Below are positions 1 through 64,000 of a DNA stretch of 64,000 nt, in pieces. The stretch is from NCBI RefSeq assembly GCF_025574485.1, contig NZ_JAOBPO010000002.1, positions 2,501 through 66,500 of the forward strand. The letters are read 5' to 3'. The notes beneath the pieces were generated by a model that worked only from the letters and a program-made list of their open reading frames with translations, was not told the origin of the DNA and made no database searches. Numbering within the stretch: the first letter of the stretch is position 1; the number at the start of each line of letters is the position of its first letter. Both the position numbers and the translations under genes were made by a program. The DNA comes from Kordiimonas aquimaris. GTDB taxonomy: Bacteria > Pseudomonadota > Alphaproteobacteria > Sphingomonadales > Kordiimonadaceae.

Positions 1-2911
<2,911 letters not shown>

Positions 2912-2956
2912 TTACTCAAAGCATGCTTTGATACTCGCAATAACACTCTTTTGTTG

Positions 2957-3074
2957 ATCTGGTGGTTATAACAAGGTTGTCCCACCCGGTCCCATCCCGA
3001 ACCCGGAAGTGAAAAGCCTTTGTGCCGATGGTACTTCGTCTTAAGGCGCGGAAGAGTAGGTCGCCGCCAGATCT
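2957..3074 (+). rRNA. rrf: 5S ribosomal RNA
   Basis: About 118 nt with the closing helix GATCTGGTGG / CCGCCAGATC and the conserved CCCATCCCGAAC block in the middle. It lies about 160 bp after the 23S gene in the usual order. The exact ends are estimated from the terminal helix. The spacer before it (2795-2956) contains the 3' arms of the 23S processing stem, the palindrome AAAGCATGCTTT and several short GC-rich hairpins, but no tRNA. Confidence 0.95.
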
Positions 3075-3111
3075 ACAAAAGAGTGTACACATAACCACAT
3101 ATCAAATACCA

Positions 3112-3137
3112 AAAACCGCCCTTCAAAAGGCGGTTTT
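3112..3137 (+). terminator. Terminator after 5S rRNA
   Basis: Perfect inverted repeat AAAACCGCC / GGCGGTTTT with an 8-nt loop, ending in a short T run. It should end most of the rRNA transcript, so the tRNA-fMet gene downstream either depends on read-through or has its own promoter. I could not identify a convincing promoter between them. Confidence 0.8.
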
Positions 3138-3140
3138 GTC

Positions 3141-3304
3141 GTCTAAAAGGACAATTGATTCCTATAGTCGACAACCAAGGGCAATCTTGAGCCCTCTTCA
3201 TGGGATTGCGATAGCAATACCGGAAGCAGACACATAGCAGCCCTGAGCTGCGTCACATCGGAGAATGGCATAAGCCATCGGAACGGGTGACATAATATAA
3301 TTGA
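3141..3304. repeat. Gene-free stretch with hairpin cassette 0
   Basis: No coding sequence is apparent between the 5S terminator and the tRNA. Positions 3205-3278 hold three small perfect hairpins: ATTGC-GATA-GCAAT (3205-3218), GCAG-CCCTGAG-CTGC (3237-3251) and ATGGC-ATAA-GCCAT (3265-3278), separated by purine-rich linkers. The layout resembles the two cassettes found after the tRNA. Function unknown. Confidence 0.55.
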
Positions 3305-3381
<77 letters not shown>

Positions 3382-3388
3382 ATACGAT

Positions 3389-3416
3389 AAAAAGGGTCCC
3401 ATCAGGGGCCCTTTTT
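3389..3416 (+). terminator. Terminator after tRNA-fMet
   Basis: Hairpin GGGTCCC / GGGGCCC (one G-T pair) with loop ATCA, flanked by A5 and T5 runs. It starts only a few bases after the encoded CCA end and closes the rRNA/tRNA transcription unit. Confidence 0.85.
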
Positions 3417-3430
3417 GCGTATATGGGCTG

Positions 3431-3562
3431 TGTGAGTAAGACTTGAACCTACGGATAAAGTAGGTTCAACCGCCGGCGCAGCAATGCAGTGCATTGCGAA
3501 AGAGCGCCAAGGACAAGGAAGCAATGCCGATAGGCATGCGCACCTAAAACCCTACTCTCACA
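3431..3562. repeat. Hairpin cassette 1 with inverted tRNA T-arm copies
   Basis: A non-coding element enclosed by TGTGAG (3431-3436) and CTCACA (3557-3562), which could pair. Inside, TTGAACCTAC (3443-3452) and GTAGGTTCAA (3460-3469) form a perfect inverted repeat, and the second arm is identical to the T-arm segment of tRNA-fMet at 3354-3363. Next come the hairpin GCAATGCA-G-TGCATTGC (3481-3497), a 26-nt purine-rich linker and the hairpin ATGCC-GATA-GGCAT (3524-3537). Read on the minus strand it has a tRNA-like outer shape, but it does not form a proper tRNA. Confidence 0.55.
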
Positions 3563-3567
3563 ATCAT

Positions 3568-3608
3568 TAAAAAGCCTCGGAACCCGTTAAGGTCCCGAGG
3601 CTTTTTAA
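3568..3608. terminator. Bidirectional terminator
   Basis: Strong hairpin with arms AAAAAGCCTCGG and CCGAGGCTTTTT, symmetrical enough to work in both directions. It lies between hairpin cassettes 1 and 2 and could stop transcripts coming from the tRNA side or from the minus-strand cupin gene. Confidence 0.8.
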
Positions 3609-3623
3609 TTGGTATGAGAGCCG

Positions 3624-3708
3624 GTGAATGAGCATGCTGGCTCGGATGGAGAGCTTCGCATTAGCGAAGCACGGAGACAACGTGAGGATGCGTAGCACCG
3701 CAACGGTG
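3624..3708. repeat. Hairpin cassette 2
   Basis: Non-coding element with the same architecture as cassette 1. The hairpin GCTTCGC-ATTA-GCGAAGC (3653-3670) is followed by a 25-nt purine-rich linker and the hairpin CACCG-CAA-CGGTG (3696-3708). A further small hairpin GAGC-ATGCTG-GCTC precedes it. It sits between the terminator and the stop codon of the cupin gene at 3772. Function unknown. Confidence 0.5.
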
Positions 3709-3771
3709 AATTCTGCAAGAAAGACCAAAATGTCGCAGCTGTCTGGCGTGGGGAGTTTTGATAAAAGAATG

Positions 3772-4206
3772 TTATTCAGGAGTTGCTTTGGAAAAGAAGA
3801 CAATAACGTTTAGGTCCTCGGTGATATCTTCGAAGCGGTGTTCAATTTCAGCTTTTACAAAGAATATGCTGCCGGTAGTAGCATCAAAAATCTCGTTGCC
3901 AGCACGTAATTTTGCTCTGCCTTCAGTTACAATATACAGTTCATCATACCGGTGTGGTTGTTGCTGATCTACAGCGCCGGTTTTCAGTGCATATACGCCT
4001 GTGCTCATGGTTTGGTTGTCAAAAAAGCGCAGATACGGCCCATCTGTTTCCATGTTCTGTTGCGCTAGGTCTGTTAGTTTGAATGCTTGCTGAGAAACCA
4101 CTTCATCTTGTGCCTTAGCAGTTTTAAAGCTGCTTGCTGCTGCAAGTCCACCCATTGCAGTAATTGCAGCGACTGCATTGCGTCTCGTGAGATTTTTATC
4201 AGTCAT
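3772..4206 (-). CDS. Tat-exported cupin-domain protein
   Basis: A 144-residue protein from the ATG at 4206, preceded by AGAGG six bases upstream. An in-frame start at 4248 is possible but has no such site. The N-terminus carries a twin-arginine signal (LTRRNAVAAI, then a hydrophobic stretch ending near AKA), so it is predicted to be exported folded. The rest is a single small beta-barrel cupin with the motifs PHRYDELYIVTEG and, later, IEHRF, which give potential metal-binding histidines. The substrate is unknown. It faces the LysR gene in the same direction with a 145-bp gap and ends against hairpin cassette 2. Confidence 0.8.
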   Translation of the reverse strand: MTDKNLTRRNAVAAITAMGGLAAASSFKTAKAQDEVVSQQAFKLTDLAQQNMETDGPYLRFFDNQTMSTGVYALKTGAVDQQQPHRYDELYIVTEGRAKLRAGNEIFDATTGSIFFVKAEIEHRFEDITEDLNVIVFFSKATPE

Positions 4207-4351
4207 GAATGACCTCTGTATTTGGTTTTTCGCCGAAATATGTACCAATTATAATATTCACATTAGGGCCAGCGTCTAGAAGATGCCGTTTGATTGCGCT
4301 AATATGACTAGCATTTGCGATAAGCTCCAGATTTGGCCTATTTCTGTATGG

Positions 4352-5263
4352 TCATATAAGTGGGCGATTTAACGGGCGAGTAGGGCTGCCAAGGCCGCCC
4401 TCAATTAGCTTCCGATCAGCCACTATTTTTTGACGCAAAAACCGCATGAATGTTTTAACCCTCTGGTTTCTACGCATGCTCTGGTGTGCGAGAATCCAGA
4501 TTTGAAGACTTCTTTTTTCATCAGGCGCGCGTAAACAAAGAAAGCCCTCATCCTGTGCAACAGCCCAGCATGCCATATGGCCAATACCAATGCCTGCACG
4601 CATGGCCTGCACCATGCCAAATGCAGTACTTACACGCATCGCTACCCGCGGGTTTAAGCCGAGTTGTTTCATCCATTCGTCAGTCCAGCTATTACCCCAA
4701 AGGACCCAAGGTAAATCATTGAGCGGTGTATCAGGGGGGTAACGGTTTATCAGGTCAACAGAACCAAAAATGCCGAATGCATGATCGGCAACATGGTGCC
4801 CTACATAGTCTTGTGTTGGGTCATTGGTAGCACGCAGCACTACATCAGCATCACCGCGTGCCAAGTCTACCATGTTTTGGTTGAGATGCAGGTCAATCTC
4901 TACATCAGGGTGCAGGAGTGTGAATTCGTTCAGGTAACCCATCAAGTTGAAGGCTGTTGAGTCGATCGTTTCAAAGTGAATACGGCCTGAAAGTCTGGCG
5001 GTGTTTTCTGTTGTATTCTTTACAATCAAGGCGGCCGCAGCCATGTCATTGGCCTGTGCAGCAATAGACAGCCCGGCATCAGTTAACGTGATGCCGCCAG
5101 GTGTTCGGTTCAGTAACGTAATTTTGAGGTCATTTTCCAGATGTGTCATGCGCCGTGATATTGAACTGTGGCTGAGGCCTAGTTCTTCCGAAGCGCGCAA
5201 AAAAGAGCCGTTTCTAGCACATGATTCTAAAATTCTGAGATCATCCCAATTCATGCTGTGCAC
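4352..5263 (-). CDS. LysR-family transcriptional regulator
   Basis: 303 residues from the GTG at 5263, or 300 from the ATG at 5254. No clear ribosome site separates the two. The N-terminal winged helix-turn-helix spans about residues 5-64 (NWDDLRILESCARNGSF, then SHSSISRRMTHLE). A LysR substrate-binding domain follows from about residue 90. It resembles the AmpR/GcvA-like LysR proteins with a short effector domain. It is divergent from the secreted-protein gene at 5386, the typical arrangement for a LysR regulator and its target. The inducer cannot be told from sequence. Confidence 0.92.
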   Translation of the reverse strand: MHSMNWDDLRILESCARNGSFLRASEELGLSHSSISRRMTHLENDLKITLLNRTPGGITLTDAGLSIAAQANDMAAAALIVKNTTENTARLSGRIHFETIDSTAFNLMGYLNEFTLLHPDVEIDLHLNQNMVDLARGDADVVLRATNDPTQDYVGHHVADHAFGIFGSVDLINRYPPDTPLNDLPWVLWGNSWTDEWMKQLGLNPRVAMRVSTAFGMVQAMRAGIGIGHMACWAVAQDEGFLCLRAPDEKRSLQIWILAHQSMRRNQRVKTFMRFLRQKIVADRKLIEGGLGSPTRPLNRPLI

Positions 5264-5267
5264 TTTT

Positions 5268-5282
5268 GCACATCATATGTGC
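5268..5282. promoter_or_regulatory. Palindrome upstream of LysR gene
   Basis: GCACAT-CAT-ATGTGC is a perfect 6-bp inverted repeat with a 3-bp centre, right upstream of the LysR start and within the divergent intergenic region. It could be the regulator's own site, although LysR sites usually follow a longer T-N11-A pattern. Function is inferred only from position. Confidence 0.4.
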
Positions 5283-5385
5283 GCTGTCAGGTCTTCTTTC
5301 GTTTAGTTAGCTCTTTTAATGGGAATTACCCCAGCAAATTAATTTCGTGCTGGCGAACGCGTATAACAGCGAAGGAAAGTAGAAG

Positions 5386-6108
5386 ATGAGACGAATACTA
5401 CAGCCGGTTTTAATATTGGCATTTGCCTTGAGTATGACGGCAGTGAATGCACAGGAAGGTGAAAAAACATATAATTTGAAAGAAGGGCAGGTCATTGATT
5501 TTCTGTTTTTGACACGTCGTCAAAACTCTGGTGAAGCCTTGAATGATTATGCCCGTCAGGCGATTTCAGTTGCAAGAGCGCTGGATTATAAAAGCCTGTC
5601 AGGATTTGATATCACCCGGAAGCCAACACAAGGTAACTATTATCCTGAAGTACTGATTTTTGGTGGATGGCCCGGTGATTTCCAGGACAGGGCTGATGCA
5701 TTAACCGCATTGAAGGAAGCTGTGCCAGACCTTAATGAACGCAGGCTTGATATATGGTCACGGTTCGACATGACCAACTATCAACTGACCGAGGATAAAT
5801 CCTTTACTGTCAGTTATGACAAGATACAGGTGTTAACCGCATATTGGCAAAAAGATGCGGGCTTGTTTGCAAAGTTTAAACGGGAATTTCTTGAGAAGAC
5901 AAAGGAAACAGGTGGTATTGTCAAGCTGGAGTTAACGGACCCTCGTTCGCCTTTCGGATATGATTATACTCCTGAGTACACCATTATTACGGAATGGGAC
6001 AATCAGGCTGGGTTCGATGCATTTTTAGCGAAAAACCTAGCCATGAATCATGCAGGCGTAAAACATGTTAATCAGTTTTATTTAACACCCCCCAAGCCGA
6101 AGAAATGA
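5386..6108 (+). CDS. Secreted protein of unknown function
   Basis: 240 residues with a clear Sec signal peptide (cleavage likely after VNA, residue 22). The start is supported by GGAAAG about 7 bases upstream. I do not recognise the family with certainty. The mature part alternates predicted strands and helices with no cysteines and no obvious catalytic motif, and the C-terminus is basic (PPKPKK). The stretch YTIITEWDNQAGFDAFLAKN resembles the strand-helix pattern of dimeric alpha-beta barrel proteins, but this is only an impression. It is divergent from a LysR gene that may control it, and is followed by a terminator. Confidence 0.8.
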   Translation: MRRILQPVLILAFALSMTAVNAQEGEKTYNLKEGQVIDFLFLTRRQNSGEALNDYARQAISVARALDYKSLSGFDITRKPTQGNYYPEVLIFGGWPGDFQDRADALTALKEAVPDLNERRLDIWSRFDMTNYQLTEDKSFTVSYDKIQVLTAYWQKDAGLFAKFKREFLEKTKETGGIVKLELTDPRSPFGYDYTPEYTIITEWDNQAGFDAFLAKNLAMNHAGVKHVNQFYLTPPKPKK

Positions 6109-6117
6109 CCATAAACA

Positions 6118-6153
6118 CCCTTTGGTTTATTAATCTAAGCCAGAGGGGTTTTC
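6118..6153 (+). terminator. Terminator after secreted-protein gene
   Basis: CCCTTTGG (6118-6125) and CCAGAGGG (6140-6147) form an 8-bp stem with one G-T pair, followed by GTTTTC. It lies 9 bp after the stop of the upstream gene. Confidence 0.55.
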
Positions 6154-6260
6154 GCTTAATAACAGCTGTTAATCCAAGACCTTCAAATTAAGCATGTGCT
6201 GTATTTCTTCTATTTATAAGTAGAGGCATGTATTCTGCGCATGCTAAATGGGAGGGTTAT

Positions 6261-6653
6261 ATGATGAAGCAGACTGTCACGGCTTTAATTGCAGTAATAC
6301 TTTTTTTTAACGTGAGTAGCGTACAGGCAACAGATCAAAACAGACCAGTACGTGATGTAATCATTGTGGATGTGAACGACGATCTGGACGGTTTTCTGGA
6401 TCGCATGAAGCGCGTGAAAGGCGTTGCGGATAGGTTGCAGCTTCCTGTGACCATGCGTGTGTTTATGGGCACTTTTGCCGCAACGCATAACGGTGATATT
6501 TTTCTGTATTGGGAACTGCCAAGTTTTATCGAATTTGCAGAAGCCGAAACAGCATTGCATCAGGATGCTGAATTTCTGAGTATTTTAGCTGAAATGGATG
6601 CTGCCGGGCAAAGCTTTACGTCCGAGTTTTTAACGATTGAAATTACTAAATGA
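6261..6653 (+). CDS. Small secreted protein of unknown function
   Basis: 130 residues from the ATG at 6261, chosen because GGAGGG ends 5 bases before it. The longer reading from 6228 has no ribosome site. The signal peptide covers about residues 1-23, ending at VQA. The mature protein of about 107 residues has no cysteine. It shows a strand-helix-strand pattern (RVFMGTFAATHNGDIFLYWE, then an acidic helix) that again recalls small dimeric alpha-beta barrel domains. I do not assign a function. It stands alone between a terminator and the sensor kinase gene. Confidence 0.75.
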   Translation: MMKQTVTALIAVILFFNVSSVQATDQNRPVRDVIIVDVNDDLDGFLDRMKRVKGVADRLQLPVTMRVFMGTFAATHNGDIFLYWELPSFIEFAEAETALHQDAEFLSILAEMDAAGQSFTSEFLTIEITK

Positions 6654-6853
6654 TATGCGAGCGTCAAATACAGAACCTTGTGAATGGCTTATTTTATTCA
6701 CGCAATCAATGGATGTATATGAGTATATAGTTGTGTGATTTATCTACGGCGGACTATTATAGCGGCATGTAGGTTATGCATTTTGCTTGTGTGGATGATA
6801 AAAGTGGCAAGCTTTATGAATATATTGTCAATGAGCATTAGGACTAGATCATA

Positions 6854-7840
6854 GTGAATTCTTCTAAGCGCAAGTATATTTTTAACAAAGACCTTGTGAT
6901 CGCGACAAGCATTTTGATTATCATATTTATACTGTTTCATTTTCTTGATGCTTTTGAGGGTATTTATAAATTAACCCGAGAGTATGAACACCTCGAACTT
7001 GATGAATATGTTTTGCTTATTTTATCAATTCCTATCCCATTGGCTTGGATGACATATCGTAAGTCTAGGGAAGCTAAAAAGGAGTTTGATCAACGTATAG
7101 CACTTGAGCAAACGTTGGCGCGCCTTCATAGAATGGAGGCGCTTGGCACGCTGGCCGGCGGAATGGCGCATGAATTAAATAATCAGTTGTTACCGATAAT
7201 ATCAATGTCGGAGATGTTGCGAAACGGGGTTGTTGAAGATGACCCCAATTATAGAAAACTTGAGCTTATTTTTATTGCGGCGACAAACGCAAAACAAACA
7301 GTATCCAGAGTTTTAGAGTTTTCATCCGGCACGGTGACCAACGATGAAACAAGTGATGTTGCTAAGACCCTAGATGATACGAAAGAAATGCTGGAGGTTG
7401 CGTGTCCAGAAAATATTGGGCTTCATTTAAATATGGAGCAGCATTTAGGTCACTTGAATATAGCTTCTGATGATCTGCAAAGTATTATTGTGAATCCTGT
7501 TGTTAATGCGATCAATGCTATTGGCAAGGATGTAGGATCTATTATCGTGGATGTAAGCGCAGTTAATATTGATAATGGACGAGACGATCTTGATACAGGC
7601 AAATACATAAAGATTGTCATTCGTGATAATGGCCCGGGGATGTCGTCAGAGACAGCCGAGCGTATCTTTGATCCCTTTTTTACCACGAAAGCTGTTGGAG
7701 AGGGAGTAGGGCTTGGTATGGCTATAGTCTATAGGTTGGTTAAGAGTGCAGGTGGTAAACTGTTTGTTAGTACCGAACAAAATAAAGGTTGCCATGTCAC
7801 TATTTATATTCCCAAGCCACCTCTAACATGTGAAGCTTAG
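6854..7840 (+). CDS. Membrane sensor histidine kinase
   Basis: 328 residues from a GTG start with AGGA upstream. Two membrane segments lie at about residues 14-31 and 52-68 and enclose only a short loop of about 20 residues, so there is no large sensor domain. The phospho-acceptor site is H106 in GGMAHELNN. The ATPase domain has the N box around 211-223, G1 DNGPGM (258-263), the F box FDPFFTTK (272-279) and G2 GEGVGLGM (282-289). The closest type is the PAS-less, NtrB-like kinase class. The receiver gene starts 22 bp later, so the two probably form one system. Confidence 0.93.
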   Translation: MNSSKRKYIFNKDLVIATSILIIIFILFHFLDAFEGIYKLTREYEHLELDEYVLLILSIPIPLAWMTYRKSREAKKEFDQRIALEQTLARLHRMEALGTLAGGMAHELNNQLLPIISMSEMLRNGVVEDDPNYRKLELIFIAATNAKQTVSRVLEFSSGTVTNDETSDVAKTLDDTKEMLEVACPENIGLHLNMEQHLGHLNIASDDLQSIIVNPVVNAINAIGKDVGSIIVDVSAVNIDNGRDDLDTGKYIKIVIRDNGPGMSSETAERIFDPFFTTKAVGEGVGLGMAIVYRLVKSAGGKLFVSTEQNKGCHVTIYIPKPPLTCEA

Positions 7841-7862
7841 TGATGCTGTAAGCTGAGGGTCT

Positions 7863-8258
7863 ATGCAAATTTCAATGGGCGCAGGTTTGAAAATGAAAAA
7901 TATTTTACTTATTGATGACGACCCTTTGGTGCTCGAGTCTATTAGTATCATGCTGGTGGAAAACGGGTATAATGTTGAAACAGCAACAAACGGTGAGCTT
8001 GGTTTGCGTAAAGCAGCTGAACCAGGCTTTGACTTAATTATTACAGATATATTGATGCCCGAGAAAGATGGATTGGAAACATTAACCGAGCTTAAGAACG
8101 CGAAGAACCCTGCCAAAGTTATCGCCATTTCTGGCGGTGGGCGAGGATCTTCTATTACTTATCTAAAAGTTGCAGAAGTTCTTGGCGCCGATTGCTCGCT
8201 TGCTAAACCATTTTCATCAAGTCAGTTAATCACTGCGGTTAAGCATCTTATTAATTAG
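7863..8258 (+). CDS. Single-domain response regulator
   Basis: 131 residues consisting only of a receiver domain. The acidic pocket is at D18-D20, the phosphorylation site is D62 in IITDILMP, and the switch residues are S90 and K115 (AKPFSS). The start at 7863 is preceded by GAGGG, while an internal ATG at 7893 is also possible. With no output domain it must act by protein contact or by passing phosphate on. It is the likely partner of the kinase just upstream and is followed by a terminator. Confidence 0.92.
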   Translation: MQISMGAGLKMKNILLIDDDPLVLESISIMLVENGYNVETATNGELGLRKAAEPGFDLIITDILMPEKDGLETLTELKNAKNPAKVIAISGGGRGSSITYLKVAEVLGADCSLAKPFSSSQLITAVKHLIN

Positions 8259-8283
8259 ACATTGAGCGCGGTTACTGAATAAG

Positions 8284-8315
8284 AATAGGCCCACGGCATA
8301 TGCCATGGGCCTATT
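8284..8315. terminator. Bidirectional terminator between response regulator and TonB receptor genes
   Basis: AATAGGCCCACGGC and GCCATGGGCCTATT form a 14-bp stem with a single mismatch and loop ATAT. It lies between the two convergent genes and can serve both. Confidence 0.8.
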
Positions 8316-8353
8316 ATGTTTTCTGCGCTCTAACGCGCTTTGTAATATTCAGC

Positions 8354-10471
8354 TTAAAACTTTGTTGTAAAACTCAAGCGAGCGTTTAGCGGTTCAGCCG
8401 TTGAAATGTTGTTGTCATTATGTGCCGCTGTGAAGAAGTCTGAATCGAACAAATTTTCTACATTCAACTGTACTTTCACTGTGTCGGATACATTGTAGTA
8501 CAGCGCTGTATCAACACGAACAAAATCAGGTAATTCAACATTGTTGCTGATTGAGGCAAACTGGGCTGCTTGATAGGAGATACCAACACCGATACCGAAT
8601 TTCTCAGTAAAATCGTAACGGTTCCAGAGAGACAGCATGTGCTCTGGCACTTGTGAGAGAGTACGGTTCGCCAGGGCGCCATTAACTACACGGCCACGTT
8701 CATCAGCATCAAGGTAGCTATAACCAGCGTGAATTGTCCAATTGTCTTGTAGTTGGCCGCTTAACTCCAGCTCAAAGCCTTCTGTACGGCTACCGACCAG
8801 AATAAGGTTACCTGCATCGTTCGGGTCAACTGTTGTACCGCTGTCGCGGTCAAGGCGGAACACCGATGCCGTGAGACTAAGCTCTTTGTTGATATCCCAT
8901 TTGGCACCGATTTCGTAGTTCTCAAATTTCTCGGGCGACAGTGCTTCACTTGTCAGGCTAAGTGTCAGGAACTGATCACCGGAACGCGGCAAGAAAGAGC
9001 GGCTATAGCTTGTGTAAATTGAAACGTTTTCCTGTGGCTTGTAGATCAAGCCAATACGCGGTGAAACTTCTTCGTCAACACGTCCTAGAAGGCCGTCATT
9101 GCCGTCTGTTGCGCCGTCAGCTACTTCAACATTGTCTACTACATCAATGTCAAAACGATCGTAGCGCAGACCAGCAACAATTTTGAAATTGTCGCCAATA
9201 TCAATTTGGTCTTGTACATACAAAGAAGCGAAAGAAACTTCAGAACTGCGATCGCGGTTAAACGTAGGAAACGATACAGCAGGGATAACTAGCGGATCAG
9301 AAAAGTTGAATGTGATGCGGTCATCAGCGCTGTCAGCAAAGAATGTGTCTCTTCTGTCGTTATCGCTGTCTTGGTCACCGTATTCACCACCAAACAATAG
9401 CGTATGTTTTAAGCCGCCTGTTTCAAAGTAACCGACAAAGTTTACTTGTGTGATCAAGTTTTGGCGGTTGGTTCTGTCGATATAACCATCAAGTGTGACT
9501 GTGCCTGCCTGATCGTCAAAACCAACAGGGAAGAGGTTTTGATAAAGCTTATCATAGTCTGCGTATTGAACAGTAGCATTGAAAGACAAAGCATCTGAAA
9601 ATTCGTGATCGATACGGGCGCGTGCAATGTTTGCTTGCAACGTTGTGCGGTTAAAATCTGGCCCGCCGAAGAATGTATTATCGAAGCCACGTAGTGGTTC
9701 ACCGTTCAGTGATGGAACGCCGCGATCAACAACGCGGTCATCATCGACATACTCGTATGAAAGCAACAAGCGGGTGTCTTCACCAAGTTCGGTTGCAAAG
9801 GTTGGATTGATCGCAAAACGATCTCCGCCAAAATTATCGCGGTGATTATTCAGTGACTCGTAAAAAGCATTTACGCGAAACGCTGATGTGTCTGAAACAG
9901 CAAAGTTGCCATCACCAGCGACATTAACGGAACCAAAAGTGTCCACGCCGCCTGTGAAAGAACCGAAATCTTCACCAACTTCAGGTGTCTTGGTAACGCG
10001 GTTAATAACGCCGCCCCCGCCGCCACGGCCAAAGATTAGCGCATTTGAACCGCGCAACACTTCAACCTGCTTGAGATTGTATAGAGGGCGGAAATACTGA
10101 ACGTCATCGCGCAAGCCATCAATGAAGAAATCAGCCGTTGTGTTTTGACCGCGAATAGTGATTTGGTCACGGTGGCCTTCACCTTGACCAATGGATGCGC
10201 CTGGTGTGTAGCGCAAGATGTCGCCGATCTCAGTGAATGCCTGTTCCTGAATTTGTATGTTTGAAACAATCGACAGGCTTTGTGGTACATCAACAAGGGG
10301 TGTCGGTGTTTTGGTGGCGCTAAACTTCTCATTTGCGAGATAGCGGCCCGTTACGATCACTTCTTCAATGTCGCGCTGGTCATTAGTCGGTGCGTCTGCA
10401 ATGGCTTGGCCTGCAAGTGCAATACTTAGCGTTAAATAAGATAAAGAGGATCGAAGGGTAAGCGCGTACAT
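8354..10471 (-). CDS. TonB-dependent siderophore-type outer-membrane receptor
   Basis: 705 residues. The signal peptide ends near residue 26 (IADA). The EEVIVTGRY segment is a TonB-box-like sequence. The plug domain spans about residues 55-165 and includes FIDGLRDD and VLRGSNALIFGRGGGGG. A 22-strand barrel follows and ends in phenylalanine (SFTTKF), the usual signal for the BAM machinery. The pattern fits ferric-siderophore receptors of the catecholate/Fiu-like class. The ligand cannot be named with certainty. AGGAAAA precedes the ATG. A Fur-like site upstream suggests iron control, and energy would come from a TonB complex such as that encoded at 57435-61658. Confidence 0.92.
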   Translation of the reverse strand: MYALTLRSSLSYLTLSIALAGQAIADAPTNDQRDIEEVIVTGRYLANEKFSATKTPTPLVDVPQSLSIVSNIQIQEQAFTEIGDILRYTPGASIGQGEGHRDQITIRGQNTTADFFIDGLRDDVQYFRPLYNLKQVEVLRGSNALIFGRGGGGGVINRVTKTPEVGEDFGSFTGGVDTFGSVNVAGDGNFAVSDTSAFRVNAFYESLNNHRDNFGGDRFAINPTFATELGEDTRLLLSYEYVDDDRVVDRGVPSLNGEPLRGFDNTFFGGPDFNRTTLQANIARARIDHEFSDALSFNATVQYADYDKLYQNLFPVGFDDQAGTVTLDGYIDRTNRQNLITQVNFVGYFETGGLKHTLLFGGEYGDQDSDNDRRDTFFADSADDRITFNFSDPLVIPAVSFPTFNRDRSSEVSFASLYVQDQIDIGDNFKIVAGLRYDRFDIDVVDNVEVADGATDGNDGLLGRVDEEVSPRIGLIYKPQENVSIYTSYSRSFLPRSGDQFLTLSLTSEALSPEKFENYEIGAKWDINKELSLTASVFRLDRDSGTTVDPNDAGNLILVGSRTEGFELELSGQLQDNWTIHAGYSYLDADERGRVVNGALANRTLSQVPEHMLSLWNRYDFTEKFGIGVGISYQAAQFASISNNVELPDFVRVDTALYYNVSDTVKVQLNVENLFDSDFFTAAHNDNNISTAEPLNARLSFTTKF

Positions 10472-10533
10472 AAGTTTTCCTAAGAACTGTAATTAAGATT
10501 GAGTTGCAATTAGGCTTTTTGAAGATGCGAGTC

Positions 10534-10552
10534 AATCTCATTATCATTCTTA
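10534..10552 (-). promoter_or_regulatory. Fur-box-like site upstream of TonB receptor
   Basis: Read on the minus strand the sequence is TAAGAATGATAATGAGATT. It contains AATGAT-AATGAG and so matches much of the Fur repeat GATAAT. It lies about 65-80 bp before the receptor start. Iron-responsive repression is inferred; the site is imperfect and a different iron regulator (RirA, Irr) could act instead. Confidence 0.55.
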
Positions 10553-10712
10553 TTTCTAGATTTTGTGCATGCGCCACAGAAAAAGTAGAAAGTGTGATAA
10601 TTTGGCACTTACAGATGCTGCTTCTAATAGGGCGCTGAAGGCTGACTTGCTTGCGTTTAATTAATAAAGGACTTACATCACCTGTGATATTCGAAAGTAA
10701 AAGGAAGTGGTG

Positions 10713-11933
10713 ATGGCTGTAACAAAAGTGATTATTGTTGGTGGTGGGAACGCTGGAATGCAAGTCGCTGATAGCGTGCGTCGCAGTGGCTACGAAGGCA
10801 CTATCGATCTATTTTGTGAAGAACAGCACCTGCCTTACCAGAGGCCGCCTTTGTCAAAAAAATACCTTGAAGGCGAACTGAAAACAGAGCGCCTTTTCCT
10901 GCGACCACCCACATTTTATGAAACAAAGCAGATCAATGTGCACTCAGGCATCGCTATTAAGGCCATTAACCGCGATAAAAAGACAGTTTTGGCAACTGAC
11001 GGCCAAGAGCACACATATGACAAACTCGTTTTGGCAACTGGTGCACGTGTGCGTGCATTGCCTGGCGCCAGTGAAAGTATGGGCTTGCAATATATTCGCA
11101 GTATTGATGATATTGAATCTCTAAAAGAACGGCTGGCAGGTGCGCCAAAACGTATTGTTTTAGTTGGTGGCGGGTTCATTGGGCTTGAAACGGCTGCAAC
11201 GCTTAACACACTGGGCCATAGTGTAACTGTTATAGAAGCGATGCCGACGATCATGCCTGGTCTCGTGGCTCCTGAGCTGGCAGGTTATATTCGCGGGAAG
11301 CACAGCGAACGCGGCACAAAAATTATCGAGAACACTCCAGTTCAAGAGATTGCATATGATAACGGGCTTTATTCAGTGACGCTAGCTGATGAAACTTGCT
11401 TGCAAGCAGATGTCGTGATTGTGGGTATTGGTGTAATTCCGAATAGTGAAATAGCTGCTGCAGCAGGTATTGAATGTGATCGTGGTATCTTGGTTGACGC
11501 ACATGCCTGTACAAATGACCCTGACATCTATGCGGTAGGTGACTGTGCTAACGGTATGCATATGCGCTTTGGTGCTCATACGCGCCTAGAGAGTGTGCAA
11601 AACGCGGTAGATCAGGCGACAGTGGCAGGCAAAACGATTGCTGGAGAAGAGGTATGTCATGATGCTTTACCGTGGTTCTGGTCGGACCAGTATGACATGA
11701 AACTGCAAATGGCAGGGTTGTCACGGGGTTATGATGACAGCTTGGTCAGGGGAGATATGGCCAGTGGTAAGTTCTCTATTTGCTATTTCAAAGGTGATCA
11801 GTTGATCGCGGTAGACTCGCTCAATGCAGTGCCAGACCATATGGCTGCACGCCGCCTGCTGACGGCTGGTATTACGGTGATGCGAGAGCAATGCGCAGAT
11901 GCTGAAACGCCGCTAAAAACATACCTGTCGTAG
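10713..11933 (+). CDS. FAD-dependent ferredoxin reductase-like oxidoreductase
   Basis: 406 residues from the ATG at 10713, which has AAGGAAG 5 bases upstream. Two GTG codons just before it are less likely starts. The FAD motif GGGNAG is at residues 10-15, the NAD(P)H motif GGGFIGLE is near residue 150, and the second FAD motif YAVGDCA is near residue 272, followed by a C-terminal reductase domain. The order is that of putidaredoxin/rhodocoxin reductases, which pass electrons from NADH to small iron-sulphur proteins. No ferredoxin or P450 gene lies beside it, so the partner is unknown. It is divergent from the iron-type receptor, so a role in iron release or redox supply is possible but unproven. 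Confidence 0.9.
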   Translation: MAVTKVIIVGGGNAGMQVADSVRRSGYEGTIDLFCEEQHLPYQRPPLSKKYLEGELKTERLFLRPPTFYETKQINVHSGIAIKAINRDKKTVLATDGQEHTYDKLVLATGARVRALPGASESMGLQYIRSIDDIESLKERLAGAPKRIVLVGGGFIGLETAATLNTLGHSVTVIEAMPTIMPGLVAPELAGYIRGKHSERGTKIIENTPVQEIAYDNGLYSVTLADETCLQADVVIVGIGVIPNSEIAAAAGIECDRGILVDAHACTNDPDIYAVGDCANGMHMRFGAHTRLESVQNAVDQATVAGKTIAGEEVCHDALPWFWSDQYDMKLQMAGLSRGYDDSLVRGDMASGKFSICYFKGDQLIAVDSLNAVPDHMAARRLLTAGITVMREQCADAETPLKTYLS

Positions 11934-11995
11934 AGCACTCGTAAGCTGACATCCTTAATGGTAACAGCGTAACAATCTCTTCAGTAGATGTATTT

Positions 11996-12036
11996 GTCAC
12001 TTTTGCGACAGTTGTGAACTTCGCCGTAAAAGTGAC
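11996..12036. other. Stem-loop in the 11934-12159 gap
   Basis: GTCACTTTT (11996-12004) and AAAAGTGAC (12028-12036) are perfect 9-bp arms around a 23-nt loop. There is no T run, so it is not a classic terminator. It lies 60 bp after the flavoprotein gene and 120 bp before the Tricorn gene, and could be an RNA structure or a protein site. Nothing else is apparent in this gap. Confidence 0.45.
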
Positions 12037-12159
12037 GTTCTCATTCAGCTTTTCCATGGTGATACACAGGTGGTGGCTGGATAAATCAGCATACGTGTTG
12101 CCCTTATATTCCATTTGCAATAACGTCTTGCCAAACAATTTGGGATTTGGGGAGGCTTT

Positions 12160-15100
12160 ATGAAGCACGTTATCAGGAAAACAATATACAGTGCATTAGG
12201 GTTGGCGGTGTTGTCTGCCAGTAGCGCTGTAATGGCAGATACCACGCTGTACCGTGAGCCTGCACTAAGTGAAAATTATGTGGTCTTTACATACGCAGGT
12301 GATTTGTGGCGTGTTCGCCGCGGTGGCGGTGAGGCTGAGCGCCTGACAACAGGTATTGGTGATGAGCGTACACCGTTCTTTTCTCCGGACGGTACCAAGG
12401 TCGCCTTCACAGGTGAGTATGATGGCAATACAGATGTATATGTAATTGACATTGATGGTGGTACGCCCAAGCGACTGACATATCATCCTGGTCCTGATGT
12501 TGTACGTGGCTGGAGCCGGGATGGTAGCAAAGTGTTGCATAGCTCGTCTCGTGCAAGTTATGTCAATTTCCGGCGCCTGTTTACTGTTGGGTTGAACGGC
12601 AATGATTTGCCTCAGCAGCTTCCGTTGCCGATGGCCGAACGTGGTGATTTTTCACCTGACGGCGATCATATCGCATACGAACCACTTACACAGTGGCAGC
12701 AAGCTTGGAAACGTTATCGTGGTGGTCAGCAAGACAAGATCTGGATTGCAAAGCTGTCAGACTCGAGCATTGTAAAAGTGCCTGATGTTGGTGCTATTGA
12801 TAAAAACCCGATGTGGGTTGGCGATACAGTCTATTTTATTTCGGACCGTGACAGCAAAATCGGTGACTTCCGCCTGTTTTCGTATGACACACAAAGTAAG
12901 CGTGTGCGCCAAGCCTTCTCTCATGACGGTATGGATATCAAGTCAGCAAGTGCAGGCCCGGGTGGCAGCATTGTTTATGAAGAGTTTGGTACCATCCATA
13001 TTTTCGATCCGGATGAACGGTCTTCAAGCAAAGTAGAGATCACGCTGAACGCCGACGTAGGCTCTGAACGTCCATACTACAAAAAAGTTGGTGACCGTAT
13101 TGCAGGCGCAAGAATTTCGCCAAGTGGTAAGCGTGCAGTATTTGAGGCGCGCGGTGAAATTCTTACTGTGCCCGCAAAAAAGGGTGATGTACGCAATATT
13201 ACCGGTACAACCGGCGCAATGGAGCGCGACCCTGCATGGTCACCTGACGGGCAGTCAATCGCATACTTCTCCGAAGCGACAGGTGAATATGCATTGCACA
13301 TCCGTGATCAGAAAGGTGTCGAGGCAGAGCGTGTAATCAAATTACCGCCAATGTTCTACCGCGGTCCTGTTTGGGCTCCGGATAGTGAGAAGATTGCATT
13401 CCGCGACCACGGCAATGTAATGTGGTATGTGGACCTTTCAAAAGGCGATGACGCAGAAGCGGTGCGTATAGACAAGAACATTGTTTCTTCCCCGGACACC
13501 ATGGAGGCAAATTGGTCGCCGGAAAGTGACTGGGTAACATACGCCAAGCAATTGCCAAATTTGCTGCGCGCTATTTTCGTTTATTCGTTGGAAACAGGTG
13601 AAACGCATCAAATTACAGACGGTATGAGCGATGCGCGCTACCCAATTTTTGATAAAAACGGTAAGTATCTTTACTTCGCAGCCAGCACCAACATTGGTGA
13701 GCAGATCAGCTTTGCTGACATGTCAGGCATGGGCCGTACGACAACCCGGTCTATATATGCAGCTGTTTTGGCAAAAGATACGGCTTCGCCGCTTTTACCT
13801 GAAAGCGATGATGAACCTGTTAAAGAAAAACCAGCTAAAGAAAAGGCAGAGAAAAACCCTGAGCCTGCTGATGAAGCAGAAGAAGGCAAAAATGCTGATG
13901 AAGCTTCAGAGGACGAGGCTAAAAAGGAAGACAAGTCAGAAGAGCCTAAAAAGGCGCTGAAGATTGATCTGGATGGTATTCTAAACCGCATTGTTGCAAT
14001 GCCTGCTGCAAATACAACATGGGCAGGACTGTTCGCAGGCGGAGCCGGTGAATTTTATGCCGCCGAAGGTATCGCAGGCCAAAATGGTCCGCCAACACTT
14101 AACATCTTCAAGTTTGATCCAAAGTCGCAGAAAGTGACCAAGCAAGCTGGTGGCTTCACTGGTTTTGAGGTTTCAGCAGACGGCAAGTCAGCACTTGTGC
14201 GCCGCGGTCGTGGTGCATGGAGTATTGCGTCTACCAAGGCGCTGGGCAAACCAGGTTCAGCTCTAAAAACCGCTGCAATGGAAGTGCGTGTTGATCCTGC
14301 TGCAGAATGGAACCAGATGTTCCATGAAATTTGGCGTGGTGAACGTGACTTTTTCTATGACAAAAATCTACACGGCCTTGACCTCGATTGGGCGGTTAGC
14401 ACATATGCTCCTTATGTAGAGAATGTGCGTCACCGGTCAGACCTGACGTATCTGTTTAATGAAATGTTAGGTCAGCTGACCATTGGCCATATGTTTGTTA
14501 GTGGCGGTGATAAGGCGCGGCCTAATGCTGTTTCTGTTGGATTGCTTGGTGCGGATTACACAGTTGATGATGGTCGCTACAAAATTGCCAAGATTTACAA
14601 TGGTGAAAATTGGTCACCAAGCTTGGTGGCGCCGCTTAATCAGCCGGGTTTGAATATTGAAGCGGGTGATTACATTATTGCGGTCAATGGTCGTGATCTT
14701 ACAGCGGATCAAAATATCTTCGCTGCATTTCAGGCTATGGCAGGTAAAATGACACGCTTGAAAATTGCCAAAACTGCTGACGGTGATGATGCACGCGAAG
14801 TGATGGTTAAGCCAATTGCAAACGAGCAAGGCATCCGCAACATTGATTGGATTGAAGGTAACCGCCGCAAGGTCGACGAGCTGTCAGACGGCAAACTGGC
14901 TTATATTTATATGCCAAATACTGGTGGTTCAGGCTTCCGTAGTTTTAACCGCTACTTCTATGCGCAAACAGATAAGCAAGGCGCCGTGCTTGATGAACGA
15001 TTTAACGGCGGTGGCTCTTTGGCAGACTATGTAACGCAAACCTTTAATAAAGAGCGTTTCGCCAATATCTTTTATCGTCATGGTGACATAACTGTGCCTG

Positions 15101-15498
15101 TACCTGGCGGTGCTATATACGGCCCGAAAGCTATGATCGTTAACGAGATGGCAGGGTCTGGCGGTGATGCAATGCCTTGGTTTTTCCGCAAAAGCAACAC
15201 AGGCAAGCTCTTTGGTAAGCGCACGTGGGGCGGTCTTGTTGCTGCACAGGCGCTGCCACAACTGATGGATGGTGGTTTTGTGCGATCTCCTGATTTTGCA
15301 ATCTTTGGTACGGAAGGCGAGTGGGAGATGGAGAATGCGGGTATGGAGCCTGATGTGGAGATTGAGTTTGATCCCGCATTGTGGCGCCAAGGGCGTGACC
15401 CTCAGCTTGAAGCAACGGTGGAGCACCTGATGGAAGAGTTGAAGAAGAACCCACCGAAGAAAATCAAGGTGCCGAAAGCGCCTGATTATTTCAAATAG
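12160..15498 (+). CDS. Tricorn-type S41 family protease
   Basis: 1112 residues with a Sec signal peptide ending near residue 26 (VMA). GGGGAGG lies 6 bases before the ATG. Residues about 30-540 are WD40-like/TolB propeller repeats (many SPDG motifs). An acidic-lysine, low-complexity linker spans about 545-605. Then come the Tricorn core helices (about 717-745), a PDZ-like domain (about 793-860) and the S41 catalytic domain. The nucleophile is probably S1000 in MAGSGGDAMP, with H777 in TIGHMFV as the expected general base. Relatives degrade peptides into short fragments. The signal peptide places it in the periplasm, unlike archaeal Tricorn. It is followed by a terminator. Confidence 0.93.
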   Translation: MKHVIRKTIYSALGLAVLSASSAVMADTTLYREPALSENYVVFTYAGDLWRVRRGGGEAERLTTGIGDERTPFFSPDGTKVAFTGEYDGNTDVYVIDIDGGTPKRLTYHPGPDVVRGWSRDGSKVLHSSSRASYVNFRRLFTVGLNGNDLPQQLPLPMAERGDFSPDGDHIAYEPLTQWQQAWKRYRGGQQDKIWIAKLSDSSIVKVPDVGAIDKNPMWVGDTVYFISDRDSKIGDFRLFSYDTQSKRVRQAFSHDGMDIKSASAGPGGSIVYEEFGTIHIFDPDERSSSKVEITLNADVGSERPYYKKVGDRIAGARISPSGKRAVFEARGEILTVPAKKGDVRNITGTTGAMERDPAWSPDGQSIAYFSEATGEYALHIRDQKGVEAERVIKLPPMFYRGPVWAPDSEKIAFRDHGNVMWYVDLSKGDDAEAVRIDKNIVSSPDTMEANWSPESDWVTYAKQLPNLLRAIFVYSLETGETHQITDGMSDARYPIFDKNGKYLYFAASTNIGEQISFADMSGMGRTTTRSIYAAVLAKDTASPLLPESDDEPVKEKPAKEKAEKNPEPADEAEEGKNADEASEDEAKKEDKSEEPKKALKIDLDGILNRIVAMPAANTTWAGLFAGGAGEFYAAEGIAGQNGPPTLNIFKFDPKSQKVTKQAGGFTGFEVSADGKSALVRRGRGAWSIASTKALGKPGSALKTAAMEVRVDPAAEWNQMFHEIWRGERDFFYDKNLHGLDLDWAVSTYAPYVENVRHRSDLTYLFNEMLGQLTIGHMFVSGGDKARPNAVSVGLLGADYTVDDGRYKIAKIYNGENWSPSLVAPLNQPGLNIEAGDYIIAVNGRDLTADQNIFAAFQAMAGKMTRLKIAKTADGDDAREVMVKPIANEQGIRNIDWIEGNRRKVDELSDGKLAYIYMPNTGGSGFRSFNRYFYAQTDKQGAVLDERFNGGGSLADYVTQTFNKERFANIFYRHGDITVPVPGGAIYGPKAMIVNEMAGSGGDAMPWFFRKSNTGKLFGKRTWGGLVAAQALPQLMDGGFVRSPDFAIFGTEGEWEMENAGMEPDVEIEFDPALWRQGRDPQLEATVEHLMEELKKNPPKKIKVPKAPDYFK

Positions 15499-15520
15499 CA
15501 ATTGCTATTAATAAGACATG

Positions 15521-15550
15521 AAAAAAGCCACTCATTAGGGTGGCTTTTTT
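15521..15550. terminator. Terminator after Tricorn gene
   Basis: AAAAAAGCCAC and the imperfect arm GGTGGCTTTTTT form a strong hairpin with T6. The A6 run on the other side makes it usable for the convergent esterase gene too. Confidence 0.85.
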
Positions 15551-15581
15551 GTTGGTTAAGCATCTGAAAGTATTCAGTGTG

Positions 15582-16493
15582 TTATTCAGCCTGAGCTTTC
15601 ATAGCAGCAATGTCTTTAGCGTAAATAACGCGCAGACCACGGCTTAGTGTGGCAGGTTGAACTGACAGGTGTGTCTCATTGTCGAAAACATGCGTCGTAA
15701 TATCTAGACCTTCATACTGGCTTGCTTTCAGTACAATACTCATGCGTTCCATTGGCGGCACCATTTGCGGTCCTTCCAGTGAGCCAACAGACAACATCAC
15801 TGTTGCATTGAGTACGTTGTTTTTGTTGTCGTAAGCTTCAGCCCATTTGAAGGCAACTTCATCGTCCCACCATAATGACGGACTGCTGATGATATAGCGA
15901 CTGAACGTGCGGTTACTATCGAGTAAACTATTTGTCGCAAAAAGGCCGCCCAGTGAATGACCAAAAAGCGCCCGATCTGAAGATACGGGATACTGCTTTT
16001 CAATCATGGGAATGATTTCTTCGTTAATCACGCGCATGAAAGTTGCGCCTTCACCGCTTGTAACTGGCATACCGTATTGTTCGGTATAGCTTTTGTCAAA
16101 ATCAGCAACTTTGGTGTGTGTAAATTCGCCAGCACGGCGGACAAGCCACTCGTCGCGGCGTAGTGTGGGGTATTCGATACCAACGATAACCAGTGGTGGT
16201 ACATCATTACCAATACGCTGCACACGGTAACTTTGAACCGTGGTTGCAAAGTATGAATTGCCGTCTAACACCAATAACACCGGATATTTTTTGTTGCTTT
16301 TCGCATCGTATTCCTCAGGTAAAGAGACAGATATTTTGTAATCTCGGTTTATAATGTTTGAGTGTACAAGCAATGACTGTGTTCCGGGTATTGTAACCTC
16401 ATGGAGCTGAGTCTGAGCTGACGCACCAATTGATGTAATTGGAATGGCTATGATTGATAAAAAGCCTGCCGTTATTTGTTTGAGATATCCCAC
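15582..16493 (-). CDS. Secreted alpha/beta-hydrolase, esterase-D-like
   Basis: 303 residues from a GTG start that has AGGAGA six bases upstream. The signal peptide runs to about residue 26. The nucleophile elbow GHSLGG (serine near residue 178) and ALFGHSLGGLFATNSLL place it in the putative-esterase family that includes BesA/Fes-type enterobactin esterases and S-formylglutathione hydrolases. KKYPVLLVLDGNSYF is the typical N-terminal core. The substrate is unknown. A siderophore ester is conceivable given the receptor 5 kb away, but nothing in the sequence proves it. It is convergent with the Tricorn gene. Confidence 0.87.
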   Translation of the reverse strand: MGYLKQITAGFLSIIAIPITSIGASAQTQLHEVTIPGTQSLLVHSNIINRDYKISVSLPEEYDAKSNKKYPVLLVLDGNSYFATTVQSYRVQRIGNDVPPLVIVGIEYPTLRRDEWLVRRAGEFTHTKVADFDKSYTEQYGMPVTSGEGATFMRVINEEIIPMIEKQYPVSSDRALFGHSLGGLFATNSLLDSNRTFSRYIISSPSLWWDDEVAFKWAEAYDNKNNVLNATVMLSVGSLEGPQMVPPMERMSIVLKASQYEGLDITTHVFDNETHLSVQPATLSRGLRVIYAKDIAAMKAQAE

Positions 16494-16602
16494 GTTCTTC
16501 TCCTAAATCCGCTTTGTTACGGGTGTCTTTGCAATACCCCAGCCTGTTCTCGATTGCCCAAAAGAGAATGGATTGAGGTTATTATTGTCTGTGATGAATG
16601 CT

Positions 16603-17382
16603 TTAGAACGTACCGGGGTACATACCGCCGTCTATCAAGATATTTTGTGCTGTCATATATGCTGCTTGCTCACTGCAAATGAATGCACACGTCGCACCAA
16701 ACTCGTCTGGATCGCCTGGGCGTTTTGCTGGAATTTTTTGGAAAAATGTTTCTGAAAAACTATCTAGCTCCGCGTTTGCACCATCCGCTTTCGTTTTCAC
16801 GATAGACCGCATGCGGTCTGTATCGATAAAACCTGGCAGCATATTGTTGATAGTAACATTGTGCTGCGCTGGTTCACGTGCGATGCCTGCAATAAAGCCT
16901 GTGAGGCCTGCACGTGCGCCGTTAGATAGGCCAAGTTCAGCCTGCGAAAATTTCACCGCAACGCTGGTGATGTTAATGATCCGACCGAATTTGCGTTCGC
17001 ACATGCCATCAAGCGTACGCTTGATCATATCAATGGCACTAAACATGTTGGCATTAACCGCATCGAACCATTCTTTTTGACCCCAATCGCGAAAATTCCC
17101 TGCTGGTGGGCCCCCTGCGTTATTCACTAGAATATCCGGGTTTGGGCACGCGCTCAGCAATGCATCACGTCCGGCCTCTGTTGTTACGTCTCCAACTACG
17201 CTGTGTACTTTTCCGCCTCCGATGGCTGCAAGTTCGTTGTGTGTTTCCACCAGAGCTTCCTCTGTACGTGCCGTAATCCATACATTTACACCTTCAGTCA
17301 CGAGAGCTTTGGCACATGCCTTTCCAAGGCCGCGGCTTGATGCGCAAACAATGGCTGATTTTCCAGCTATTTTAAGATCCAT
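16603..17382 (-). CDS. SDR-fold protein with altered catalytic motif
   Basis: 259 residues with a Rossmann fold. The nucleotide loop reads CASSRGLGKA instead of TGxxxGxG, and the NNAG motif is intact (ILVNNAGGPP). Where the family has YxxxK, this protein has SNGAR in ELGLSNGARAGLTGF. Both active residues are therefore changed. This combination matches the known BKR-like SDR subgroup that resembles 3-oxoacyl-ACP reductases but lacks a perfect cofactor motif and tetrad. Reductase activity is therefore doubtful. It is divergent from the Lrp-type regulator gene, which may control it. Confidence 0.88.
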   Translation of the reverse strand: MDLKIAGKSAIVCASSRGLGKACAKALVTEGVNVWITARTEEALVETHNELAAIGGGKVHSVVGDVTTEAGRDALLSACPNPDILVNNAGGPPAGNFRDWGQKEWFDAVNANMFSAIDMIKRTLDGMCERKFGRIINITSVAVKFSQAELGLSNGARAGLTGFIAGIAREPAQHNVTINNMLPGFIDTDRMRSIVKTKADGANAELDSFSETFFQKIPAKRPGDPDEFGATCAFICSEQAAYMTAQNILIDGGMYPGTF

Positions 17383-17501
17383 GGTTTTATCCTTATGCAG
17401 GGGTGTTTGAATAATTAGTATGTATTAAACGAGTGATATTGAACAGCGCTCTCACAATGGTGTAGTATGTGTGGAACTGATGAGAAACGATAATATTTAA
17501 G

Positions 17502-17945
17502 ATGGTCGTGATGCCCAGACTTGATGCGCTTGATGAAAAAATTCTGGCTATTCTGAAGCAGAATGCCCGCACACCGCTGAGCGAGATTGCCAAGCGCATT
17601 AATCGGTCGCGTACAGCGGTACAGGCACGCGTGCAAAAACTGGAAGAAAGCGGCGTCATCCTTGGCTACACAACTGTTCGTAGTGATCAGTCCGATAATC
17701 GCATAGGTGCTATGGTTACGGTTTATCTGCATGAACGGCTAAAGCCGGAAAGTGTTGTCACATTGCTGCATGGTTTTGCAGAAGTGCGCCACTGTTACCG
17801 CGTTAGTGGGGATGCCGATTTGCTGGTTGAAATAGCCGACGGACCTAATGAACGAATTCAAGAAATATGCAGTCTTTTGTGGGATCATGAAAATGTTCGC
17901 CTTACTGATACTGTTTTCGTTATGGGGACATTGCTCAATAGCTAG
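17502..17945 (+). CDS. Lrp/AsnC-family transcriptional regulator
   Basis: 147 residues. The N-terminal helix-turn-helix (DALDEKILAILKQNARTPLS, then RSRTAVQARVQKLEESG) is followed by the RAM effector domain with VSGDADLLVEI. Lrp-type proteins usually sense amino acids. The gene ends 4 bp from the stop of the branched-chain aminotransferase on the other strand and is divergent from the SDR gene, so either could be a target. The ATG at 17502 lacks a good ribosome site; the ATG at 17511 is an alternative. Confidence 0.92.
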   Translation: MVVMPRLDALDEKILAILKQNARTPLSEIAKRINRSRTAVQARVQKLEESGVILGYTTVRSDQSDNRIGAMVTVYLHERLKPESVVTLLHGFAEVRHCYRVSGDADLLVEIADGPNERIQEICSLLWDHENVRLTDTVFVMGTLLNS

Positions 17946-17949
17946 CAAG

Positions 17950-19053
17950 TTAAGCAGGTGCTCCATTCAAACGCTTGATTAAAGTGTCTGTATCTCTGGT
18001 ATCCGCCATCCAATCGAATGTATCTTCACCGCGGCCTTCCTGAATGTCTAAAAGTATTGTTTTTAGTTGCCGCGCCACATTGTCAACGTCTGGCAAAGCT
18101 TGTCGTGTTTCTGTGTCACCAATTTCCGAGATAGGGCTAATAATGGCTGCAGTGCCGCAAGCAAACAATTCCGTGCACGCGCCGGTTCTTATGTCGGTGA
18201 GTAATTCATCGATTGGCATTGTGCGTTCGACCACATCCATGCCTATGCTGCGTGCAATTTCAAACAAGGACGAGCGCGTAACACCTGAAAGAATTGTGCC
18301 ACTAAGAGCTGGCGTGTGTAGTGCGCCATTGATGACAGCCATGAAGTTCATACCTGACAGTTCTTCAATATTTTTACTCGTTGCCGCATCAAGCCAGATT
18401 GGTTGATCAAACCCGGCCGCGATACTGCGCTCTGTTGCTTGCAGCGATCCAGCATAATTGCCGCCTACCTTTTCAGAACCCGTTCCCCCTTTGGCGGCAC
18501 GGGAATGCTCACGTTCGACCATAACTTTGATGGGGGCAGTGTAGTATGCGTCAGAGGGGCTTGCTATCAGCAAGAAGCAATATCTCTCTGATCCCTTAAC
18601 TGCGAAAGTAGGATCAAGGCCCAGTAATGTCGGACGCAAATACAGCGATTGCCCGCTTTCGCTCGGTATAAATGGTTCGAGTGTACGGGTTAGCTGTTTA
18701 ACAGCGTCGACAAAAATACCAGATAGCGGTGCTGGCATACATAGCCTTGCAGCAGACTTTCTGAGGCGTGCAAAATTCATTTCAGGCCTGAATAATGCTG
18801 GGCTACTTTGAGCGACTTTATAAGCTTTCATGCCTTCAAAGCATTGTTGCCCAAATTGCACACATGTTGCTGCAGGGTTAATTCCAACCTCGCCAAAGGG
18901 GATGAGTTGACCTTGCTTCCAGGCACCATCCATATAGTCAGCCCTGTACATGATCGGCGCAAGCTCGCGGCCAAACCCCAGTGGCGAGGGAAGCGCGTAT
19001 TCTTTCAATAGCGCTGTGACGTTTGTGTTCGAAGAAATGGTCATATTGTTCAT
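17950..19053 (-). CDS. ilvE: Branched-chain amino acid aminotransferase
   Basis: 367 residues, class IV PLP-dependent transaminase of the long (eukaryote/Bacillus-like) BCAT type. K195 in SEKVGGNYAGS is the expected PLP-binding lysine. Further markers are FEGMKAY, YLRPTLLG and IEELSGMNF. It converts leucine, isoleucine and valine to their keto acids with 2-oxoglutarate. The ATG overlaps the stop of the upstream cupin gene by 4 bp (ATGA), indicating translational coupling. It could work in synthesis or breakdown; no ilv or leu genes are nearby. Confidence 0.93.
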   Translation of the reverse strand: MNNMTISSNTNVTALLKEYALPSPLGFGRELAPIMYRADYMDGAWKQGQLIPFGEVGINPAATCVQFGQQCFEGMKAYKVAQSSPALFRPEMNFARLRKSAARLCMPAPLSGIFVDAVKQLTRTLEPFIPSESGQSLYLRPTLLGLDPTFAVKGSERYCFLLIASPSDAYYTAPIKVMVEREHSRAAKGGTGSEKVGGNYAGSLQATERSIAAGFDQPIWLDAATSKNIEELSGMNFMAVINGALHTPALSGTILSGVTRSSLFEIARSIGMDVVERTMPIDELLTDIRTGACTELFACGTAAIISPISEIGDTETRQALPDVDNVARQLKTILLDIQEGRGEDTFDWMADTRDTDTLIKRLNGAPA

Positions 19054-19439
19054 TGAGAAACGCCGGTTCTAATGTAGGCGTCAGAACCGTCAAGCCAGTC
19101 TTCTCGTGGAGGGTTAAACACATCCACATCTAATGTATCTTCCAATGCTTCTGCACTGTGTGGCAGGAACGGCGGTATAGTAAGTACCTCACCGGCCCTT
19201 ACAATTACTTCTTCATCTTGATCTTCACCGAGCAGGAAACGTAATGCACCGCTAATGATATAAGTCAGTTGCTCATTATGGTGTGAATGCATCGGAACAA
19301 TGCCGCCTTTTTTGATGTAGACGTGAGCGATCATCATATTGGTGCCGGTAATAAGGCGGCGATCAATATCACTGTTCAATGTTTCCAGTGGTACTTTATC
19401 CCAGTTATAATGCTTTGCTTTTTCCGGTGTGTCGTTCAT
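19050..19439 (-). CDS. Cupin-domain protein coupled to aminotransferase
   Basis: 129 residues, cytoplasmic (no signal). The metal-binding cupin motifs are clear: H51-S-H53 with E56/Q57 in MHSHHNEQLTYIISG, and H94 in PPFLPHSAEA. Such single-domain cupins may be enzymes or sensors. The gene is the first of a two-gene operon and overlaps the aminotransferase start by 4 bp, so a role in the same pathway is likely. What it binds cannot be told from sequence. Confidence 0.85.
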   Translation of the reverse strand: MNDTPEKAKHYNWDKVPLETLNSDIDRRLITGTNMMIAHVYIKKGGIVPMHSHHNEQLTYIISGALRFLLGEDQDEEVIVRAGEVLTIPPFLPHSAEALEDTLDVDVFNPPREDWLDGSDAYIRTGVSQ

Positions 19440-19515
19440 TGGTCGTCCTCTCCCGCGAACTGAATGACGTCAAGAATCTAGGGCTGATTGTGCCTAAAAT
19501 TGCCTATTTCAGCTA

Positions 19516-19530
19516 TAGACGGAACGTCTA
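19516..19530. promoter_or_regulatory. Palindrome in divergent promoter region
   Basis: TAGACG-GAA-CGTCTA is a perfect 6-bp inverted repeat in the 233-bp to 300-bp gap between the cupin/BCAT operon and the amidohydrolase gene. It is a candidate operator for either direction. The regulator is unknown. Confidence 0.4.
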
Positions 19531-19738
19531 AAGACATTGACGAAATTACTAAATATTAGGCGATATGAAATATCTGAAGAGGCAATCATTATATAAATCA
19601 ATGTCTTACAAAGATTAAGGATTATGACGACCCTTGTTCCTGTGGAATTCTGACGATATAGTTTGATGGGGAATGTTTGGGGAAGATTTTAGTTTTCAGT
19701 ACTTCGCCGACCAAAAAATTGAAAGCGAGGTCATTGAA

Positions 19739-22700
19739 ATGAAGCAACTTCATAATCTGATAGGCTCTGCCTGCTTACTGTTTACAGTGCATGCGTTAAC
19801 GTCGGTTGTTAACGCGGAAGACGGCGGACAAACCAGTGAAAAATGGGATACGACGTTAGCTCGCGGTGAAACGCGGCAAATTTCCTTCACAACTGAAGAA
19901 GGCACTTTCATGTCGCTTGATGTGTCTCCTGATGGAGAGTGGGTTGTTTTTGATTTGCTGGCACACGTGTACCGTATGCCAATTGAAGGTGGTGAAGCGG
20001 AAAGCCTAACTCAAAATAGTGGCGTCGCGGTTAATTATCATCCCAGCTATTCCCCCGATGGTAAGTCTATCGCTTTTATTTCTGATCGTGCAGGGCAAGA
20101 CAATTTATGGGTGATGGATGCTGACGGGAAAAATCCACGTCAGGTCTCCAAAGATTTAAATGCGCGCTTCCTAACACCGAAATGGAGTGCTGATGGGAGT
20201 TACATATATGCGCGCAAGCGCGGCTTGCCTAAGCGTGGATCTACACCTGATGCTGGCATCTGGATGTTTCACAAGGATGGTGGCAAAGGTATCAAATTGA
20301 TCGGTCGCGAGGAAACAGGCGCTGCTTGGCCATCAGCATCAGCTGATGGTGATTTCCTTTATTTCCATAAACGGACAAGCTCTGGCACTACATGGGGGCA
20401 ATGGAACTTCCTTGCGGGTGAAATTCAAATCAGCCGCTTGAACTTGCAAACGGGCGATGTCGATGCCATCAGCCATGGCACAAACCAGCAGCAATCACGT
20501 TTCTCAAGCGGTGGTGCTGGTGCGCCAGAGCTTTCTCCAGATGGAAAGCTTGTAGCATTTGTCCGTCGTATTCCAGACGGTACTATTTCCTATAAAGGCC
20601 ATAAATTTGGGCCGCGTTCAGCGCTCTGGGTTAGAAATCTTGAAACGGGTGCAGAGCGCCTGTTGATGGACCCTGTTGAGCAAGACATGACTGAAGGCAT
20701 GAAAACCTTGCGTATTATGCCGGGCTATAGCTTTGCTCCAGATGGAAAATCTATTGTTATCTCGCAGGGTGGACAGTTCCGCCGTGTTGATGTTGCAAGT
20801 GGTGAAGTGGCGACAATTCCATTTTCTGCAAAAGTGGATCGTACGATTTCCGGACAGGCCTATAAAGGGTTTCGTATTACAGATGATCCATTTGAATCGA
20901 AATTTCTGAGATGGACAGTGGCATCACCTGATGGTTCGAAACTTGCGTTTCAAGCTGTCGGTAAAATATGGGTGCAAGACCTGCCAAATGGTATGCCGCA
21001 ACGTTTGACGGCAGACAGTTTTGCGCCGTTTGAATTTGCGCCAGCATGGTCGCCTGATGGGCGCACTATTGCGTTTACTTCATGGGATGACATTGAGCGT
21101 GGTCAGGTCTGGACTGTACGGTCATCTGGTGGCAGGCCTAAGAAAATCACTAGCGATGCCGGTGAATACATCAACCCGGACTGGAGCGTAGACGGTAAAG
21201 CGCTGGTAGTAGCAAAAGGTTCAAACGCAACAGCGCGTGGCCGCGAAATGACCCATAATTCCTATTGGGATGTTGTGCGAATGAACGCAAACGGCGGAGA
21301 TGAAACAACCGTTGGCCGTGTGGATTATAGCGGGAACTTCGGTCGTGGGCGGACACAGTTACCGCGTCCGACCTGGGGACCTGATGGCAGGATTTTCTTC
21401 CTTCAAGGTGCTGATGGTGCCGGTGGGGGTATTTTTGCTGAAGAAGATGATCTGCATAGTTCTGATCAGCATAACAGTGAACAGGCTGCTGGCGGTGATG
21501 GCCCACCAGCATACTCGCAGTTGGTTTCTGTGCCAGCGACCCCAACAATCGATCCGCCGCGTGTTCATGCCAGTTTTGATTTCGCTGATGAAGCGGTGAT
21601 TGCTCCCAATGGTCGTCATGTGGCTTTTCTCGAGGGAGACAATGTCTATGTCTCGCCTCTGCCATATAATCAGTCGCGTGCAAAGTCGGTTAGGATCAAC
21701 AAGTATGCTGACCGTGCTACTTTACCTGTAAAGCAGTTATCAAAAACGGGTGGCTTGTATCCCAACTGGAGAGATAGTGGTACGCTTGAGTATGGTTCAG
21801 CGGCTACTTATTATGCCTATGATGTTGCTAGTGGAAATGCAGCTGAGACCAATGTTTCCCTGACAGTTGAAAAGCGTATTCCAGCAGGTTCGATAGCCTT
21901 CACTAATGCGCGTATCCTGACCATGCGAGGAAAGGAAATACTGGAAGGCGCCTCTATAGTTGTGTCTGGTAGCCGCATCACTTGCGTTGGTGCTTGTGAC
22001 ACAGCGGGGGCGGATCAAGTGATTGATGCAACAGGCAAGACCCTTATGCCTGGCATGGTTGATATGCATGCACACCACTTTAGGGATTACCGCGGCATGA
22101 TCCCGGCGAGAGGCTATGAAACGGCAATTTATACTGCATACGGTGTTACAACAGCACTTGATAACGCGGTGGCAGTACAGAATGTGTTTCCAACCGCTGA
22201 GTTAATCGATGCAGGCAAGGTTATTGGTCCGCGCACTTATTCTTCAGGGGGACCTCTTTATAACCGTGATGGTGCACGAGAAAACTTGCTGACCAGCTAC
22301 ACAGTTGCTGAAGATAATGTTCGTCGCCTCAAATCATGGGGCGCGGTTTCTGCCAAACAGTATTTGCAACCTCGCCGTGACCAACGGCAGTGGGTAAGCG
22401 ATATTGCTCGTAATGAAGGTTTGATGGTTACTTCTGAAGGAGGTGATCTTGCTGCTAACCTTGGCATGATTATGGATGGCCAGACCGGTTTTGAACATCC
22501 GATGAGTTACCAGCCATTATACAGTGATGCAGCAAAGTTCTTTGGGCAGGCAGGGGCGGTTTATTCACCAACATTTGCTGTGGGTGGTCCGGCCGCTTGG
22601 AACGAAGAATATTTCTGGGGTGCAAGCAATGTGTGGCAAGATAAAAAGCAGCAGAAATGGTTGCCTTGGCGCCAGCTTGTTCCAAACACACGGCGCGCTA

Positions 22701-23152
22701 TTAAACGCCCTGATACAGACTATGGTTTCCCACTTATAGCACAGGGCTTGGCTGATGTAATTGCTGAGGGCGGGTTTGGCGCTATCGGTTCACACGGACA
22801 GCAACATGGCATTGGTGCTCACTGGGAGACATGGATGGTGGCCAGTGCGATGGGCGCGCACGGCGCACTTGAAGTGGCGACACGCCATGGTGCATATTTC
22901 CTTGGTGCATTGGATGATATTGGCACGCTTGAGGTTGGTAAGCTTGCTGATATTGTTGTGTTGAATTCTAATCCGCTCGATAACATTCGTAATACCTTGG
23001 ATATAGAACATGTCATGCAGGGCGGCATCATGAGAGACGCCGATACACTGGATGAAGTATGGCCGAATAATAAGCCGTTTGGCGCGCGCCCTTGGGATAA
23101 TCCGGATATTTACCGTAATGATAATCGTCCCGTTGATTATCACGATAAGTAA
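19739..23152 (+). CDS. TolB-propeller amidohydrolase fusion, exported
   Basis: 1137 residues from the ATG at 19739, chosen because a signal peptide follows directly (ending near VVNA) and GAGG lies upstream. An in-frame ATG at 19673 gives a 22-residue extension without signal character. Residues about 50-700 are WD40-like/TolB propeller repeats with many SPDG motifs. The C-terminal part is an amidohydrolase domain with the HxH metal motif at H777/H779 (MVDMHAHHF) and the closing sequence GTLEVGKLADIVVLNSNPL. Relatives hydrolyse cyclic amides or dipeptides. The propeller may gate access to the active site, as in Tricorn. A terminator follows. Confidence 0.92.
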   Translation: MKQLHNLIGSACLLFTVHALTSVVNAEDGGQTSEKWDTTLARGETRQISFTTEEGTFMSLDVSPDGEWVVFDLLAHVYRMPIEGGEAESLTQNSGVAVNYHPSYSPDGKSIAFISDRAGQDNLWVMDADGKNPRQVSKDLNARFLTPKWSADGSYIYARKRGLPKRGSTPDAGIWMFHKDGGKGIKLIGREETGAAWPSASADGDFLYFHKRTSSGTTWGQWNFLAGEIQISRLNLQTGDVDAISHGTNQQQSRFSSGGAGAPELSPDGKLVAFVRRIPDGTISYKGHKFGPRSALWVRNLETGAERLLMDPVEQDMTEGMKTLRIMPGYSFAPDGKSIVISQGGQFRRVDVASGEVATIPFSAKVDRTISGQAYKGFRITDDPFESKFLRWTVASPDGSKLAFQAVGKIWVQDLPNGMPQRLTADSFAPFEFAPAWSPDGRTIAFTSWDDIERGQVWTVRSSGGRPKKITSDAGEYINPDWSVDGKALVVAKGSNATARGREMTHNSYWDVVRMNANGGDETTVGRVDYSGNFGRGRTQLPRPTWGPDGRIFFLQGADGAGGGIFAEEDDLHSSDQHNSEQAAGGDGPPAYSQLVSVPATPTIDPPRVHASFDFADEAVIAPNGRHVAFLEGDNVYVSPLPYNQSRAKSVRINKYADRATLPVKQLSKTGGLYPNWRDSGTLEYGSAATYYAYDVASGNAAETNVSLTVEKRIPAGSIAFTNARILTMRGKEILEGASIVVSGSRITCVGACDTAGADQVIDATGKTLMPGMVDMHAHHFRDYRGMIPARGYETAIYTAYGVTTALDNAVAVQNVFPTAELIDAGKVIGPRTYSSGGPLYNRDGARENLLTSYTVAEDNVRRLKSWGAVSAKQYLQPRRDQRQWVSDIARNEGLMVTSEGGDLAANLGMIMDGQTGFEHPMSYQPLYSDAAKFFGQAGAVYSPTFAVGGPAAWNEEYFWGASNVWQDKKQQKWLPWRQLVPNTRRAIKRPDTDYGFPLIAQGLADVIAEGGFGAIGSHGQQHGIGAHWETWMVASAMGAHGALEVATRHGAYFLGALDDIGTLEVGKLADIVVLNSNPLDNIRNTLDIEHVMQGGIMRDADTLDEVWPNNKPFGARPWDNPDIYRNDNRPVDYHDK

Positions 23153-23173
23153 ATATAGTAGCTGAGAAAGACC

Positions 23174-23202
23174 AAGAGAGGCGGCTATATGCTGCCTCTC
23201 TT
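23174..23202. terminator. Bidirectional terminator between convergent genes
   Basis: AAGAGAGGCGGC and GCTGCCTCTCTT form a 12-bp stem with one G-T pair, followed by a T-rich tract. It separates the amidohydrolase gene from the RTX protease gene on the other strand. Confidence 0.85.
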
Positions 23203-23217
23203 TATTATTGAGCGTTT

Positions 23218-25098
23218 CTAGAAAATTATCTGAATATTTTCCAAATCGCTTACTGATGCATTGTTAATGAGAATACTGAAATTTGCGTCAAAGCTTAGTA
23301 GTAAGCCTTCTGTCGTATCGCTGGCGATGGCTGTAATGTCGGACAAACCACTGAGGTTTAGTTCGTTAAGATCAAGAATGTCTTCTTGAATATCAAAGTC
23401 AGTAACAGTGTCTGCACCGTTCCCGTTGGTGAAAGTGAATGTGTCTGCGCCGCTTCCGCCAGTTAGCAAATCATCGCCGCCGCCACCCCAAAGAGTATCT
23501 GCACCGTCGCCGCCGTCGACTGTGTCATTGCCTGACCCGTTGAACAGCAAATCATCGTCAGCGCCGCCAACGATTATGTCATTGCCATCACCACCAAAGA
23601 CTGTGTCATTACCACTGCCACCAGAAATCGAGTCGTTTAAGCCTGCCGCGCCAGCGTCACCCACACCGCCGTATATTTTATCGGCACCGTCGCCGCCGTT
23701 AATGGTATCATCTCCGACACCGCCACCAAGTTGATCAGCGCCAGCACTACCGTTAACTTCATCATTACCGCTACCAGCCCATGCCAGATCGCCTTGTCCA
23801 TCTGACATGCTGCCACTGTTAGCAGACCAGATTATATCATCACCACTACCGCCAAAGATGGTGTCGCTACCAGTGCCACCAATAAGGCTGTCATTGCCTG
23901 CGCCGCCACCGATAATGTCTTTACCGGTGCCGCCGTTCATAACGTCATCTGATGTATCACCTGTGCCAGCCCACAGCGCATCATTGCCTGCACCACCGGA
24001 TAGCACGTCACGCCCTGCACCGCCGCGCAGTATATCATTGCCACCGTTGCCGGTTAATTGGTCATTACCAGCGTTGCCTATTAAGGTGTTTGCAACATCA
24101 TTGCCTGTGAAATTATCGTTACCACTGCCACCGGTAAGCTTTTCAATCACAACACCGTCCATCAAATAAACTGTTTCGTTGACGGTTAATGACGGCGCAT
24201 CATTTCGGCTTAAATACTCAACGGAAGACCCGACATTGATCCAGCCTTCCTTACTGAGGTCGATTTGCGTATTTTGTGTGCTATCGATGACAATCTCGTC
24301 AACGCCCGATGTGTCCCACAGTACTTCGTAGTATGTCTCGCCTTCTGTATATGTGTATTTGTTGTTACCGACAGTAACCGTTTGATCAACGCCGTATATA
24401 GCTTGCAAGGCGATAATGTCTGTTAACAGCCAATTGGTGACATTATGAGCGAGATAATAACCTTCAAATCGACTTGAGAAATCCTGTGTGTAACCTTGAG
24501 ACATTATGGTCATGTCGTGACCGGCAAAGTCTGCAGGTAGGCCGCTTACAAACGAATCGCCAAAACCTGAGTGAGGGTGACCAAGCCCCAGAGTATGCCC
24601 AATTTCGTGCATCAGAACCTTGTAATAGCCAGCATCAAACTGTGGTTGGGCGAATTGCTCATCATAAAATATTGTTAATGAAGCGCCGTAGTTAAAGGTT
24701 TCACCATCTATGATGGAAGTGCCGATACGCGGAAATGTTGCCGAGCCTGCTCCTGCAAAATCAGCATCGGTAAGTGACAATGCAAGTAAAGGTAAATCAT
24801 CACCTTCAGCTCTTTCAAAACTTAGGTCGATGTAGCGCGCAATTTTGTTAAGGATGTCACCGGCTTGGGCAATATGTGATTCTTCAAATGCGAACGGCGT
24901 AAACACCGTTCCGTTAGCATCAAGAAAGGTTCCAATAACAAATGGTGTGAGTACGTCAGAAACTGTGCCGTACGTTATTGTATCGAGTGCCCAAAATTCG
25001 GTATTCAAATCACCAAAGAAGGCAGTAATGCGTGGATCAGTGATATCCTCACTTAACGGATTAACGATTTCACCGCTTTGACTTTTAATAACAGGCAC
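23218..25098 (-). CDS. RTX metalloprotease, M10 serralysin-like
   Basis: 626 residues from a GTG with GGGGG five bases upstream. The zinc site is H164-E165-xx-H168-xxxxx-H174 in HEIGHTLGLGH, and the Met-turn is at M199 in TIMSQGY. From about residue 320 to 580 there are many glycine-aspartate nonapeptide repeats (GGxGND type) that bind calcium and fold outside the cell. There is no Sec signal, and the C-terminus is the expected type I secretion signal. No HlyB/HlyD/TolC genes lie in the window, so export must use machinery encoded elsewhere. The repeats have about nine copies in two blocks separated by a serine-rich spacer. Confidence 0.93.
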   Translation of the reverse strand: MPVIKSQSGEIVNPLSEDITDPRITAFFGDLNTEFWALDTITYGTVSDVLTPFVIGTFLDANGTVFTPFAFEESHIAQAGDILNKIARYIDLSFERAEGDDLPLLALSLTDADFAGAGSATFPRIGTSIIDGETFNYGASLTIFYDEQFAQPQFDAGYYKVLMHEIGHTLGLGHPHSGFGDSFVSGLPADFAGHDMTIMSQGYTQDFSSRFEGYYLAHNVTNWLLTDIIALQAIYGVDQTVTVGNNKYTYTEGETYYEVLWDTSGVDEIVIDSTQNTQIDLSKEGWINVGSSVEYLSRNDAPSLTVNETVYLMDGVVIEKLTGGSGNDNFTGNDVANTLIGNAGNDQLTGNGGNDILRGGAGRDVLSGGAGNDALWAGTGDTSDDVMNGGTGKDIIGGGAGNDSLIGGTGSDTIFGGSGDDIIWSANSGSMSDGQGDLAWAGSGNDEVNGSAGADQLGGGVGDDTINGGDGADKIYGGVGDAGAAGLNDSISGGSGNDTVFGGDGNDIIVGGADDDLLFNGSGNDTVDGGDGADTLWGGGGDDLLTGGSGADTFTFTNGNGADTVTDFDIQEDILDLNELNLSGLSDITAIASDTTEGLLLSFDANFSILINNASVSDLENIQIIF

Positions 25099-25395
25099 TT
25101 ATTCCCCCATACGTGCATAAATACAATCTCACCTCGTTTATTCACGTTTTCGTGTCATTGTCAAATGGTCACTCTGGCGTGTTGCCATAAAGTTAGAATC
25201 TGGGATTTCTCCCTGTATATTATGAAATATCACAAATTATTGCGCGTTTATCGCTTGCGCTTGGCGGCTTTTGCCGCTTTGATGCGATCTTTAATGTCAG
25301 ACCTTGTTTTTGGGACTATTAGGCTTGGCTGACTGACATGCAGGTATACGCTGTAGTGTATATTTGCCGACTGTAATTGGAGTGGGGATTCGGTG

Positions 25396-27837
25396 ATGAA
25401 AAATCTATTTATCATCTTGGTTGCTGTTTGCACATTTGGCACGAACGTTGTTTCTGCCGATCCTGTTAAGCAGACAAAGGGTACATTTGAAGACAAATTC
25501 AGGCAGCTTGATGAAGCGCTGCCAACTGCCAACGTTTACCGTAATGCTGGTGGTGAGCCGGGTCATCAATACTGGCAACAAAGCGTTGATTATAAAATCA
25601 AGGCACGCCTTGATGAAGATGCGCGCCGGATTGTTGCTTCTGAAGACATTAGTTACACAAATAACTCGCCTGATACGCTAAAATTCTTGTGGCTGCAGCT
25701 CGATCAGAATGCATTTAACAAGAACTCAATGGCCAATCGTAGTAACGCGTTTGCGGGTATTGGTCGTCGTGGTCCGGGGACGCAGGCGGCAAGCGGTAAC
25801 AAGCCTGCTAAATTGAGCCTTGGTGAGTTGCGCCGTCAGCAATTTCTGGCTGATGTGCCGCTGGGTTATGACATCACTGCTGTTAAAGGCACACGCGGTA
25901 ATGATCTGAACCACATTATCGTTGGCACAAACATGCGCGTTGATTTGGCACAGCCACTTAAGCCGGGTGCAACTACCAACTTCTCGGTTGATTTTGCTTT
26001 CAACATTGTTGAAGAAGATGCCGTTTCAGCACGTAGTGGTTACGAGCACTTCCCTGACGATGCACGCGAAGGCGGAAATGATATCTTCTTGCTGGCGCAG
26101 TGGTTCCCACGTTTGCACGCTTATACAGACTATGAAGCATGGACGAACAAGGAGTTTCTTGGTCGTGGTGAATTCACGCTTGAGTTTGGTGACTATGAAG
26201 TTGAGATGACGGTTCCAGCCGATCACATCGTGTCTTCAACCGGTGTACTGCAAAATCCAAACGATGTTCTAACATCAGAACAACGCCGCCGTTTGAAAGC
26301 AGCTGAAACTGCGGAACGCCCTGTGTTTGTCGTGACGGCTGAAGAAGCACTTGAGAACGAAAAAGAAGGCACTACTGATCAGAAAACCTGGCGGTTTAAA
26401 GCTGAAGACGTGCGTGATTTCGCGTGGGCTTCATCTCGTAAATTTATGTGGGATGCCAAAGGCTACAAGCAAGGCGGTGACGTACAGGATTTTGTGATGG
26501 CGATGTCCTTCTTTTCGAAAGAAGGCGGCGATTTGTGGGCTAAATATTCAACAGAAGCTGTTATCCATACCATGGAAGTATACTCACGCTTCTCATTTGA
26601 TTACCCATATCCGGTTTCACAATCTGTAAATGGCCCTGTGGGTGGTATGGAATATCCAATGATCACCTTCAATGGTCCGCGCACAACCTTGCAGGACGAT
26701 GGAAGCCGCACATACACACAGGCCGAAAAACGTTTTCTGATCGGTGTTGTTATCCATGAAGTTGGGCACAACTATTTCCCAATGATTGTGAACTCTGACG
26801 AGCGCCACTGGACATGGATGGACGAGGGGCTGAATAGTTACCTTGACGGTGTTGCTGGTCGTGAGTGGGACCCCACTATTCCTTGGGGTGTAGAGCCTCG
26901 CGATATCACGGACTATATGAAGTCTCAAAACCAGACACCTATCATGACACATTCTGACAGTGTTTGGAGACTTGGCCCTAACGCTTACACCAAGCCTGCC
27001 GCTGCGCTTAATATCCTGCGTGAAACAATTCTGGGGCGTGAACTGTTTGATTTTGCGTTCAAGGAATATTCACAGCGCTGGATGTTCAAACGCCCAACGC
27101 CTGCGGACTTCTTCCGCACAATGGAAGAGGCGTCTGGTGTTGATCTGGATTGGTTCTGGCGCGGTTGGTTCTATTCTACAGACCACGTAGATATCTCGCT
27201 TGATGCTGTATCAAAGTTGCGTATGGATACTAAAGACCCAGACATTGATTATGCGCGTCGCCGTGATGAAGAAAACGCGAAACCTGAGTCACTATTTGTT
27301 CAACGTAACAAGGCTGAAGGCAAAGACTTGTGGATTGAGCGTAATCCTGACGTCACTGACTTTTATGATGAAAATGACCGCTTCACTGTAACCAACAAAG
27401 AACGCAACAAGTATCAATCGTTCCTGAAAGGGCTTAAGCCTTGGGAACGCCGGGCGTTTGAGCGTGCAGTAGAAGAAGACAAGAATTACTATATTTTGGA
27501 CTTCTCTAATAAAGGCGGTCTTGTGATGCCTATCATTCTGGGTATCACGTACGCGGATGGTTCAACTGAGCGTATGGATATTCCTGCAGAAATCTGGCGG
27601 CGTACTGCTGATGCGGTCAGCAAGATGATTGTAACAGATAAGGAAATTACGCAAATCGTTGTTGACCCAATGTGGGAAACGGCTGATGTGGATATTGAAA
27701 ACAACTATTATCCGCGCCGCATTATTCCTTCACGTGTTGAAGCATATAAAGCTGCTCAATCAACAAGTCTGGTTGGTCGCGATATTATGCAAGACATTAA
27801 GACAAAGCTGAAAACAGCTGACGATAAGAAGGACTAA
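25396..27837 (+). CDS. M1-family metallopeptidase, exported
   Basis: 813 residues from the ATG at 25396 (a GTG directly before it is also possible). The signal peptide ends near residue 22 (VVSA). The zinc site HExxH-18-E is intact: H454, E455, H458 and E477 in HEVGHNY...WMDEGLN. The substrate-binding motif is GGMEYPM in place of the aminopeptidase N GAMEN, which fits the broader M1 branch found in Proteobacteria and Bacteroidetes. A predicted periplasmic aminopeptidase. The DUF6702 gene starts 8 bp after its stop, making an operon. Confidence 0.93.
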   Translation: MKNLFIILVAVCTFGTNVVSADPVKQTKGTFEDKFRQLDEALPTANVYRNAGGEPGHQYWQQSVDYKIKARLDEDARRIVASEDISYTNNSPDTLKFLWLQLDQNAFNKNSMANRSNAFAGIGRRGPGTQAASGNKPAKLSLGELRRQQFLADVPLGYDITAVKGTRGNDLNHIIVGTNMRVDLAQPLKPGATTNFSVDFAFNIVEEDAVSARSGYEHFPDDAREGGNDIFLLAQWFPRLHAYTDYEAWTNKEFLGRGEFTLEFGDYEVEMTVPADHIVSSTGVLQNPNDVLTSEQRRRLKAAETAERPVFVVTAEEALENEKEGTTDQKTWRFKAEDVRDFAWASSRKFMWDAKGYKQGGDVQDFVMAMSFFSKEGGDLWAKYSTEAVIHTMEVYSRFSFDYPYPVSQSVNGPVGGMEYPMITFNGPRTTLQDDGSRTYTQAEKRFLIGVVIHEVGHNYFPMIVNSDERHWTWMDEGLNSYLDGVAGREWDPTIPWGVEPRDITDYMKSQNQTPIMTHSDSVWRLGPNAYTKPAAALNILRETILGRELFDFAFKEYSQRWMFKRPTPADFFRTMEEASGVDLDWFWRGWFYSTDHVDISLDAVSKLRMDTKDPDIDYARRRDEENAKPESLFVQRNKAEGKDLWIERNPDVTDFYDENDRFTVTNKERNKYQSFLKGLKPWERRAFERAVEEDKNYYILDFSNKGGLVMPIILGITYADGSTERMDIPAEIWRRTADAVSKMIVTDKEITQIVVDPMWETADVDIENNYYPRRIIPSRVEAYKAAQSTSLVGRDIMQDIKTKLKTADDKKD

Positions 27838-27845
27838 TTTCTTTA

Positions 27846-28349
27846 ATGCGTTTTCGTATTATCAGTCTTGTACTAGCTATTCTGACGGGGGCCTTATGGG
27901 CGCCCGTCATTGCTCATCAGCAGAAAGCCGCCATTACCAAAGTGCTGTTTAATCCGCGCAATGGTAACATCGAAGTGGCGCATCGTTTTCTGCTGCATGA
28001 TGCAGAGCATGCCGTGCGTGAAATATTTGGCGGTGAAGCTGACATAATCAGCTCAAAAGAAACACAGGCTATCTTCGCACGGTATGTTGCTGACCGGTTC
28101 GGTATTGCAATAAGCGAAGATAAAGCTTTAGAGCTGGAAATGGTTGGCTTTGAAATTGAGCGTTCTTTTTTCTGGATATATCAGGACGTGACCAACCCAG
28201 GTGATGTTGAAAATCTGAGCATTCAACACGGCGCCTTGCGCGACCTATGGCCTGAGCAAATCAATACGGTCAACATCGAAGGGCTGGACGAGATTAAAAC
28301 AGCTACTTTTCAAGGCTCCGTTGAGATTATCTCGCTTGATTTACAGTAA
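27846..28349 (+). CDS. DUF6702 family exported protein
   Basis: 167 residues with a signal peptide ending near residue 23 (VIAH). The mature part matches what I know as DUF6702, whose genes commonly follow an M1 peptidase gene, as here (8-bp gap). Typical segments are HQQKAAITKVLFN, EVAHRFLLHDAEHA and LRDLWPEQINTVN. The biochemical role is unknown; association with the peptidase is inferred from the operon. The gene ends 12 bp from the convergent mutL stop. Confidence 0.8.
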   Translation: MRFRIISLVLAILTGALWAPVIAHQQKAAITKVLFNPRNGNIEVAHRFLLHDAEHAVREIFGGEADIISSKETQAIFARYVADRFGIAISEDKALELEMVGFEIERSFFWIYQDVTNPGDVENLSIQHGALRDLWPEQINTVNIEGLDEIKTATFQGSVEIISLDLQ

Positions 28350-28361
28350 ATTCTGAATGTA

Positions 28362-30263
28362 TTAACGCCGACCGAACAGGCGCTCAATATCTGAAAGTTT
28401 CAACTCCACATATGTGGGTCTGCCGTGGTTGCATTGCCCTGAGTGCGGTGTAGCTTCCATTTCTCGCAGTAATGCGTTCATCTCGTCTACGGTTAAAATT
28501 CGGCCCGCGCGCACACTGCCGTGGCACGCCATGGTGCCGCATACTTCCTCAAGCTTTTCTTTAAGCGAAAGCGCCTCGTCCAGTTCGGTCAGCTCATCCG
28601 CTAGGTCTCTTACCAGCCCTTTGATATCCACTTTGCCCAGCATGGCAGGTACTTCGCGTACCATAACTGCACCTTCACCGAATGGCTCAACAATAAGCCC
28701 AAGAGATGCAAGCTCTTCAGTGCGTGCAATCAACCGTGCGGCTGGGCTTTCTTCAAGTTCAACGACCTCAGGCAACAGTAAAGCTTGGCGCGCTACACCT
28801 GTGGCGGCAATTTGCTTCTTCATGCGTTCATAAACGAGGCGTTCATGGGCTGCGTGCTGATCAACAATCACCAATCCATCAGTGGTTTGGCTGACAATAT
28901 ATGTTGCATGCACTTGCCCGCGTGCTGCGCCAAGCGGATAGTTAACGGCTTCGGTATTTAAAGGCGCAACAGCTTCGTCCACATTGCGGGCACTGGGTGC
29001 TGCCATATCGCCGCGTGCCTCGAAACCCATTTGTTCGCCTTCACCAAAGCCCATCTGCGGATGCGGCTCGTCTGGTGCATAAATCTGGTTTGCAATGTCT
29101 GCAAAGCCCTGCGGTAAGGTAGGCCGGCCTTCTGTGCTGCGCGACCACGGCATGGTGTTGCCACTGCGTGGTTGCATGGCACCAAGCGCTGCACTTGCTA
29201 CAGTGGTGGAGGCGCGGTGGCCGGCATCTGCGAGTGCATGCCTGAGCGCAGAAACGATCATGCCGCGTACAAGACCCGCATCTTTGAAGCGTACTTCAGC
29301 TTTGGCAGGGTGCACGTTCACATCGACAAAAGCGGCGGGCACATCTAAAAACAGCGCGAGTGAAGGGTGCCTGTCCCGCGCAAGATAGTCTTGGTAAGCG
29401 CCGCGCACAGCACCGTTTAACAGCTTATCTCTCACAGGTCTGCCATTAACGAATAAATACTGTTGCTGTGCGTTGCCGCGGTTGAGCGTTGGCAACCCTG
29501 CAAAACCGGTAAGGCGCATGCCCTCACGCTCCGCATCAATCTCTAATGCATTTTCGCGGAACTCACGGCCCAAAATGGCACCGAGCCGCTCAAGGCGAGC
29601 ATCCCCAACCAAATCACCAGCTGCAGGAGCACGAAATGTAGTTCGATCACCATCGCCGAGTGTAAAGGCAATCATTGGATGCGCCATTGCAAGGCGCTTC
29701 ATAATGTCTGATGCCTGCCCGTATTCTGTGCGGGTTGTCTTTAAAAACTTTAATCGAGCAGGGGTAGCATAGAACAGGTCGCGCACTTCAATGAGTGTGC
29801 CCTCTGCATGGGCTGTCGGTTTTACTGCTGACTTGTTGCCACCTTCAACACTGACACTCCAAGCTTCATCAGCACCGTCTGCTCGTGAGGCTACAGACAG
29901 ACGCGACACTGCACCAATGGACGCCAGGGCCTCACCCCTGAAACCAAGTGAGCCGATGTTGACTAAATCCTCGTCGGTCAGCTTTGATGTGGCATGTCTT
30001 TCAACGGCAAGGACGAGTTCATCCTTTGTCATGCCGCAACCATCATCTTTTACCTGAATGAGTTCGCGGCCACCGTCGCGCATAACAACATCAATGCGGG
30101 TGGCCCCTGCATCAATTGCGTTCTCAACGATTTCCTTTACGGCACTTGCGGGGCGCTCAACGACCTCACCTGCCGCGATCCGGTTGATCGTGCGGTCAGA
30201 CAATAAATGTATAATTCCAGCCTTGGTCGGCAGATTATGTCGGTCAGATATATCCATGCACAC
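28362..30263 (-). CDS. mutL: DNA mismatch repair protein MutL
   Basis: 633 residues. The N-terminal GHKL ATPase has [19 protein letters not shown] and [11 protein letters not shown]. The C-terminal dimerisation domain contains [12 protein letters not shown], an exact match to the DQHA(x)2E(x)4E endonuclease motif, along with ACHGSVRAG and CNHGRPT. This is therefore the nicking type of MutL found in bacteria without MutH. The start may be the GTG at 30263 or the ATG at 30257; neither has a strong ribosome site. The gene is divergent from the ArsR gene. Confidence 0.96.
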
Positions 30264-30329
30264 ACCGTATCAGGCTTGCTAAAAACATGGAAGTATCAGG
30301 GTGTTAATTTAAGTATGAATTAATTATTA

Positions 30330-30380
30330 AACCAAATGGTTGACAATTAAGTTTTTACCTATATGCTTAACCTCATGGTT
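30330..30380 (+). promoter_or_regulatory. ArsR promoter with two matching operators
   Basis: TTGACA (30340-30345) and TATGCT (30362-30367), 16 bp apart, form a promoter. Two similar palindromes flank it: AACCAAATGGTT (30330-30341) overlaps the -35 box, and AACCTCATGGTT (30369-30380) lies over the expected start point. Both are followed by GA. The second contains the ATG at 30375, so the RNA may be leaderless. Self-repression by the ArsR product is the simplest reading. Confidence 0.55.
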
Positions 30381-30728
30381 GAATATAGTGAAAATCAATT
30401 AGACGCTGTTTTTCAGGCGCTTGCAGATGCAACGCGGCGCGGAATGTTGGCGCATCTGGGCGAGGGGGCACACACAGTGTCCAGTCTCGCTGAACCTTAT
30501 GACATGTCGCTAGCGGCGGCATCGAAACACATTAAAAAACTAGAAGCTGCAGGCCTTGTTGAGCGTGAGGTTGTTGGTCGCGTACATCATTGTCGTTTGT
30601 CACCAAATGCACTGAAGTACGCAAGTGATTGGCTGCGTGACTATGAACGTTTCTGGAATGCACGTCTTGATGTGCTGGAGGGGCTGTTAAAGGCCGAAGA
30701 CGATACGGACAGAAATAAAGGGGGATAA
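30375..30728 (+). CDS. ArsR-family transcriptional repressor
   Basis: 117 residues from the ATG at 30375, which fits the promoter position; an in-frame ATG at 30363 would lie inside the -10 region. The winged helix domain includes FQALADATRRGMLAHL and AAASKHIKKLEAAGLVEREV. No metal-binding cysteine motif (ELCVCD) is present, so it belongs to the non-metal ArsR group usually paired with an SRPBCC/AHSA1 protein. That partner follows 4 bp later. Confidence 0.92.
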   Translation: MVEYSENQLDAVFQALADATRRGMLAHLGEGAHTVSSLAEPYDMSLAAASKHIKKLEAAGLVEREVVGRVHHCRLSPNALKYASDWLRDYERFWNARLDVLEGLLKAEDDTDRNKGG

Positions 30729-30732
30729 GATT

Positions 30733-31290
30733 ATGGTATCAATGAAGGAAAAGCCTGTGCGTTTGACGGCGCCTGGAACAATTGTGCTAGAGCGCATATT
30801 ACCGGGGCCAATTGAGCGTGTATGGGCGTATCTTACCGAATCTGACAAGCGGGCAAAATGGGTCGCTGCGGGTAATATGGATCTGCGCGAGGGGGGCTCT
30901 TATGAATATATTTTTGATAATGAAATACTCTCAGAAGAACAAGAGGAAGTGCCCGAAAAGTATAAGGACACCTGTGGCTCAGAGATAACAATGAACGGGC
31001 ATATCATAGCGGTTAAGCCGCCGACACTTTTGCATATGACATGGGCAGAGGGCGAAGATGAAGAATCTGAGGTCAAGTTTGAACTAGAAGCTATTGGTGA
31101 CAAAGTAAAATTGACACTGACACACAGTAAATTATTTGACCGAGATATGCTCATTGGCGTCTCAGCGGGATGGCAGGCACATGTTGGTATTATGTGTGAT
31201 AATCTTGCCGGAGTACCTGCAAGGCCGTTTTGGAAGACGCATATGGAACTTGAAGAACTGTACGCCAAGACTTTGTTCAACGAAACATAA
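30733..31290 (+). CDS. SRPBCC/AHSA1-domain protein
   Basis: 185 residues with the AHSA1-like core: an N-terminal ERILPGPIERVWAYLTESD and TLLHMTW at mid-chain, then a long C-terminal helix. GGGGG lies 10 bases upstream of the ATG, or a closer start at the internal ATG 30742 is possible. The fold binds hydrophobic ligands. Operons of an ArsR regulator with an AHSA1 protein are very common, but the ligand is usually unknown. A strong terminator follows. Confidence 0.88.
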   Translation: MVSMKEKPVRLTAPGTIVLERILPGPIERVWAYLTESDKRAKWVAAGNMDLREGGSYEYIFDNEILSEEQEEVPEKYKDTCGSEITMNGHIIAVKPPTLLHMTWAEGEDEESEVKFELEAIGDKVKLTLTHSKLFDRDMLIGVSAGWQAHVGIMCDNLAGVPARPFWKTHMELEELYAKTLFNET

Positions 31291-31307
31291 ACAAACCTAG
31301 CGAGGAT

Positions 31308-31337
31308 GAAAAAGGCACCTCAATTGGGGTGCCTTTT
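31308..31337. terminator. Bidirectional terminator, SRPBCC gene and ileS operon
   Basis: AAAAAGGCACC and GGTGCCTTTTTT form an 11-bp stem with a 7-nt loop. It ends the ArsR/SRPBCC operon on the plus strand and the ileS-lspA-DUF3035 operon on the minus strand. Confidence 0.88.
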
Positions 31338-31358
31338 TTAATTAGTTTTGAGGTTGTT

Positions 31359-31793
31359 TTAGTTGCTGCTCTGTGAGCTAACACGCGTAACTTCCACGTT
31401 GTCAGGGCGCAAGGTACGCTCGCTTAAATCCAGAATGTCAGCGAGAATGACGGATTTTTTCACAACATCTACATCTTTTTGACCGACATTTGAGCGAATG
31501 TCCGGCTCTGATCTGCCTACGCGAGCAAGCAGGTTTTGCTCACTACTGCTTTTTTGCGGAGATGTTTTAAATTCTTTACCTGGGAACAACGCTTCAAATG
31601 CACGCCGACCTGGGTCCATTGTTTGCGCACGTGGCACGCCAGGGCGTGGCGGCTTAAGTGCAGATTCTGGCGGAATAGCCAAAGATGGCCGATTAACAAC
31701 AGCAAACTCGTCTGGTGAGTTTTTACCATTGCCGCCGCACGCTGTAACACTGATGCCTGCTAATAAAATTACTGAAAGGTGTTTAACCTTCAT
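31359..31793 (-). CDS. DUF3035 lipoprotein
   Basis: 144 residues with a lipoprotein signal; the lipobox VTAC gives lipidation at C19. The segment PDEFAVVNRPSLAIPPE is characteristic of DUF3035, a family I know from Alphaproteobacteria next to lspA. It is predicted to sit in the envelope, probably the outer membrane. The rest is proline- and serine-rich with no enzyme motif. The start overlaps the end of lspA by 4 bp, so the signal peptidase and this substrate are made together. Confidence 0.87.
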   Translation of the reverse strand: MKVKHLSVILLAGISVTACGGNGKNSPDEFAVVNRPSLAIPPESALKPPRPGVPRAQTMDPGRRAFEALFPGKEFKTSPQKSSSEQNLLARVGRSEPDIRSNVGQKDVDVVKKSVILADILDLSERTLRPDNVEVTRVSSQSSN

Positions 31794-32344
31794 GACGCGT
31801 CTCCTTTGCGATCGGTTTCATGATCGCTGACCTTTGAGGCATTTTTAGGGCTTTTATCGCTTGTTCGCAAGCCATCAATCATCAGAATGATAACACCGAT
31901 GGTAATCGCGCTGTCTGCAACATTAAAAACATAGAAATTATAGCTAAAAGCATGCAGGTGAATGAAGTCTACAACGGCACCGTGTACAAACCGGTCGACC
32001 AGATTTCCCACTGCGCCGCTCAGGATAAGTGTAAGGCCTATTGCCTCGTACTTACTGCGCGTTTTGGTAAGCCAAACGAATAACCATGCGCTGACACCGC
32101 CTGTGAGTATGACGATACCCCATTTGCCTAAGGTCTCTCCTATGGAGAGGCCCATCGAGATACCTTTGTTCCACACCATGGTCAGGCTGAAGAATGGCAG
32201 CACCGGAATGCTGCCACGACCGGGAAGGTCCAGGATATTCAGTACCCACCATTTACTGACTTGATCAAGAATGATCAGTAACAGTACCGCGGTAAGCGTA
32301 TACTTCAGAAACGGTGACCAACGTTGTTGTACGTCAGGAGTCAT
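31790..32344 (-). CDS. lspA: Lipoprotein signal peptidase (signal peptidase II)
   Basis: 184 residues with four membrane segments. The two catalytic aspartates of this aspartic protease are expected at D126 (HGAVVDF) and D144 (FNVADSA); GNLVDR is also intact. It cleaves the signal peptide of lipid-modified prolipoproteins. The gene overlaps the ileS stop by 1 bp (TAATG), the classic ileS-lspA pairing. The protein is somewhat longer than E. coli LspA because of its N- and C-terminal tails. Confidence 0.96.
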   Translation of the reverse strand: MTPDVQQRWSPFLKYTLTAVLLLIILDQVSKWWVLNILDLPGRGSIPVLPFFSLTMVWNKGISMGLSIGETLGKWGIVILTGGVSAWLFVWLTKTRSKYEAIGLTLILSGAVGNLVDRFVHGAVVDFIHLHAFSYNFYVFNVADSAITIGVIILMIDGLRTSDKSPKNASKVSDHETDRKGDAS

Positions 32345-35160
32345 TATGCACTTGCTGCATTATCGTGTGCGTCAACCGCGTCAGTGCAGCGATTACATAA
32401 GTCACCGTTTTTAGATACCTCAGGCAATACAATCCAGCATCGTTCGCACTTTTCACCTTCTGCAACGGTTACACTTACATTTGTCTCAGTGCCCAACTTA
32501 AGTTCTGCAGTTGAAGTTATGAAAATCTCTGCTGCATCCAGATCGCTTAACGCGTCCAGCGTGTCTTGATCAACGACGGTAACGACGGCACTTGCCTGTA
32601 GGCTTGAGCCAATGACTTTATCCCGGCGCATTACTTCAATGGCAGAAGTTACTTCGCTGCGCACTTCGCGAATTTTTGCCCACTTGGTGGCTAAAGCATC
32701 ATTTTGCCAATCCGCTGGTGTCTCTGGCCAAACCTGACGATGAACGCTCTGACTGTCCGCACCAAAGCGAGACTGCCATACTTCTTCAGTTGTGAATGAC
32801 AAGACAGGGGCAAACCATAGTACCAACCGGTTAAACACGGCGTCCAGAACAGTACGGGCAGCACGGCGACGGATATCATTCGGGTTATCGCAGTAAAGTG
32901 CATCTTTGCGGATGTCGAAATAAAACACGGATAAATCCATAATGCAGAACTGGTAAAGTTCACGGAAGACTGGATTGAAATCAAAAGTGTTTGCTTTGTC
33001 GCGGATCAATGTATCGAGTGTGTGAAGCCTGTGCAGCACCCACTGTTCAAGCTCTGGCATGTCACTCGCATCTACAGCTTCCGAAGCTGTGTAGCCTTCG
33101 AGGTTGCCAAGCAGAAAGCGCATGGTGTTGCGGATCTTGCGGTAGGCATCAGCTTGGCCTTTGATGATTTCATCACTGATACGCATGTCGCTCATGTAAT
33201 CAACGGCAACCACCCACAGGCGCAGAATATCTGCACCATATTGATCAACAACTTTTAGCGGGGAAATCGTGTTGCCTAGTGATTTGGACATTTTCCGCCC
33301 TTCACCATCCATGGTGAACCCGTGTGTCAGCACGTTTTTATACGGTGCAACACCGCGTGTGCCGCAACTTTCTAACAGGCTTGACTGGAACCAACCGCGG
33401 TGCTGGTCCGAGCCTTCAACATACAGGTCAGATGGGCTTTGGAGTTCTGGGCGTTTTTCGCTTACAAAGGCATGCGTACAGCCACTATCAAACCAGACAT
33501 CAAGAATGTCGTGCACTTGCTCAAAATCGTCAGCATTGTATGTATCGCCAAGGAAATCCTGAGCTGGTACACCAACCCAAGCGTCAGCGCCGCCTTCTGT
33601 AACGGCAGCTACGATGCGTGCATTTACGGCTTCATCTTGCAACAGAGCGCCAGTTTCTTTGTTCACAAATACAGTGATAGGCACACCCCACGCACGTTGG
33701 CGTGAAATAACCCAATCAGGCCGGTCGGAGACCATGGCGCTAATTCTGTTTTTGGAAATGGCGGGATACCAATTGGTTGCTTCAATGGCTTTTACCGCAG
33801 TGTCGCGCAGACCGGTTTTTTCCATTGAGATAAACCATTGCGGCGTGTTTCGGAAAATTAGCGGTGCTTTTGAACGCCAGCTATGTGGATAGCTGTGTGT
33901 AAGCGTGCCTTTGCCTTTTAGAGCGTCAACGCCTGACAAAAGCTCACAAACCTCGTCTGCCACTTTATATACATGGCGACCTGCAACCAGCGCTACATCA
34001 TCATAATAACAACCAGATTCGTTTACGGTGAATGGCACAGGGATGCCAAATTTTACGTGACCAACCTGATAATCATCATCGCCGTGCCCGGGTGCCGTAT
34101 GAACAAAGCCAGTTCCTGCCTCAACGGTTACATGGTCGCCGGGTAGCATTGGTACATCGAAATCGTATCCACCATTGGCGTCAGCATGTCCGCGCCATGG
34201 ATGTGCGAGGATAGTGCCATCCAGCTCAGCCCCTTTGATGCTGGCATACTGATCATAGGATGTGATGCCGGCACGTGCCGTGAATGCGTCCAGCAACGCT
34301 GCTGCAACGGCGAGTTTGTCACCAACAGCAGCGTTTGCTTCATCTGTAACCTCTGTAACCTCGATACAAACATAGTCAATGTCTACGCCGTAACATACTG
34401 CCCGGTTGGCAGGAATGGTCCACGGTGTCGTTGTCCATATAACGACTTTGGCACCGTTGATTGCTTCACAGTTGCTTGTAACTGGCGCGAAGGCCACATC
34501 AATCTGCGTTGACTTATGGTCATGATATTCAACTTCGGCCTCAGCAAGTGCCGTTTTCTCAACTGGTGACCACATCACAGGTTTGGAGCCGCGGTAAAGT
34601 GCACCTGACATTGAGAATTTTAGCAATTCTTTTACAATTGTGGCTTCAGCATCAAACGCCATTGTCGTGTAGGGATCATCCCAATCGCCAATAATGCCTA
34701 AGCGCTTAAATTGCTCTTTTTGTACACCAATCCAGTGGTCTGCAAACTCGCGGCACTCACGCCTGAATTCAATCGGGTCAACTTCGTCTTTGTTCTTTTT
34801 CTTCTTGCGGTACTTTTCCTCGATCTTCCATTCGATTGGCAGTCCATGACAGTCCCAACCTGGAACATAAGGTGCATCTTTGCCTTGCATTTGTTGCGAT
34901 TTAACAATGATGTCTTTCAACACCTTTTGCATGGCATGACCAATGTGAATGTCGCCGTTGGCATAAGGAGGGCCATCATGAAGGACAAACTTCTCTTGGC
35001 CTGCGCTATCGCTGCGCAAGGTTTTATAAAGGTCTTGTTTTTGCCACTGAGCTAAAAAGTCCGGTTCACGTTTCGGTAAGCCCGCACGCATTGGAAAGTC
35101 GGTTTTAGGAAGGAAAATAGTATCGCGGTAATCGCGTTTGTTTTGATCATCAACAGACAT
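32344..35160 (-). CDS. ileS: Isoleucine-tRNA ligase
   Basis: 938 residues, the normal length. The class I signatures are present: HIGH in GDIHIGHAMQK near residue 70 and KMSKS in GRKMSKSLGN near residue 620. The editing domain lies between them. The C-terminal zinc finger has four cysteines (CERCW, then CNRC). It charges tRNA-Ile. It is the first gene of the ileS-lspA-DUF3035 operon. I see nothing notable, such as a T-box, in the 249-bp region upstream (35161-35409). Confidence 0.97.
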   Translation of the reverse strand: MSVDDQNKRDYRDTIFLPKTDFPMRAGLPKREPDFLAQWQKQDLYKTLRSDSAGQEKFVLHDGPPYANGDIHIGHAMQKVLKDIIVKSQQMQGKDAPYVPGWDCHGLPIEWKIEEKYRKKKKNKDEVDPIEFRRECREFADHWIGVQKEQFKRLGIIGDWDDPYTTMAFDAEATIVKELLKFSMSGALYRGSKPVMWSPVEKTALAEAEVEYHDHKSTQIDVAFAPVTSNCEAINGAKVVIWTTTPWTIPANRAVCYGVDIDYVCIEVTEVTDEANAAVGDKLAVAAALLDAFTARAGITSYDQYASIKGAELDGTILAHPWRGHADANGGYDFDVPMLPGDHVTVEAGTGFVHTAPGHGDDDYQVGHVKFGIPVPFTVNESGCYYDDVALVAGRHVYKVADEVCELLSGVDALKGKGTLTHSYPHSWRSKAPLIFRNTPQWFISMEKTGLRDTAVKAIEATNWYPAISKNRISAMVSDRPDWVISRQRAWGVPITVFVNKETGALLQDEAVNARIVAAVTEGGADAWVGVPAQDFLGDTYNADDFEQVHDILDVWFDSGCTHAFVSEKRPELQSPSDLYVEGSDQHRGWFQSSLLESCGTRGVAPYKNVLTHGFTMDGEGRKMSKSLGNTISPLKVVDQYGADILRLWVVAVDYMSDMRISDEIIKGQADAYRKIRNTMRFLLGNLEGYTASEAVDASDMPELEQWVLHRLHTLDTLIRDKANTFDFNPVFRELYQFCIMDLSVFYFDIRKDALYCDNPNDIRRRAARTVLDAVFNRLVLWFAPVLSFTTEEVWQSRFGADSQSVHRQVWPETPADWQNDALATKWAKIREVRSEVTSAIEVMRRDKVIGSSLQASAVVTVVDQDTLDALSDLDAAEIFITSTAELKLGTETNVSVTVAEGEKCERCWIVLPEVSKNGDLCNRCTDAVDAHDNAASA

Positions 35161-35409
35161 ATGAATTCGTCTCGGTTAGGGCAGGCATTACCATCAAGGC
35201 ATTGCCTGTAAAATTAATTAGTAATTGAATAAAGGTCAGTCCCGGCTACTAAGCTAGCGCCGGGCTTGTAATTCGTATGGCTGTGCGAATGGTTTGTACC
35301 ATTTCAAGTGCCCTATATATTGCCTTCATAAACATGGGTGTGGGTTTTACCAGCGATCCTCTTTAGTGTCGAGGGGAAAGCGTATGCATTGTTTAGTCTG
35401 GAGTGTGCA

Positions 35410-35949
35410 TCAAACGATGCCCAATATCACTTTACGCTGTTGAGCGATGGAAACCATGTTTGCATTTGCTTTTCGACGGTCTGTTTTTTGATAGGGCGGT
35501 GTGTTTGGGCGCCTGCGGTCTGGCCCGTTGTAAGCTGTGTTTTGCACGATCGGCTTAAGCTCTTTCAGCGTGCTGGCAACTGCCGTGATTAGGCTTAGGC
35601 CTGTTAGTGGCATTGCGACAATTTTTGATGCACCCATATCGCGTGCTTTCATGACAGATTGTTGATCCGGGTTGTATAGACCAAAAATAATCGGCGAGAT
35701 TGACGCTGAAAGATTAGTTAGTCTTAAGAACCGACAGAAGTCGTAACCACCCAGCGTTGGAAAGTTTTCATCCACAACAATCATGTTAAACGCGCCTTCA
35801 CCAAGACGTTGAAGGGCATCATTATTAGATTCGGTTGAGATGGCGCTTTTTACGCCGTTTGCCAGCAAAATGGGCTTGAACGCCTCGGCTGCTTGAGCAT
35901 TTGATAACGCAAGTAATACAGAAAGCTTGGAAAATATTTCCGCTGCCAT
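35410..35949 (-). CDS. Degenerate receiver-domain protein
   Basis: 179 residues. Residues about 8-125 have the receiver fold with D60 (MIVVDENFP) in the phosphorylation position. The N-terminal acidic pair is missing (LLALSNAQ), the Thr/Ser switch reads FGL, and the conserved lysine is replaced (VAMPLTG). Phosphorylation in the standard way is therefore unlikely. The C-terminal tail has two basic motifs, GPDRRR and TDRRK, as seen in some alphaproteobacterial receiver proteins. It stands alone between ileS and the NTF2-like gene. A signalling adaptor role is a guess. Confidence 0.8.
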   Translation of the reverse strand: MAAEIFSKLSVLLALSNAQAAEAFKPILLANGVKSAISTESNNDALQRLGEGAFNMIVVDENFPTLGGYDFCRFLRLTNLSASISPIIFGLYNPDQQSVMKARDMGASKIVAMPLTGLSLITAVASTLKELKPIVQNTAYNGPDRRRPNTPPYQKTDRRKANANMVSIAQQRKVILGIV

Positions 35950-36073
35950 GGTTTAAGTCACCCCCAATGAGTGCATTCTTAAATACCATGAAGACAGCGA
36001 ATTGTTAATATATAGATAAAACTACATATTGAGACTGTCTTTCTAATTGTTATTTTAACCCTGATTTCAGTGT

Positions 36074-36565
36074 TTAATCATTGAACGGGCCTAAGGCGGC
36101 GTCACGTCCGGTATTGTCGAAATCAACAATAAGTTTCCACTGTTCGTCTTGTTTTTCGAAAATGAGTAGAACACGGCCATATGCGTTTTGCTTGCTGCCG
36201 TCAGCCTGCGGAATATTAACGCGGTATTTGCCAGCGATGTGGGCCAATTTTTCCCCGACGGTGATTAATTCTTCTGCAAAATCTATAGTTGTTTTTGATC
36301 CGCTATCAAATTGGTGGCTATAGTTTTGGCGAATCGTTTGCGTATCACGAACCAGGTTATTTCCATTATTAGCATAATAGATTTTGTCGCTATAAAGTGA
36401 CATCAAGGCATCAATGTCTTTCGTATTGTATGCCGCAAGCCAAGAACTCATAAGGCCGCGCACGACCTCTTCTTGGTTATCATTAGAAGCATGAGTCTGC
36501 ATTACTGTTGTACCCGCAAAAAGCATTGCCGTGAACATAATCAGCCGCAATATATGTGCTTTCAT
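36074..36565 (-). CDS. Exported NTF2-like (SnoaL/DUF4440-type) protein
   Basis: 163 residues with a signal peptide ending near residue 26 (THAS). The mature domain is a cone-shaped NTF2-like fold: an N-terminal helix (VVRGLMSSWLAAYNTKDIDAL), MSLYSDKIYY, and the long final strands VLLIFEKQDEQWKLIVDFD. This matches proteins annotated as SgcJ/EcaC family or DUF4440. Ligand or activity is unknown. It is 17 bp downstream of the terC stop and may be co-transcribed. Confidence 0.82.
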   Translation of the reverse strand: MKAHILRLIMFTAMLFAGTTVMQTHASNDNQEEVVRGLMSSWLAAYNTKDIDALMSLYSDKIYYANNGNNLVRDTQTIRQNYSHQFDSGSKTTIDFAEELITVGEKLAHIAGKYRVNIPQADGSKQNAYGRVLLIFEKQDEQWKLIVDFDNTGRDAALGPFND

Positions 36566-36582
36566 GACGAAGATTACCTGTT

Positions 36583-37317
36583 CTATTTCTGTGCTTTATC
36601 AGCTTTTGCCTTGCGTCGTTTGCGGGACAAAAGATTGAGTACTTCAACGCCCAAGGAAAAGGACATTGCGAAGTAGATATACCCTTTTGGCACATGGAAA
36701 CCGAGGCCTTCCGCCACCAAAAATACACCGATGAGCATGATAAACGCGAGTGCAAGTACTTTCAACGTTGGGAAGCGCTCTATGAAACGAGCGATGTAGC
36801 CGCTGGAGAACATCATCACCAGCATAGCAACTGACATGGCAGCGATGATCACCGGGATAATCTTGGTCAAACCAACGGCAGTCATGACGCTATCAAACGA
36901 GAAGATAATATCGATAAAGACAACCTGCACCACAACGCCTGTGAAACTGGTGAGCTTTTTATTGGCAGCTTCTTCTTTGAAATCACCAGTTACTTCGTCG
37001 TGGATACTGTTGGTGCCCTTGTAAATTAAAAAGCCACCACCCAGCAGCATCAAAATATCCTTGCCTGATAATTCTTGCCCGAAAATAGTAAGCCATGGCT
37101 CGCTTAAGCTTATAATCCAGGCAACGCCAAGAAGCAGCGCGATGCGCATAATGAGAGCAAGCGCCAAGCCTGTTATTCGAGCTTTTTCTCGAGTTTCATC
37201 AGGTAAGTTCTGAACCAGCAAAGCGATGAATACAACATTGTCGATACCGAGGATAATCTCAAGTGAGGTTAGTGTGAGAAAACTGACCCACAGTTGGTAG
37301 TCCAACAATAATTCCAT
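36583..37317 (-). CDS. TerC-family integral membrane protein
   Basis: 244 residues with about seven membrane segments. TerC features include LEIILGIDNVVFIALL near the start and DIIFSFDSVMTAVGL in the middle, whose aspartates are conserved in the family. Members have been linked to metal (manganese, tellurite) handling and to metalation of exported proteins. The C-terminal tail is basic (RKRRKAKADKAQK). Specific substrate unknown. Confidence 0.92.
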   Translation of the reverse strand: MELLLDYQLWVSFLTLTSLEIILGIDNVVFIALLVQNLPDETREKARITGLALALIMRIALLLGVAWIISLSEPWLTIFGQELSGKDILMLLGGGFLIYKGTNSIHDEVTGDFKEEAANKKLTSFTGVVVQVVFIDIIFSFDSVMTAVGLTKIIPVIIAAMSVAMLVMMFSSGYIARFIERFPTLKVLALAFIMLIGVFLVAEGLGFHVPKGYIYFAMSFSLGVEVLNLLSRKRRKAKADKAQK

Positions 37318-37354
37318 AGTGTCCTCGGTTAAATCTAACAGTTATGTTTATAGT

Positions 37355-38215
37355 CTATTCAATTGCTGGAATGATGTCTGCATCTCGTTGGTCTTGCATA
37401 ATACGCAATCGCTCTGCTTCAGGCACATTTGATAGAAAGCGTAGTAGTATTTCAGCATATGTGCCATCTGCTACAATCTTCCTGAGGCCTGTGTCAAAAC
37501 GTTTCTTGTATGATAGACCTTCAGCGTTTTTTGTGAAAATCACATGCTGGGTATTATTGTTGCCGCTGGGTATGTCAACGCTGTTGATGGTTGGCCATGG
37601 CCGGTCTGGATGTGCGGTATCTTGCTTTTTTGCGCTGTTTAAGTGGTAAGTCGCCGTAATTTGAGGCATGTAAATAAGGTCTGTTCTACCGGCATGTATC
37701 AATTCTATACAGGATTGAGGGCGACTAGGTGCCATTAGGGTAATGAAGTTCTTGTCAATGAGTGCCTCCAGCTCTTCCGCAATTTTCCATCCAATGGGTG
37801 CACATAGAATGATTAAATCGTCTGATGTGTGTTCTTGCGCTAACATTTCCCAACTACTTAGCTCAGGTAATGTAGTCAGCAAGCGATTGGTCACTACAAA
37901 CAGTGGGTCGGAAAAATGAAAATCTTTTGCGCGATCATCACTATACGCCCACGAAAATGATGCCAGAAATTCGCCGCGTGCAATGGCTCGGTATGACCTT
38001 TTCCACGGAATGAATTCAATTTCCAACTCTATGTCAGCCGCCGCAAAACTTGCTTTAACAATTTCGTTTATAATACCGCCGCCGGGAAGTTCATTTGTTA
38101 CGAATGGAGGGAAGTCAGTGTATGTGATAACTTTTAGCGTGTCTTTTTGAGCCACTGCGGTATTACACATAGCAGCAGTATAAAGAATGAGCAGAGCAGC
38201 TATAAAGTGCTTCAA
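37355..38215 (-). CDS. Periplasmic solute-binding protein (family 3-like)
   Basis: 286 residues with a signal peptide ending near residue 22 (AVAQ). The fold of amino-acid-type binding proteins is visible: LKVITYTDFPPFV, then IEFIPWKRSYRAIARGE and SYRVIDD-like SWAYSDDRAKDFHFSDPLF. No permease or ATPase gene lies nearby, so it may act as a stand-alone sensor or enzyme-like protein rather than in a transporter. Ligand unknown. Confidence 0.85.
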   Translation of the reverse strand: MKHFIAALLILYTAAMCNTAVAQKDTLKVITYTDFPPFVTNELPGGGIINEIVKASFAAADIELEIEFIPWKRSYRAIARGEFLASFSWAYSDDRAKDFHFSDPLFVVTNRLLTTLPELSSWEMLAQEHTSDDLIILCAPIGWKIAEELEALIDKNFITLMAPSRPQSCIELIHAGRTDLIYMPQITATYHLNSAKKQDTAHPDRPWPTINSVDIPSGNNNTQHVIFTKNAEGLSYKKRFDTGLRKIVADGTYAEILLRFLSNVPEAERLRIMQDQRDADIIPAIE

Positions 38216-38310
38216 AATACAGATCCTGATGGCATTGCATTGCGGAGCGCTAGATTGTCAGAGCGAACGACATTGAATGCAAGAGAAATTATTGCGGTAA
38301 GTAATATAGC

Positions 38311-39339
38311 TTATGGGTGCTCAGTGCCTGATACAGGATGGGTCGCTAAGTATTTTTCAAGCGTTGGCAATTCCAGCCTTTTTGCCCCGTTTTCAGGGTC
38401 TGATAGCACCGTTTTCGCCGTTGCACAGTCAGTAATGATCTGATTTTTCAACGCATCTATACCATCGAATTTTTGTTCGGGTCTCAAAAAGCATACAAGT
38501 TGAACGCGAACATCTTTGCCGTAAATATCATCATTGAAATCGAAAAGATGAACTTCCGTTAAGATATCACGTTTATCAAAGGTTGGTCTCTTTCCGATAT
38601 TGGCAACGCCGTTGTAAAAAGTATTTTCACCGTCGATGCTAACGCGCACAGCGTAAACACCGAGTGCTGGCATCAGGCTTTCGCCGGGTTCAATGTTTGC
38701 TGTTGGAAAGCCAATGGTGCGTCCGCGTTTGTCGCCTTCGGTAACGATACCGCTAAGTGTCCACCAGTGACCAAGTAAAGCGGCGGCTTTGCGTACTTCG
38801 CCTTCGCGAATCGCGCTACGTACTAATGTGGATGAGTATACATCGCCGGCATAACCTTCAACACCGAGTGTAACAGGCTCAATTACTGACAGGCCAAAGC
38901 CTTCCATATCTCCCATCCAGCCAAGCACATCAGTGCCGCCGCCGCGTCCGCGTCCAAAACGATAATCGTAACCAACACAGACATGTTTTGCGCCAACAGC
39001 ATCTACCAGAATATCTTTCACAAAATCTTGTGCAGGCATGCCTGCCAAGGTTTTATCAAAGTTCAGTACCAGTAATTGGTCTACCCCGAATGATTCGAGT
39101 AATGACGCACGTTCCTGATGGGGTGTGAGGCGAAATGGCGGTTTATCTGGAGCAAAGAAGCTAACAGGGTGCGGTTCCATAACGATGACTGTTAAATTTA
39201 ACCCCATCTGCCGAGCTAATCTTCCGGCTTCTCCAATCACAACCTGGTGCCCGCGATGAAAGCCGTCAAAATTACCCAGTGCTACAACGGCACCGCGGTC
39301 TTTTTGAGTATATTCAGTTGGGCTTCGGAAAACGCGCAC
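38311..39339 (-). CDS. ribF: Bifunctional riboflavin kinase/FAD synthetase
   Basis: 342 residues. The N-terminal FAD synthetase domain has GNFDGFHRGHQ (HxGH-type nucleotide-binding motif). The C-terminal flavokinase domain has GRTIGFPTANIEP. It makes FMN and then FAD from riboflavin. Some alphaproteobacterial genomes place ribF next to ileS-lspA; here they lie about 3 kb apart on the same strand with other genes between. Confidence 0.95.
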   Translation of the reverse strand: MRVFRSPTEYTQKDRGAVVALGNFDGFHRGHQVVIGEAGRLARQMGLNLTVIVMEPHPVSFFAPDKPPFRLTPHQERASLLESFGVDQLLVLNFDKTLAGMPAQDFVKDILVDAVGAKHVCVGYDYRFGRGRGGGTDVLGWMGDMEGFGLSVIEPVTLGVEGYAGDVYSSTLVRSAIREGEVRKAAALLGHWWTLSGIVTEGDKRGRTIGFPTANIEPGESLMPALGVYAVRVSIDGENTFYNGVANIGKRPTFDKRDILTEVHLFDFNDDIYGKDVRVQLVCFLRPEQKFDGIDALKNQIITDCATAKTVLSDPENGAKRLELPTLEKYLATHPVSGTEHP

Positions 39340-39607
39340 AGGTCGTTGTTCTCTTGTTTCTAGTTGCCGTACAATGTGTAGGCACCTTGTTTAGGTCAAC
39401 ATTTTGGCAGCAGATAACATTTAATACCTTTTAAGGCAAATTGTACCTGTTATGCTCTGTCGTAGATGAAGTTTTGAAAATTCTTCGATTTTAGATTAAC
39501 CAATTCTTCACCAGATGGGGGATAGTGTCCCTTCAGGGCGTATGAGAGCAGTATATGCAATTTAAGCTCTGGTAAGTATATTGAAATTAAAGATTTGAGG
39601 TAGAAAT

Positions 39608-39994
39608 ATGGCCGTTGATATGGATATGCCGATCCTAATCGTCGACGACTACAAAACAATGTTGCGGATTGTGCGCAATTTGTTGAAGCAGCTAGGTTTT
39701 AATAATGTTGATGAAGCGACAGATGGTGCAATGGCACTGGAAAAGTCTCGCGCTAAACCATACGGATTGATCATCTCTGATTGGAATATGGAACCAATGA
39801 CAGGTTATGAATTCCTGAAAGAGGTACGTGCTGACAATCAGCTTAAAGATACACCGTTTATTATGGTGACCGCGGAGTCGAAAACCGACAATGTTATCGC
39901 CGCAAAGAAAGCCGGTGTGAATAACTACATCGTCAAGCCTTTTAACGCTGCGACATTAAAACAGAAATTGGTTGCCGTTGTCGGGGAGTTCTAA
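39608..39994 (+). CDS. cheY: Chemotaxis response regulator CheY
   Basis: 128 residues, receiver domain only, with all active residues: D13/D14, phospho-site D58 (LIISDWNMEP), T88 and K110 (IVKPFNA). The DWNM(E)P sequence is typical of CheY that binds the flagellar switch. GAGG lies before the ATG. The cheZ gene starts 2 bp after its stop, so the pair forms an operon, which supports the CheY call. Confidence 0.94.
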   Translation: MAVDMDMPILIVDDYKTMLRIVRNLLKQLGFNNVDEATDGAMALEKSRAKPYGLIISDWNMEPMTGYEFLKEVRADNQLKDTPFIMVTAESKTDNVIAAKKAGVNNYIVKPFNAATLKQKLVAVVGEF

Positions 39995-39996
39995 TT

Positions 39997-40956
39997 GTGG
40001 GTAACGGTCTTTCCAAACAGATCGAACTGCTGGTCGATAATTTGCGCGCGCAAGACACGGCACAGATGTCGCTTACCGAAGTAGCGTCTGTGACTGAGGT
40101 GCTGATCGGCACCATGAATGCATTTTATAAGTCTATCGACACATCGATCTATCGGGAGTGCCGTGCACTAAGCGATTATATAGTCAATGCCCGCAAGGAA
40201 ATTGCTTCTTTGCAGCCTATTGATCTGGAAAGTGCCCGCATACCGCGTGCCGGTTTGGAATTGGACGCGATTGTCCAACAAACTGAAGAAGCAACCAATA
40301 CCATCATGGAAGCTGCAGAAGAGATCATGGGGGCGGATACTGCTGACCATGAAGCCTATCAGGCAACAACTCAAGATGCGGTTATGCGTATTTTTGAGGC
40401 ATGTTCTTTCCAGGATATTACGGGTCAGCGCATCTCGAAAGTAGTTGAAACACTGGCGCATATTGAAGAGCGGGTGCTTGAACTTCGTAATTTGATGGGA
40501 ATCACTGAAGCTGACATTGAAAAAGCAATGGATGATGATCAGCCTGTTGGTGATGATGCTCTTTTATCCGGTCCTGCACTAGACGGGGAAGGCATCGACC
40601 AGAGCGAAGTTGATCAATTGATGGGCGGTAAGGCTTCGGAAGCAAAAGCGGTTGAAAGTCAACCTGAGCCAGAACCAGCAGCGCCTGCAGCTCCTCCGCC
40701 AGAGGCTGCTAAACCAGCACCTCCCCCTTCACCACCACCAGCACCAGAACCACCTAAAGCGGTGAAAGCGGCTGTGCTGGATGCTATGTTCGATGAGGAT
40801 TATGATCCTGTTGCAGAACATGCTGAAAAAGAGGCTGCCAAGAAGGTTGATATAGAAGAAACTGAACCTGCAGAAGCAAAAGAAACAAAAAAAGAAGCGG
40901 ATTTGCCTGAAGGCGCAGAAGTTAGCCAGGACGATATCGATGCATTGTTTGGTTAA
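39997..40956 (+). CDS. cheZ: CheY phosphatase CheZ with extended C-terminus
   Basis: 319 residues from a GTG with GGGGAG upstream. The long-helix CheZ domain spans about residues 1-170; the catalytic region is SFQDITGQRISKVV with Q144 as the glutamine that positions water. It removes phosphate from CheY. The C-terminal half is a disordered, proline- and glutamate-rich linker (about 215-300). Two short motifs resemble the FliM/CheZ CheY-binding peptide: DQSEVDQLMG (201-210) and VSQDDIDALFG at the very end. E. coli CheZ has one such peptide. The gene is coupled to cheY. Confidence 0.92.
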   Translation: MGNGLSKQIELLVDNLRAQDTAQMSLTEVASVTEVLIGTMNAFYKSIDTSIYRECRALSDYIVNARKEIASLQPIDLESARIPRAGLELDAIVQQTEEATNTIMEAAEEIMGADTADHEAYQATTQDAVMRIFEACSFQDITGQRISKVVETLAHIEERVLELRNLMGITEADIEKAMDDDQPVGDDALLSGPALDGEGIDQSEVDQLMGGKASEAKAVESQPEPEPAAPAAPPPEAAKPAPPPSPPPAPEPPKAVKAAVLDAMFDEDYDPVAEHAEKEAAKKVDIEETEPAEAKETKKEADLPEGAEVSQDDIDALFG

Positions 40957-41002
40957 GCTTCGGGTTCTTGTTCAACCAGTTAATCTAATCTTGTAACTTT
41001 TA

Positions 41003-41884
41003 TCACCACCTGAATGTTCTAGACATGAAATTTGGCATGGGCTTGTGCTCGCCGAATATTGCCTGGAAATCAGTTTCAGATAGTACATGGTTTCGTGCTT
41101 TGTTCGCTACCTGTGGCCATTCTTCGCGGTGGATGCCTCCAGCGATAAAAAGGCTATTAAATCCCGCTGCGTGTGCGCCTGCAACGTCGGTTTGCAAGCT
41201 ATCACCGACCATTATGATGTTGTTGCCGCGTATCGATTTTTCAGGAATATTACACTCTTTAAGGCATGCTCTAAGTGATGCTGCAGTGGGTTTGCCAAAC
41301 CATTCAACGTGGCCGCCCATATCAGCATAGATATCTGCAACAGCACCTGCACAAATAAAAAGTCGTTCTCCGACATGAACAACACGGTCGGGGTTCGCGC
41401 ATAAAAATGGTACGCTGCGTTTACATGCTTCTGCCATGAATTCACGGTGGCTTTCCACATCATTGAAATCTAATCCCGTCGCTAGAATAAGGTCTGCATT
41501 ATCTGGTGTGTCGGTATGTTCAACCGGTAACCCTTCAATCGTATTGTGATCACTGTCGGGGCCAAGGTGGTATAGGCGTTTTCGTTTGAAGCGGTTACGT
41601 ATTGCATCACGTGCTAGGCCACCAGATGTAACGATGTGGTCTGTGAGTGTTTCAGGAATATCCATATCTGTTAACATGGCACGTACATGGCTGCGCGGCC
41701 GCGGTGCATTGGAGAGGAAAACTGTTTTAATACCGGCTCTGCGTGCATGATTTATTGCATCGACAGCCTCGGGATGCGCGACAACACCGTCATGCATAAC
41801 ACCCCAAAGGTCGCATATGACCATACGTGTTGTATCTTGAATGGCGCTAAGGCCATTAATTACCCGTACATTAGACAATGTCAT
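41003..41884 (-). CDS. HAD-superfamily hydrolase, class IIA (TIGR01459 type)
   Basis: 293 residues. The HAD motif I is CDLWGVMHDG with the nucleophile aspartate, motif II FLSNAPRP carries the serine, and MVGDSLQTDVAGA is motif IV. The large cap inserted after motif II places it in class IIA, and the overall sequence matches the alphaproteobacterial TIGR01459 family. The physiological substrate is unknown. It starts 2 bp after the stop of the TipF-like gene, so the two are probably co-transcribed. Confidence 0.9.
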   Translation of the reverse strand: MTLSNVRVINGLSAIQDTTRMVICDLWGVMHDGVVAHPEAVDAINHARRAGIKTVFLSNAPRPRSHVRAMLTDMDIPETLTDHIVTSGGLARDAIRNRFKRKRLYHLGPDSDHNTIEGLPVEHTDTPDNADLILATGLDFNDVESHREFMAEACKRSVPFLCANPDRVVHVGERLFICAGAVADIYADMGGHVEWFGKPTAASLRACLKECNIPEKSIRGNNIIMVGDSLQTDVAGAHAAGFNSLFIAGGIHREEWPQVANKARNHVLSETDFQAIFGEHKPMPNFMSRTFRW

Positions 41885-41886
41885 TC

Positions 41887-43404
41887 TTAAAGATCATCAT
41901 TCATATCGTTGGCGGCAAGTGGTTCACCGAATAAGTATCCTTGTGCAAGCTCGATTTGATTATCGAGTGTCGTGATTACCATTTCTTCATTTTCAATACG
42001 GCTTGCAATCAACTGAATACCATTGCGTTCGAGGAAGGTGCGTTGCTCATCAATGTCGCCAGGTTCCAGACTTGATGCCATAATGTCTTTCAGATCAGCT
42101 TTTATAAATTGGAAATGCTGCTCGCTTAAATAGACAAAGTCTTGGTCAAAATCTGTTACCATATCCATAGAAAAGCCAAAACCTTTGCGCCCCAAAGTAG
42201 ACAGGCGTTCAAGTACATCTTCCTCCAAGGTCAGATAATCTTCCTGAGAAATTTCAAACACCAGTCGCTCAGCAAATTCGCTGTTTGATGCCATGAAATC
42301 AACAAACTGCGGGAAGAATTGATTATCAGACATGGAGTAGCGTGACATGTTGCAAAAGAATTTGATGCTTGGTTTTCGGCGGCCAAGGCGGCGGATAAGC
42401 TGAATGAGGCGGAACAGTAACAAGTTATCAATTGTGCCAATTAAGCCTTTGGTTTCAGCTATTTTCATATATTGACGCGGTAATACGATCCGGCCTTCTT
42501 CATCGCGCACACGTGAAAAACATTCATAGTGTTCGGTTTTGCGTGCCGGCAGAGAAACGATAGGCTGCAAATATAGATCTACGCGGTTTTCCGACAGGGA
42601 GTTTTTCACAACTGATAACAGTTGATCTTCTCGCTTGATCAATCTAATCGGTGCTTTTTTCTTGGTGACCGGCGTACGCGGTGAAGGCTTTTCATCTGCA
42701 GGTGGGGCGGCGTGCTTTTTGTCCGGTGATTTTGTTTTTGTTGCTTGTCGTGGTCGGTCAGAAGGCTTTGTCTGCGTATCGGTGGTTACAGACTCTGTGG
42801 TTTCGCCTATAGCTTCATGGCTTTCATGAGTCCTCTCCGGTTCTGCTTGTGAAACTTCGTCTGTGCCTTCGTCGATGATAGCCATGGCAGCTTCTTCCGG
42901 CGTTAGTCCCAATTCTTCAAGATCTTCAGCCGTGAATTGATCTTCAGTATTGCTGTCTTCCATTTCCTCTTCTTGGGTCGAGAGGTCAGGCACTGGTGCA
43001 GGTTCTTTTGTTACTTTCTTGCTGGCTTTGCCGCCCTTAGTTTCTTTCTGCATCACCATAACGAGATACTCTTGTAGTACCTTCAGTTCGGAAACGAGTT
43101 TCTTGTCTTTCTGTTCACCTTTTTGCGATTGTTCTGCCATCAAATCTTGTAGTTCAGCAACGTCGTCCCGCAAGCTTAGGGCTAGCTTCTCGGTTTCCTC
43201 TAGCCGGTGCAAATCAATGGGGTCTATCTGACTTTTTTTGTTGCCAAAGAAAGAAAGCTGTATTTGCCATGTTCCGATAAAAACAAGAACGCCTAACAGG
43301 TGCGCTGTTGTGGTTGCGACACCCGCAAGTGGCAAGAACAAAGCCGTAGCCATGCCGATAACTGCGTATGACAGTAAGAGAAGAAATTGTGTAACATTAT
43401 TCAT
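41887..43404 (-). CDS. TipF-like membrane protein with degenerate EAL domain
   Basis: 505 residues. Two membrane segments (about 4-27 and 30-52) are followed by a coiled coil (about 60-125), an acidic then basic disordered linker (about 130-255) and an EAL-like domain (about 265-505). The signature EAL is replaced by ECF (HYECFSR), and the DDFG metal motif is lost (DMVTDFDQDF), while FEIS and AQGYLFGEP remain. It probably binds, rather than cleaves, c-di-GMP. The architecture matches Caulobacter TipF, which marks the site of flagellum assembly. Proximity to cheY-cheZ supports a motility role. Confidence 0.82.
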   Translation of the reverse strand: MNNVTQFLLLLSYAVIGMATALFLPLAGVATTTAHLLGVLVFIGTWQIQLSFFGNKKSQIDPIDLHRLEETEKLALSLRDDVAELQDLMAEQSQKGEQKDKKLVSELKVLQEYLVMVMQKETKGGKASKKVTKEPAPVPDLSTQEEEMEDSNTEDQFTAEDLEELGLTPEEAAMAIIDEGTDEVSQAEPERTHESHEAIGETTESVTTDTQTKPSDRPRQATKTKSPDKKHAAPPADEKPSPRTPVTKKKAPIRLIKREDQLLSVVKNSLSENRVDLYLQPIVSLPARKTEHYECFSRVRDEEGRIVLPRQYMKIAETKGLIGTIDNLLLFRLIQLIRRLGRRKPSIKFFCNMSRYSMSDNQFFPQFVDFMASNSEFAERLVFEISQEDYLTLEEDVLERLSTLGRKGFGFSMDMVTDFDQDFVYLSEQHFQFIKADLKDIMASSLEPGDIDEQRTFLERNGIQLIASRIENEEMVITTLDNQIELAQGYLFGEPLAANDMNDDL

Positions 43405-43622
43405 GCAAGCTGCGCCTCTGCTTCATGCCTTGATCCAGTTATGCCTATAGGGGCATGTTTAATCTTATGCCTCAGAACTGCCTCAAACACTTCATACAAT
43501 TCAGGCTATAATTAGATCATGCTGGCATATTGTGCGAATAAGGTTAAGACTTTTGTAATAGCGTTTGTTGTTACAGGTGTCTAACATGCTGGCGTTATTG
43601 CAGTAAGTTAACTTCAGGGAGA

Positions 43623-44363
43623 ATGTTGGTGAAGAAACTGTTTTTTGGACTCTTGCTCATAATTATTGTCGTGGGCGGCGTTGTATACACACAGTTAAAT
43701 TCTGTTATCAAAGTAGGTGTTGAGACAGCAGGCCCTGAAGCGCTGCAGGTTGATGTAACAGTAGGCAGTGTTAATATTTCACCATTAACCGGTGAAGTTC
43801 AGATTACAGACCTTTTGATTGGTCAGCCTGAAGGGTTTGGCGATGGCCCAATGATGAAAGTCGGTGATTTCAAAATGGCCGTAGAAACCAGCACACTGAT
43901 GAATGACCATATTATTGTTGATGAAATTGTTATCGATCAGCCGCTGATTGATGCGCGGATGATTGGTAACCAGTCCAATTTTGAAGCGCTGCAAAAACGA
44001 TTGGAAACATATTCGGGTGGAGCAGAAGAAACGGTGGCAGGAGAAGCATTGACGCTAACCATTCGCAGCCTGGCGGTTAAGGCGCCGCAGATAGCTGTTT
44101 CCAAAGACGGATTACTTGCCGTGAATGAAAACGTCACACTTGCTGATTTTAATTTATCCAATTTAGGTACGGACGAAAAAGGCTTGTCTCCGAGGGAAAT
44201 CGCACGACATGTTATGGATACGTTACAGCCGCAAATCGCCAAAGTACTGATCAATGCGCAAATGCCCGACAACATTAAAGACATTGCCAATGATGCGCGA
44301 GGCAAGCTTGAAAAGGGTGTTGGCGATATTCTGGGTAAGTTGCGTAAAAAAGATAAAAATTAA
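43623..44363 (+). CDS. AsmA-like envelope protein
   Basis: 246 residues with a single N-terminal membrane anchor (about 4-22). The rest resembles the beta-rich DUF748/AsmA-like type: VDVTVGSVNISPLTGEVQITDLLIGQPEGF, followed by repeated strand pairs and a C-terminal amphipathic, lysine-rich helix. AsmA-like proteins are thought to carry lipids across the envelope. The start may be the ATG at 43623 or the GTG at 43629, which has a better spacing from AGGGAG. It is probably co-transcribed with the SCP2 and DUF1499 genes. Confidence 0.75.
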   Translation: MLVKKLFFGLLLIIIVVGGVVYTQLNSVIKVGVETAGPEALQVDVTVGSVNISPLTGEVQITDLLIGQPEGFGDGPMMKVGDFKMAVETSTLMNDHIIVDEIVIDQPLIDARMIGNQSNFEALQKRLETYSGGAEETVAGEALTLTIRSLAVKAPQIAVSKDGLLAVNENVTLADFNLSNLGTDEKGLSPREIARHVMDTLQPQIAKVLINAQMPDNIKDIANDARGKLEKGVGDILGKLRKKDKN

Positions 44364-44441
44364 GATTGATTTAATGTCGCGCCGCGCCATTATTCATTCC
44401 CATTGCACCGATACACATGATTATCGTTAACGGAGATCACT

Positions 44442-44741
44442 ATGAACTTGGAACAAATTACCGAAGAAATGCGCAGCCGTGTTGGCGCTCATTCGCCGAT
44501 ATCTGCCATCATTAAGTTTGATTTTGGGGACGATGGTATCGTGCGCATCGATGGTAAGTCATCACCTACTGTCATCGACAACGAAAATAGCGATGCTGAT
44601 TGTACCGTGAAAGTTTCAATCGAGAACTTTTTGAAAATCGCTCAAGGTGACCTCAATCCGCAAATGGCGTTTATGACTGGTAAGATACGTGTTGAAGGCG
44701 ATATGAGCCTGGCGCTGCAGCTGGGTTCAATTCTCGGTTAA
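44442..44741 (+). CDS. SCP2 sterol-binding domain protein
   Basis: 99 residues, the size of a bare SCP2 domain. Characteristic parts are FDFGDDGIVRIDG, DADCTVKVSIENFLKIAQGDLNPQ and AFMTGKIRVEGDMSLALQL. The fold binds sterols, fatty acyl-CoA or other lipids. There is no signal, so it is cytoplasmic. GGAGATC precedes the ATG. Neighbours with envelope and lipid features suggest lipid handling, which is inference. Confidence 0.92.
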   Translation: MNLEQITEEMRSRVGAHSPISAIIKFDFGDDGIVRIDGKSSPTVIDNENSDADCTVKVSIENFLKIAQGDLNPQMAFMTGKIRVEGDMSLALQLGSILG

Positions 44742-44754
44742 TGATAAGGCCTCG

Positions 44755-45282
44755 ATGATGCTTGATAGATTTCGCTCCATCGTCGTTGGCCTCAGCATGA
44801 TTGTTTTGTTGGGGCTAGTAGGTCTTTACCTGTTTGTTCAGGTTGGTGGTGGAGAAGAGCTGTTCGGAGACAATGAAGGTTCATTGCCTGTTGTTGATTT
44901 CCGTACTTTAGAATATAGCGATGCCGATAACGGTTATCTTTTATGTTCACCTGAATTATGTGAAAAGGCCCAACCAGACGGGCCATCACCAATTTTTCAA
45001 ATGGATGCAGGACGGCTGCGTCAATTGTTTGCAGACTTTTCTGACAGTAATCCAACCATCAAGACCTTCCGTTTTAACCTACCAGCTAGTCAATTTGACT
45101 TTACGGAGCGTTTGCCCGGTGAAACTTTTCCTGCTGTTGTAACGGTTAAGATTATCAGTTTGGATGCTTATACATCTACGGCAGCGATATACAGCAGGCA
45201 GCCGATTGGTGATAGTAACCGCAGTGATCATGTTGAACGTGTATCACGCTGGATAAAAATCCTAACATCACCTATCCGCTAA
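44755..45282 (+). CDS. DUF1499 family membrane-anchored protein
   Basis: 175 residues with an N-terminal anchor (about 10-30). The mature domain fits the alphaproteobacterial DUF1499 pattern: VDFRTLEYSDADNGYLLCSP, a cysteine pair (C63 and C68), PIFQMDAGRLRQLF, and the final STAAIYSRQPIGDSNRSDHVERVSRWI. Function unknown. It starts 13 bp after the SCP2 gene. Confidence 0.82.
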   Translation: MMLDRFRSIVVGLSMIVLLGLVGLYLFVQVGGGEELFGDNEGSLPVVDFRTLEYSDADNGYLLCSPELCEKAQPDGPSPIFQMDAGRLRQLFADFSDSNPTIKTFRFNLPASQFDFTERLPGETFPAVVTVKIISLDAYTSTAAIYSRQPIGDSNRSDHVERVSRWIKILTSPIR

Positions 45283-45295
45283 GCAGGGCTATTAG

Positions 45296-45742
45296 TTAAG
45301 CTGCGGCTTCTATATTTTCAGTAGTATTTTGTTGTTGAAGGTTTGCTGGCCGTGAAGCAAGGCGTACCGCGCCAATGGTCTCGCGTACACGTGCTTGAGT
45401 CTGCGCGTAGCTATCAATTGCGCGGCCAATATTTGAAGGAGCCGGTATGGTTGCTTGTTCTTCTTGCATACGCGTCTCAGCCAATAAAAACTGAACATCT
45501 TTTGATAGCATACCTGACCCAGCTCTAAGGGTAACGGGCTCTTCGTTCAAATTTGAGTCAGATGACTTCGGCGGTAAATTAAGGGCTTGTGAAAAGGCTA
45601 AGCTTGTACCAACTGGGCTAGCGGGACGCACGGCAGCAACGCGTGCGCTACCACTCACACCGGCGGTGAGTATGCTTCCGTTATTGCCTGCGGCAGGACG
45701 TGCGCCTGCTACAACATTTGTTTCTGCCATGATGGCACCCAT
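45296..45742 (-). CDS. Hypothetical protein, alanine/serine-rich
   Basis: 148 residues, no signal or membrane segment. The first half is low-complexity (A, G, S, V, P), and the second half is a probable helix (SKDVQFLLAETRMQEEQ, then IDSYAQTQARVRETI). GGTGGG lies before the ATG at 45742, and a second ATG at 45730 is also possible. I do not recognise a family. It is convergent with the DUF1499 gene and divergent from the histone-tail gene. Confidence 0.6.
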   Translation of the reverse strand: MGAIMAETNVVAGARPAAGNNGSILTAGVSGSARVAAVRPASPVGTSLAFSQALNLPPKSSDSNLNEEPVTLRAGSGMLSKDVQFLLAETRMQEEQATIPAPSNIGRAIDSYAQTQARVRETIGAVRLASRPANLQQQNTTENIEAAA

Positions 45743-45791
45743 TTATTACCCACCGGATACATAGCGCAAATTCAGTCAAAAAACCAGTAAA

Positions 45792-45886
45792 ACGCGTGTT
45801 CTTTGCTTGAATACACGCGAACTTGAAAGAAATGAGGTCACCTTCCCAATCTTATATGCGCATTCTAAAATCCTGACTAGAATGCG
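45792..45886. other. Two perfect hairpins in divergent gap
   Basis: CGCGTGT (45792-45798) pairs with ACACGCG (45812-45818), and GCGCATTCTA (45857-45866) pairs with TAGAATGCGC (45877-45886) around a 10-nt loop. Neither is followed by a T run on either strand. They lie between two divergent genes of unknown function and may be RNA structures in a leader or protein sites. Confidence 0.5.
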
Positions 45887-46001
45887 CGGCAACCTTATGC
45901 TATCGCTCGCGGGGTATAGGAATGACAAGCTTGCGCGAAACAATATAGTGATGACAGGCTGCCCATTCTGACCAAAGTTAATTAACAGAGTAGCGACCCA
46001 C

Positions 46002-46835
46002 ATGGATAACAATACACTTGCAATTTATATCAACGAGTTGCGCAACCAGTGCATTAATGTTGAAGCTTCATTTAATCTTTTCAACCAAGCTTTGGCGAGC
46101 CAGGCAGGGCCGGGTATTTTGTTTGCTAGCCAAATGATTATGATGCCAGCAAGTCAGATGTCTGCAATGTTGTGGCCAACACGAGCGCGTGCGCGTGGGC
46201 GCGGCGAGAGCCTGCGGAAAGTACTGCAGCTACCTGAAAAGCATGCACTTAATGATCGTCGCCTTGCTGAGATGTGGGAACGCACAGACGAAAAAACAGA
46301 TGAGTGGATTGCCGGCACTAAAGGCGAACAGGTGTTATTTGACTTTGTTGGAAACCCCAAGGCCATCGGTGATGGGAATACGCCTGATAATTGTATCTTC
46401 CGGGCATATGACCCAACGGCACATATTTTCTATTACCGCGGCGTTGGTTATAACGTGAAGGCACTAGCCGATGCTATGTCAGACGTTGCTGGTCGCGTGA
46501 ACAATGTTTACCGTCAGCTGTTCCCTGATCTTGCAAAAGCTGATGATGAAGCGCGCCAAAAAGCGCTTGAAGCGCAAAAGGCGGCTCAGGCAGCAAGTGC
46601 ACAGGATGCAAATACGAATGCATTTTCTGCTGCGCCTGATGGCGGATCTGTTGCGGGTGAAGAGAAAAAAGCGCCAGCCAAAAAAACGGCACCTAAGAAG
46701 GCTGCTGCAAAGAAACCTGCGGCTAAAGCTGCAGCAAAAAAAGCACCAGCCAAGAAGCCTGCCCCAAAGAAGGCGTCAGCCAAGAAAGCCGCTCCTAAAA
46801 AAGCCGCCGCAAAGAAACCTGCAGCCAAAAAATAA
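46002..46835 (+). CDS. Unknown domain fused to histone-H1-like basic tail
   Basis: 277 residues. Residues 1-170 form an unrecognised, apparently globular domain that contains an arginine patch (RARARGRGE, near 61-69) and aromatic motifs (IFRAYDPTAHIFYYRGVGY). Residues about 175-200 are a charged helix. The last 58 residues (220-277) consist almost only of Ala, Lys and Pro with 23 lysines and no acidic residue after the first two, arranged as AAKK/PAKK/APKK repeats like eukaryotic histone H1 and bacterial H1-like proteins. Binding to DNA or another polyanion is a reasonable inference for the tail. The role of the N-terminal domain is unknown. The ribosome site is weak. Confidence 0.8.
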   Translation: MDNNTLAIYINELRNQCINVEASFNLFNQALASQAGPGILFASQMIMMPASQMSAMLWPTRARARGRGESLRKVLQLPEKHALNDRRLAEMWERTDEKTDEWIAGTKGEQVLFDFVGNPKAIGDGNTPDNCIFRAYDPTAHIFYYRGVGYNVKALADAMSDVAGRVNNVYRQLFPDLAKADDEARQKALEAQKAAQAASAQDANTNAFSAAPDGGSVAGEEKKAPAKKTAPKKAAAKKPAAKAAAKKAPAKKPAPKKASAKKAAPKKAAAKKPAAKK

Positions 46836-46847
46836 CAGCCTGTTACA

Positions 46848-46885
46848 CATGTTTACGCCGTCCTGTTCTTGATGGCATAAACATG
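46848..46885 (+). terminator. Stem-loop after histone-tail gene
   Basis: CATGTTTACGCC and GGCATAAACATG form a 12-bp stem with one mismatch, 13 bp after the stop. There is no T run, so it may stabilise the mRNA end or be a weak terminator. Confidence 0.4.
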
Positions 46886-47006
46886 GAATTGCCAATTGAT
46901 AACTTTTGAGTAAAATGTCTTACAGTTCCCGGTTCATCAACAGTTCATGAAGAAATGACATGATGACCGAAGCAACTAACCAAGACCCAGTACGTGGAGT
47001 GACGAC

Positions 47007-47372
47007 ATGAAAACATATGTAAAGACTGCAGCCGCGGTGTTTTTGTGGGCGACATCGTCTACGCTTTCACCTGTTATAGCAGCAGATTGCGGTGAGCAGC
47101 CATTGGATATGCCAAAAATTCCAACAGGCGAAGCTTTAACGGCAGCTACTATTCGCACGGCCCGTGATGAAGTGCTCGCATACTCGGACAAAGTTGACGC
47201 ATACATTGCGTGCATGGATCAGAACGGGCTTAAGGTTGCTGCGTTTATGACGAAAGAGCAAAAAGCACGCCGGCAAGACGATTTGTCTGATTTGCATAAC
47301 GAGCGTCGGGATTTGCAGTTGGCGTTGAACGAGGCTATTCGTGAATTCCGCCGATCGCGTCAAAGTCGTTAA
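47007..47372 (+). CDS. Small exported helical protein, unknown function
   Basis: 121 residues with a signal peptide ending near residue 26 (VIAA). The mature part has two cysteines (one near its start, one in YIACMDQNG) that may form a disulphide. It is otherwise helical and charged, ending in a basic stretch (REFRRSRQSR). I recognise no family. GTGGAGTGACG precedes the ATG. A terminator follows. Confidence 0.75.
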   Translation: MKTYVKTAAAVFLWATSSTLSPVIAADCGEQPLDMPKIPTGEALTAATIRTARDEVLAYSDKVDAYIACMDQNGLKVAAFMTKEQKARRQDDLSDLHNERRDLQLALNEAIREFRRSRQSR

Positions 47373-47406
47373 TCGTTGGATCACAATGGTTATCCAGCAT
47401 CCGATG

Positions 47407-47433
47407 AGAGGAACTTTTGTTCCTCTCTTTTTT
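47407..47433 (+). terminator. Terminator after 47007-47372
   Basis: AGAGGAA and TTCCTCT form a 7-bp stem followed by a run of T residues. Confidence 0.82.
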
Positions 47434-47457
47434 TATGTTTTTTGGTTTTGTATAATA

Positions 47458-47475
47458 ATGGACTCACCAGTCCAT
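47458..47475. promoter_or_regulatory. Perfect palindrome upstream of acyl-CoA dehydrogenase
   Basis: ATGGACT-CACC-AGTCCAT has perfect 7-bp arms. TATAAT (47451-47456) lies directly before it and could be a -10 element, and TTGACT follows at 47481. A TetR-type operator is the likely meaning, as is common before fatty-acid and branched-chain degradation genes. No TetR gene is present in the window. Confidence 0.55.
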
Positions 47476-47561
47476 AAAATTTGACTTGCAGAGAATTGAA
47501 TACATCTTCAAGGTAAGTCTCGGCAATTTTAAATGCTGACTTATTAAACGGGGATCCAACC

Positions 47562-48701
47562 ATGCTGGCTCAGCGCGCGATATACGATGAAGAACACCAT
47601 ATATTCAGGGATGCAGTTAGAAAGTTTTTTGAAGCAGAAGCTGTACCGCATGCGAAGAGCTGGAGTGATGCAGGTAAAGTGCCGCGCGAGTTTTGGAATA
47701 AGCTGGGTGAAGCCGGTCTTTTATGTCCGCAGTTACCGGAAGAATACGGCGGTGTTGGTGGTGATTACCGCTTCAACTGTATTATTAATGAAGAACAAAT
47801 ATACAATCGTGCAGGCGGTGCGGCCATTGCTGTGCATTCAGATATAGTTGCGCCTTATTTGCTGGATTATGGTTCTGACGACCTCAAGGAGCGCATTCTG
47901 CCCAGAATGGCGACGGGCGAAATGGTTGGTGCAATCGCAATGACTGAGCCGGGAACCGGCAGTGATCTTCAAGGAATGCGCACAACCGCTGTGATGGATG
48001 GAAATCATTATGTTGTAAACGGTTCGAAGACATTTATTTCCAACGGTCAAAACTGTGATTTTGTTATTGTTGCCTGCAAAACAGACAAAAGCGCGGGATC
48101 AAAAGGTGTTAGCCTGATTGTAGTAGAAGCGGACCGTGAAGGTTTCCGTCGAGGGCGCAATCTGGATAAAATAGGCCAACATTCTTCTGATACATCTGAA
48201 TTGTTTTTTGATGAAGTGCGGGTGCCAGCTACCAATATCATTGGCCATGAAGGTGCCGGGTTTATGTATTTGATGCAGCAATTACCGCAGGAGCGTCTTT
48301 CAATTGGGTTTATTGCCATGTCTGGTGCTCAGCGCGCTTATGACATCACACTTGATTATGTCAAACAGCGTGAGGCTTTCGGCAAGCCGATCATGAATTT
48401 TCAAAACACCCGCTTCAAAATGGCAGAAATGAAAACTGAAATTGAAGTTGGCTGGGCTTTTGTTGACCAATGCCTTTCACGCCATATCAAAGGGGAACTG
48501 GATGCAGCTGGTGGTGCCATGTCCAAGTTATGGACCACTGAAATGCAAGGGCGCGTAGTAGACACATGTGTTCAATTACATGGTGGCTACGGCTTTATGT
48601 CGGAATATGAAATTGCGCACCATTTCACAGATGCACGCGTACAGCGCATATATGGCGGTACGTCAGAAATCATGAAGGAGTTAATCGGCCGCACGCTATA
48701 G
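47562..48701 (+). CDS. Acyl-CoA dehydrogenase
   Basis: 379 residues, complete. Typical segments are CPQLPEEYGG, AMTEPGTGSDLQG (FAD/substrate loop), VNGSKTFISNG, QLHGGYGFMSEYEI and IYGGTSEIMKELIGR. It removes two hydrogens from an acyl-CoA and passes electrons to ETF. The residue equivalent to MCAD Glu376 is glycine (YGGT), as in the long-chain/isovaleryl-type branch whose catalytic base sits earlier in the chain. Chain-length preference cannot be read from the sequence. The stop codon lies inside the terminator palindrome. Confidence 0.93.
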   Translation: MLAQRAIYDEEHHIFRDAVRKFFEAEAVPHAKSWSDAGKVPREFWNKLGEAGLLCPQLPEEYGGVGGDYRFNCIINEEQIYNRAGGAAIAVHSDIVAPYLLDYGSDDLKERILPRMATGEMVGAIAMTEPGTGSDLQGMRTTAVMDGNHYVVNGSKTFISNGQNCDFVIVACKTDKSAGSKGVSLIVVEADREGFRRGRNLDKIGQHSSDTSELFFDEVRVPATNIIGHEGAGFMYLMQQLPQERLSIGFIAMSGAQRAYDITLDYVKQREAFGKPIMNFQNTRFKMAEMKTEIEVGWAFVDQCLSRHIKGELDAAGGAMSKLWTTEMQGRVVDTCVQLHGGYGFMSEYEIAHHFTDARVQRIYGGTSEIMKELIGRTL

Positions 48702-48721
48702 CGTGCAGCCGACAGTTTTTT
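48691..48721 (+). terminator. Terminator overlapping the stop of the acyl-CoA dehydrogenase gene
   Basis: GCACGCTATAGCGTGC is a perfect 16-bp palindrome that includes the stop codon TAG (48699-48701), followed eight bases later by T7. Having the stop inside the terminator stem is unusual, because a ribosome at the stop codon would open the hairpin. Confidence 0.6.
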
Positions 48722-48722
48722 G

Positions 48723-50120
48723 CTAGGTTTTTTTAAGCCAGGCTAACCACCATAATCGGCCACCCAGAAGGATGGTGGCTGCAATCAGCCCAGCCGTTAG
48801 GCCGTACCAAATACCCACGGCACCTAAAGAAGAGGCACCGAGTATCGCCGCAACAGGAAAGCCGATTAGCCAATAGCTAACGCCGCAAAGATACATCGGC
48901 CACTGCACGTCTTTTAACCCGCGCAGCACCTGGTTTGCAGCAACCTGTGCCGCATCAAAAACCATGAAAGCAGCGGCAATAGGCAAGAACAACAGAACCA
49001 GCTTAATAACCGGTGCGTTTGCTGGGTCCTCAGTGTCCAGATAAAAGGCCGCCACGCCGTTGGGGAAGAGCGCAAGGATAAGTGCAAGCGCAATAACCGA
49101 GAGAATGGCTGCAACCATGGTAACTGTCGCAGACCGTTGAACGGCATTCCTGTTCCCAGCCCCTTCTGCCAGACCAACCCTGACAGCGCCCGCCATGGAA
49201 ATGCCCCAGGGCAACATGAAGGCGAGGGCGACAACATTTATCGAAATTTGGTAGGCCGCCACTTCCATAATACCGATTAAGCCCATCAAAATAACGGCAG
49301 TATTAAATAACATGCCTTCAAAAATGGTCGTCATGCTAATGGGCCACCCAAGAGACACGACCTCACGGAAGCGAACCCAGTCTGATCTCCAGAAATGTTG
49401 GAACAAATCGAATGTCTTGCCTTGCTTGTCGATTGCAATGTAAGCGACAAACAAAAAGAAACCGATTGTGTAAGACATGGAAGAGGCAATGCCTGCTCCC
49501 ACCAGTTCCAAACGAGGAACACCAAAGTGTCCGAAGATCAGCACATAGTTCAAGCCAGCATTGATGAGCGTAGTGACAACCACCAACACCAAAGGCACCT
49601 TGGTTTTGCCGAGTGCGGCAAGAAAGTTTCGCAGTGCCATTGTCGCCAAAGCAAAGGGCCAGCCAACAGCAAGTGCAAGCACATAATTGGCAGCCTTTGC
49701 TGAAACGCCGGCATCTTGTCCAAGCGCCAAGGCGATTGGTTCAGTGAGCAACAGCGCGCCAAAAACCACTGGAAACATAAGAAAAATAACCCAAAGCGCC
49801 ATGCGCACCGACCGGCGAACATCACGTGTGTCATTTTGGTCTGCACCAAGAGCTTGGCTTACCAGTGGTGACACCGCCATAACTGGTCCAGCACCAACCA
49901 TCCAGAGCGCGAAATAAATCACGGTACCAAGCGAGGCTGCTGCCAGATCTTCTGGCGAGATGCGCCCGATCATCAGGACATCAACGGTGTAGACAGCGAA
50001 TGCTGCTAACTGAGTAAGCGCCATAGGTATACCCAGCGAGAGCAAACTACGGGCTTCGTCCTGCCAATTGTCAGGTAAAATTACTTTTTGCGGGCTTTGG
50101 CCCGTTTCTAATATCGTCAT
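48723..50120 (-). CDS. MATE-family multidrug/cation antiporter
   Basis: 465 residues with twelve predicted membrane segments in two related halves, typical of the MATE fold (for example VDVLMIGRISPEDLAAASLG at the start and INVVALAFMLPWGISMAGAVRVG in the second half). Members expel drugs or metabolites using a sodium or proton gradient. Substrate unknown. A leader of about 200 nt with a small ORF and a hairpin precedes it. Confidence 0.93.
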   Translation of the reverse strand: MTILETGQSPQKVILPDNWQDEARSLLSLGIPMALTQLAAFAVYTVDVLMIGRISPEDLAAASLGTVIYFALWMVGAGPVMAVSPLVSQALGADQNDTRDVRRSVRMALWVIFLMFPVVFGALLLTEPIALALGQDAGVSAKAANYVLALAVGWPFALATMALRNFLAALGKTKVPLVLVVVTTLINAGLNYVLIFGHFGVPRLELVGAGIASSMSYTIGFFLFVAYIAIDKQGKTFDLFQHFWRSDWVRFREVVSLGWPISMTTIFEGMLFNTAVILMGLIGIMEVAAYQISINVVALAFMLPWGISMAGAVRVGLAEGAGNRNAVQRSATVTMVAAILSVIALALILALFPNGVAAFYLDTEDPANAPVIKLVLLFLPIAAAFMVFDAAQVAANQVLRGLKDVQWPMYLCGVSYWLIGFPVAAILGASSLGAVGIWYGLTAGLIAATILLGGRLWWLAWLKKT

Positions 50121-50173
50121 TATAAAAGTTCCGTATCAGTGTTTTGATAAACGCCACGGAATTTAGGGAAGAT

Positions 50174-50200
50174 ATCCGAGCGTCGAAAAAGGGCTCGGAT
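50174..50200 (-). promoter_or_regulatory. Perfect hairpin in MATE leader
   Basis: ATCCGAGC (50174-50181) and GCTCGGAT (50193-50200) are perfect 8-bp arms around an 11-nt loop. In the minus-strand RNA it lies between the small leader ORF and the MATE start, about 55 nt before the latter. No T run follows, so it is more likely a translational or RNA-stability element than a terminator. Confidence 0.45.
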
Positions 50201-50217
50201 GGGACAAAGAGGGAAGG

Positions 50218-50316
50218 TTAAATCAAATCCATGTCGTTCGAGCATACAGCTACAGCTGTAACCGAGGCTTGAGAGCCGGTCGGTAGCGTGCTGATATATG
50301 TCGAACAATTATTCAT
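50218..50316 (-). CDS. Possible 32-codon leader ORF upstream of MATE gene
   Basis: Starts at the ATG at 50316 with AGAGAGA a few bases upstream and ends with TAA just before the leader hairpin. The predicted product begins MNNCSTYIST and contains VTAVAVC. No family is known. It would fit a leader peptide whose translation controls the exporter, as known for some drug-resistance genes. It may equally be chance. Confidence 0.3.
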   Translation of the reverse strand: MNNCSTYISTLPTGSQASVTAVAVCSNDMDLI

Positions 50317-50442
50317 TGGATCTCTCTTTTGTGTTGGGGCGTAGGGATAGTCGATTTAGATTTACTCGTCAATGGATAAACGTTTCTACAAATATTTGCG
50401 GGGCGATTTGCTTCATGCTAGACCACGGATCGTTTTCCTAGA

Positions 50443-50643
50443 ATGAAGCAATTTGAGGACTATCTGGTAATGGCACGTAAGCACGTCACGTTGAAAACAA
50501 CACTTTCCAAAGGTGAGTTTTACTGGGTTACAGATGTAGAGGCTGATAGCGATGAAGAAGCGATCGTTGCAGCAGAAAATCTGTTTATGGCTGAAATAGA
50601 GCGCATTGGTGAATGGGAGTTCACTGATTATGACGTGAGCTAA
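50443..50643 (+). CDS. Small acidic hypothetical protein
   Basis: 66 residues from the ATG at 50443, or 57 from the ATG at 50470 (MARKHVTLKTTL), which has GAGGA upstream. The sequence is compact and coding-like: beta strands (KGEFYWVTDVEA), then an acidic helix (DSDEEAIVAAENLFMAEIERIGE). I recognise no named family. It lies alone between the MATE leader and the MAPEG gene. Confidence 0.65.
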   Translation: MKQFEDYLVMARKHVTLKTTLSKGEFYWVTDVEADSDEEAIVAAENLFMAEIERIGEWEFTDYDVS

Positions 50644-50677
50644 CCGGCATACCGGTTAGTCTTTAATTTAAACTTTG

Positions 50678-51067
50678 CTAGAGCAACCCTGCGTTTAATG
50701 CGACGTAGATTGTTGCCCATGCGATAACAATAGTGCCGCCTAGCGCACCGATAGGCCGAAAGATATGTGGCTTGTCGCCTTCAATCAGGATGCCGGTTGA
50801 ATGTAATATTCTGGCAGCAAAATAAACGCCGGCAAGTGAAGCAACCAATATTTTTGGCGCCTCTAAGTACTCCATGCCAGCAATCAGCATGACGGCAATA
50901 GGGGCCCATTCTGTGAGGTTTGCGTGTGCACGAAATGCTTTAACCATGGCAGGGTCGCTGCCTGCACCCAGTGATGTTTTTGTTTTACTGCGCCGACCAC
51001 CGGAAAGCATACCGAAGACAATATATAGCAGACCTATACCTGCAAGTAATGTGAGTGATATTGGCAT
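50678..51067 (-). CDS. MAPEG-family membrane protein 1
   Basis: 129 residues with four membrane segments. MAPEG features are RAHANLTEWAPIAVML and the loop ARILHSTGI. The family includes glutathione-dependent and eicosanoid enzymes, but bacterial members are mostly uncharacterised. It is a paralogue of the protein at 51783-52172, which keeps the same RAHxNxTExxP motif. Confidence 0.9.
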   Translation of the reverse strand: MPISLTLLAGIGLLYIVFGMLSGGRRSKTKTSLGAGSDPAMVKAFRAHANLTEWAPIAVMLIAGMEYLEAPKILVASLAGVYFAARILHSTGILIEGDKPHIFRPIGALGGTIVIAWATIYVALNAGLL

Positions 51068-51089
51068 CTAAACCTCCAGAGTCTATTTT

Positions 51090-51662
51090 TTAAGGTATGT
51101 TGGGCTTGCAGCTTGACGCTGTTTCCATCCATTTATTTAGTGATTTGAAAGATATTTCCAACCTTGTGTCGTGGACACTTCTATTTTTGAAGAACCAGAA
51201 ACGATCGCTGTATGATGTTGGTTCGATAATTTCTTCGATCGTCAAACGCGTCTGACACGGGGCAATGACTTCGAGTGACAGGTTGAGCCAGCGCTTGTCG
51301 ATATCAGACTGTTGGATCAGGCTGAGGGCACGTTCAGGGATGATGCCGTTGGTGCGTTCGGTTGATTGCCAGCGGTTTTTACCGCGCTGCCAAAAAGCAA
51401 GGCGCGTTGAATCTACTTCAGACGTGTTTCCTGTTAAGCGAACCAGATCAACCATTTCTGCTTGCCAGCGGCTGCGGTTTTTATCATCTGAAATCCAAAG
51501 CCATGTTGTCGCTATGTCTGCATTGATGATCGCATCACTTTTGACCTCAAAGGCTGTGTCGAAGACAAGAATAGCACGCACAAGCAAGCCAAAACCAATA
51601 GCCGCCATCAGCACAACAATTGATTTGTGGTACAGATTCCAGTCTTGAAACTTATCGCGCAT
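51090..51662 (-). CDS. Membrane-anchored SRPBCC-like protein
   Basis: 190 residues from the ATG at 51662, preceded by AAAGGCAG; the longer frame from 51737 has no ribosome site. One membrane segment (about 15-35) is followed by a domain with the SRPBCC/polyketide-cyclase pattern: INADIATTWLWISDDKNRSRW, then antiparallel strands ending in a C-terminal helix (LNKWMETA). Ligand unknown. It lies between two MAPEG genes and is on the same strand as the first, 22 bp away. Confidence 0.72.
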   Translation of the reverse strand: MRDKFQDWNLYHKSIVVLMAAIGFGLLVRAILVFDTAFEVKSDAIINADIATTWLWISDDKNRSRWQAEMVDLVRLTGNTSEVDSTRLAFWQRGKNRWQSTERTNGIIPERALSLIQQSDIDKRWLNLSLEVIAPCQTRLTIEEIIEPTSYSDRFWFFKNRSVHDTRLEISFKSLNKWMETASSCKPNIP

Positions 51663-51782
51663 TTTTCTGCCTTTAGCCGTAGTGTTTGAGTTTGTAAGCT
51701 TACATATACATTTTTGGATGCTTGACCCGCACATCAAATCTCATCACAGTTAAATGCATACATTCTTTAAGGGAGGAAGAAT

Positions 51783-52172
51783 ATGACCATCACTTTAATA
51801 TCGGCAAGCTTTTTGGGCTTGTTGATGATTTATCTAACCATGGGTGTTGCTAAAAACAGAGGGCGCTCCAAAATTGATTTGGGAACAGGCGATGACGAGG
51901 AACTGCTGATCGCAGTGCGGGCACATGGTAATTTTACTGAATTTGCACCGCTTGGCCTGATCCTGATTGGCCTCTTGGAATACAGCCGGGTGAGTTGGTA
52001 TCTTGTGATGGGTATCGCGGTTGCGTTTGTTGTAGGTCGTTATATGCACGGTTTAACATTTGGTAAGTTTGAAGGCCGCAATCCATACAGGTTTGTTGGT
52101 ACTTTACTGACACTGCTTTCTATTCTCGTTGCCAGTGTTGCGGGTTTGTTGAAAGGGTACGGCCTCATGTAA
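51783..52172 (+). CDS. MAPEG-family membrane protein 2
   Basis: 129 residues, four membrane segments, motif RAHGNFTEFAPLGLILIGLLE and VVGRYMHGLTFG. GGGAGG lies before the ATG. It is the same length as the other MAPEG protein and clearly a paralogue. The pair flanks an SRPBCC-like gene. A terminator follows. Confidence 0.9.
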   Translation: MTITLISASFLGLLMIYLTMGVAKNRGRSKIDLGTGDDEELLIAVRAHGNFTEFAPLGLILIGLLEYSRVSWYLVMGIAVAFVVGRYMHGLTFGKFEGRNPYRFVGTLLTLLSILVASVAGLLKGYGLM

Positions 52173-52204
52173 GTGAGGTAGAGCTATAATTCAGTTTGGT
52201 TTTT

Positions 52205-52234
52205 AAGGCATTCGCATTTGCGGATGCCTTTTTT
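52205..52234 (+). terminator. Terminator after MAPEG gene 2
   Basis: AAGGCATTCGCA and TGCGGATGCCTT pair over 12 positions with one G-T, then T6. Confidence 0.82.
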
Positions 52235-52316
52235 CGAAGGGAAACAATTTCGACCTGCGTACCATATTCATAACGTGCATTGAGCGGGGTTGATGTGTGC
52301 AATGAGGAAAGTGAAA

Positions 52317-53798
52317 ATGGTATTATTGACGGGGCATAAGATAAAAGTGGCACAACAGATAAAGAGGGGTACTGCTGCTGTGCTGGCTTTGGTGCTTGTA
52401 GCGTGTAATGGAGACAGTAGCACACCCGCAACAACGACCACACCAACAACGGTACCAGCGACGAATAATGCACCAGTTGTTAATATACAGGTGCCTGACC
52501 AAACGGCGACTGAAGGTGTTGCTTTCACCTTTGACGCAACGCAAAACGGTACAACATTTAGCGACAGTGATGGTGACACATTAGCGTATTCAGTGACCTT
52601 TGATCTTACAGATACGGGGTTAACTGCAACTGGCGGTGAGATCAGTGGCACACCTACAATCGCTGATACGATTGTCGTTACAATAACAGCGAGTGATGGC
52701 AACGGCGCCAGTGCATCGGATAATTTTCTGATTACGATTAACCCTGCAACAGCAGCGTTAACAGGGCCCAGCCTACCTGATACACCGTTTAATTATGCCG
52801 ATCAGGACCTGCCTGATCATTTCACCAACCCAAACGCAAATTTGGGTAATGTGGATAGAACAGATAATACGCCGAACAATAACCCGATTACTGATGCAGG
52901 AGCCACGCTTGGTCGTGTGTTGTTTTATGACAAAAGCTTGTCTGCTAACGACACGGTTGCCTGTGCATCGTGCCATGTGCAGGAAAACGGATTTAGTGAC
53001 ACGGCTGTATTGAGCATTGGGTTTGAGGGCGGTGAAACCGGACGGCATTCCATGCGACTTGGAAATGCGCGTTATTATCAACGTGGTCGTTTCTTCTGGG
53101 ACGAGCGTGCAGCGACACTTGAACAGCAGGTGCTACAGCCTATTCAAGATAGCGTAGAGATGGGACTAACACTTACGCAACTTGAAGCAAAACTGATAGA
53201 TATCGATTATTACGGACCATTATTTGAAGATGCTTTTGGCGATGATCAAGTTACATCGAACCGGGTGTCATTGGCGCTTTCCCAATTCGTAAGGTCGTTG
53301 ACGACATATCAGTCAAAGTTTGATGAAGCTTATATTGCGGCAAGTGGTAACCCCAATAACTTTGACCTTGTATTTACCGCACAGGAGCAAAGAGGTTTTG
53401 ACCTTTTCAGAGGACGCGGTAATTGTGATAGCTGTCATTCAACCAGTGCTCACGTTAGTGACAATGTACACAATAATGGTTTGGATATTGGTACAACTGG
53501 AGACCAAGGTGCAGGTAATCAGCGATTTAAAGCACCATCATTAAGAAATTCATCTGTTGGTGGTCCGTTTATGCATGATGGGCGCTTTGCAACGCTTGCA
53601 GATGTTGTCGACTTTTATAGTGATGATGTGCAGGACAACCCCAATTTATCAAATCGGTTACGTAATAATGATGGTACGCCACGACGTCTCAATCTGTCTG
53701 CAGGGCAAAAAGCTGACCTGGTTGCATTTCTGGAAACCTTAACAGACGAAACTTTCCTGACGGATCCGAAATTTTCAGATCCGTTTTTGCAAGATTAA
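52317..53798 (+). CDS. Ig-like/di-haem cytochrome c peroxidase (MauG-type) lipoprotein
   Basis: 493 residues from the ATG at 52317, chosen for AGGAAAG upstream; the frame extends to 52290. A lipoprotein signal with lipobox VLVAC gives a lipid anchor near residue 30. A Thr/Pro-rich linker leads to a putative Ig/cadherin-like domain (about 45-140: QVPDQTATEGVAFTFDA and DSDGDTLAYSV). The C-terminal domain is the MauG/cytochrome c peroxidase family with two haem sites, CASCH near residue 216 and CDSCH near residue 370. It may reduce peroxide or modify a protein. No MauG partner gene is adjacent. Confidence 0.88.
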   Translation: MVLLTGHKIKVAQQIKRGTAAVLALVLVACNGDSSTPATTTTPTTVPATNNAPVVNIQVPDQTATEGVAFTFDATQNGTTFSDSDGDTLAYSVTFDLTDTGLTATGGEISGTPTIADTIVVTITASDGNGASASDNFLITINPATAALTGPSLPDTPFNYADQDLPDHFTNPNANLGNVDRTDNTPNNNPITDAGATLGRVLFYDKSLSANDTVACASCHVQENGFSDTAVLSIGFEGGETGRHSMRLGNARYYQRGRFFWDERAATLEQQVLQPIQDSVEMGLTLTQLEAKLIDIDYYGPLFEDAFGDDQVTSNRVSLALSQFVRSLTTYQSKFDEAYIAASGNPNNFDLVFTAQEQRGFDLFRGRGNCDSCHSTSAHVSDNVHNNGLDIGTTGDQGAGNQRFKAPSLRNSSVGGPFMHDGRFATLADVVDFYSDDVQDNPNLSNRLRNNDGTPRRLNLSAGQKADLVAFLETLTDETFLTDPKFSDPFLQD

Positions 53799-53829
53799 CT
53801 ATACCTCGCAGGTAATCTTGCAGCCCCGT

Positions 53830-53864
53830 GCCCGTCAGTAACATTACCTCGGTTGCTGGCGGGC
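53830..53864. terminator. Hairpin between MauG-type and hydrolase genes
   Basis: GCCCGTCAGTAAC and GTTGCTGGCGGGC pair over 13 positions with two G-T pairs. It lies between convergent genes with no long T run on either side. Confidence 0.5.
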
Positions 53865-53867
53865 CAT

Positions 53868-54407
53868 TTATGTCTGATCTGTTTGTGGGCGGTTTAAAAA
53901 AACACGTAATATAATGACACTGACAAATGCCGGCACAAAAACCCAAACAAACTCTGAACGCAATACGGTGAGGCCGCGCGCTGTGAAAAAGTTGCGTATC
54001 CCGATAGGAGAAACCTCGATTGGGTGCCAGGGTAGAAAATAACGTGCGTTGTCCAGTGGCCAGAAAAAAGCGATACCCAATCCACCATTTGTCAGGCTAT
54101 CTAATAACCCGTGTGAAATTGTAGATATAAAAACAAGTATGAACGCCGTCTTCTTACTGGTGTTCAGTTGCTCAGCAAATACCGCGGTTGCCAAACCACA
54201 TAAAAGAGCGAAAGTAATTGAGTGGGTAAAGCCCCTATGGCCAAGCGCGTCGCCGTATGGAATACCGTAAGCAAAAGCAATAACATCTGCATCTGGTATA
54301 ATGCTGGCTAAGGCAGCTATTAAAAGCAAACGATTGGAAACGGTGCTGCTTCCCAACCCCATACGTGCTGCGACAGGTATTAATACATGTGAAAAAATAC
54401 TGGCCAT
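53868..54407 (-). CDS. YdjM-type membrane-bound metal-dependent hydrolase
   Basis: 179 residues with about four membrane segments. Histidines and aspartates typical of this family (formerly DUF457) are present: MASIFSHVLIPVAARMG, IIPDADVIAF, GHRGFTHSI and STISHGLLDSLTNGG. E. coli YdjM is induced in the SOS response, but the activity is not established. I see no LexA site upstream. Confidence 0.9.
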   Translation of the reverse strand: MASIFSHVLIPVAARMGLGSSTVSNRLLLIAALASIIPDADVIAFAYGIPYGDALGHRGFTHSITFALLCGLATAVFAEQLNTSKKTAFILVFISTISHGLLDSLTNGGLGIAFFWPLDNARYFLPWHPIEVSPIGIRNFFTARGLTVLRSEFVWVFVPAFVSVIILRVFLNRPQTDQT

Positions 54408-54532
54408 AAACGCTTTCCATTTCAGAATGCTTCATATCATATAAGACAGCTTTAGCTCTTCAAGTTTGCGCTAGCTTGACGGCATACAGGCACTGCTTCA
54501 TAACGGCGACAACCATCAACCGGGCACATCAG

Positions 54533-56425
54533 ATGGAGTGTGTTTTGACTCTTCCGCAGACAATAGAGCCTTTTGTTCTTCTGGATGACAATCAGCAGCA
54601 GGCTGACGGGAAAGCTTATTTGTTTCATAGCCCCGAGCGCATTATTTGTGCCCGTACCCTAGAAGAAGTGCGTTCAGCATTTGATGAAATCGATTCCGCA
54701 GTAGCAGCGGGCTTGTATGTGGCGGGGTGGGTAGCTTATGAATGTGCGGCCATCTTTGAGCCACGTGTTAAGAAGGTGATTAAGTCCTTGCCCGAGGAAC
54801 CACTGGTTTGGATGATGGTGACGCGGTCACGCGATACGCTGGATGCTGATGCCGTGTTGCAATTGTTGGATGATACAGAAAACGCAGAACCTGGGCGCAT
54901 GTCGTTTGGTCAAAAGCAGGCGCATGCAGATACATACCTTGAGAACATTGCATCGATTAAAGCCTATATTGAAGCCGGTGATGTTTATCAGGTGAATTAT
55001 ACGTTTCCCATACCTTGTTATTACGGCGGGTCATTATTGTCTTTATATAAATCGTTACGTTCTGCGCAGCCTGTTGCTTACGGCGCATATATTAACACGG
55101 GCCAAGAGACAATCATGTCGTTGTCACCCGAATTGTTTATCCAGCGCTTCGGTGACGTATTAAAAGCCAAGCCGATGAAGGGCACAGCTGCCCGAGGTGT
55201 TGATATAAAGCAAGACACACATGCAGCGAAAGGGTTGGTGCTGGACACTAAGTCTCGCGCAGAAAATCTGATGATTGTAGATTTAATTCGTAACGATCTA
55301 AGTCGTGTTGCTAAAACGGGAACAGTTACTGTCGATGATCTGTTTGCGGTGGAGACCTTTCCAAGTTTGCATCAAATGACATCAACTGTACATGCACAGT
55401 GCGAAGACACGATGGCTCCTTCTACCTTATTCGCGGCGTTATTTCCGTGTGGTTCGGTTACGGGCGCACCCAAGATTCGCGCTATGGAGATTATTGCAGA
55501 ACTGGAGCAAGGTGCGCGTGGTGTTTATTGCGGAGCAATTGGTCACTTTAGTCCTGCGGTTCAACAAAAACCAATAAACTGGTGCTTTAGTGTGCCCATC
55601 AGGACGATGGTGATGAAGCATGCTGACAAAGAAACGTCTCACAATGTCTCAGGCCGTTTGGCAGTAGGTAGCGGCATAGTTGCTGACAGTGATGCTGAGG
55701 CTGAATTTCAGGAATGTTTGTTAAAATCGGACTTTGCTGAAGCTGTGATGAAGCAGGTTCCATTCCAGTTGATCGAAACCATGCGTGCCGAACACGGGCA
55801 CATAAACTTGCTCTCGTTACATATGGATCGATTATTACGATCAGCTGATGCTTTAGGGTTTGTTTATGACCGTCTTCATATCCAAACAGCAATAGCGGCA
55901 TACCTTGAAAGTGTTGCTGACTGTTATACCGGGCCGCTAGTATTGCGAGTGCGTTTGCTGCTTGAGCCAGACGGTAACCTTAGATTTAGTTCGAGTGTAA
56001 TAGATGAGGCTGATCCAGCAAAAAGCCTGAAGGTGTGTTTTGCTAGTGAAGCTGTTTGCGCGACTGACTGGATGCGCCGCTATAAAACGACAGCACGCGC
56101 CCTATATGACCGCGCAACGGTGTGGGCAAATGAAAACGGCTATGCAGATGTTTTGTTTTTGAACGGCAGCAATAACATCGCTGAAGGTGCAATCAGTAAT
56201 GTATTTATAGAGAATGATGGCATTCTGTATACGCCGCCGCTTTCATGCGGCGCGTTACCAGGCGTGCTGCGTGAAGCGCTATTACATCATGATGTGGCCC
56301 GTAAAGTAGAAGAAAGGGCATTGTCACTAAGTGACGTTTTAAATGCTGAACATGTATATTTGGGAAATGCACTTCGCGGCCTTCGCGAAGTTGAGGTTGT
56401 ACCTACGTACACAAAACTAATCTAA
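54533..56425 (+). CDS. pabB: Aminodeoxychorismate synthase/lyase fusion (PabB-PabC)
   Basis: 630 residues from the ATG at 54533 (the frame starts at 54476, but the extra 19 residues look unlike the family). Residues about 10-430 are PabB: KAYIEAGDVYQVNYTFP, the lysine of KAKPMKGTAARG, and HQMTSTVHAQ with FPCGSVTGAPK. The last 200 residues are a class IV aminotransferase-like lyase (PabC): QLIETMRAEHG, the lysine of RRYKTTARALYD, and LNGSNNIAEGAISNVF. Together they turn chorismate into p-aminobenzoate for folate. The glutamine amidotransferase PabA must be encoded elsewhere. Natural PabB-PabC fusions are known. Confidence 0.92.
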   Translation: MECVLTLPQTIEPFVLLDDNQQQADGKAYLFHSPERIICARTLEEVRSAFDEIDSAVAAGLYVAGWVAYECAAIFEPRVKKVIKSLPEEPLVWMMVTRSRDTLDADAVLQLLDDTENAEPGRMSFGQKQAHADTYLENIASIKAYIEAGDVYQVNYTFPIPCYYGGSLLSLYKSLRSAQPVAYGAYINTGQETIMSLSPELFIQRFGDVLKAKPMKGTAARGVDIKQDTHAAKGLVLDTKSRAENLMIVDLIRNDLSRVAKTGTVTVDDLFAVETFPSLHQMTSTVHAQCEDTMAPSTLFAALFPCGSVTGAPKIRAMEIIAELEQGARGVYCGAIGHFSPAVQQKPINWCFSVPIRTMVMKHADKETSHNVSGRLAVGSGIVADSDAEAEFQECLLKSDFAEAVMKQVPFQLIETMRAEHGHINLLSLHMDRLLRSADALGFVYDRLHIQTAIAAYLESVADCYTGPLVLRVRLLLEPDGNLRFSSSVIDEADPAKSLKVCFASEAVCATDWMRRYKTTARALYDRATVWANENGYADVLFLNGSNNIAEGAISNVFIENDGILYTPPLSCGALPGVLREALLHHDVARKVEERALSLSDVLNAEHVYLGNALRGLREVEVVPTYTKLI

Positions 56426-56649
56426 AGTTTATATGCCTCTGGTGGTATTCTAGTACCCTTAGCGTGTCATGTGTGATTCTCTTCATGACAGCTTTCTTTG
56501 TGATTCGTCTGATTTGTAGCTCTCTACGATGTACGAATCCAGATTATCCGGTTCAGCGATCGTTAACTTTTTCTTTGTTACTTAATCTTATAGTTTGCGA
56601 ATGATGCTTCGATTGGCATCGTGTTTTTTATGAGTAAAAGAGACTATGT

Positions 56650-56844
56650 ATGAATTTTTTGAACGCTAATACTGAACGGCAAGTTGATTATAAAACAAGC
56701 GATGTTTCGGACCAAATGCGTTCTCTTGCCGAACGACTTTCTGGCCATTTGGGTCTTGATGGTGCAATCCAGATCAGCACGGAAAATCAGTGGCATGGCG
56801 TTTTATCTGTGCTTCTTGAGATGAAGCAACGTCGAAGTCGTTAG
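56650..56844 (+). CDS. Small hypothetical protein
   Basis: 64 residues, charged and helical, with AAGAGA upstream of the ATG. The predicted sequence (SDQMRSLAERLSGHLGLDGAI, then NQWHGVLSVLLEMKQRRSR) looks like a small folded helical protein, but I know no relative. It is in a 1-kb region that otherwise holds only regulatory sequence. It may be a chance frame. Confidence 0.45.
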   Translation: MNFLNANTERQVDYKTSDVSDQMRSLAERLSGHLGLDGAIQISTENQWHGVLSVLLEMKQRRSR

Positions 56845-56935
56845 ATATTTTCGCAGTTTTTATCAATTTCATCCTCTTGTGAAGAATCATTACAGCGTAA
56901 GTATTATTGCGTGCGTGAATCTTCATGCATTTCTT

Positions 56936-56963
56936 TTGACATTGGTAATTAATTCGTTATATT
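56936..56963 (+). promoter_or_regulatory. Strong sigma-70-type promoter of the Ttp operon leader
   Basis: TTGACA (56936-56941) and TATATT (56958-56963) are 16 bp apart. The transcript should start near 56970, about 40 nt before the small ORF at 57011 and 465 nt before the DUF3450 start. It is one of the best promoter matches in the window. Confidence 0.65.
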
Positions 56964-57010
56964 ATTACATAAGTATTTAGCTTTTTTTCTTGCTTGAAGG
57001 CGCAAAAAAT

Positions 57011-57148
57011 ATGGCTTTTGAGAGTGGCAACAAAAGAAAAGTAAAATTTTTGCTTGGAATCGTAGAAGATTCTTGGATGATAGACACCGAGCTAGGTCAC
57101 CTATCTTTGTCAGGGACGCAATTTAGAATTGCAAAACTGACACAATGA
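57011..57148 (+). CDS. Possible 45-residue leader protein of the Ttp operon
   Basis: ATG at 57011 with AAGGCG 8 bases upstream and TGA at 57146. The product starts MAFESGNKRKVKFLL and ends FRIAKLTQ. It is not a known protein. It is the first start codon after the strong promoter at 56936, and its stop codon lies inside a hairpin, so a leader-peptide role is worth considering. The remainder of the gap (57149-57434) has no clear gene. Confidence 0.4.
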   Translation: MAFESGNKRKVKFLLGIVEDSWMIDTELGHLSLSGTQFRIAKLTQ

Positions 57149-57184
57149 GATTGTCAGCAATTGATTGCCAATTGGAAATGACAA
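57137..57184 (+). promoter_or_regulatory. Two mutually exclusive hairpins in Ttp operon leader
   Basis: Hairpin A pairs CTGACA (57137-57142) with TGTCAG (57152-57157) and encloses the small ORF's stop codon. Hairpin B pairs TTGTCA (57151-57156) with TGACAA (57179-57184) and CAATTG (57158-57163) with CAATTG (57169-57174). Both use TGTCA at 57152-57156, so only one can form at a time. This is the layout of an attenuator or translational switch, although no T run is seen right after B. Confidence 0.45.
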
Positions 57185-57434
57185 CAGAGGTGGGGCGGAT
57201 TTATTCGCATATGACTTGGACAATTGGGAGAGGTACGGGAAAACCGTTTTATAACACATGGTCAAACTAGGCATTTTTGTCTTGGGGAGATCGCTGTGTT
57301 GATTACCTTCCAATTTATTTAGGGGTAAGGGTTCGGAGTAAAAAATTTCTCCAAATCTTTGCGAAGTTAAAACAGCTGTGATGGTTCCTGCTTGCAGGGA
57401 TTAAGCGGCACTTTAAAACCCATGTGGGCAGAAA

Positions 57435-58211
57435 ATGGATAAGGCTAAAGTGAAACGGATTGCTGTCTCAACAGCGGCGGTCGCCTCGATCCTTCTAGGG
57501 GCAACCGTGGCTAATGCACAAGATGCTCGCCTGAAGTCGATTGTAGACGAGGTGAACGAAGCCAATAAAATCGCTCAGGCGTCTCAGGAAACAATTGATG
57601 GAATTGCGAACACAACATCATCAATTTTCAATGACTACCGAGCTGTTTTGAAAACAAACGCCGGATTGAGAGCATATAATGCTCAGCAAAACCGCGTTAT
57701 CACCAAGCAAGTGGAAGAGATCGAGAAGATCAAAACTTCCATTGGTCAGATTGATGAGATCAAACGGCAAATTACGCCTTTGATGTTGGATATGATTAAT
57801 GACCTGGATGAGTTTATCAAAGCTGATATTCCCTTCCTGCTCGATGAGCGTAACGAGCGCGTTGATTCATTGCGTGATGTGATGGATAACCCGAACGTAA
57901 GTGACCCTGAGCGGTTCCGTGTTGTTCTAGAAGCTTATAAAGCTGAAGTACAATATGGTCGTACTCTCTTCGCGTATGAAGATGCGCTTGAAGATGGCCG
58001 TACAGTTAACTTTGTGCGTTTGGGCCGTGTTGGTTTCTATTATCAAACAAAAGACACTACGGAAACAGCTGCTTGGAATTCCGAGACAAACTCTTGGGAT
58101 ATTCTAGGCTCTGAATATACTGGCTCTATTCGCCAGCTTGTTCGTATGGCTCTGCGTCGTACACAGCAAGACGTTAGTGTTCTTCCAATTTCAGCACCGA
58201 AGGGAAACTAA
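57435..58211 (+). CDS. DUF3450 protein of TonB-type transport operon
   Basis: 258 residues with a signal peptide ending near residue 29 (VANAQ). A long helical, coiled-coil region (about 35-130) is followed by the conserved DIPFLLDERNERVDSLRDVM, FVRLGRVGFYYQT and SIRQLVRMALRR, which define DUF3450. In marine bacteria the gene leads operons with a TtpC-type protein, ExbB, ExbD, TonB and a TPR protein, as here. The precise role is unknown; a periplasmic part of the energy-transducing complex is likely. Confidence 0.92.
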   Translation: MDKAKVKRIAVSTAAVASILLGATVANAQDARLKSIVDEVNEANKIAQASQETIDGIANTTSSIFNDYRAVLKTNAGLRAYNAQQNRVITKQVEEIEKIKTSIGQIDEIKRQITPLMLDMINDLDEFIKADIPFLLDERNERVDSLRDVMDNPNVSDPERFRVVLEAYKAEVQYGRTLFAYEDALEDGRTVNFVRLGRVGFYYQTKDTTETAAWNSETNSWDILGSEYTGSIRQLVRMALRRTQQDVSVLPISAPKGN

Positions 58212-58212
58212 G

Positions 58213-59577
58213 ATGAAGAAGTTACTTACATCCGCTGCCCTTCTTGCAGTTGGCATGACAGCCGGTGTTTCTGCGCAAGATGCAGACATGGGTGCACTAC
58301 TCAATAAGGTGCGTGAGGGTCGTGTTACAGAAACCGCTGAGCATAAAGCTCGTGAGGCTGAATTTATTCAGCGCCGCGATCAGCAAACTCAGCTTTTGGC
58401 AAATGAGCGTCAGACTCAAGCGCAGCTTGAGCGTGAAAGTGCACGTCTCGAAGAAACGCGCCGCAACAACGAAGCGGAAATTACACGCCAACTTGAGATC
58501 CAGCGTGAACGCCTTGGTCAGCTCAGTGAGTTGTTTGGTGTGCTGCAGCAGGCTGCAGGTGATGCGCGCTCTGTTATCGCAACATCTCATGTAACGATCG
58601 ACAATCCTGGTCGCATGGAAGAAATCGACATATTGGTTTCTAAAGCATCAGAATCATCTGAGTTGCCAACACTTCAAGAAATTCGCTCTTGGCCAGCTCA
58701 AATGATCATCGAAATGATCGGTTCTGGCGAGGTTGTTACGTTTGACCACGAAGTTCGGTTGAACGATGGTAATACACAGCAGATGACAATTGCCCGTGTC
58801 GGTGATTTTGGTCTTGTTGGCGACGGCAAATTCTTGCAGTTGAAATCAGACGGCGAAGTTGCAGAGCTGCAGCGTCAACCATCTGGTCGTTTCACAAGCA
58901 CGGTTGCACCATTTATGGCTGCGACTTCAGGAATGCTTCCGCTCGGTGTTGACCCTACGCGTGGTCAGCTGCTGAATCTTGAAGTAGACAAGCCAACTAT
59001 TGAAGAACGTTTGGAGCAAGGTGGTGAAATTGGTTACATCACGCTTGGTCTTGGTGTTGTCGGTGTGTTGCTTGCAATCTTCCAGTGGGTCTACTTGTTT
59101 GTTGTAGGCGGTAAAGTGAAGCGTCAGGTTAAATCTGAGGTAGCTAATGTTAACAACCCGCTTGGCCGTGTACTTGCAGTATATGACCAAAACCGGAATG
59201 TGGACGTTGAAACGCTTGAGTTGAAGCTTGATGAAGCCATTCTCAAAGAAACGCCAGCGCTTGAACGGTTCCTGACAGTAATCAAATTGATTTCTGCTGT
59301 GGCACCGCTGTTCGGTCTTCTCGGTACTGTTACCGGTATGATCGAAACATTCCAGGCAATCACGCTGTTTGGTGCGGGTGATCCGACACAAATGGCTGGT
59401 GGTATTTCTGCAGCACTTATGACTACGGTTGAAGGTCTTGTTGTCGCTATTCCAACTCTGATGTTGCACAGCTTCCTGTCAGGTTCTTCGAAAGGTGTAA
59501 TTCACATTCTGGAAGAGCAGTCTGCAGGCATTATTGCTGTTCACGCAGAGAAAGAGCACGCGAATGCAAGCGCTTAA
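58213..59577 (+). CDS. TtpC-like MotA/TolQ/ExbB protein with long periplasmic N-terminus
   Basis: 454 residues from the ATG at 58213, 1 bp after the DUF3450 stop, with AGGGA upstream. A signal peptide (to about residue 22) is followed by a coiled coil (about 40-125) and a periplasmic domain. The C-terminal third has three membrane segments of the MotA/TolQ/ExbB family, with LFGLLGTVTGMIETFQAI and GLVVAIPTLMLHSFLSG. This is the architecture of TtpC, required for the TonB2 system in Vibrio. It is thought to help ExbB-ExbD-TonB span the periplasm. Confidence 0.92.
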   Translation: MKKLLTSAALLAVGMTAGVSAQDADMGALLNKVREGRVTETAEHKAREAEFIQRRDQQTQLLANERQTQAQLERESARLEETRRNNEAEITRQLEIQRERLGQLSELFGVLQQAAGDARSVIATSHVTIDNPGRMEEIDILVSKASESSELPTLQEIRSWPAQMIIEMIGSGEVVTFDHEVRLNDGNTQQMTIARVGDFGLVGDGKFLQLKSDGEVAELQRQPSGRFTSTVAPFMAATSGMLPLGVDPTRGQLLNLEVDKPTIEERLEQGGEIGYITLGLGVVGVLLAIFQWVYLFVVGGKVKRQVKSEVANVNNPLGRVLAVYDQNRNVDVETLELKLDEAILKETPALERFLTVIKLISAVAPLFGLLGTVTGMIETFQAITLFGAGDPTQMAGGISAALMTTVEGLVVAIPTLMLHSFLSGSSKGVIHILEEQSAGIIAVHAEKEHANASA

Positions 59578-60091
59578 TGACGCATTCGACGCGATCAGAG
59601 CGTTCATGGAGCAGGGCGGTAACGTCCTGTTCCTGATCCTCGCGGTCACGTTCATAATGTGGGTGCTTATAATTGAACGTATGTGGTTCTACACACTTGA
59701 GTACCGTAAACAGCGGAATCGAGTGATTGGAACGTGGGAAGCTCGCAGCGAGCGGAAATCATGGTATGCGCATAAAATTCGCACCGCGATGATTTCAGAG
59801 ATTAATCATAACCTTTTTCAGGGTGTGAGTTTAATCAAAACGCTTGTTGCATTGTGTCCGCTTGTTGGCCTTTTGGGGACAGTAACCGGGATGATTGAAG
59901 TTTTCGATGTTATGGGATCACAAGGTAGTTCGAATGCACGCGCCATGGCTGCGGGTGTTTCGAAAGCAACAATTCCTACAATGGCAGGTATGGTTGCGGC
60001 GCTTTCGGGCGTTTTCCTGAGCACATACATTGAACGGCGAGCAAAACGCGAGGTCGAGCGCCTTGAAGATAGCTTGACAATGGACCACTAG
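59564..60091 (+). CDS. exbB: ExbB-type proton channel protein
   Basis: 175 residues from the ATG at 59564, which overlaps the upstream gene by 14 bp; the frame is open from 59534. Three membrane segments: about 18-38, then two in the C-terminal half with PLVGLLGTVTGMIEVF and TIPTMAGMVAALSGVF. It works with ExbD to use the proton gradient. It is the short partner of the TtpC-like protein upstream. Confidence 0.93.
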   Translation: MQALNDAFDAIRAFMEQGGNVLFLILAVTFIMWVLIIERMWFYTLEYRKQRNRVIGTWEARSERKSWYAHKIRTAMISEINHNLFQGVSLIKTLVALCPLVGLLGTVTGMIEVFDVMGSQGSSNARAMAAGVSKATIPTMAGMVAALSGVFLSTYIERRAKREVERLEDSLTMDH

Positions 60092-60114
60092 GTCAGAGGA
60101 CGGAGATTTAAATA

Positions 60115-60534
60115 ATGCGTAAGTTCTCGAAAGGCGAAGATGAAGCTGAAGTAAACATGACGCCGATGCTCGACATCGTGTTTATCATGCTTATTTTCTT
60201 CATTGTTACCGCTACTTTCACTAAGGAATCCGGCATTGAGATCAATAAGCCTGAGGACAATAATACTCAGAACGATCCACCGCCACCAGATGATGAAACG
60301 CGTGCGATTGCATTCATCATTGATGAAGGAAACCGGATTAGTCATGACTTTCTGAATATTGATATTTCGTCAGTTTCGTCGATTATCAAAAAGGAAAGTG
60401 TTGAACGCCCGAAAGCACCGGTTGTGATTCAAGCTGCTGAAGGTTCTCACCTCGGTTTGTCTATCCGAATCTACGATGCTGCCAAGGCCGTAGGTTTGGC
60501 TGACGATAAGATTGTGATGACACCGAAGAAATAA
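60115..60534 (+). CDS. exbD: ExbD-type biopolymer transport protein 1
   Basis: 139 residues with one membrane segment near the N-terminus. The family motif NMTPMLDIVFIMLIFFIVTATF holds the key aspartate (D at residue 23). The periplasmic domain follows. CGGAG lies before the ATG. It is one of two ExbD genes in this operon. Confidence 0.94.
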   Translation: MRKFSKGEDEAEVNMTPMLDIVFIMLIFFIVTATFTKESGIEINKPEDNNTQNDPPPPDDETRAIAFIIDEGNRISHDFLNIDISSVSSIIKKESVERPKAPVVIQAAEGSHLGLSIRIYDAAKAVGLADDKIVMTPKK

Positions 60535-60641
60535 ATACGGCTTTGGGGCTTCATTGCCCCGCCGTCTTGGGTTCGTGATGAACACGTACCTGTTTTGTTT
60601 GAGGGGCGAAGCCTGCTTTTGCAGGCTAACTGGAGAAGACA

Positions 60642-61040
60642 ATGCGTAACCACGCTCAACAGGAAGACGATACTGAAATTAACATGACACCGATGCTAGA
60701 CATCGTGTTCATCATGTTGATCTTCTTCATCGTAACGGCGGTGTTCGTGAAAGATTCTGGTGTCACAGTTTTAAAACCAGAAGCGGAAACTGCAGTACAA
60801 CAGGGGCAGGTCAGTATTTTGATCGCTGTTACAGCTGATGACGAAGTTTACATTAACCGTGAGGAAACAGAGCTTGATGCCCTGCGTACTGCGGTTGAGA
60901 AATTGCATGCGGAAAACCCTAAAGGTTCTGTAGCGATCCAGGGTGATCAGGAAGCGGATGCGGTTCTTGTAATGAAAGTGTATGACGCCATTCGTGATGC
61001 CGGCGTTGACAAAATAGCAATTGCTACGGAGTTGAAGTAA
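60642..61040 (+). CDS. exbD: ExbD-type biopolymer transport protein 2
   Basis: 132 residues, again with NMTPMLDIVFIMLIFFIV and the key aspartate. The periplasmic domain differs from the first copy. The 107-bp gap before it contains GGCTTTGGGGC and similar GC-rich short repeats but no terminator. GGAG lies before the ATG. The next gene begins directly after its stop codon. Confidence 0.94.
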   Translation: MRNHAQQEDDTEINMTPMLDIVFIMLIFFIVTAVFVKDSGVTVLKPEAETAVQQGQVSILIAVTADDEVYINREETELDALRTAVEKLHAENPKGSVAIQGDQEADAVLVMKVYDAIRDAGVDKIAIATELK

Positions 61041-61658
61041 ATGATTACTCGAGTAGCCACATCTATGGCCGCGGCTGGTGGCGTAACTTTTGGTTTGTTC
61101 CTCGTGATGAACTTCTTGGTTGCGGGTGACGGCGAAGTCAATTTGGATGAAAACGCACGTGCGCGTTTTGTTGATATCATTCAGGATATTGATGAACAGC
61201 CGCCACAGCGCCTTGAGCGCGAAGTTGAGAAGCCACCGGAAGTGGAAGCACCACCGCCGGAAATCGAAACACCACAATTGGATGTGCAAGGGCCAGATAA
61301 ACTTAATTTGTCTATTGGTCGTGCTAATGCAGGTGCAGGTGTTGATCTAGGATCAATTGATCTTGGACCAAGTTCTGATGGTGATTACCTGCCACTTGTG
61401 CGGGTGCAACCACAATATCCTCGTCGTGCTGCGGAACGTGGCATTGAAGGATATGCTATCGTTGAATTGACAGTTGCAGAAGATGGTACTGTGCCAAGAG
61501 ATTCAATTGTTGTGATCGAAGCGGAACCTAAAGGTTATTTTGAACGTGAAGCAATTAAAGCTGCTGCAAAGTTCAAATATAAGCCGAAGGTTGTAAATGG
61601 TAAGGGTCAGGAAGTTACTGGCGTCCGTTATCGTTTCAGCTTCAATTTGCAAGACTAA
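61041..61658 (+). CDS. tonB: TonB-family energy transducer
   Basis: 205 residues; the ATG follows the exbD stop codon without a gap. The N-terminal anchor (about 10-28) is followed by a short Pro/Glu-rich spacer (about 55-85) and the TonB C-terminal domain (about 115-205: VRVQPQYPRRAAERGIEGYA, then KAAAKFKYKPKVVNG). The spacer is much shorter than in E. coli TonB (239 residues in all), fitting the TonB2 type that needs TtpC to reach the outer membrane. Confidence 0.94.
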   Translation: MITRVATSMAAAGGVTFGLFLVMNFLVAGDGEVNLDENARARFVDIIQDIDEQPPQRLEREVEKPPEVEAPPPEIETPQLDVQGPDKLNLSIGRANAGAGVDLGSIDLGPSSDGDYLPLVRVQPQYPRRAAERGIEGYAIVELTVAEDGTVPRDSIVVIEAEPKGYFEREAIKAAAKFKYKPKVVNGKGQEVTGVRYRFSFNLQD

Positions 61659-61677
61659 TAAGGGGCAACAGAAAGGT

Positions 61678-63042
61678 ATGATCATGTTTAACAAGTTCAA
61701 ATCCATACCCATGGCACTAGCTGCCGCTGCAATTATTGCAGTGACACCGGTTCCAGAAGGTTCACCTTTGTCAAGCAGTGCTGCGGCTCAGGACGCACCT
61801 AAAAATACGCAAAAAACGCGTAAGGTGCCTGCTATGAGCCTGGATGTGCACAAAAAAGTGCAAAAAGCGCAAGAAGCAATTGATATAAGTGATTTAGCAA
61901 CGGCTAAAGAAATCCTTGCCAAAACACTGACTGCTCGCAAAATCAATGAGTATGAGCGTGCGGTTGTTTGGCAAATGAATGCAATGATAGCATTCGAGGA
62001 AGAAGACACGCCTGCGACTATCGATGCGTACGAAAAAATTCTGACTTTCCGCGAATCTATTCCTGTCGCTCAGGAAATGGCCGTAACGTATGGTCTTGGT
62101 CAGTTGTACTTCAGTATCGAAGACTATGATAAGGCTGTTAAGTACATCACTGATTGGGAAAATGCAGTAGACCCATCTCTCATTGGTGTCAGTCAACTTT
62201 CATTCATTGCGACTTTGCATTATCAGAAAGCTGATTTTCCAAAAGTAATCGACTACATCTATAAAGCGATTGCGCAGGCAGAATCTCTCGATACTGTTGA
62301 GGTGAAGGAAAACTGGTATAACTTGGCGCTATCTGCGCACTGGGAACTAGAACAATTCACCAAAGTGCGTGATGTACTTGAAATTTTGCTGATCCGTTGG
62401 CCAAACCCAACTTACTGGACACAGCTTGCAGGCGTTTACCAAACATTAGATGAAGAGCAAACGTCCTATTCGTTGACGGAAGCGGCTTACAAGCAAGGCT
62501 TCCTTGATGAGAAACCTTTGCAGATTGTGAACGTTGCTCAGATTCAGCGTGCGCGTTCGGCTCCGATCAAATGTGCATGGGTTATTGACCGCGCTTTGAA
62601 GGAAGAGCTGGTTGAGAATAATGCTGAAAACCAACGCTTGCTTGGTGAGTGCTATCTTCAGGCAACTGAATTCCAGAAAGCACTTGCACCGCTCTCTATT
62701 GCGGCGCGCGAAGAAAGTGACGGCAACCTTTGGCTTCAAATCGGACAGGTGCAGATGCAGCTTGACCGGTATGATGATGCAGTTAAGTCTTTCGATAATA
62801 TGAGTGAAGCATATGAATCTGATAAAGACAGTGATCAAAAGCTAGTTGCCAAGAAACTGCTTTCTGGTGTGATGATGAAAGGTCAAGCTCTTACCGAACT
62901 TAAACGGTTTAAAGAAGCTAAAGATGCTTTCCGTCGCGCCAGTCGTTTGGCAAAAGAAGATAGTGAGCGTCGTGCAGTTGCAAACTGGCGTAAATATCTG
63001 ACGGCTGAAGAGCAGCGGGAGCAGCTTTTAACTGGTCGCTAA
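61678..63042 (+). CDS. TPR-repeat periplasmic protein of the TonB operon
   Basis: 454 residues from the ATG at 61678 (a second ATG lies at 61684), with AAAGGT upstream. A signal peptide (ending near AAAQ) is followed by tetratricopeptide-like helical pairs throughout. The last gene of the DUF3450-Ttp-Exb-TonB operon; TPR proteins at this position are known in Vibrio-type and Shewanella-type operons (TtpA-like). It probably scaffolds the complex. A terminator follows. Confidence 0.9.
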   Translation: MIMFNKFKSIPMALAAAAIIAVTPVPEGSPLSSSAAAQDAPKNTQKTRKVPAMSLDVHKKVQKAQEAIDISDLATAKEILAKTLTARKINEYERAVVWQMNAMIAFEEEDTPATIDAYEKILTFRESIPVAQEMAVTYGLGQLYFSIEDYDKAVKYITDWENAVDPSLIGVSQLSFIATLHYQKADFPKVIDYIYKAIAQAESLDTVEVKENWYNLALSAHWELEQFTKVRDVLEILLIRWPNPTYWTQLAGVYQTLDEEQTSYSLTEAAYKQGFLDEKPLQIVNVAQIQRARSAPIKCAWVIDRALKEELVENNAENQRLLGECYLQATEFQKALAPLSIAAREESDGNLWLQIGQVQMQLDRYDDAVKSFDNMSEAYESDKDSDQKLVAKKLLSGVMMKGQALTELKRFKEAKDAFRRASRLAKEDSERRAVANWRKYLTAEEQREQLLTGR

Positions 63043-63086
63043 AAATAATTGATAAAGATGTGTTTACGCACTTTTGAAATGATCAT

Positions 63087-63117
63087 AAAGGCATCAACAT
63101 TGTTGGTGCCTTTTTCT
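63087..63117 (+). terminator. Terminator of the TonB operon
   Basis: AAGGCATCAAC and GTTGGTGCCTT pair over 11 positions with one G-T, then T5CT4. Confidence 0.88.
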
Positions 63118-63153
63118 TTTGAATGATAATTGGGCTGTTGATAAGCTGTTCTC

Positions 63154-63465
63154 ATGATTTTAGCCGTATATATTGCAGTTATACTTGCACTTGGTGTTCT
63201 TGTGATGATGCGCCGCGAAATTACCAATGGCTTTTTCAGATGGCGTGATTATTTCCTCACCGCACCGCTTTTGTATATCTCTGCTTTGATATTGCTATGG
63301 CTGGATAGTTTTGTAGCGACATTGACTCCCCCATCGTTTTGGATAATTAGCATACCTTTGAGGGCGTTGATTGGGTTTGGTATACTTGTTGTTGTCTGGG
63401 GAGGTACCTTGACAGCTGGCGCTCTTATTTTACGTCTGTTGGCTAAGCCTTTTCAGCACACATAG
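63154..63465 (+). CDS. Small membrane protein of unknown function
   Basis: 103 residues with three membrane segments (about 2-19, 34-52 and 66-95) and few charged residues outside. No motif that I recognise. It starts 37 bp after the TonB operon terminator and is independent of it. Confidence 0.7.
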   Translation: MILAVYIAVILALGVLVMMRREITNGFFRWRDYFLTAPLLYISALILLWLDSFVATLTPPSFWIISIPLRALIGFGILVVVWGGTLTAGALILRLLAKPFQHT

Positions 63466-63527
63466 CACTATGTTTGTAACGCTGGAACATCGCGCTACCT
63501 CTATTATGAACATATAGGGGAATTATC

Positions 63528-64000
63528 ATGAAGTTTTTTGCGATAGCGATTGCTACATCAATTGTTGCAGCACACTTATCTGCGTCTGCGCAAGATCAGA
63601 ATACAGCTGCAAAAGCCAAGAGCGCAGCTGAACGTTTGAATACCATGACAGCAGCAGAGAAAATCAAGCTGAATAAAACACCTATTAAAGCAGGTGTGTA
63701 CCCTGCACCTGAAGCCCCTCATTACGGTCCAGCCTATGGTTCTATTGTTTTTGTCGATACGGATATGAAGGACACGATTGGCGGTACGCTGACGATGAAG
63801 CCTGCCGTTGATGCAAAAGGCAACCGTGTTAACGAAGCTGATGAAGGCATCACGACCTACATGGTTCATTGGGGACTTGAAGTGGGCGCTCCCGGTGTTG
63901 CAGATGATAAGGGCAACGGAGACCTCGGCGGAGACTGTATGGGGTTTCGTGACACGGGCCATGTAGTGGCTATGCCTGCCAGTGAAGTAGGGAATGTCAT
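63528..64000 (+). CDS. Exported protein of unknown function (truncated by window end)
   Basis: Open from the ATG at 63528 to the window edge, about 157 residues so far. AGGGG lies 8 bases before the ATG. The signal peptide ends near residue 21 (ASAQ). The mature part has a helical, lysine-rich start, the segment VYPAPEAPHYGPAYGSIVFVD and THYV-like TTYMVHWGLEVGAPG, then a glycine/aspartate-rich loop with one cysteine (GGDCMGF). I do not recognise the family, and the missing 3' end prevents a better call. Confidence 0.75.
   Translation, partial: MKFFAIAIATSIVAAHLSASAQDQNTAAKAKSAAERLNTMTAAEKIKLNKTPIKAGVYPAPEAPHYGPAYGSIVFVDTDMKDTIGGTLTMKPAVDAKGNRVNEADEGITTYMVHWGLEVGAPGVADDKGNGDLGGDCMGFRDTGHVVAMPASEVGNV

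Follow-up and report, generated by a model that had tools for sequence, protein, structure and literature searches.

It was found that positions 46002 to 46835 of the window, the 64,000-nucleotide stretch of Kordiimonas aquimaris DNA analysed here, hold a gene whose product joins a conserved helical domain to a tail resembling histone H1. The features of the gene and two genes upstream are as follows.

44442-44741, plus strand: SCP2 sterol-transfer-like protein, upstream neighbour (locus comparison)
44755-45282, plus strand: 175-residue protein without Pfam match (homologue in cluster c19)
46002-46835, plus strand: whole gene, 277 residues, ATG to TAA
46002-46535, plus strand: conserved helical domain, residues 1-178 (AlphaFold2 model and full-length profile match to a phage/plasmid family)
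46182-46217, plus strand: conserved arginine patch, residues 61-72, RARARGRGESLR (alignment of 60 orthologue rows)
46248-46295, plus strand: degenerate R-[ND]-x-x-E-H site of relatives, residues 83-98, LNDRRLAEMWERTDEK (A89 in place of R, R94 in place of H)
46524-46658, plus strand: residues 175-219, helix 175-199 in the model and a variable Ala/Gln-rich linker (model; orthologue sequences)
46659-46832, plus strand: H1-like tail, residues 220-277, 23 lysines in 58 residues (composition; weak HC2 match)

In 55 of 75 distinct loci, an SCP2 gene precedes the gene and shares its strand; in several relatives, it flanks the cluster of a gene transfer agent (GTA). In the Iodidimonas-group loci L093, L096, and L097, a homologue of the 175-residue protein (c19) is encoded upstream of the GTA cluster. 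Two further neighbours have no Pfam match: a low-complexity ORF of 148 residues, which lies upstream on the minus strand (45296-45742) and is conserved in 18 of 75 loci, and a 121-residue protein with a signal-peptide-like start, judged by eye (47007-47372, plus strand), which is the downstream neighbour in 29 of 75 loci. A promoter scan of the window gave 4 against 2.0 expected; this is near chance and does not show a promoter of the gene's own.

The earlier note, made from the sequence of the window, had described a domain of no recognised kind fused to an H1-like tail. The fusion is real, and its count of lysines in the last 58 residues is exact; they are accompanied by 23 alanines and 8 prolines and form 11 Lys-Lys pairs. 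Among the 42 window ORFs of at least 150 residues, the next-highest lysine count per 58-residue stretch is 12 (mean 2.5, standard deviation 2.0). All four alanine codons (8, 7, 5, and 3 times) and both lysine codons (14 and 9 times) are used in the tail, and its DNA is a loose repeat, with 76% matches for a 72-nucleotide unit and 68% for a 30-nucleotide unit. Since the codon use is mixed and the DNA repeat is only loose, an artefact of plain repeat slippage was ruled out. The tail shares its Ala/Pro/Lys composition with Hc2 (PF07382, NF038052) and with Burkholderia-type H1-like proteins. However, the likeness to Hc1/Hc2 is one of composition only, since the scores are far below the curated cut-offs: 16.7 bits against 40 for HC2 (PF07382, Pfam) and 13.4 bits against 135 for the H1-like NF038052 (NCBIfam).

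The N-terminal part was modelled with confidence by AlphaFold2 (residues 1-200 with 60 orthologues; pLDDT 94.6, pTM 0.85). Helices are predicted at 3-32, 36-57, 62-75, 86-93, 95-105, 152-173, and 175-199, and strands at 134-137, 142-145, and 148-151. The aromatic motif pointed out earlier, HIFYYRGVGY, corresponds to the predicted beta-hairpin formed by these strands (134-151). The arginine patch is likewise real and conserved: R61 and R72 are each found in 59 of 60 rows, and R67 in all 60 and also in seven of seven wider relatives. In the same alignment (A2; near-copies and duplicates from one and the same organism occur among its 60 orthologue rows), E12, N15, Q16, D96, D114, and R134 are invariant (60/60), and H11 is present in 59 rows, the sole exception being the window protein with its asparagine.

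That the N-terminal part belongs to no described family, as the earlier note had it, was confirmed at the sequence level. Searches of Pfam, NCBIfam, and PHROG with the protein and the domain gave no standout match but only weak ones (HC2 for the tail and Barstar at E 0.12, a Barstar-like identity being dropped for that value), and PDB sequences gave no standout match to the protein, the domain, or its relatives. Foldseek searches of the PDB with models of the window domain and of the relative L155 returned nothing under E 0.001, and VIA-align of the window domain model returned helical bundles up to Z 7.3, unrelated ones among them.

The domain is nevertheless no orphan. Residues 1-178 belong over their full length to an unnamed family of phage, prophage, and plasmid proteins. 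With the window domain as query, tblastn found proteins encoded on plasmids of Thiodictyon (E 2e-4) and Enterobacter (E 6e-3). The Thiodictyon protein in turn matches plasmid proteins of Alteromonas, Tritonibacter, Enterobacter, and Rhodococcus, and also Gordonia phages including Madeline, whose gp37 has 188 residues. A fold search against viral models gave a sole match under 0.001, an uncharacterised 188-residue protein of Gordonia phage Madeline (E 2.5e-4, probability 1.00, TM 0.60, 19% identity). Since organism and length agree, the two Madeline records are very probably the same protein. A tblastn search of phages with two orthologues gave E 2 or worse. In hhalign, the domain matches seven relatives (A3) at 99.6% (E 3e-24, 164 columns) and 21 IMG/VR relatives (A4) at 99.9% (E 2e-37, 176 columns). 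In the reverse direction, the profiles of the relatives find the window gene in its own genome (E 4e-19 for the seven rows of A3 and 2e-29 for A4). The family is patchy: four of its eight matches among 398 genomes of the phylum fall outside this order. Madeline gp37 (QDH47640.1), WP_016495505.1 of the Enterobacter plasmid pENT01, and WP_157818074.1 of the Thiodictyon plasmid may be taken as its representatives.

The Madeline gene is flanked on one side by a metalloprotease gene, with an immunity repressor near, and on the other by an HTH gene, after which comes a tyrosine integrase; ZiggyZoo has a serine integrase close to the family gene. Read by eye, the IMG/VR relative L142 has phage tail genes on either side of it, on the other strand. 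PADLOC and PHROGs gave no convincing match for the relatives. As a separate observation, the undescribed proteins of L138 (2875-3441, Madeline gp37), L139 (2911-3402), and L140 (1375-1941) carry R-[ND]-x-x-E-H and are encoded near integrase and immunity-repressor genes; they are candidate phage-borne RNases or exclusion proteins.

All seven relatives in A3 share R-[ND]-x-x-E-H-x-D, with R, E, H, and D each in 7/7; A3 was collected by tblastn, and its phage matches align around the motif. The motif was also present in all three examined of the four A4-profile matches outside the order. The 21/21 of A4 counts for nothing, as the pattern used to collect that set contained the motif. In the window clade, R89 is found in 4 of 60 rows against 7/7 in the wide set, H94 in 25 of 60 against 7/7, and the two together in none of the 60, while D96 is kept in all of them despite the loss of the motif. 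Both groups have in common, besides full-length homology and the helical layout, E93 (or D), D96, and a scaffold of W58, R67, L83, R134, and G147. The relatives keep the motif, have no AKK tail in those examined, and are patchy and mobile, whereas the window clade, fixed in its families, is without the R/H pair and in most cases bears the tail. Since the window clade is a derived branch, the homology stands even though the motif is absent.

The R-[ND]-x-x-E-H of the relatives is the Rx4H pattern of HEPN type, with N or D after R, and the alpha-helical bundle is a further likeness. In the model of L155 (pLDDT 89.9), a short helix closes with R96, and H101 lies ahead of the next one. On the other hand, the window clade lacks the motif, and no standout fold or profile match to HEPN was obtained. 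Pfam HEPN families gave no match at E up to 1. Against PF05168 and HEPN_AbiU2, hhalign values did not exceed 1% and were no better than those of reversed controls, in a comparison whose positive control (AbiU2 against HEPN itself) reached 0.2% and whose small alignments held some rows of apparently wrong frame. With VIA-align, the HEPN entries 6m6u (Z 5.8, 108 aligned, rmsd 3.8), 4nqf (Z 5.4, 113, 5.8), and 5yep (Z 5.0, 109, 4.3) appeared amid unrelated bundles up to the Z value given above; for the L155 model, the top hit was FliS (Z 8.3), with no HEPN-titled entry among the best 50 rows. I therefore use "HEPN-type motif" and not "HEPN protein", membership being unproven. The domain has probably lost the likely active site of its relatives, a statement that rests on the motif because the HEPN fold is unconfirmed. 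As H94 is kept in 25 of 60 rows, some members could retain partial function.

Orthologues were found in 51 of the 59 genomes searched, the own genome counted and one E = 0.07 match (G053) discarded, which would give 52. The gene is present in all 29 genomes of f1 (the Kordiimonadaceae group of the window, e.g. Kordiimonas marina, K. laminariae, and Eilatimonas milleporae), in five of six f2 genomes, in all 16 gp15-bearing genomes outside f5, and in G055. It was not found in f5 (0/6, the G053 match aside), f3 (0/1), and one f2 genome. Named relatives come from Kordiimonas, Eilatimonas, Pseudokordiimonas, Iodidimonas (f6 includes Iodidimonas muriae), Emcibacter, and MAGs (57 loci). In class-wide samples, a profile built from 37 orthologues gave no match outside the own genome (1/385). 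A single-sequence scan of genome contigs gave 21 pattern matches and no relative. The domain is under strong purifying selection: its dN/dS is 0.016-0.089 in 15 of 17 pairs, GTA-linked and GTA-less alike, the other two being saturated.

The most informative feature of the gene, one that cannot be seen from the window sequence, is its connection to GTA. In 29 of 76 distinct orthologues, from sister families outside f1 and f2, GTA genes surround the gene, which runs antisense to the tail cluster at the junction of gp13 and gp14. The arrangement is illustrated by one locus.

L125, 2655-12182: GTA-type cluster (Pfam on ten proteins)

The order by Pfam is DUF2793; Phage-tail_3 with Rcc01698_C (gp15); NlpC/P60 (gp14); the gene, on the opposite strand; phiJL001 Gp84_N with BR0599 (gp13); a tail-sheath TIM barrel with DUF2460 (gp12); tape measure; a 97-residue protein without match; GTA-gp10; Phage_tail_2; and gp17. 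Terminase, portal, protease, and capsid genes come next by eye, gp4 and gp5 were found by tblastn in G030, and the head genes in L171, L172, and L175 were read by eye. In the 38 rows examined for orientation, which include near-copies and duplicate records, gp13, gp14, and gp15 are always on the strand opposite the gene, and in 35 of them the stop codon of the gene lies -9 to +22 nucleotides from the gp13 stop codon (the exceptions are L039, L100, and L129). Of the 16 genomes that have both, 14 carry gp15 no more than 3 kb from the gene; the unlinked two are G046, with gp15-like ORFs hundreds of kilobases away, and G048, at a contig edge. In two other families of the order, the same junction is empty, namely in all four f5 clusters fetched and in the f3 cluster, where the gp13 and gp14 matches are 11-60 nucleotides apart and the gene was not detected.

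The cluster resembles the head-tail cluster of RcGTA type (PMC10883770), which embeds the gene in the sister families. However, the gene is not among the cluster genes described in the available part of that paper, lies on the opposite strand, and is kept where the cluster is absent. GTA_TIM (PF13547) was found in none of 59 genomes; thus, the gp15 of this cluster differs from that of the textbook GTA. It was also observed that gp12 of this order's GTA-type cluster (L125, L171, L172, and L175) is a non-contractile-tail-sheath TIM barrel fused to DUF2460. G046 has two near-equal phage-like regions (C1 2418677-2425164 and 2474268-2480755) with 1184-residue gp15-type ORFs and a DUF2460-only gp12, and these are probably prophages rather than GTAs. 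In the open-licence literature, no paper was found on a gene transfer agent in Kordiimonas or on a Kordiimonas histone H1-like protein, and, by title, none on this gene among GTA papers with moron/alphaproteobacteria or HEPN. For a gene transfer agent in Emcibacter and in the Emcibacterales, one and the same paper was found.

The window gene itself is not within a GTA cluster, its own genome having neither gp15 nor gp12. No gp15 was found in 29 f1 and six f2 genomes, and no gp12 in 25 f1 genomes (four less complete ones being left out) and six f2 genomes. A search for GTA remnants in the window gave no match below 0.1; the matches had E 0.19 or worse and were far from the gene. Thus, the gene has been retained without GTA, in the same chromosomal neighbourhood, in the Kordiimonadaceae, a second family, and an Emcibacteraceae-like subclade. 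The last of these keeps the small GTA gene c8 together with SCP2 and the gene. As a side observation, c8 (about 97-120 residues, membrane-like) is beside the gene after GTA loss in L114-L122, L124, L049, L050, and L091; it was not found in the window or in the Kordiimonadaceae loci searched (E 1e-3). The GTA label changes three times on a quick tree of 82 rows, which carries SH-aLRT support only, has long outgroup branches, and does not give the direction of gain or loss. Eight rows of this tree (L001, L013, L016, L020, L023, L024, L026, and L027) bear the GTA-less label without a flank test, and their genomes have no gp15 match. An age of at least 700 million years is given for the GTA clusters of Alphaproteobacteria, and several lineages are reported to have lost them, according to the part of PMC10883770 available. 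Thus, three GTA losses around a retained gene are the simplest reading.

The tail behaves differently from the domain. By a rule of at least 8 K/R in a 30-residue window and at least two KK after residue 180, an H1-like tail is present in 56 of 76 distinct orthologues and missing in 20; L033 (11 K/R, no KK) is tail-less under this rule. The absence of the tail in orthologues is one half of what the earlier note had said would count against it, and the tail is indeed not a constant part; as it is missing in these 20, it cannot be essential to the role of the domain everywhere. Its state changes 14 times on the same tree, against three for the GTA label. Tail dN exceeds domain dN in all 15 pairs having a tail comparison, the tail alignments being of low complexity and tail dN/dS hence unreliable. 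Thus, constraint acts on the domain, to which the tail is a labile accessory.

How did this gene arise, and what does it do? The remote-homology and structure analysis of the N-terminal part, which the earlier note had proposed, led to a confident model and the phage/plasmid link but to no described family. I consider it probable that the gene is a domesticated phage cargo gene ("moron") whose product is now a non-catalytic, nucleic-acid-tethered binding protein, such as an RNA- or DNA-bound adaptor or silencer. The marks of a moron are seen, namely a position on the opposite strand among phage structural genes (gp13/gp14) and an empty junction in f5 and f3. An ancestor would have received the gene as independently transcribed cargo in a GTA or its phage progenitor. 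The enzymatic site would then have decayed, while the domain may have kept a conserved binding surface (E12, N15, Q16, W58, R61, R67, R72, D96, D114, R134, and G147). Most lineages would have gained the AKK-rich tail, which may hold the domain non-specifically on DNA or RNA. HEPN members without the motif have been proposed as non-catalytic nucleic-acid binders in the portion of PMC3710099 available. The window protein most likely works as a tethered binder. The earlier note had offered a nucleoid protein, an anchor tied to DNA, or a polyanion-binding enzyme; tethering to the nucleoid or a polyanion remains the best guess, the enzyme is unlikely for the window protein because the Rx4H motif of the relatives is lost, and the anchor is weakened in its PHA form.

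An enzyme would need another active site, for instance H11/E12 with arginines, and the tail would concentrate it on nucleic acid. The near-invariant H11 and the invariant E12, N15, Q16, R67, D96, D114, and R134 are consistent with this, and alternative histidines are described for AbiV and AF0298-like HEPN in the text of PMC3710099 that was available; yet the window protein itself has asparagine at position 11 and the canonical R and H are never paired in the clade, so an active nuclease or other enzyme seems improbable. A plain host nucleoid protein of H1 type, whose domain merely dimerises and whose phage/GTA history is incidental, would fit the tail composition and the weak HC2 matches, but it is the domain that is constrained and the tail that is labile (14 changes, and the higher dN in all 15 pairs); this is rather unlikely, though it deserves some weight. 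PhaM and PhaF carry lysine-rich tails of AAKP/AKK type, and their layout of a domain followed by such a tail is that of the window protein. PhaM ties PHB granules to the nucleoid (PMC3556143, in the part available). A PHA-granule-to-nucleoid anchor, with the domain binding PHA synthase or the granule and the tail the nucleoid, would also agree with an own genome that has a PHA synthase and no Phasin_2 match. However, ten of 29 f1 genomes, all with the gene, have a weak PhaC_N match or none instead of a full-length one, which weakens the idea, and nine of these ten genes have the tail; in f2, full-length PhaC_N is found in none of six genomes, yet the gene is in five. The gene thus persists without PHA synthase, and its domain is related to phage and plasmid proteins and shows no relation to phasins, which makes such an anchor very improbable.

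The precise, order-wide placement inside the GTA tail cluster, the antisense orientation, which could set up mutual exclusion with GTA expression, and the H1-like tail would suit a dedicated GTA part, either a regulator or a DNA-compacting component of the particles. Against this, the gene is kept under purifying selection in 29/29 f1 and 5/6 f2 genomes without gp15, and 9 of 29 GTA-linked orthologues have no tail, and 36 of 47 others have one. A GTA-dedicated role is thus doubtful, and a lambda-type DNA-compacting part of GTA particles was rejected since the gene is kept without GTA. There is also a slim chance that the gene first served a phage in defence or immunity, was captured along with the ancestral GTA, and then became a control protein bound to the nucleoid. 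The antisense unit between gp13 and gp14 would oppose GTA late-gene expression, GTA expression would silence the gene, and the gene would help decide which cells turn GTA producers; after GTA loss it would guard the nucleoid against phage or foreign DNA or RNA. A defence origin is plausible by the example of Tha, a prophage-borne HEPN defence (PMC11087260, as far as its available text goes), an example that is not evidence for the window protein.

Under the favoured moron reading, the gene would offer a dated example of how a protein of mobile elements turned into a fixed host gene. Such domestication is a known kind of event. The stages are all extant: motif-bearing phage and plasmid relatives, GTA-embedded genes, empty junctions, and three GTA-less lineages. 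The relatives form an undescribed protein family without a Pfam match, with a possible RNase motif, encoded beside phage integrase and immunity genes. Should the gene act to restrain GTA or phage, it would count as a control gene carried by a GTA.
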